Source of the DNA: a virus
Length of the DNA: 21,915 bases
IMG/VR virus record: IMGVR_UViG_3300003886_000047
Span: 1-21,915 of that record
Strand: one strand, 5' to 3'
Shown piece after piece: positions 1 to 21,915 of this stretch (position 1 is its first letter; each line of letters starts with the position of its first letter). Below the pieces are notes generated by a model. It was not told the origin of the DNA and did no database searches. It worked only from the letters and a program-made list of their open reading frames with translations. The translations under genes were made by a program, and so were the position numbers.

Positions 1-157
1 ATTCGCGAAATTAATTTGAAAATAGAAAAAGAAAATAAAAAAACTATTCCAGATATAAAATTCAACACTATTTTTATGGTCGCGCTGAGAAGTTACATTA
101 ACTAACCCACGTAACTGACGAACGGTACATAACTAAAAGTAGTTAAACTATTACCCG
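1..157. repeat. Left terminal inverted repeat (ITR)
   Basis: Bases 1-91 are the exact reverse complement of 21825-21915. Bases 92-157 match 21759-21824 with 7 mismatches (at 92, 103, 107, 116, 132, 136 and 146). The outer part holds the palindromes TTCGCGAA (2-9) and AAATTAATTT (8-17), then a strand of almost only A and G with few pyrimidines (about 17-43). The inner part ends in a conserved ACTATTACCCG, with TAAACT (left) or TATACT (right) as a possible -10 element pointing into the element. The first gene begins 9 bases after the repeat. This fits a linear replicon end, but could also be an inverted repeat at which an assembly stopped. Confidence 0.93.
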
Positions 158-165
158 AGGACCGC

Positions 166-378
166 ATGAATAAAACCGAATACCTAGCTGAGATTGAGCG
201 ACTAGACGCAACCATTAAAGAAATTGGTGAGATCCTATTGAACGTGCTTAATAAGGTGCCCGTGGTCCCCAGCAAAGACGATACTATCGTGGTATTACTG
301 GCCGTAAGCAAATCCCGTCAGCAACTCAATGATGTTGCCGAGCAAATTAAGGTGCTCAAATCAAAGGTCGCCGATTGA
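166..378 (+). CDS. Small hypothetical protein, first gene of left operon
   Basis: A 70-aa acidic/basic, probably helical protein without Cys or a membrane segment. The pattern of Leu/Ile/Val at heptad-like spacing (residues 8-30 and 45-68) suggests a coiled coil or helical hairpin. The ATG lies 9 bases inside the left ITR and is preceded by GAGG at a suitable distance, so the transcript probably starts in or next to the repeat. Its TGA overlaps the next ATG (TGATG), showing translational coupling. No family is recognised and the function is unknown. Being the first gene inward from the end makes an early role likely, by inference only. Confidence 0.75.
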   Translation: MNKTEYLAEIERLDATIKEIGEILLNVLNKVPVVPSKDDTIVVLLAVSKSRQQLNDVAEQIKVLKSKVAD

Positions 379-731
379 TGTCCCCAGAGCAGGACCAGTT
401 GCTGGTTGCCTCCAATACTCCCGCTAAGCTCACGGCCGCTTTCGGCACCGAACAAGGTGCGAGTGACGGACTCCAAATACCCGCAGTGCTCGATGCCCTT
501 AAAAAGTCCCTGATTTACGACCTTAAAATGGTTGATGTGCTCCTTACAGCGGAGCTGGATGCCATTGATGGTCGCTGTAGTGGGTGTGACCGCGACCTGT
601 CCCTGCCCGACAGCACATGCCAAGATCATTGCGCAGAATGCTGCCCAGGATCAATCGGCATGGCTAGGCGTCATCTATCCTATGCCTATTTTGAGACTAT
701 AGAGGATGTACAAGTTTTTAACGAGGATTAA
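378..731 (+). CDS. Hypothetical protein with Cys-rich (possible zinc-binding) segment
   Basis: A 117-aa protein. The ATG at 378 is chosen over an upstream TTG because it overlaps the stop of the previous gene. The N-terminal half is an ordinary soluble sequence. Residues about 65-90 carry CSGC, then CQDHCAECC, a cluster of six Cys and one His that could bind zinc. It lies in the operon 166-1213 between a small helical protein and a GIY-YIG-type nuclease, with only 2 bases to the next gene. The family is not recognised. Zinc binding is inferred from residue spacing only. Confidence 0.72.
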   Translation: MSPEQDQLLVASNTPAKLTAAFGTEQGASDGLQIPAVLDALKKSLIYDLKMVDVLLTAELDAIDGRCSGCDRDLSLPDSTCQDHCAECCPGSIGMARRHLSYAYFETIEDVQVFNED

Positions 732-733
732 CG

Positions 734-1213
734 ATGCTCCATAAAACCATGCCGCATAGATTTTCCGAGCCCAACAACTTCGGCCACTGGGAGTTGCTCT
801 TTACCAAAAAACGCGACCTGTACCTACCCGACGAATTCTTCGGCTTCGTGTACGTGATCCGGGAATTATCCGGCGAATTTTACATAGGCAAAAAGCAATT
901 CCATCGCTACCACAAAGGCAAAACCCGGCCGCACTCGGAGTCAAGCTGGCGATCTTACAAGGGATCAAGCAAGCTGTTAAACCCACAAAAAGGCGACTTT
1001 AGAGCCATCCTTAGCTGCCATCAATCAAGGGGTGGCTTGGCCTATGCCGAATCCAAACTCCAGTTTCTCACCGATTGCATGATGCGCCCAGGCGAGTTTC
1101 TGAATCGGTATATCGCGGAGATAAAATTTAAAGTGGCCCCGCTGACGCCATTGGAAATCAAGCATTCAACCCGGCGCACCAAGCACCCGTTGGGCTTCTG
1201 GCCAACGCCTTAA
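734..1213 (+). CDS. GIY-YIG-like endonuclease
   Basis: A 159-aa protein with the GIY-YIG nuclease signature. VYVI (residues 39-42) stands in for GIY, followed by FYIGKKQF (49-56), basic/His residues HRYHKGKTR (57-65), a SWRSYKGSSK block (71-80), and a Glu in AYAESKLQF (Glu106) at the place of the family's metal-binding Glu. Stand-alone GIY-YIG proteins of this size occur in phages as homing or DNA-repair-type nucleases. There is no obvious DNA-binding extension, so a free homing role is uncertain. A GAGG ribosome site precedes the ATG, and Met6 is an alternative start. It is the last gene of the left operon and is followed directly by a hairpin terminator. DNA is the expected substrate. Confidence 0.82.
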   Translation: MLHKTMPHRFSEPNNFGHWELLFTKKRDLYLPDEFFGFVYVIRELSGEFYIGKKQFHRYHKGKTRPHSESSWRSYKGSSKLLNPQKGDFRAILSCHQSRGGLAYAESKLQFLTDCMMRPGEFLNRYIAEIKFKVAPLTPLEIKHSTRRTKHPLGFWPTP

Positions 1214-1236
1214 AATGCCTTTATTTTAGGCACAAA

Positions 1237-1269
1237 AAAGGCGCTACCTAATTGCTAGGTTGCGCCTTT
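1237..1269. terminator. Bidirectional hairpin terminator
   Basis: The stem AAAGGCGC-T-ACCTA pairs with TAGGT-T-GCGCCTTT around a 5-base loop, with one T-T mismatch. On the minus strand it is followed by a run of six T, and on the plus strand by TTTAATTT. It ends the plus operon 166-1213 and also the minus-strand frame 1288-1516. A small hairpin (TGCCT/AGGCA, 1216-1232) sits just before it. The A-run plus GGC-GCTACC start resembles the terminators at 5835 and 6276. Confidence 0.75.
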
Positions 1270-1287
1270 AATTTGCTTATGTTGCGG

Positions 1288-1516
1288 CTAAAGAGCCATT
1301 AAGGTGCGTAAGTCGGCCACATCTAGGTAGGCTAAGCTGTTGTGGATATCAGGCGAAACTTGAAGCATAAAGTTGATTTGTGGACCCAAATCAAACTGCT
1401 TTAAAATATCCGGGTCCAGCAGCAAAAACAGGTTATCTGGCAACTGCCCAGCATCCCATTTTTGCTGATAAGCAGCCGAGAGCGCCTTGGTTTGCGGTAT
1501 CGTTATTAATGTTCAT
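1288..1516 (-). pseudogene. Frame-disrupted small CDS (about 75 aa if intact)
   Basis: A good ATG at 1516 follows an AAGGGGG ribosome site, but its frame ends after 27 codons. The +1 frame continues as convincing protein (QQKWDAGQLPDNLFLLLDPD and on to LRTLMAL) up to a TAG just before the terminator. That frame has no usable start of its own because a TGA overlaps the ATG. The span is 229 bases, so removing one base would give one reading frame. The shift lies within about the first ten codons. A near-consensus promoter at 1573-1601 drives it. Either the gene is genuinely broken or there is one inserted base in the sequence. The function is unknown. Confidence 0.6.
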
Positions 1517-1572
1517 AATATGCCCCCTTAAGGGAAGATAACCCGTCGCAGTATTACGAAAGGTTATATCAC

Positions 1573-1601
1573 ATCATAGAGGGTAAAAGGGGCTTTGTCA
1601 A
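1573..1601 (-). promoter_or_regulatory. Sigma70-type promoter, minus strand
   Basis: On the minus strand, TTGACA (1601-1596) is followed by a 17-base spacer and TATGAT (1578-1573), a near-consensus match. It begins one base after the stop codon of the 1603-1956 gene and would start transcription near 1567, about 50 bases upstream of the ATG at 1516. A palindrome, CCCTTAAGGG, overlaps the ribosome site in that leader. Confidence 0.75.
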
Positions 1602-1602
1602 A

Positions 1603-1956
1603 TCAATGGCCGTAATCCACTATCACGGCACGAGCCGCATCCAAGCAAAATTTTAAATTGTAAAAGGCGGCCAGAGGTTGCCGCTTACCCGCCACCAAAT
1701 AAACCCGTTGGCCCTTATCCATATACCACGCCATTTCAAGGCGCAAATCATCGTATTCGTCGGCGGCTAAAATATCCTTCGCGATTGCCCCAATCCTTGA
1801 TTTGTGCTGTTGCTCGTGGGACAGGCCCGATTGGGCGTAAAATTCATCATCCTCATCGGGCGTGATCGTCGTGTGCCAGATAAACGTGCTTTCGCCGTTT
1901 GCTGGGTCGTGCGCCACTAAGTGGTACCGCTTGTTTTTGAGATAGTTGCTTTTCAT
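1603..1956 (-). CDS. Hypothetical protein, 117 aa
   Basis: A soluble 117-aa protein. Basic N-terminus (MKSNYLKNKRYHLVAHDP), then an acidic middle (TPDEDDEFYAQSGLSHEQQHK) and a mixed alpha/beta-looking C-terminal half with MAWYMDKGQRVYLVAGKRQP. The frame is open further upstream to a TTG at 2049, but that start would lie upstream of the consensus promoter at 1988-2015, so the ATG at 1956 is chosen (GGAG 11 bases before it). It is probably a single-gene unit transcribed divergently from the ClpP-like gene. The family is not recognised. Confidence 0.75.
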   Translation of the reverse strand: MKSNYLKNKRYHLVAHDPANGESTFIWHTTITPDEDDEFYAQSGLSHEQQHKSRIGAIAKDILAADEYDDLRLEMAWYMDKGQRVYLVAGKRQPLAAFYNLKFCLDAARAVIVDYGH

Positions 1957-1987
1957 CTGCTGCTGCTCCGGTTTGGTTGTCCCGGGG

Positions 1988-2015
1988 ATTATACGAATCG
2001 CGATCCATTTGTCAA
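1988..2015 (-). promoter_or_regulatory. Consensus sigma70 promoter, minus strand
   Basis: TTGACA (2015-2010), a 16-base spacer and TATAAT (1993-1988) on the minus strand: both boxes are perfect. The expected start is near 1981, 25 bases before the ATG at 1956. Its -35 box overlaps the -35 box of the plus-strand promoter at 2009-2036. Confidence 0.85.
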
Positions 2016-2036
2016 GCCATTCCCGGCGACTATATG
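2009..2036 (+). promoter_or_regulatory. Sigma70-type promoter, plus strand, divergent
   Basis: TTGTCA (2009-2014), a 16-base spacer and TATATG (2031-2036). The expected start is near 2043, about 25 bases before the ATG at 2068. The two -35 boxes on opposite strands share five base pairs, so the two promoters can hardly be occupied by polymerase at the same time. Confidence 0.6.
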
Positions 2037-2067
2037 ACGGCAACAACAACTAAATGAGAGTCTAAAA

Positions 2068-2580
2068 ATGATCGAATTTGACGATGAAATAATAGTAGTG
2101 GATAGTAGTGTGTATTTACTTGAGAGGATGGAAGAAAGCGAGAAATATGAATTGGCGTGTGAGAATTTACGCAACAGCCCCGACATTGAGATTATCATTA
2201 ATTCCCCCGGTGGGGCTGTTAGCATTGCAATGATGCTCGTCGCGGCGATGAACGCCAATCAAAATCACAAACCACGGGCGCTGATCACGGGCCAATGCCA
2301 CTCATCAGCAAGCTTGGTGGCCCTGCTAGCCCCTGGTGGCTGCTGGGCAACAACTGGCAGTTATATGTGCTGCCACCAAGTCTATCTTGAGCTTAACGGG
2401 TCGCCGCAAAGCATCAACGTCGAAACGGCGTTTTACAAAAAGTGGTCAAAAAAGTTGATGAACACTGCCTATAAGGGTTTTTTAACTCCCGTAGAAATAC
2501 AGTCGCTACTAGATGGTGCTGAAATTTGGCTGGATCATGACGACATCAATAAGCGCCTGACTAAGAGGGACAAACGATGA
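2068..2580 (+). CDS. ClpP-like serine protease
   Basis: A 170-aa protein with the ClpP/crotonase fold layout. The INSPGG turn at residues 44-49 is the ClpP oxyanion-loop motif, followed by a helix. GQCHSSAS (75-82) is the nucleophile elbow, with Ser80 as the likely catalytic Ser. YMCCHQV (99-105) gives His103, 23 residues later, close to the ClpP spacing. An Asp in IWLDHDD (153-159) is the likely third residue. In phages such proteases usually mature the head near the capsid genes, but this one sits in the far left accessory arm, 18 kb from the coat gene. It could also be a protease acting on host proteins. It lacks a signal peptide. It overlaps the next gene by ATGA. Confidence 0.82.
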   Translation: MIEFDDEIIVVDSSVYLLERMEESEKYELACENLRNSPDIEIIINSPGGAVSIAMMLVAAMNANQNHKPRALITGQCHSSASLVALLAPGGCWATTGSYMCCHQVYLELNGSPQSINVETAFYKKWSKKLMNTAYKGFLTPVEIQSLLDGAEIWLDHDDINKRLTKRDKR

Positions 2581-3071
2581 TTAACGATGATGTGGCTATT
2601 TTTACACTCGATGATTTCTTAAAATTGCCGGAGCACGAATATTCAATCCAGTCGCAAAAAGAGGTGAATGGCGAACTCGTGACCAAAGTTAATACCTCCT
2701 TTTATAATTACTCTTTTCTCGGCCAGCTTCTCCATAGCTTTGACGACATGCCATCGCTTTACACCGCAGTGGACAGCGTTTGCGCCGCGTGGCATAAGCA
2801 GGGGCTTTATCACCGCGAGTATGGCCCGGCGTATTACAACGGGGAAGAAATTTTATGGTATCTCGACGGAGAAGAGATAGAGCTGATGAGGGACCAAGAA
2901 GAAATTTTGGATGGTTTTGATTCGCTTAAAAATTGGATCGATTACATTAATTTGCCTAGGAATGTAGATGAAACCTATCAGCTGATTCATGATAATGAAT
3001 ATTTCTTTGAGCTGCTTACCGAGCCGACTGCCAAACAACTTCGGGTACATCAAATGGCTCATTTGCTATGA
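2577..3071 (+). CDS. Hypothetical protein with HREYGPA repeat motif
   Basis: A 164-aa acidic soluble protein. Residues 72-100 read WHKQGLYHREYGPAYYNG then EEILWYLDGEE, one copy of the W-x-x-x-G-x-x-HRE-x-GPA motif followed by a W-Y-x-x-G strand. This motif is common in phage and intracellular-bacterium proteins of unknown role and usually occurs in tandem. The rest has no recognisable motif. It is translationally coupled on both sides (ATGA overlaps) with the ClpP-like gene and the tiny membrane gene at 3068, so these four genes form one operon driven from 2009-2036. Confidence 0.72.
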   Translation: MINDDVAIFTLDDFLKLPEHEYSIQSQKEVNGELVTKVNTSFYNYSFLGQLLHSFDDMPSLYTAVDSVCAAWHKQGLYHREYGPAYYNGEEILWYLDGEEIELMRDQEEILDGFDSLKNWIDYINLPRNVDETYQLIHDNEYFFELLTEPTAKQLRVHQMAHLL

Positions 3072-3229
3072 GAAAAGACATAACAATGGTGCTGATCATT
3101 GGATCGTTTTTGGTGCTGCTCTGGGCACCAGATGCGCTGGATCGGAGTTATCGAGTGACTTGTATGGGCGTCCAATTAACTCATTATCAAAGCTGCATGG
3201 AGCTACATGGTTTGGAGGTGTTTGGATGA
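3068..3229 (+). CDS. Tiny single-pass membrane protein with Cys pair (53 aa)
   Basis: The ATG overlaps the stop of the previous gene (ATGA) and its own TGA overlaps the next ATG (ATGA). Residues about 6-20 (TMVLIIGSFLVLLWA) form one membrane segment. The C-terminal part carries two Cys 11 residues apart in CMGVQLTHYQSC, followed by MELHGLEVFG. The next gene has the same plan, CYAAHPDHLAAC then LDLWGLKPLK, so the two look like ancient duplicates. With the N-terminus basic, the C-terminal Cys segment would tend to lie in the periplasm, where a disulfide is possible. The function is unknown: candidates are lysis accessory, exclusion or envelope protein. Confidence 0.65.
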   Translation: MRKDITMVLIIGSFLVLLWAPDALDRSYRVTCMGVQLTHYQSCMELHGLEVFG

Positions 3230-3435
3230 AAATCAGCGACGAAACTAAAGGATATTTGGCATTGGCGCTGGTGTGTGTGGCTTTGGCTAGCTTAGCTTTT
3301 TCCGTGCTCAAGAAGAAACCTGAGAGTAGTAAATTTGCGCTAGGTGAGCGTGAAAGAAGAACAGAGTGCTATGCGGCTCATCCAGACCACCTAGCAGCTT
3401 GTTTGGATCTGTGGGGGTTGAAGCCGCTAAAGTGA
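3226..3435 (+). CDS. Small single-pass membrane protein with Cys pair (69 aa)
   Basis: The ATG at 3226 is chosen because it overlaps the stop of the previous gene, although the same frame is open back to 2989 inside the upstream genes. The membrane segment is residues about 9-28 (GYLALALVCVALASLAFSVL) followed by KKK. A basic/acidic linker leads to CYAAHPDHLAAC and LDLWGLKPLK. The C-x10-C spacing and the L-x-G-L tail match the 53-aa neighbour. The last gene of its operon, it overlaps the convergent minus-strand gene 3427-3660 by 9 bases. No family is recognised. Confidence 0.65.
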   Translation: MKISDETKGYLALALVCVALASLAFSVLKKKPESSKFALGERERRTECYAAHPDHLAACLDLWGLKPLK

Positions 3436-3660
3436 TTTTAACGGCTGTCCGGGATGTGCTCCTGGACTCACCAGTGGTCTAACCCTTTTGATCACATCGT
3501 AGCATTCAATGTATGGTGTCGTTTGGACGCATATAGCCATAGCAGCGTCTTTATTGCTGCTTTTAACTTTATAGGTATATGTAAACAGCCCAATGATAAT
3601 TGCCACCAGCGCCAAAAAAATTAAAAAACCCCACATGCTTTCTTTTGATTCATCATCCAT
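3427..3660 (-). CDS. Small single-pass membrane protein with Cys pair (77 aa)
   Basis: Acidic N-terminus MDDESKES, one membrane segment at residues about 9-30 (MWGFLIFLALVAIIIGLF), then a linker and DAAMAICVQTTPYIEC with two Cys 9 residues apart. The disrupted frame just upstream (3653-3852) has the same plan, DAAMVECVKTIPWDEC, so the two are clear duplicates. It is last in a five-gene minus-strand set running from 4360. Its stop lies inside the convergent plus-strand gene. Possible roles are as for the 53- and 69-aa proteins. The function is unknown. Confidence 0.7.
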   Translation of the reverse strand: MDDESKESMWGFLIFLALVAIIIGLFTYTYKVKSSNKDAAMAICVQTTPYIECYDVIKRVRPLVSPGAHPGQPLKSL

Positions 3661-3852
3661 TTAGTCTTCCCCTTACGACAATTGAGTAACATTCGTCCCA
3701 CGGTATCGTTTTTACACATTCCACCATGGCGGCATCATTACGATTGTTTTTAACGCTGGATGCGATTACAAAGATAATCACTATAGTCATTCCCAGGATG
3801 ATGAAAAACGCCCAACCTTGGCAAATTCTCTGCTAATCTCTTCTTCAGTCAT
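3653..3852 (-). pseudogene. Frame-disrupted duplicate of the 77-aa membrane protein
   Basis: ATG at 3852 follows a strong AGGAG site and reads MTEEEISREFAKVG, then falls out of frame and stops after 21 codons. One frame over, the sequence continues WAFFIILGMTIVIIFVI, NDAAMVECVKTIPWDEC and on to a TGA overlapping the next gene, matching the 77-aa neighbour along its length. The span of 200 bases lacks one base. Adding one base in the GGTTGGG run (codons 13-14) would restore about 66 residues. It could be a real decayed copy or a sequencing deletion. A fallback start at the ATG of MTIVII would give a 45-residue product without a good ribosome site. Confidence 0.65.
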
Positions 3853-3994
3853 TTAGATTCTCCTTTCGTATTTTATCTTCGCGGGCAAGCCGTCGTTTAG
3901 TAACCCATTCAGCAAAATACCAAATAGGTACACAGGCGACTATTAACAATCCAACGTATTTAGAAAACATGGCCGCAAATTCGTATTCAGACAT
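3845..3994 (-). CDS. Tiny membrane protein (49 aa)
   Basis: ATG at 3994 is preceded by AAAGGAG at ideal distance. MSEYEFAAMFSKY is followed by a membrane segment (residues about 14-27, VGLLIVACVPIWYF) and a highly charged tail, TKRRLAREDKIRKENLND. By the positive-inside rule the tail is cytoplasmic. Its stop overlaps the start region of the next gene by 8 bases, so the set is translationally coupled. It resembles small phage membrane proteins such as holin-like or virion membrane peptides in layout only. No family is recognised. Confidence 0.65.
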   Translation of the reverse strand: MSEYEFAAMFSKYVGLLIVACVPIWYFAEWVTKRRLAREDKIRKENLND

Positions 3995-4121
3995 TTCGTT
4001 TCTCCTTTAGTTTTTCATTTGCGCGTTTACACCGTCCTTCAGCGATCAAAAACCCGATTTGAAATGCTGCCAGTGCATATAAAAACATTGAGCCCAGGAT
4101 TAAAAGACTTATATCAGTCAT
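3987..4121 (-). CDS. Tiny membrane protein (44 aa)
   Basis: ATG at 4121 follows AAAGGAGAATCTAA, the same ribosome-site context as the gene at 3852, which suggests copying of the leader. Residues about 4-26 (ISLLILGSMFLYALAAFQIG) form one membrane segment. The tail, EGRCKRANEKLKEKRNV, is strongly basic and probably cytoplasmic. It overlaps both neighbours by a few bases. Small, basic-tailed single-span proteins of this kind can be holins or membrane anchors, but nothing here proves it. Confidence 0.65.
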   Translation of the reverse strand: MTDISLLILGSMFLYALAAFQIGFLIAEGRCKRANEKLKEKRNV

Positions 4122-4360
4122 TTAGATTCTCCTTTAGTGATTCGAATGCCGTCGCTGTTTGGGAGATGCTCCCAGGTCATATCCGAGCGGTTGTTGAGCA
4201 TATTAATGATGTGTAAAAGTGATTCTGGGCTGCTTTGAAAGGGCTTCATCAACCCTGGGTGCTCATCGCTCGCGCCGGGCATGAGGTCCGATAGGGTGTT
4301 GGATAGCCAAATGTCAGCCACGAGTAATTTTTCTGAGTCTTTCTTAGTGATTAATTTCAT
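4118..4360 (-). CDS. Hypothetical soluble protein, 80 aa
   Basis: An 80-aa protein without a membrane segment or Cys: MKLITKKDSEKLLVADIWLS at the start, a Pro-containing middle (GLMKPFQSSPESLLHIINML) and a basic end. ATG at 4360 is preceded by AAAGG. Its TGA overlaps the ATG of the 44-aa gene (4118-4121), so it is the first gene of the minus-strand set of tiny membrane proteins. A terminator-like hairpin lies 37 bases upstream of its start, so either a promoter sits in that short AT-rich gap or it depends on readthrough. The function is unknown. Confidence 0.65.
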   Translation of the reverse strand: MKLITKKDSEKLLVADIWLSNTLSDLMPGASDEHPGLMKPFQSSPESLLHIINMLNNRSDMTWEHLPNSDGIRITKGESK

Positions 4361-4397
4361 TTCGTTTGCCTTTAAGTTAAGTTAAGTTAATTTAGTT

Positions 4398-4427
4398 AAA
4401 AAAATGGCCACTGTTTTAACAGTGGCC
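4398..4427 (-). terminator. Intrinsic terminator, minus strand
   Basis: The stem GGCCACTG/CAGTGGCC (8 bp, loop TTTTAA or its complement) is followed on the minus strand by ATTTTTTT. It closes the unit 4974-4438 and lies 37 bases before the next minus-strand start (4360). A short tandem repeat, TTAAG x3 (about 4372-4388), lies between it and that gene. Confidence 0.8.
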
Positions 4428-4437
4428 TAATAGCCTT

Positions 4438-4706
4438 TTATGCGGGCTCTTGTGGCTGAAGCAAGATAACGGGGATGTGCTTAGACACCCTTGCCCTGAT
4501 TGTGTATAGTCTCAGCCGATCCCTCTTGATTGTTTAATTGTGGCAGCTTGAGCGGCTACTCGGCAGAAGCTCGTATAATTCTCGGGCGGCAATTGCGATA
4601 AATTTCTCACTGAGAAAATATCCAGTAGTTTTCCCCAAAGAGCGGCTGAAATAAGATTTTCCGAGTCGATAGTTGCTACAGGTAATTGTGTGTCAAATGT
4701 GGTCAT
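4438..4706 (-). pseudogene. Frame-disrupted small CDS (about 90 aa if intact)
   Basis: ATG at 4706 (Met3 of the open frame) is preferred because GGAG lies 7 bases before it. The first ATG, at 4712, is too close to that site. The frame reads MTTFDTQLPVATIDSENLIS and on to AATIKQSRGIG and stops at 4512. One frame over, protein-like sequence continues, DRLRLYTIRARVSKHIPVIL then LQPQEPA, to a TAA at 4438 just before the terminator. The span lacks one base. One more G in the AGAGGGATC run would join the halves. If the stop is real, the product is 64 aa and 70 bases of leftover coding sequence follow. The function is unknown. Confidence 0.55.
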
Positions 4707-4722
4707 GGTCATTCTCCAGTGA

Positions 4723-4974
4723 TTACTTAGCTTTGGATGCTTCTTTCTTTTTCAATAAAATTTGCAGACGAGATTCTTTTTCAGGCATGAGTCCAGTGGA
4801 CACATTTTTGCGTGCCATCAATTCTTGATAACGAGATTCTTGAGCGGGATTGCGCCCAGTGGCCACTGTTTCGCCACAAGACTCGGCTGTAGGTGTTTTA
4901 AAACTCACGCTGATGCTTGCGTCAAAACAGCCTGTAAGTTGTAAGACGAGGGCTATGGTTGCTAGTGTTTTCAT
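4723..4974 (-). CDS. Small lipoprotein with ejection-protein-like motif
   Basis: An 83-aa protein. MKTLATIALVLQLTGC is a lipoprotein signal with lipobox LTGC, so Cys16 would be lipidated and the mature 68 residues membrane-attached. After a Ser/Thr-rich stretch come two charged helical units, QESRYQELMARK and MPEKESRLQILLKKKEASK. The second closely resembles the duplicated N-terminal motif (SPEKEARIKFLEQKKA) of the 697-aa ejection protein. The DNA of the two stretches is similar too (4738-4788 against 9351-9403). GGAG lies 8 bases before the ATG. The shared motif suggests a common partner, perhaps in DNA entry or in blocking superinfecting phage, but that is inference. Confidence 0.78.
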   Translation of the reverse strand: MKTLATIALVLQLTGCFDASISVSFKTPTAESCGETVATGRNPAQESRYQELMARKNVSTGLMPEKESRLQILLKKKEASKAK

Positions 4975-5007
4975 TAGGTAACTCCGGTGTTGTTGTTGCT
5001 ACAAATG

Positions 5008-5035
5008 TTATCGGCCGGTGGTAAAAATACTTTAG
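5008..5035 (+). repeat. Direct repeat flanking the 100-aa gene, copy 1
   Basis: TTATCGGCCGGT, six variable bases, then AATACTTTAG. The second copy at 5388-5415 has the same 12 + 6 + 10 layout exactly 380 bases away. The 100-aa gene lies between the two copies. Confidence 0.7.
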
Positions 5036-5044
5036 CCACCGGCC
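5013..5044. terminator. Strong GC-rich hairpin, possible terminator
   Basis: GGCCGGTGG pairs perfectly with CCACCGGCC around a 14-base AT-rich loop, in the gap between the 100-aa gene (5053-5355) and the lipoprotein gene. There is no T-run on either side, so termination would be weak or factor-dependent. Its left arm is part of the direct repeat 5008-5035. Confidence 0.45.
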
Positions 5045-5052
5045 AGAAACAT

Positions 5053-5355
5053 TCACATATCGATATAATAATTGCGTATATCAGTAATTACATTGTGATC
5101 ACGAGCGGCTTGGTAGGCATTAATGTTACCACGATAAAAAGCACCTATCGAATGATACTTTTCAGCTACTAGCCATATTTTATCCACTGACCAGGTATTT
5201 TGACCGGCCATGTGCGCATAAATGCTGCCAGTTATCCGCAACCTACGAGCCGCCTTGGCACCACCAGGATATGCTTTGTTAAAGGCACTTGGCGTATTAA
5301 ATTTAAGTGCGTATTCATGGAGTTTTTCAGAATTCCATTTGATGTTTTTAGTCAT
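5053..5355 (-). CDS. Protein with two homing-nuclease-type DNA-binding repeats
   Basis: A 100-aa protein built from two copies of one repeat. Residues 7-49 (W-N-S-E-K ... ALKF ... AFNKAYPGGAKAARRL ... YAHM) and 55-100 (W-S-V-D-K ... AEKY ... AFYRGNINAYQAARDH ... YYIDM). The pattern W-x3-K-x5-A-x-KY-x4-F-x6-AY-x-AA matches short repeats found next to GIY-YIG, HNH or Vsr-like nuclease domains in phages, where they are thought to bind DNA. No nuclease domain is present here, so it may be a stand-alone DNA-binding or regulatory protein or a nuclease remnant. GAGG precedes the ATG. Imperfect direct repeats flank the gene, suggesting it moved in as a unit. Confidence 0.75.
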   Translation of the reverse strand: MTKNIKWNSEKLHEYALKFNTPSAFNKAYPGGAKAARRLRITGSIYAHMAGQNTWSVDKIWLVAEKYHSIGAFYRGNINAYQAARDHNVITDIRNYYIDM

Positions 5356-5387
5356 GATCAGATCCTCTTTAGTTAGTATTCATCTAT

Positions 5388-5415
5388 TTATCGGCCGGTC
5401 CAGGGAATACTTTAG
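5388..5415 (+). repeat. Direct repeat flanking the 100-aa gene, copy 2
   Basis: This is the second copy of TTATCGGCCGGT-N6-AATACTTTAG, in the leader of the 100-aa gene. Unlike copy 1, the sequence after it (GCGCT) does not complete the GC-rich hairpin. Confidence 0.7.
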
Positions 5416-5462
5416 GCGCTATTTTACCTCCATACCAATTTAATTCTAAAGGTTTCCAAATC

Positions 5463-5532
5463 AGCGCCGATAACCATATTCGAGAGCAGCGGGACTTCCC
5501 CAAAACCTCATTAACGAAAGCGAGAAATTATC
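5463..5532 (+). promoter_or_regulatory. Cassette leader, copy A
   Basis: The 70 bases before the 94-aa gene share a block structure with the leader of the next cassette (5895-5969): CCGATAA, then ATT(C)GAGAGC-GCGG, then CCTCATTAACGAAA, then GAGA-ATTAT and ATG. The final block includes the ribosome site (GCGAGA). No standard -35/-10 pair is evident, so the conserved blocks could hold an unusual promoter, an operator or an RNA element. Confidence 0.55.
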
Positions 5533-5817
5533 ATGTCTATTAAAACTTCTGTATTTGAATATGAATTTGACGGTGGCACTGTATCACTGGATTTTTATGA
5601 TAAAGAAACTGGTTGCGTTGGCCGCGTTGAATGGCAGTTCCATACCAACAAAACCACCAACCGGTGTGCTTTTAAGCCATTCCACGAACGGCCCGCGTGG
5701 CTTGCTAGCGGATACGCATCATTTAGCGATCTATCCGCTAGCGACCAAAAAAAGGTTATTGACGCGCGCGGTAGGTTCGTGCGTAAGTTTATCAAAACCG
5801 GCATAACTTTCGTATAA
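5533..5817 (+). CDS. Hypothetical protein of cassette A (94 aa)
   Basis: A 94-aa soluble protein. The N-terminal third looks beta-rich (SVFEYEFDGGTVSLDFYDKE), with a middle CAFKPFHERPAW and a C-terminal helix, SASDQKKVIDARGRFVRKF. Near Gly-aromatic residues it resembles KTSC/small beta proteins only loosely, so no family is claimed. It forms a one-gene cassette with its own leader and a strong terminator 12 bases after the TAA, a layout typical of phage accessory (moron-type) genes. Such genes often act against the host or other phages, but no such function is shown by the sequence. Confidence 0.7.
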   Translation: MSIKTSVFEYEFDGGTVSLDFYDKETGCVGRVEWQFHTNKTTNRCAFKPFHERPAWLASGYASFSDLSASDQKKVIDARGRFVRKFIKTGITFV

Positions 5818-5827
5818 TAACCAAGGC

Positions 5828-5871
5828 AAAAAAAGGCCGCTACCATTCCCGGTAGCGGCCTTTTTTTTTTT
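5828..5871 (+). terminator. Intrinsic terminator of cassette A
   Basis: Perfect 10-bp stem GGCCGCTACC/GGTAGCGGCC, loop ATTCCC, preceded by seven A and followed by eleven T. The preceding AATAACCAAGGC is repeated before the cassette B terminator. Confidence 0.95.
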
Positions 5872-5894
5872 GTAAAATAACCTCAAGATTTCAC

Positions 5895-5969
5895 AGCACC
5901 CGCCGATAAAGTAATTGAGAGCGGCGGATAATCCAATGCCTCATTAACGAAAAGTGAGATATTATTATT
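5895..5969 (+). promoter_or_regulatory. Cassette leader, copy B
   Basis: This leader repeats the blocks of 5463-5532: CCGATAA, ATTGAGAGCGGCGG, CCTCATTAACGAAA and GTGAGATATTATT before the ATG. The copies are diverged (roughly two thirds identical by eye), so the duplication is not recent. The blocks most likely carry the promoter and ribosome site for the cassette. Confidence 0.55.
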
Positions 5970-6257
5970 ATGAATACTAAATCAAAGAAAATCACAGAAG
6001 ATCACCCCGCACTATTCCGGCTGGTAGACACCATTTTCGAACTTTGGATGCATCAGGATAGCCATCGCAATGATTCACCTATATTTGCCGCACTGGTTGC
6101 GGAAATAGGAAATGAATCAGAATATTTGGATTGGCCATTGTATGGTGTTGTTGGTGAAGTCCTTAACTATGCATTCGCACATAAGGTACATGGTGTAATG
6201 GCCGAAAGTTTTTCTGGTCGGTTGGTAAGCGCCATTGTTTCGGCATCTATGGAATAA
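5970..6257 (+). CDS. Hypothetical protein of cassette B (95 aa)
   Basis: A 95-aa, mostly helical, acidic protein: basic start MNTKSKK, then HPALFRLVDTIFELWMHQD, SPIFAALVAEIGNESEYL, PLYGVVGEVLNYAFAHKVHG and a C-terminal SGRLVSAIVSASME. No family is recognised. It is not similar to the cassette A protein although leader and terminator match, so two unrelated genes use the same expression frame. The stop is followed by AATAACCAAGGC and the terminator. Confidence 0.7.
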   Translation: MNTKSKKITEDHPALFRLVDTIFELWMHQDSHRNDSPIFAALVAEIGNESEYLDWPLYGVVGEVLNYAFAHKVHGVMAESFSGRLVSAIVSASME

Positions 6258-6267
6258 TAACCAAGGC

Positions 6268-6307
6268 AAAAAAAAGGCCGCTACCAGTTGCTGGTAGCGG
6301 CCTTTTT
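6268..6307. terminator. Bidirectional terminator of cassette B and the minus gene
   Basis: Perfect 12-bp stem GGCCGCTACCAG/CTGGTAGCGGCC with a TTG loop, eight A before and five T after. It ends cassette B on the plus strand. On the minus strand the last codons and TAG of the frame 6281-6635 lie inside the stem, and the A-run supplies the T tract. Confidence 0.92.
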
Positions 6308-6635
6308 CGTGCTCCTTAAAACACCTGATCGCCGGTTAAGCAATAATGTATAACCCCCCAGCCCATGCCTTACCTCTGGGTTGCTGATCAGCACCTCCTT
6401 AGCGCCTAGCATCAGCTTACCGCAATTGGCGGGCGCCAATTGCGCCTCAAAGTCGTCCACCCGATCGGCTGGCAAGGCGTTTATGATGGCTATAATGGCT
6501 GCCTCTAACAACCTGTATTGCTCGTGCCGCACTTCCCGGCCCTCGTGATAATCGCCCAGCCCGATGCTTCCATGGCGTTCTATTTCAAAGGCGATGTCGG
6601 CGGCCAATATCGCTTCCTCCAAATAATCTTTTCAT
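6281..6635 (-). pseudogene. Frame-disrupted CDS (about 117 aa if intact)
   Basis: ATG at 6635 has a good GGAGAT site, but its frame stops after 16 codons (MKRLFGGSDIGRRHRL). The neighbouring frame reads DYLEEAILAADIAFEIERHG, continues through EGREVRHEQYRLLEAA and ISNPEVRHGLGGYTLLL, and stops at 6281. The span of 355 bases has one base too many. Reading ATGAAAGAT instead of ATGAAAAGAT would give MKDYLEEAI and one intact frame. A TTG at 6622 could start a 113-aa version, and the GGAGG right after it is not usable for it. It could be a sequencing insertion, a real frameshift or slippage on AAAA. It is a soluble helical protein of unknown role. Confidence 0.62.
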
Positions 6636-6651
6636 TTCGTTATCTCCAAGT

Positions 6652-6680
6652 AAAAAGTGGCGACTGAATTGCCGCCACTT
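6652..6680 (-). terminator. Terminator-like hairpin in leader of the 6635 gene
   Basis: AAGTGGCG pairs with CGCCACTT around a 10-base loop. On the minus strand it is followed by TTTTTA, then at once by the ribosome site and ATG of the 6281-6635 frame. No minus-strand gene lies upstream, so it would act on the leader of that same gene, like an attenuator. It could also simply mark the edge of a gene cassette. Confidence 0.5.
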
Positions 6681-6878
6681 GGTGTAAGTCGTTGTCTATT
6701 ACGAGATAAGCCACGTCCCGTGATCAACTCGTAACAATAGCCGCATTATCTGGATTTAACGTCCATTGTCAACCCTTTATTTAGCTTAATTTTGGCACTG
6801 GGTAGCAAAAAGTGATACACTATTGATTAACAAAGATAAATAGATGTACAAATACAACTAAAACGGGAACTAAAAATA
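6681..6878 (+). promoter_or_regulatory. Intergenic region with promoter for the 192-aa gene
   Basis: No open frame of note lies here. The best promoter is TTGGCA (6792-6797), an 18-base spacer and TACACT (6816-6821) on the plus strand, with transcription starting near 6828 and a leader of about 50 bases. An imperfect inverted repeat, CTATTACGAG ... CTCGTAACAATAG (about 6698-6742), lies upstream and might be an operator. The minus-strand gene at 6635 must also be served from here, but no clear minus promoter was found. Confidence 0.45.
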
Positions 6879-7457
6879 ATGAAAAAACGACCAGAAATAG
6901 AAGAATACTTTTTGACAACAAGCATTTACGACACATGCTATCCACGCCTTTTGGCGGATATTCAACGAAAATATCCTTTAGAAACAGTCAACTTTTTGGA
7001 TAGCCACATCAAGGATTTAATTCAAGTGCGCGAAGAAGCCTTGCGGCGGCCTTTAATGGCTTCACCATGGTCACTTTGTAAATTTCTTGGCCATGGCAAG
7101 CGTATTAATAGCGCGTGGATAGCCGCCGGTAGGCCGGTGTTGGCGCACTATGGCGGCGATATTCGGCATGAATGCGAAATGTTTCTAACCGGCGTTGCCG
7201 ATAACCACCACGGCCAAATAACGGTTGGCCTGGAACGTACCTATCGCAACAACATAAAAACCAAAGCGCGGATATCGGCGGCCGTAAAACAAATAGTTGC
7301 CGGTGGCATGGATAAGAAAGAAAGCAAGAAAGCGCACGAAAAACTAGCGGCCGATATCGGCAAGCTGTTGAAATACGCCGCCGATATTGCGTCGCTGGAA
7401 ACATTCGATAGGTCCATCACTACACGGCTTGTGGCCATCCTTTCACGCATCGGCTAG
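6879..7457 (+). CDS. Hypothetical protein, 192 aa
   Basis: A basic, mainly helical soluble protein. The N-terminal part contains YDTCYPRLLADIQRKYPLE, the middle SPWSLCKFLGHGKRINSAW and GRPVLAHYGGDIRHECEMFL, and the C-terminal part is Lys/Ala-rich helices (DKKESKKAHEKLAADIGKLL). It has its own promoter-like site and no plus-strand partners, so it is probably regulated alone. It ends 24 bases from the convergent end of the late operon. No family is recognised. A DNA-binding or regulatory role is possible from charge and position but not shown. Confidence 0.75.
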   Translation: MKKRPEIEEYFLTTSIYDTCYPRLLADIQRKYPLETVNFLDSHIKDLIQVREEALRRPLMASPWSLCKFLGHGKRINSAWIAAGRPVLAHYGGDIRHECEMFLTGVADNHHGQITVGLERTYRNNIKTKARISAAVKQIVAGGMDKKESKKAHEKLAADIGKLLKYAADIASLETFDRSITTRLVAILSRIG

Positions 7458-7490
7458 CGGCCAATGGCAACCGGTGGCCGCTATTGGCCG
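7458..7490. terminator. Inverted repeat between convergent genes
   Basis: CGGCCAAT (7458-7465) and ATTGGCCG (7483-7490) can pair across the junction of the 192-aa gene and the late operon. There is no T-run. It could weakly end both transcripts, and no better terminator is seen for the 14-kb late operon. The right arm lies inside the end of the 697-aa gene. Confidence 0.35.
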
Positions 7491-9574
7491 CCGGTGGCTT
7501 CTTCTTTCTCCGGGCCATCATCGAGCAAGCCTTCAGCTGTTAAGTGGCTCACGAGCTGCCCCAGCGCCTTTGGCGAATTATTGGCAGCAAAAGCACGCAC
7601 TAGTTTTCGTGCTTCTGGATTAACCAAAAAAGCGGCCTTGCGGGCGTCGTTGCTACCAATTGACTTAAAGTAATCTCGGGCCTTATCAATAAAGCCTTGC
7701 TTAAATGCTGGTGCTGCTTCCAGGCTTTTCAACGCCGTTGCATCCCCAAACAATTTCTCAATTTTTGCGGTTGCTTTGAGGGTTGCTGTGAGCATCTTAC
7801 CGTCGTTCACCATGCGTGGATCCATCTTATTGATTGCGGCATTGAATACCTTAAGATCGATATCATTAGCTCCCCTACGAGCCCCTGCTAGCGCATCAGC
7901 GACTGCCTGCGCCTGGACGTTGCGGAAAATCTGCGGATTAATCTCATCTAGTATTTTTTTGGCGTTAGTCAGACCAGTACCCGTTAATTTCGTTAATCTC
8001 CCGTAGATTTCTTCGGGTATCAACTCACCTTCGCTTTTACGCCCGATCAGTGCGCCAAGCGACGATTTACGGACCTGATTTAATTCGTCGCTCGCTACAG
8101 CATAATCTTGTCGGGTTGCCCTAATTTTTTGCGCTGCTTTTGGCACCACTCCGGTACCCAAAGCCGCCGTGTCGTCCAATATCTCAAGCACTTTGCGTTT
8201 GCCATTGTCGGCAAATGCTTTGCTTTGGCTGACGGTGCCTTTCTGGCCAAAAATATTTGTACGCGAGCCACTCCCGGTAAATGATACCAACATATCTGAT
8301 GCTTGAGTAGCGGTCATGTTATCGGGTAAATTTTCCTTAAATAACTTCACGGTCCTATGTTGCGCCCGGTTGCCAGCAATTTCCAAGGCACCCCCTAGCC
8401 GCTCAATTTCCTGATCAGCAAATTCTTTCAATTTTGTGGTTTTAAAAATCGGTTGGTTGCCGGTCATTTCCGCAATCTCACCAAAGGATTTCTGCCAGCG
8501 ATCATTGCGCACGCGCTTCATGTTGCCCACAGCTTGCGAGTAGCTGTTAACAATGTCGTTGCCGATGTTTAGCGCCCCGCCGCCGCCTTTGGCTTCCTGT
8601 GCGACCACTCGTTCAATTTGTGCGCTTTGTGCCGCTGCCAAATTATCCCGGGAAATTCTTCCCTTTGTGGTGCTATCGACTTGCCGAATGTATTCTTCGC
8701 CCGTGATTTTAGAGTCAACCAAGTTGCTTTTTGGTACGGAGATACCCGTGAGAGGATCACTTTCCAAGCCATCATTGAGCAATTTGATAGGATCTTTTTT
8801 AGCCTCAAATTTGAGGTTGTCTTTTAACCCACGCAGCCCTCTCCCGGCAACACTTACCACTGCTTGAGCAGCTGCCCCAGCACCAGCACCCGAAGCTATG
8901 TTCAACAAACGATCAGCCGAGCCACCATCAGTAAATTGGACAGCACCTGTAGCGCCACCAACACCTGAAGAGATCATTACCTGCTTGAGAGCAGTTTTAC
9001 CCGCCAATGAGATCCCGCCACCAAGTAGTAATTCAGGGCCGTATTGGCCTATGACTTGCCCAGCTCTACCTAGTACCGATTTACCAACTTCTGTTTGATC
9101 AAAAAACCGTCGTTCTTCGAGCGACAGAGCGGTGTAATCGGCCAATTCTTTGTCAGTGACAGCACCAAAGGTATTGCCTAGGGCCAGAGTGGCTTGCTTA
9201 ACGCCTTGCCCGCCACGCACCATGCCGCTCCCCACGCCAATTAAGACTTTTTCAGCGCCTGAAATAATCTCTTCATTCGACGGCAAGGGACCAGTTCGGG
9301 TCTTACCAATCGCCGATAAGAGACCAATAGGCGCTGTGGCTTCTGAGGCTGCTTTCTTTTGCTCTAAAAATTTAATACGAGCTTCTTTTTCGGGAGATAA
9401 CATTCTCGCCATTTCAGATGCTTGCGGGATCAGATTTTGCGGCGCTGGCACTTGCTCTGGAACTGCCATAGTCGGTCTTGCATCTTCAGCTATCGCGGCA
9501 ACTCCAAGTTGCTGTGAATCTGCTTTCTTTTGCTCTAAAAATTTAATGCGAGCTTCTTTTTCGGGAGATAACAT
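7481..9574 (-). CDS. Large DNA-ejection (internal virion) protein, P22 gp16/gp20-like
   Basis: A 697-aa protein, the last gene of the late operon, in the position of the P22 ejection genes. Residues 1-18 and 58-75 are an exact repeat, MLSPEKEARIKFLEQKKA. A Gly/Ala-rich, weakly hydrophobic region (about 108-250, e.g. VLIGVGSGMVRGG, LLLGGGISLAGKTA, SGAGAGAAAQAVV) could enter membranes. The remainder is charged helices. Such proteins leave the virion with the DNA and form a channel through the host envelope in P22-like phages. No lytic transglycosylase motif is seen. Start at 9574 by TAATG overlap with the upstream gene; Met58, at the second repeat, is a possible alternative start. Exact P22 counterpart unsure. 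Confidence 0.75.
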   Translation of the reverse strand: MLSPEKEARIKFLEQKKADSQQLGVAAIAEDARPTMAVPEQVPAPQNLIPQASEMARMLSPEKEARIKFLEQKKAASEATAPIGLLSAIGKTRTGPLPSNEEIISGAEKVLIGVGSGMVRGGQGVKQATLALGNTFGAVTDKELADYTALSLEERRFFDQTEVGKSVLGRAGQVIGQYGPELLLGGGISLAGKTALKQVMISSGVGGATGAVQFTDGGSADRLLNIASGAGAGAAAQAVVSVAGRGLRGLKDNLKFEAKKDPIKLLNDGLESDPLTGISVPKSNLVDSKITGEEYIRQVDSTTKGRISRDNLAAAQSAQIERVVAQEAKGGGGALNIGNDIVNSYSQAVGNMKRVRNDRWQKSFGEIAEMTGNQPIFKTTKLKEFADQEIERLGGALEIAGNRAQHRTVKLFKENLPDNMTATQASDMLVSFTGSGSRTNIFGQKGTVSQSKAFADNGKRKVLEILDDTAALGTGVVPKAAQKIRATRQDYAVASDELNQVRKSSLGALIGRKSEGELIPEEIYGRLTKLTGTGLTNAKKILDEINPQIFRNVQAQAVADALAGARRGANDIDLKVFNAAINKMDPRMVNDGKMLTATLKATAKIEKLFGDATALKSLEAAPAFKQGFIDKARDYFKSIGSNDARKAAFLVNPEARKLVRAFAANNSPKALGQLVSHLTAEGLLDDGPEKEEATGGQ
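9351..9403 (-). repeat. 53-bp direct repeat, copy 2 (codes residues 58-75)
   Basis: 52 of 53 bases match 9522-9574. It encodes the second copy of the SPEKEAR motif in the 697-aa protein and includes an ATG in the same place as the real start codon. Confidence 0.95.
9522..9574 (-). repeat. 53-bp direct repeat, copy 1 (codes residues 1-18)
   Basis: Covers the start codon and first 17 further codons of the 697-aa gene. A more diverged third relative lies in the lipoprotein gene (about 4738-4788). Confidence 0.95.
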
Positions 9575-10917
9575 TATTGCGCACCTCTTTCCGCGTACAA
9601 AGCGGCCAATTCATCTTCATCAGTTTTTGTATAACTGCCAGTAGCTTCCGTAGCTGCTGGGGCGGCCGGAGCTGCTGGGGTTGCCGTAGCATCCGTAGCT
9701 GCTGGGGTTGCCGGAGCATCCGTAGCGGCTGGGGTTGCTACATATTCTGGACTATACCCTGGCACATTGATTCCGAGTTCTTGAATCAATATAGCGTCTG
9801 CTTCCGACATCTCATACTCATATCCGACGATGGTATCATATTTCTTAAAATACGCTGATTGCGCATCACGATTCTTTAAGTTGTTTTTTGCCAAGTCATT
9901 CAACAGTTGAATTTTGCGAATGTTTTCTTCTAAAGGCAAACCTACATCGAAAGACGCCTTTAGCACTCTGGTCCCTTCTTTCTCGGTGAACGCAGCACCC
10001 ATGGTTGCTCTCAATGAGCTAAATACACTTTGTTCTATTCGTTGCTTAAGAGCGCGTAATTTTGAAGTGAGGAATTGATCAGGTAAAATATCATTAAGAA
10101 GTTCGCCAAGACGTGTTGTGTCAAAGCCACCCTCTTTAATCATTGCATTCAAATCCACGATGGCATCATCGTAATTCCGAATATTCATGATAGCTGGACC
10201 CCTTTCAATGTTTACCCACTTGTCGTCTCTAGCAGCGAATGTTTTGTTCATGCTTTTAGCATAAACATCTCCGCCACTCTGATCAATATTAACCAAACTC
10301 GCGCTAGGCATTGCCTGCCCGTCCACAAGCACTTCCCTCGTGCGTTGATTTATAGATACTAAGGTGGGCACACCGTCCATAAGCATTGTTTTCTGCACGA
10401 GAACATCAGGCTCAATAGCGCCCATGCTTACCCCAACAGCGCGTACCTTTTTGTTGTATTCTGTACGCCCCTCTATATTCAGATCCATATAAGCCCTACT
10501 GTGTGTAACATCAGCATTTGGATTAGCCGCAAGCTTGTCAGCGATTCGTTTTTTCATTACCGCATCCTGCTCCTCGATGGTTTTTCCTTCTAATTGATCG
10601 GTGACTATCGCGAAGTCCTGATAAAGCCGTTTCTCAGAAGCCACCTTGGCGTCTGCATCAGCACCCGCTTGATTGCGGTCTTCAGCAAGTCCTTTGATTG
10701 CGACGCCCTCTTCAGTAGCAGCTACTTTACGTTTCTCAAGATTATTTTTCTCCTGTGCTAATTGATTTTCAATCCCTTGTTGCGCTAAAACCCCAGCGGC
10801 TTTCTGTTGCGCAACGCCCTTCGCTTCAGCGGCCGCTTTCGACTCCTGAAAGTTTTTCACGGCCCCTTGCAAGTCAACCGGAGCAATTCTAAAATCTACT
10901 TGTGGTAATACAGCCAT
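9574..10917 (-). CDS. DNA-ejection (internal virion) protein, 447 aa
   Basis: The N-terminus MAVLPQVDFRIAPVDL is followed by a long Ala/Glu/Lys/Gln-rich helical region (about 20-90). The centre contains charged helices including LTSKLRALKQRIEQSVFSSL and GAAFTEKEGTRVLKASFDVG. The C-terminal 60 residues are a low-complexity Ala/Thr/Pro linker with repeated ATPAATDA units, ending in SYTKTDEDELAALYAERGAQ. The layout and position, between two other ejection proteins, fit the P22 gp7/gp20/gp16 group. Its TAA overlaps the next ATG (TAATG). Repetitive GC-rich DNA at 9650-9740 encodes the linker and may vary in length between relatives. An ATG start at 10917 has AGAGG before it. Confidence 0.72.
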   Translation of the reverse strand: MAVLPQVDFRIAPVDLQGAVKNFQESKAAAEAKGVAQQKAAGVLAQQGIENQLAQEKNNLEKRKVAATEEGVAIKGLAEDRNQAGADADAKVASEKRLYQDFAIVTDQLEGKTIEEQDAVMKKRIADKLAANPNADVTHSRAYMDLNIEGRTEYNKKVRAVGVSMGAIEPDVLVQKTMLMDGVPTLVSINQRTREVLVDGQAMPSASLVNIDQSGGDVYAKSMNKTFAARDDKWVNIERGPAIMNIRNYDDAIVDLNAMIKEGGFDTTRLGELLNDILPDQFLTSKLRALKQRIEQSVFSSLRATMGAAFTEKEGTRVLKASFDVGLPLEENIRKIQLLNDLAKNNLKNRDAQSAYFKKYDTIVGYEYEMSEADAILIQELGINVPGYSPEYVATPAATDAPATPAATDATATPAAPAAPAATEATGSYTKTDEDELAALYAERGAQ

Positions 10918-10961
10918 CTTTAAATCCTCTAAATTAATTAATTGTTACTTTACGTAGCAGG

Positions 10962-11564
10962 CTAACTGCCTAAATAGCTACCCAAAACACCACCACCCGC
11001 TCCAACTAGATTTCCAAGAGCAGATGTCTGATTTTGCGCAGCGCCTATAATGGAATTCGCTTGATTGGCTCCGGCACCAACAGTTGTTTGGGCGCGGCCA
11101 GCGGCATTATTCTCACCAAAACCAGCCAAAGAAGTACCGGCTGCCTGCGCCGAATCGCGAACATTGGTCAAGTTGTTAAAATTCTGTTGCGCATTTTGGG
11201 ATGCGAGCCCAGCGTTCATTTTTAAAATACTAGCCAGCCGAGTGCCGCCACCTACGCGCCCCGCTAATTCGTTTTCCAAACCTAAAAGTCCCTGCTGTTG
11301 CGCAAATTGCTGCGAGGGGCTATTGGCTTGAGTTGCTTGAGCCGCTGCTTGCGCTTCTGGGCCATTGGCACCAGTTAAATCTGCGGCTAAAGTGGCCGCA
11401 CCCGCACCTGACGCATTATAAGGATTCAAGATACTGCCCGTAATAGCCCCTTGTTCTTCCTGGATTGTATTCGCGGCATCAGCGGCTTCTTGTATCTTCT
11501 CGCCAGCTTTAAGCGATGCGTTTTTTGCCGTGCTACCTGTTAATGCCTTAAAAAAATCGCCCAT
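10962..11564 (-). CDS. Small DNA-transfer (ejection) protein, 200 aa
   Basis: A Gly/Ala/Gln/Asn-rich protein: MGDFFKALTGSTAKNASLKA, ITGSILNPYNASGAGAATLA, QQFAQQQGLLGLENELAG, NAQQNFNNLTNVRD, and a hydrophobic Gly-rich end, NLVGAGGGVLGSYLGS. This composition is typical of small DNA-transfer proteins in P22-like and related podoviruses (gp7 or gp14 position). It probably sits inside the virion and helps DNA cross the cell envelope. Its ATG overlaps the stop of the 80-aa gene (TGATG). A hairpin (GTAGC ... GCTAC, about 10953-10980) spans its end and the 45-base gap before the 447-aa gene. Confidence 0.75.
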   Translation of the reverse strand: MGDFFKALTGSTAKNASLKAGEKIQEAADAANTIQEEQGAITGSILNPYNASGAGAATLAADLTGANGPEAQAAAQATQANSPSQQFAQQQGLLGLENELAGRVGGGTRLASILKMNAGLASQNAQQNFNNLTNVRDSAQAAGTSLAGFGENNAAGRAQTTVGAGANQANSIIGAAQNQTSALGNLVGAGGGVLGSYLGS

Positions 11565-11806
11565 CAGTTACTCCCTCGTATCAATGATTTTATTTCGTCA
11601 AGGTTGCGCAACATATGTTCTTGATTAGTTTCAAGCCGTATAACAACCTTGTCTATATGTACAGTTAAATCCTCAACTTCAGATATCGCAATATCTGCTT
11701 TATCTATTTTTTCTTCATTTGCTAGCACCTTCGAGTAAAAAATACCTGAGGTAAATATGATGGTTATCATCAAAGCCAGTAGCGAATATTTATTTAATAT
11801 GTTCAT
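11564..11806 (-). CDS. Small membrane protein with coiled coil (80 aa)
   Basis: The N-terminal membrane segment is residues about 7-24 (YSLLALMITIIFTSGIFY), followed by a charged coiled-coil-like helix to the end (EEKIDKADIAISEVEDLTVH, RLETNQEHMLRNLDEIKSLI). A membrane anchor with a long helix outside resembles an inner-membrane spanin (Rz-type) or a small holin-associated protein, but also a minor virion protein, since it sits within the structural operon. No lysozyme lies beside it. It is coupled to both neighbours by TAATG/TGATG overlaps. Role uncertain. Confidence 0.7.
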   Translation of the reverse strand: MNILNKYSLLALMITIIFTSGIFYSKVLANEEKIDKADIAISEVEDLTVHIDKVVIRLETNQEHMLRNLDEIKSLIRGSN

Positions 11807-12366
11807 TATTCTGCTCCCACGTAGTCAGCCACTATGGCATCTAAAGTCCCTTGGTCACTAGCAGCAGCAACTAGACCTTTTGACTGCGTAAAGGCACCTA
11901 AGCGCGACTGTCCCATCGCCAATATGCTCGCATGTAGCAGCGACAGGTCCGATTCGCTGTCAATAGTGATCGCCGAGGTGCCATCAATCGACGGTATCAA
12001 CATCGGGTAACTCAAAAATTGCTTAGCGCCAATGATATTCGCCCAATTAGCTTTGGCCTCCAAATTAAGTGCCACGGTCACCCCATAGCCACTCAAAAAT
12101 CCCTTTTCAAGTTTCTCCAAATAAGCATCATCGAGCTGCTTAAAAGCAACCTGTTTTAGATACTCCAAATCGAGTATGTCGTGGCTGTTGATAATGTCAG
12201 TAGCTATTTGTAACGTAGCATCATCAAGCACTTCGGAGAAGACTATTGAGAGTTTCCCAGCCGTCATTACTACCGAATCAAAGTCGTTGATAGCGGCCGC
12301 GAGCTCCCGGTGTAGCTTCGAGGCATTAATCGTGGCTGTATCTATAATTAAATCTAAGTTATACAT
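11806..12366 (-). CDS. Putative tail-fibre assembly/DUF4376-like protein
   Basis: A 186-aa protein. The N-terminal part is MYNLDLIIDTATINASKLHR. The C-terminal half has YLEKLEKGFLSGYGVTVALN then an ANWANIIGAKQFL segment, SIDGTSAITIDSESDLSLLH and a helix ILAMGQSRLGAFTQSKGLVA. This is the general pattern of the phage C-terminal domain called DUF4376, often found in proteins that follow fibre genes and act as fibre chaperones. It directly follows three fibre-like genes here, which supports that reading. AAAGGATAG precedes the ATG. Assignment by pattern only, moderate to low certainty. Confidence 0.6.
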   Translation of the reverse strand: MYNLDLIIDTATINASKLHRELAAAINDFDSVVMTAGKLSIVFSEVLDDATLQIATDIINSHDILDLEYLKQVAFKQLDDAYLEKLEKGFLSGYGVTVALNLEAKANWANIIGAKQFLSYPMLIPSIDGTSAITIDSESDLSLLHASILAMGQSRLGAFTQSKGLVAAASDQGTLDAIVADYVGAE

Positions 12367-12384
12367 CAGTTTCTATCCTTTAAA

Positions 12385-13191
12385 TTAAGCAACACGAATC
12401 AACTCCAAACGAGCATCATACATTGTGCGGACTGTTCCACCGCCAGAAGAACCTACTTCTAAATTAAAATTTTGAATCCCCGGATTTAACTCAACATCTA
12501 TAAAACCGCCAGTGGAATTTTCCTGGTCAGTTCCGCTAAACCCGCCAGTTCTCGCGTCGCTACCGCCTGAATCTTTAAATTCTAACCTTAAATAGTGGAC
12601 AATTTCGGGCGTTCCATGGCCACCTGAAGCTGCTCCAACAGCAATTAGACGGCAAATTATGTCGCTACCAGTATTATTTGAGGCGAATCCGTAGCTCCAT
12701 GATAGCTTGTAAGTGCCAGCATCGAGGATATTCGCGGCTAGATTCAGATGAGTTACAAAGGCGGTACCTGTAGTCGTTGTAGGCGAATTTTCTATAGCAT
12801 AAAACCGCGCATAAGGAAATGGCAAGTGGCCTGTTGAAAGGCCATTGTTAATTAAATCATTATGATCGTTCGTATGTATTAAAGGATCAGCGATATGAGC
12901 ATCAATGGTGGCATGATCGTTTGTACCAATCCCTAAAATATTTCCATGCTGTATTGTATTCTCTAAAAAATGAATAGGAGCTGCCGAAAAATGCCCCAGC
13001 GCAAAAGTCAGCGCAAGGTCAATATCACTATGCGAATTGGTGCCGATATTTAAAATATTGCCGTGATTTATCGCTCCTTCGTGCTGTAAAATGTTGCTTT
13101 GAGCAACTACATTGTCATCAAGCGTATCCGTGCCATTAACAAATTCGGCTAATTGGCAAGGAGGATTATTTATTTTTACTGGTCTAGTCAT
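12385..13191 (-). CDS. Tail-fibre protein with HGNIL-IGTN repeats and C-terminal jelly-roll-like domain
   Basis: A 268-aa protein. After a short N-terminus, TDTLDDNVVAQSNIL (21-35) matches LDDNLLRQSSIL in the 490-aa protein and may be a shared docking peptide. INHGNILNIGTNSHSDID (41-58) and IQHGNILGIGTNDHATID (80-97) are two copies of a fibre repeat, followed by HTNDHNDLINNG. The last 140 residues are beta-rich with Gly/Ser loops, resembling C1q/TNF-like fibre tips. It is likely a trimeric fibre involved in host binding. It starts one base after the stop of the 111-aa gene. Confidence 0.75.
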   Translation of the reverse strand: MTRPVKINNPPCQLAEFVNGTDTLDDNVVAQSNILQHEGAINHGNILNIGTNSHSDIDLALTFALGHFSAAPIHFLENTIQHGNILGIGTNDHATIDAHIADPLIHTNDHNDLINNGLSTGHLPFPYARFYAIENSPTTTTGTAFVTHLNLAANILDAGTYKLSWSYGFASNNTGSDIICRLIAVGAASGGHGTPEIVHYLRLEFKDSGGSDARTGGFSGTDQENSTGGFIDVELNPGIQNFNLEVGSSGGGTVRTMYDARLELIRVA

Positions 13192-13192
13192 T

Positions 13193-13528
13193 TTAGATCA
13201 CCGGTATGTCGCAAGTGGATACGCCGTCAGCTAATAACACCTGCACGGCTCCCAAGGATATAGGCACACTACAAGTGGATATGCCGTCAGCTAATAAGAT
13301 ATTTATTGACCCACCCGAGCCGCCGCCAGCGCCAAATAGCACCCATGAGGTGTCGCCAACTCCTTCTTTGCGATACGTTTGGGCGTTATTTCGGAGCCCT
13401 AAGCTCCCGACAGGTGCGGCGAAGCCGGGCGCTATTGACGGATCAAAAGTAAACGGGACCACGGCTACATCATCACTTAATGACAAGCCGGGAACTTCGT
13501 AAAAATCCTCAAAAATAACCTCAGACAT
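13193..13528 (-). CDS. Small fibre-like structural protein (111 aa)
   Basis: Residues 1-60 are a beta-rich segment (SEVIFEDFYEVPGLSLSDDV) ending in an RNNAQTYRKEGVGDTSWVLF strand typical of phage fibre caps. Then comes a Gly linker (GAGGGSGGS) and two tandem units, NILLADGISTCSVPI and QVLLADGVSTCDIPV. The tandem units are encoded by a 26-bp DNA repeat (13212-13237 and 13272-13297, one mismatch, 60 bases apart). Each unit holds one Cys. It overlaps the 490-aa gene by one base (TAATG) and is probably co-assembled with its fibre neighbours. The function is inferred from position and composition. Confidence 0.68.
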   Translation of the reverse strand: MSEVIFEDFYEVPGLSLSDDVAVVPFTFDPSIAPGFAAPVGSLGLRNNAQTYRKEGVGDTSWVLFGAGGGSGGSINILLADGISTCSVPISLGAVQVLLADGVSTCDIPVI

Positions 13529-15000
13529 TAACTATAAGTGTCCGTCATTGTGCGTTTAACCGATACCGAAATGCCATTAGTTGACATCATCCGTAATCGC
13601 ATTAAGCCACCAGAAATATCTACAACTGGTCGTTGGACACCAGCAGGTACCGGACCAACACGAATGCGGCCGTAAGTGTTTCTGTCAGTGGCTCCGAGGC
13701 CGTTATGAGTGGCATCAACATAAAATGTTTGGACGTTGCCAGGGATCGTATCATCCTCGATAGAGACCCTCCAAGTCACAATATCAATGTCAGCAACGGG
13801 TACGGATGCTATTGTTGTTAAAGCAACAACTGCGGCTGTTTTGGTCACTAAGCAATTGTCTAGTAGCGAATCAACTGCTACACCAAGCAAATCCAAACTC
13901 TGAGTTAAAGTCTGGCCATCAACTAAAATGGTGCTGGTGTACATGCGGTCGCCTATGGCAGCATCGAGCGCATCTATGTTGGCGTTGACAGGCTGTACGG
14001 ATATAACGTTGGTGCCAGTGACTTCATTGCCCAGTTGAGTTGCTATGGATTCAATAGACGCCGATAGCGGCTCTAAATCCGTTACATAGGTATTGTTCGT
14101 ATAAAGACGGTCCCCGATGGCGGTATCTAAGCCGCTAAGAGCGTCCGTGAAGTCCTGCGCAGCAACTAAAACATTAGTGGATGAATATACACCATCACCT
14201 TGTTGTATATCCAGTTGATCCAGGTTGGTCGTGACATCGGCAGAGTTCAGTACCTGATTCTGTTCAGTGAATGTCAAGGTGCCTATGGCAGCATCTAATT
14301 CGCCAATGGCATTTGTTGATGTGCCCATAGGGGTAATGATGTCATTACTTGAATAAACAGGTAACACCGAGCCAGCAGATGGCTTGCCAATAAAGTCACG
14401 AATAAACTGAATTTCAGCATTCGAATTAGCTGTGGTCTTAACCCATTCAGTGCCCGTGTAGTTGTACCGGCAGCCTTCCTGAGTTCCTCGATTCACTAAT
14501 AAATAGTCACCATCTGCTTCCATTTGAGAGTCAACAGTTAATGTTAGCGCACCTGAAATTCCGCCTACTATATAGACGTTTTCGGCACCTACAGTCAAAT
14601 TTGTGATCAGCACGCGGTCGGATGCAACAAGCACCACGCCGTCCAATTCATCAGCAGCTACCATGGCTAATTCAACGGCCGCGATATTCGCGTAAAGCGT
14701 TTCATCGACGATTTCAACGGGCGCTCTAAATTGGCTTAAGCCAGCGGCTACAGCATCAACATAGGCACGAGTAGCGTCTTGTTGCCAATCAGTATTATCA
14801 TTGCCAGCAACACTGATTTTTTGCCACGTTTGTAGCGAATCAGTTGCCGCATCAACTTGTTGATACGTGGTACCTAAAACCGCATTGTCTTGTTCGGCTC
14901 CATCACCACCTGGAACGCCCGTTCCAGATAAAATGCTCGATTGCCGCAGCAAGTTATCATCAAGGATAACAATGCCCGATACTACTTCAAATTCATCCAT
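13528..15000 (-). CDS. Tail-fibre/needle-like protein with LDxAIGD repeats
   Basis: A 490-aa protein. The N-terminus VVSGIVILDDNLLRQSSIL shares a motif with the 268-aa protein. Residues 40-90 are helical, followed by a beta domain (about 95-205). Residues 225-380 hold about five repeats of 30-40 residues built around LDAAIG, GDRLYTNN and VTTNLDQLD (e.g. ALDAAIGDRMYTST), a pattern known from phage tail proteins that form long trimeric shafts. The C-terminal 100 residues are a beta domain ending MTDTYS. AAGGAG lies before the ATG. It is likely a virion fibre contacting the host. Confidence 0.75.
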   Translation of the reverse strand: MDEFEVVSGIVILDDNLLRQSSILSGTGVPGGDGAEQDNAVLGTTYQQVDAATDSLQTWQKISVAGNDNTDWQQDATRAYVDAVAAGLSQFRAPVEIVDETLYANIAAVELAMVAADELDGVVLVASDRVLITNLTVGAENVYIVGGISGALTLTVDSQMEADGDYLLVNRGTQEGCRYNYTGTEWVKTTANSNAEIQFIRDFIGKPSAGSVLPVYSSNDIITPMGTSTNAIGELDAAIGTLTFTEQNQVLNSADVTTNLDQLDIQQGDGVYSSTNVLVAAQDFTDALSGLDTAIGDRLYTNNTYVTDLEPLSASIESIATQLGNEVTGTNVISVQPVNANIDALDAAIGDRMYTSTILVDGQTLTQSLDLLGVAVDSLLDNCLVTKTAAVVALTTIASVPVADIDIVTWRVSIEDDTIPGNVQTFYVDATHNGLGATDRNTYGRIRVGPVPAGVQRPVVDISGGLMRLRMMSTNGISVSVKRTMTDTYS

Positions 15001-15010
15001 TTCCTACTCC

Positions 15011-15496
15011 TTAAATTATAATTGCGCGACCTGATGACATAAAGTCATTCGCCGAGTTGTTTGTTATCGTTATGAGCCACTGCCCAGCCATCGTAATGGC
15101 CACCGTGGTCACCATGTTTCTTAAGTTGCCTCGCACTTCCGTCAACGTCTGCGCAACACCCCCTGAAGGCAATTGAGCACGCGCAGTAAGATGATATCCG
15201 ATGCCTAAATTGTCGGTAGCATCGTTGCGAACATCAGCCTGTAAATAAGCTCCAGTGGTGATGATGCTGGTATAGACAATTATTTGCTCGCCAATTAAGA
15301 CAGGCACATCAAACCAAGTTTCAGTACCTTCTACGTCTATCAGCGGCGGCGGGACCGGAGCGGTAACCATAGCCGCTATGTTATTCACGGTGTCCGTAAT
15401 TTCTTCCAGGTGCCTCACTGATCGTTCAGCCAGCCGCAAATCCTCAGACAGGTACTGATCGTCCCTACGTGGCGGAATGAGCCGCTCGATAGTCAT
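15011..15496 (-). CDS. Possible tail-needle or tail-tip protein (161 aa)
   Basis: The N-terminal 45 residues are charged and helical (RRDDQYLSEDLRLAERSVRH then LEEITDTVNNIAAMV), like a coiled coil. After a PVPPPL hinge, a beta-rich C-terminal domain (about 55-161) follows. It comes directly after the gp10-like gene (TAATG overlap), the place of the P22 tail needle gene 26, whose product is an N-terminally anchored coiled coil. Length is shorter than P22 gp26 (233 aa) and no sequence motif proves the match, so it could equally be another fibre cap. Confidence 0.6.
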   Translation of the reverse strand: MTIERLIPPRRDDQYLSEDLRLAERSVRHLEEITDTVNNIAAMVTAPVPPPLIDVEGTETWFDVPVLIGEQIIVYTSIITTGAYLQADVRNDATDNLGIGYHLTARAQLPSGGVAQTLTEVRGNLRNMVTTVAITMAGQWLITITNNSANDFMSSGRAIII

Positions 15497-16992
15497 TAAG
15501 TAATCCCAGGGGTGATATCGATATCAAGCCGTTGAATATCCGCAACACCCATTTCATCGCTCCGAAAATTAAATAGGATCGAATAAGGTACCCGGCCGAT
15601 ACGATAAAACTGAATTCGTTTTAAGTATTCTTCAAAATTGCCCATAGATACAGTCCCAGCATCTTTGTAAGTGTTTCCACCATCAATACTGAATGTCAGG
15701 GCCATCACTGGCCGCTCTTGTGGGTCGGCGTCTAAAGGCAGCTTGCGGCTAACGCCCGTGCCCCTTGATGCTGCCAATTCAACGCGCGAGATAAGAAATA
15801 CATTAGATTCATTGTAAACGTAATCCGTAGAAAATTCCCGCTTAATAGACACTCCAAATTCTTGTGTTGCGGACCTTGAAAGTATCCCTAAAATGCCATT
15901 CTCAGTCGTTTGGACCAGCGTGTTTCCTAAGCTGCTGACCACATCTGATATGATACTTACAGTCCTACCGGGGCTTTCAATGCGATGCCAGATATTTTGG
16001 CCACTCATTTTTGATGCCGTCGAATTGTAAACAAATGTCTCATTTGGGAATGACCAAGCAGCAAAAAAGTCGCCATCTTGTCCCCACGAATAAGCCACAA
16101 CAGCCGATAATTCTTCAATCGAATAACTTTGTATTGCCGAGTCAATCGCTTTATTACTGATTTTAATAGCAGTGCCGGAGCCACCAGCGTAAATAGCGGT
16201 ATTATCAAATGGGCCATTGCCAAGCCACATGAAAGTTTCTTCAATCAAAATGACGCTGAAACGGCTGCGCAGTCCCTTGTTTATGGTCGCACCGGGTACA
16301 CGGCGGTACGGGAAGGGGGTTGTGCCTACGTTGCTAAATTTATCGATGCTTTCGGTACTGAAAGCAACTAGCTCATCCTTCACGCGCATGACACGAACTA
16401 GCGGATCACTGGCCGAAAAAACATCCTCAAAAGCGAGCGGATCAAACGCCCTGCCTAAATCCAGGGCTGTTGTAGGATGAGGCGATCCCACAAACAACTC
16501 TCGGGCAGACGCATAGATAAATCTAGCATCCGCAAAACTCACTGATAAGATACCACCAGGGAACCTAGAAGCATTTTCCAAGTATGTAGCATCCGTAATT
16601 ATATTTAATTCATGTGTCGTTAAGTCCAAAAAGTAGCCGGTTAATCCTGGCGGTTGAATGACCATCGTTACGCCATTTTCAGCAAATGTGCAACGACCAG
16701 CACCCGCTATGTCGCCCAGCAACGTGAAGGTGTTTAAGCTATTCATGAAAAACAATTGATTGCCATTCACTAAATAGATGCTATCAGTTGATTTCACTTT
16801 AATGAAGCCCCTACCAACACCTGAACCGATATCCAGTGATGCTTCAATGCCCGGTGTGCGCCTCAAAGAAACTTGAGATAAGCCGCCTGGGAGCTCCAAA
16901 ATTGACTGACTGAGATTCGTGGACATCTTTTGGATTAACGATGTGTCCCCTTCTTCATATAAGCCACCAAGTGGCACATTTACTGTTTGCAT
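15496..16992 (-). CDS. P22 gp10-like tail plug (packaged-DNA stabilisation) protein
   Basis: A 498-aa protein, close to P22 gp10 (472 aa). Features of this family are the start MQTVNVPLGGLYEEGDTSL, the ELPGGLSQVSLRRTPGIEAS region, TFAENGVTMVIQPPG, FADARFIYASARELFVG and MRVKDELVAFSTESIDKFSN. The repeated W/FxG and beta-strand pattern suits its propeller-like tail hub. In P22, gp10 seals the portal after packaging and carries needle and spikes. The frame is open to 17073, but the ATG at 16992 is chosen since it fits the family's start and forms TAATG with the preceding gene. It sits before the possible needle gene, as in P22. Confidence 0.9.
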   Translation of the reverse strand: MQTVNVPLGGLYEEGDTSLIQKMSTNLSQSILELPGGLSQVSLRRTPGIEASLDIGSGVGRGFIKVKSTDSIYLVNGNQLFFMNSLNTFTLLGDIAGAGRCTFAENGVTMVIQPPGLTGYFLDLTTHELNIITDATYLENASRFPGGILSVSFADARFIYASARELFVGSPHPTTALDLGRAFDPLAFEDVFSASDPLVRVMRVKDELVAFSTESIDKFSNVGTTPFPYRRVPGATINKGLRSRFSVILIEETFMWLGNGPFDNTAIYAGGSGTAIKISNKAIDSAIQSYSIEELSAVVAYSWGQDGDFFAAWSFPNETFVYNSTASKMSGQNIWHRIESPGRTVSIISDVVSSLGNTLVQTTENGILGILSRSATQEFGVSIKREFSTDYVYNESNVFLISRVELAASRGTGVSRKLPLDADPQERPVMALTFSIDGGNTYKDAGTVSMGNFEEYLKRIQFYRIGRVPYSILFNFRSDEMGVADIQRLDIDITPGIT

Positions 16993-18077
16993 TAAAGAGC
17001 GACTCTTTCCATAACCAATGTTGCGTACAAGTTTTCGGACGGACCAAAGGCCGCCACATCTAATCCACCCCATTGAACGACCGCGTTGATGGTACTTACA
17101 TTCGAAAAACGCTGAATTGAATAACTATCACCACCGGGGGGGACGACAAATTGTCCATTAATGGTGGTTGTAGCCGAAGATTGAGCCCCATCGGCAGCCA
17201 AGCCGCCGGGGGTGCCTATATCAAAGTTTCGCCCGGTAGTCCCGAGTAATACTTGCGTGCCCGAAGTAACATTAAACAGTCGGACGGAATATATTAGTTG
17301 TGCGGTCCCAGCACCTGTTATACGCTCCATCATGACTCGTGTATCAAATTGGATGTTGTAAGTGCCCGGCTCAAGCGTAAAAGTATTATTGGCGGCCAAA
17401 ACACAGATTGATGCCGCATCTAGCTGCTTATCGTTCAGTGTTTGTGTTTCATACGAAAAGGCACCTTGTGGATCACCATTGCCACCATTAGCAGCTACAA
17501 CGTGACGAATAACTACACGATCAACTGGAATAATCACCCCAGGAAGCGGTACGAAAACTAAGGCATCCTCGGCCGGATTAACGATAGCCACACTGCCCGC
17601 AGCACCTACATAGTCAATAGGCGTATCCGTAAGCTGTAAGAAATTCTGATCAGGTGGTATCAAAGCCGCAGGCAAATCTAGCGCCCTCCAACGGCTATTG
17701 GCTATATCATAAGTCGCTACTTGGCCGTTAGTAGGCGCATCCAAAGTAAACCAATTAAGTAGCTCATTAGTGGTTGAGGTGCTTAAATCAAGCGGCGGAA
17801 TGACCAAAGGATCCTGGAACTCAAAAGCCGTTGCCAAGGCATTGACAGCCACTACTTGGCCGGGGGTGCCTATCATATTTGGAGTATCCGTAAGCTCCAA
17901 CAAAGTGGTACTAGAATCCGCACCACCTGTTATAATACCAGTAGTTTCACTATACGCTAAAAACTCATCCAGCGGCGCTAACCGCAAACGGGGACCATCA
18001 GCTACCAAAATTGAGTCGCCTGAGTCCAATTCAGCGGCTGTTATGTTTAGTAATTGCGAAGCATCTATTTCAGACAT
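16992..18077 (-). CDS. Tail-fibre protein with LTDTP repeats and C1q-like end (361 aa)
   Basis: The N-terminus MSEIDASQLLNITAAELDSG resembles MSEIEQRNLLRILPSDV of the next upstream gene. Two fibre repeats, LLELTDTPNMIGTPGQVVAV and FLQLTDTPIDYVGAAGSVAI (about residues 59-90 and 146-178), match the L-T-D-T-P-x-x-Y-G-x-x-G-x-V repeat common in phage fibres. The C-terminal 170 residues are beta-rich (TFTLEPGTYNIQFDTRVM, AQLIYSVRLFNVTSGTQVLL) and look like a C1q/TNF-type trimer head. ATG at 18077 is chosen over a GTG at 18086 because AAAGG lies 9 bases before it. It is inserted between gp4- and gp10-like genes, where P22 has none. Confidence 0.75.
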   Translation of the reverse strand: MSEIDASQLLNITAAELDSGDSILVADGPRLRLAPLDEFLAYSETTGIITGGADSSTTLLELTDTPNMIGTPGQVVAVNALATAFEFQDPLVIPPLDLSTSTTNELLNWFTLDAPTNGQVATYDIANSRWRALDLPAALIPPDQNFLQLTDTPIDYVGAAGSVAIVNPAEDALVFVPLPGVIIPVDRVVIRHVVAANGGNGDPQGAFSYETQTLNDKQLDAASICVLAANNTFTLEPGTYNIQFDTRVMMERITGAGTAQLIYSVRLFNVTSGTQVLLGTTGRNFDIGTPGGLAADGAQSSATTTINGQFVVPPGGDSYSIQRFSNVSTINAVVQWGGLDVAAFGPSENLYATLVMERVAL

Positions 18078-18142
18078 TTTTAGCACCTTTAAAATTGTTA
18101 TTATTGCTCATTAGAAAACCCCGTCGCCTTCATTGCTGTTTA

Positions 18143-19225
18143 TCATGGACATGTATTAACGAACAACGTTGTGTAGCGACGCTCGTCGATGCTGTTCCCA
18201 TGTACGTAAAAATGTTCCAGTGTCGAATCAGCCGCAAGACCCGGCAAGTTTCCTTCGCCTATATTCAGACTAAATGGTAAGCCATCAGTATCGCGCAGTA
18301 CGGCCGTTGATAAATCATATGGTGTTGACATATCTGCTTGTAGCAACGTGCTGCCAAAGTTGTTAATATATAACCGTTCGCCAGAATTCGTCACAAGGAA
18401 ATCAGTTGGATCAGGTCCGCCGCCAATGAAGCTGAATAAATCTAAGGTGGTTGGGAAACCAATTCCCACCAAACTGTTCGGTGTGGGCAATGGAAAGGCA
18501 CGCAAAAAGCTGTTATCATCTAGCAGATAAAGCCAGTTTCCATCGTCCGAGAATTTCGCACGGATAGCGGAACTGGTTGTTGCGAAAGTTTCGTCCGGTG
18601 TCAGTGTTGATGAATCAAAAGCAGTGCTTAAAGTAAATCGCCGCACGGTGGAGTTTTCAACCAGAAGCATTATGGTGCCATCTACGGTTAAGCTTACGCC
18701 TTCTATTGTACCCGTGCCAAAAAATTCACCATTAGCGGCCAAAACGCCAGTGCTTAAGTCATTTGGTGTGCCCATTACCATTCGCCTAACCCTACCGGAT
18801 CCGCCACCAGCAAACGGTTCGACCGTATAATGGTTTACGCCATCAGGTGAAATATGTACACCGTCTGAGGTTGATTCAAAGCCGGTCGAGAATATATCGA
18901 CTTGCTCCGCCATAGAATCCAGGCAACCGAAGCCAAAAGGCACAAAAGGTGGCGCGCAGGCAACAGCAAAGGTGCTTGAAGCAACGAACATGCCTGTCAT
19001 TGTACACCATTGTAAGGTATCGCCAGACTGGATATCGGTACAGTCAACATCAGACAAGCCACATAAGGTGCTTGATCCGCCGCCGCCGCCGTCACCGCCA
19101 GAGGTAAATGCGGAGCTGCTTACAAGCCGCGAGCGGCCATTATGCACCACAGCAACCTCAGTCGCATTATCGGTTACATCACTGGGTAAAATCCGCAGTA
19201 AATTCCTTTGCTCAATTTCTGACAT
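18143..19225 (-). CDS. Tail protein with beta-propeller-like domain (360 aa)
   Basis: An N-terminal docking-like peptide MSEIEQRNLLRILPSDVTDN, then a flexible GGDGGGGGSS linker (43-52) and one LSDVD ... GDTLQW ... FVA fibre repeat with several Cys (55-101). Residues 110-350 carry repeated blade-like units: PNDLSTGVL, STAFDSSTL and PYDLSTAVL alternate with SDDGNWLYLLDD, NSGERLYINNF and SLTVDGTIMLLV, the pattern of phage-tail beta-propellers. Likely a surface-exposed host-binding protein. It overlaps the gp4-like gene by TAATG. The 65-base gap to the following gene holds only that gene's ribosome site. Confidence 0.75.
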   Translation of the reverse strand: MSEIEQRNLLRILPSDVTDNATEVAVVHNGRSRLVSSSAFTSGGDGGGGGSSTLCGLSDVDCTDIQSGDTLQWCTMTGMFVASSTFAVACAPPFVPFGFGCLDSMAEQVDIFSTGFESTSDGVHISPDGVNHYTVEPFAGGGSGRVRRMVMGTPNDLSTGVLAANGEFFGTGTIEGVSLTVDGTIMLLVENSTVRRFTLSTAFDSSTLTPDETFATTSSAIRAKFSDDGNWLYLLDDNSFLRAFPLPTPNSLVGIGFPTTLDLFSFIGGGPDPTDFLVTNSGERLYINNFGSTLLQADMSTPYDLSTAVLRDTDGLPFSLNIGEGNLPGLAADSTLEHFYVHGNSIDERRYTTLFVNTCP

Positions 19226-19746
19226 TAATGATTCTCCGAGTTTTTAGGGTCGCCTGTTAATATAATGTTGCCTTGCTCATCTGTTAAGGTATGCCCGCCA
19301 TCCGTTACGGCAATTCCTGGGTTTCTGCTGCCAGCGAATTTGCGGCCTCTGAAGCTGTGGAATTGACCATGGACGCCAGTACCTAATGGCATATTTGCTG
19401 GTGGCATGTTAACAGGTGGTCGCTGATTCGCCTTTAAGTGATTTTCGTAGGCTCGCTCCGCAAAGGCAATAATGGAATTACTTGGAGTTATGCCGAAACT
19501 TGAAGCAACTGATAGGGCCAAATGAGTCACGATTAGCTGCTCAGAAGCTATATCAAGACCGGTTTCATCAGCAGCCGATGTGACCAAATTGGCCCCTAAG
19601 TGGATGCCTTGAATGTCAAATTCAGCTACTATGCGGTTATAATGCCGCAACGCTAAAGCTACTTCATCAGCCGTCAAATCAGTTTCTGATGCGCGGACTT
19701 GAAGTGATTCTAAAGCGTCTTGGACGATAATTCTAGCTGTTGCCAT
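19225..19746 (-). CDS. P22 gp4-like head-to-tail adaptor
   Basis: A 173-aa protein, near P22 gp4 (166 aa). It shows the family layout: ARIIVQDALESLQVRASETD, LTADEVALALRHYNRIVAEF and an EQLIVTHLALSVASSFGITP ... IAFAERAYENHLKANQRP helix region, followed by a Pro/Asn loop and FHSFRGRKFAGSRN tail. In P22, gp4 binds the portal ring and forms the platform for gp10; a peptidoglycan-hydrolase activity has also been reported for it. No portal gene is present to pair with it. It overlaps the upstream 163-aa gene by 14 bases. Confidence 0.85.
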   Translation of the reverse strand: MATARIIVQDALESLQVRASETDLTADEVALALRHYNRIVAEFDIQGIHLGANLVTSAADETGLDIASEQLIVTHLALSVASSFGITPSNSIIAFAERAYENHLKANQRPPVNMPPANMPLGTGVHGQFHSFRGRKFAGSRNPGIAVTDGGHTLTDEQGNIILTGDPKNSENH

Positions 19747-20224
19747 CTACTTGTGGTTCCTTTTGAGTTGCTGGATGATACCGCTCTGGATGTGGCTCAT
19801 TCCATACGTCGGAGGCTTTTAGATGCTTCTCGATCTTGTGACGCACCTTTCTTAATTTCATGTCGATAGTGACGTTGATGCCAAAGACTTCTTTGCCGAA
19901 TTTAACCAATCTAGCCTTGGATAATACATTGTAATTTAAGCTGATAGCGGATATCTCTTTCATCGCATAGGCTTTATCCAAAGTGGCTTGATGATTCTTC
20001 ATTTCACACTCGTCATTCTCGCCGCATTTCTTACTTTCAGTACATTCAGTACATTCACTTACCATGATTTCTGAGACCCATTCGGCAATCTCAACTCGCC
20101 ATCCGAGTTTCTCGTAATCGCTGATTTTATCATCAGTAACAATTGCGGATTCAAAAGTGCCATCGGGTTTTTTGTTGAACATGTACTGCCGAAAAATCTT
20201 AACTTTACTTGTACTTAATTTCAT
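19733..20224 (-). CDS. Small head-associated protein with Cys-rich loop (163 aa)
   Basis: The N-terminal beta-rich part (KVKIFRQYMFNKKPDGTFES, DYEKLGWRVEIAEWVSEI) is followed by a Cys/Glu loop, ECTECTESKKCGENDEC (about residues 57-73), with four Cys. The C-terminal part has KARLVKFGKEVFGINVTIDM then KLRKVRHKIEKHLK, like the small helix-turn (HeH/SAP-like) motif found at the ends of many phage head proteins. Its place between coat and gp4-like genes suggests a head-completion or decoration role. The loop comes from short tandem DNA repeats (TTCAGTACA, about 20036-20055). Metal binding is possible but unproven. Confidence 0.7.
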   Translation of the reverse strand: MKLSTSKVKIFRQYMFNKKPDGTFESAIVTDDKISDYEKLGWRVEIAEWVSEIMVSECTECTESKKCGENDECEMKNHQATLDKAYAMKEISAISLNYNVLSKARLVKFGKEVFGINVTIDMKLRKVRHKIEKHLKASDVWNEPHPERYHPATQKEPQVDGNS

Positions 20225-20271
20225 TACTTTGCCTCGTTTTGAATTAGGGGGTTTGGTTGTTTAAAGTGCCT

Positions 20272-20296
20272 GAGTTGCGCCAGTTAGACGCAACTC
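20272..20296. terminator. Hairpin between coat and the next gene
   Basis: GAGTTGCG pairs with CGCAACTC around a 9-base loop in the 95-base gap after the coat stop. No T-run follows. It may partly stop transcription or protect the coat mRNA 3' end, giving more coat than downstream protein. Confidence 0.5.
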
Positions 20297-20319
20297 CATA
20301 ACACTATCTAGTTACTACT

Positions 20320-21594
20320 TTAAGTACCGGAATACCTAACTATAAAATGAGGGTTTTGTACAAGTACACCCCAAAGTATATCTAGCCGGTATTCTTCAGC
20401 CATGTTGCTGAAAGTACTGGTTTTGGAAACAGTCAGATTAAGTCCCTTATAGGATTTAGTTGAGCTGTTAACCGCTTTACTTGTCGGATCTGAGAATTTG
20501 CCAAACGCTATAGAAACAGCATTTTCATGCATACTCATATTCTGAACTAAAACCTCATTTTCAACACCAACCATATTCATAGGTGCCAAATCAGCAGGCG
20601 CGGCGCTTACCGTCCTATTCGGACCACTAACTATCATGGCGGGAGAAATCGAAATTGCCATTTCACCGGCACCATCAGCAGTTATGTCACTCAGAACAAC
20701 AAATGTTTGCAGATCAGAAGTAGGCGTTTTGCTGGCTTTTCCCAATACACGGAATACACCGTCTATGGTAAAGCTACTACCAGCAGTTATGGTGGATACA
20801 CCAGCCGTCCAACCTGAAGTCAAAAGCGTCTGATTAGATACTTCATCCAGGTGAGCTGAAAGCATAACATCCTGCGCGGCACCATTAATAAGTGGTGTAG
20901 CAGCACCAGCATGTAAGCCATTGGTGTGGATCGGGGTACGGATCGACTTCATGATAGATTGCCCTGAAATTTCACCAACATATGCAGCCTGGATGGCATT
21001 TTTTGCGATACTGGTTACAAAGACAGTTGTTAAAGCTGAACCAAGATTACCTGAAACGCGGGGGCTAACGATAAACTTGCGCTTCATATACCCTGACGGA
21101 ATGCTCATTTCATCTTGAAATATGTCCAAATCTGACACATTTCCAACGGTGACAGGCCCAACAGATGGTGTTAATGGATTAACGAGGCTGTAAGTATTTT
21201 GGTACATAGTGGTTGCGATGTCGGTTTCAACATCATCCAAGAGCGTCTCACAAGCAGTTTCAACATAACCACGCAAATATTCTTCACGCACATTATGCGC
21301 CAATTCACGACGACTGATGGTGAAGGAAATATGTCTATGTCGGTTAAGAGTTAAACGTACGCTGCCTTGTTCTATGTCATTACGGAAGCCAGCAGGGGCA
21401 TCCAAATCGGCACCCTCACCAGACTGCATGTAAATGCTTTTCGGGATGCGAATTGAGTCGCCGCGTTCGTTGTTAAATGTATTGTTGTGGCGAATTTTTA
21501 TGCACTTGAGAATTGTGCTATCCGTCATGATCAGCGCGAGCGCTGTGTTGCCGATGTAATCGGTGGTTGAAAAAATATTTGGGCCAGTAGCCAT
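20320..21594 (-). CDS. Major capsid protein, P22 gp5-like (HK97 fold)
   Basis: A 424-aa protein, near P22 gp5 (430 aa). It starts MATGPNIFSTTDYIGNTALA, then shows the P22-coat-like block of basic and Arg/Ser residues (GDSIRIPKSIYMQSG, SVRLTLNRHRHISFTISRRE), a long helix VREEYLRGYVETACETLLDD, and Gly/Thr-rich beta regions that would include the inserted domain of P22 coat. The C-terminus AEEYRLDILWGVLVQNPHFI is the usual end strand. It is the first gene of the late operon, 164 bases inside the right ITR. P22 coat needs a scaffold protein and a portal, which are normally encoded just upstream; here the sequence ends instead. Confidence 0.88.
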   Translation of the reverse strand: MATGPNIFSTTDYIGNTALALIMTDSTILKCIKIRHNNTFNNERGDSIRIPKSIYMQSGEGADLDAPAGFRNDIEQGSVRLTLNRHRHISFTISRRELAHNVREEYLRGYVETACETLLDDVETDIATTMYQNTYSLVNPLTPSVGPVTVGNVSDLDIFQDEMSIPSGYMKRKFIVSPRVSGNLGSALTTVFVTSIAKNAIQAAYVGEISGQSIMKSIRTPIHTNGLHAGAATPLINGAAQDVMLSAHLDEVSNQTLLTSGWTAGVSTITAGSSFTIDGVFRVLGKASKTPTSDLQTFVVLSDITADGAGEMAISISPAMIVSGPNRTVSAAPADLAPMNMVGVENEVLVQNMSMHENAVSIAFGKFSDPTSKAVNSSTKSYKGLNLTVSKTSTFSNMAEEYRLDILWGVLVQNPHFIVRYSGT

Positions 21595-21758
21595 GATAAA
21601 TTAATCCTATAAAAAAGTTGTTTGTGTAAATCGGGTTTCTTTTTAAGGGGCTAATTCTTAACAAAAGGGGCCGTGAGGGTTTGCGTTCCTGTGGCTGCAA
21701 GCGAATTCTGTGGTGATATAGTCTCAAGGGCCGCGCTGCGCTTCTATTAATTACCGAG
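21595..21758 (-). promoter_or_regulatory. Leader of the late operon
   Basis: 164 bases between the coat start and the right ITR with no open frame. Near the gene the minus strand reads ATAGGATTAATTTATC before ATG, giving an AGGA ribosome site. TATACT inside the ITR (minus strand) is the best -10 candidate, but no good -35 box lies 16-18 bases before it, so late transcription may need another polymerase factor. The leader has no counterpart at the left end. Confidence 0.4.
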
Positions 21759-21915
21759 CGGGTAATAGTATAACTACTTCTAGCTATGTACCGTTCGTCG
21801 GTTACGTGTGTTTGTTAATGTAAGTTCTCAGCGCGACCATAAAAATAGTGTTGAATTTTATATCTGGAATAGTTTTTTTATTTTCTTTTTCTATTTTCAA
21901 ATTAATTTCGCGAAT
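21759..21915. repeat. Right terminal inverted repeat (ITR)
   Basis: This is the partner of the left repeat, with the outer 91 bases identical and the inner 66 bases about 89% identical. On the minus strand its inner edge reads TATACTATTACCCG toward the late operon, so the same candidate promoter element faces inward from both ends. The last 8 bases of the repeat (21759-21766) overlap a small inverted repeat, ATTACC-N5-GGTAAT (21750-21766), that has no counterpart at the left end. Confidence 0.93.

Follow-up and report, generated by a model that had tools for sequence, protein, structure and literature searches.

The stretch of DNA analysed in this work, 21,915 bp long and called here the window, is contig C6 of bin G000 (317 contigs), and its right half is a P22-type virion module carried on the minus strand in the order coat, gp4, gp10, gp7-like. 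Its features are listed by window position; C76 and C64 are two further contigs of the same bin.

1-91, plus strand: left contig end, 91 bases of a 124-bp exact core (k-1 overlap)
92-157, plus strand: diverged inner portion of left repeat arm; the operon at 166-3071 lies just downstream
2577-3071, plus strand: paralogue of two C64 genes, linking the window and C64 (48% over 95 aa, 3e-21)
7481-10917, minus strand: two large proteins, of 697 and 447 aa, where other ejection proteins would sit (position only)
10962-11564, minus strand: gp7-like DNA ejection protein (phrog_598, 1.5e-09)
15496-17073, minus strand: gp10-like packaged-DNA stabilisation protein / head closure (PF11134, 8.3e-10; phrog_578, 2e-73)
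19225-19746, minus strand: gp4-like tail accessory factor / head-tail adaptor (PF11650, 4.7e-07; phrog_637, 1.6e-17)
20320-21594, minus strand: P22-type coat protein (PF11651 P22_CoatProtein, 1.5e-24; phrog_283, 2.4e-43)
21759-21824, minus strand: diverged inner portion of right repeat arm, preceding the coat gene
21825-21915, minus strand: right contig end, the same 91 bases inverted, where C76 most likely joins (orientation from relatives)

The initial annotation had placed the coat, gp4-like, gp10-like and ejection genes in P22 order, and the matches to PF11651, PF11650, PF11134, phrog_578 and phrog_598 support this order. It had also reported that terminase, portal, scaffold and DNA polymerase are absent, and had called for profile searches to check it. 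These searches bear out the absence, with zero matches to any of the four among the scanned window ORFs, and comparison of the packaging and polymerase proteins of C76 and C64 with the window by tblastn gave no match, the sole weak one being that of the primase (E = 0.002). The 697- and 447-aa proteins (7481-10917) have no family match beyond weak PHROG ones. The 697-aa ejection-like protein has two copies of the motif LSPEKEARIKFLEQKKA at its N-terminus (window 9344-9409 and 9515-9580), and a stretch similar to LSPEKEARIKFLEQKKA at 4735-4800 lies at the C-terminus of an 83-aa lipoprotein-like ORF (4723-4974). Elsewhere in the window, a small ORF is bracketed by two near-identical terminator-like hairpins (5814-5865 and 6254-6307, the second with a z of -7.3), and a ClpP-like protease is encoded at 2068-2580 (PF00574, 1.1e-08; phrog_1827, 1.4e-26), apart from the head genes; with the P22-type coat of this phage, a head protease is presumably not needed.

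The two ends of the window, 1-157 and 21759-21915, form an inverted repeat that is 96% identical, with its outer 91 bases perfect. Two readings of this layout had been offered: a linear element, complete and bounded by terminal inverted repeats, which makes its own capsid and tail tip and takes portal, terminase and replication from a helper, or half a genome, whose other half should hold exactly the missing genes. The window alone, with its inverted ends and without those genes, agrees with the first reading. A search of the same bin for contigs ending in the 91-bp repeat, also proposed at that time, found two: the first 58 bases of the window end match perfectly at the terminus of C76 (6962-7019 of 7,019 bp), and they also terminate C64 with a perfect match (7829-7886 of 7,886 bp). 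The genes identified on these two contigs are the following.

C76, reading towards the repeat: TerS-like protein (phrog_309, 5.8e-08)
C76, reading towards the repeat: TerL (PF04466, Terminase_3, 1.9e-27)
C76, reading towards the repeat: P22 portal (PF16510, 9.5e-123)
C76, reading towards the repeat: scaffold (phrog_8865, 3.5e-28)
C64, reading away from the repeat: family-A DNA polymerase (DNA_pol_A, 9e-26)
C64, reading away from the repeat: DUF5906 primase/helicase (DUF5906, 1.4e-08; phrog_864, 3.8e-18)
C64, reading away from the repeat: SSB-like protein (phrog_1192, 2e-15)

C64 carries further genes besides these three, and all of them read away from the repeat. TerL, portal and polymerase, looked for in vain in the window, are thus present on C76 and C64, and the half-genome alternative holds: C76 brings TerS-TerL-portal-scaffold, the replication genes are on C64, and the repeat terminates both contigs. 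A second contig bearing terminase, portal and scaffold, joined to the window through the same inverted repeat by spanning reads, had been named in advance as evidence against a linear element; C76 is such a contig, with the join seen as contig overlap. Profile searches found one P22 portal gene and one Terminase_3 gene in the whole bin, both on C76, the latter being the TerL of this phage; a PF03237 terminase search of the bin returned nothing, because the terminase here belongs to PF04466.

How the contigs meet is seen from the extent of the shared bases. C76 and C64 share a suffix of exactly 91 bases, and the two window ends a prefix of exactly the same length; both matches together define a 124-bp exact core within an inverted repeat of about 486 bp. 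The rest of the arms lies outside the window, where C76 6633-7019 and C64 7502-7886 are 91.7% identical, so that the homology between the arms runs 387 bp past the window ends into C76 and C64. Conservation is higher in the middle of the repeat, about 240 bp with three differences, than in its flanks. The terminal repeat of the initial annotation is therefore real as a sequence, but it marks the end of a contig and not that of a replicon. A genome that is truly linear, with ends of the protein-primed or hairpin type, was also considered, and is ruled out by the continuation of the arms past the window ends.

The same figure recurs throughout, with 91 bases of a repeat at each end of every contig. 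At their other ends, C76 and C64 begin within a 29-bp tandem array; they have 90 bases of it in common, and each extends exactly 91 bases into it. The 91-base figure was measured before it was compared with the published k of the assembler: assembly 3300003886 was made with IDBA-UD, -maxk 92 (PMC6946796). We infer that the window comes from this assembly, since C76, from the same bin, is identical to one of its contigs (IMG/VR record IMGVR_UViG_3300003886_000369). As 91 is k-1 for IDBA-UD at k = 92, what looked like a 'terminal repeat' is a break left by de Bruijn assembly. Joined end to end, the three contigs give a circle of 36,522 bp, to which the array has to be added. For the array we estimate at least about 120 bp, since the assembler would have resolved a shorter one, and the closed genome measures at least about 36.6 kb. 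The array (C76 1-91; C64 1-91 on the opposite strand) has the polymerase gene on one side and the terminase region on the other, and further short repeat families follow it at C76 100-820; this region could be an origin or a packaging region.

We propose that the window is the middle contig of a single P22-like podovirus genome, circular in the assembly and broken at an internal inverted repeat, a reading to which, from the sequences compared here, we give a probability of about 0.97. IDBA-UD, with k up to 92, would have been unable to cross the 124-bp exact core, and would have cut the genome there, leaving 91 (k-1) shared bases on each end; the packaging genes would have remained on C76 and the replication genes on C64, both joined at the 29-bp array. 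The phage would be self-sufficient, as far as function can be predicted from the families: its genome encodes a terminase and a portal to package DNA, and a polymerase, a primase/helicase and an SSB to replicate it. The linear, helper-dependent element can be set aside almost with certainty: the very repeat that was taken for its terminus ends the contigs that carry exactly the missing genes, with TerS, TerL and portal on C76, the arms continue past the window ends, the identical stretch equals the assembler's k-1, and the three contigs close into a circle. Phages phi29 and PRD1 are linear, with inverted terminal repeats and protein-primed ends, and N15 has ends made by a protelomerase. The present phage recalls them in that its assembled sequence, too, ends in inverted repeats, but its repeat is internal to a circle and its polymerase belongs to family A.

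It could also be argued that two related phages or replicons share the repeat, and that C76 and C64 come from a different genome than the window, since binning had brought the contigs together and overlaps of 58 bases are, by themselves, insufficient to place them on one molecule. We consider this very improbable. The bin has a single portal and a single Terminase_3 gene, C76 and C64 supply what the window lacks without duplicating any function, and at the repeat core the contig graph has exactly two entries and two exits, and closes. Moreover, the window gene 2577-3071 is paralogous to C64 p122 (the 48% match given above) and to C64 p134 (40% over 50 aa, 9e-10), and these paralogues, on their sequence similarity, are an independent link between the two contigs. 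The proteins of this small family (window 2577-3071, C64 6616-6984 and C64 7010-7414) share a C-terminal VHQMAH followed by two hydrophobic residues, and are found in both genome halves.

From the contigs alone, the window could lie either way round between the arms. In all eight named relatives, whose records are of 36.3-40.5 kb, in agreement with the size of the closed genome, the scaffold gene directly precedes coat, with gaps of 6-29 bp, and this adjacency makes it most likely that C76 leads, by way of its arm, into the coat gene. In that orientation the gap between scaffold and coat is 712 bp. One arm then lies between scaffold and coat, and the other between the replication operon and a divergent operon of small genes. 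With the order of C76 and the window taken from their overlap and from the relatives, portal, scaffold, coat, gp4 and gp10 of P22 type follow each other in P22 order, and the genome has its own TerL. Circular closure of the contigs is compatible with headful packaging of circularly permuted DNA. No integrase or repressor family, as expected of a temperate phage, turned up in the ORFs scanned on the three contigs, and many small ORFs have no family.

The order TerL-portal-scaffold-coat-gp4-gp10-ejection is shared with Pseudoalteromonas phage vB_PspP-H6/1 (KX257490), Phage DSL-LC05 (OR003940) and Rhodoferax phage P26218 (NC_029061), P22-like podoviruses with records of 36-38 kb. The portal is 27-28% and gp10 25-28% identical to theirs over most of the length; protein identity stays below 30%, and only here does a 486-bp arm part scaffold from coat. 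Shewanella phage X14 (Bocovirus) and Vibrio phage 1.183.O have the same structural cassette and gave the best portal scores (about 30% identity, 2e-61 and 7e-63), but their annotated replication/recombination genes are of another kind, whereas the present phage has a family-A polymerase and a DUF5906 primase/helicase. A coat-protein search of viral_contigs returned no relatives, and a portal search of the same set returned C76's own record and distant relatives only; portal searches of genome_contigs and of the three other genomes of the genus found none, and the repeat arm had no match to phage records at the DNA level. The phage, whose DNA was sampled at a marine hydrothermal chimney, is a new yet ordinary P22-like podovirus. 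The genome with which it shares a bin is 2.18 Mb in size and 60% complete, binning alone being no proof of infection.

What could be the role of the inverted repeat? The internal 486-bp repeat is the only unusual item of this phage, and modestly so. An inverted repeat of at least 60 bp is absent from the eight relatives and from one partial IMG/VR relative, and we found nothing relevant in the literature on a comparable repeat in P22-like phages or on phage genome inversion. Both arms have the same orientation to the operon downstream, the coat operon in one case and the 166-3071 operon in the other, and a terminator-like hairpin is present 3΄ of scaffold, just before the arm (z -4.2). On balance we favour the view that the arms may be duplicated regulatory regions, which would restart transcription before the two operons and would be kept alike by selection or gene conversion. 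Sigma-70-like consensus sites near the arm are not above chance, so that the sequence itself lends a promoter no direct support; the two arms share no long open frame of similar length, and Rfam found nothing on the three contigs.

The repeat might instead be a duplicated element of another type, a replication origin or an operator. The AT-rich, palindrome-dense core folds far better than its shuffles (z -4.8) and is better conserved than its flanks, as would suit such an element, but the hairpin before the first arm and the shared orientation to both operons fit a restart of transcription better, and we regard an origin or operator as possible but less probable. It is doubtful, and in our opinion unlikely, that the repeat bounds an invertible segment, with recombination between the arms flipping the 21.7-kb structural half and both orientations existing. 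The inverted 486-bp arms with their 124-bp identical core would allow it, and each downstream operon would keep the same arm in front whichever the orientation, but no invertase was found among the scanned ORFs of the three contigs and the relatives do not have the repeat.

Our results remove a candidate new class, that of linear elements that make a capsid and lack packaging genes. They also provide a simple test for claims of this kind, in which the length of identical contig ends is compared with the assembler's k-1, and the same sample is searched for contigs sharing those ends. The internal inverted repeat of this phage would matter only if it were shown to invert or to drive transcription. 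If inversion were true, the same regulatory cassette would precede either operon in both orientations, and the structural half of the genome would be invertible.
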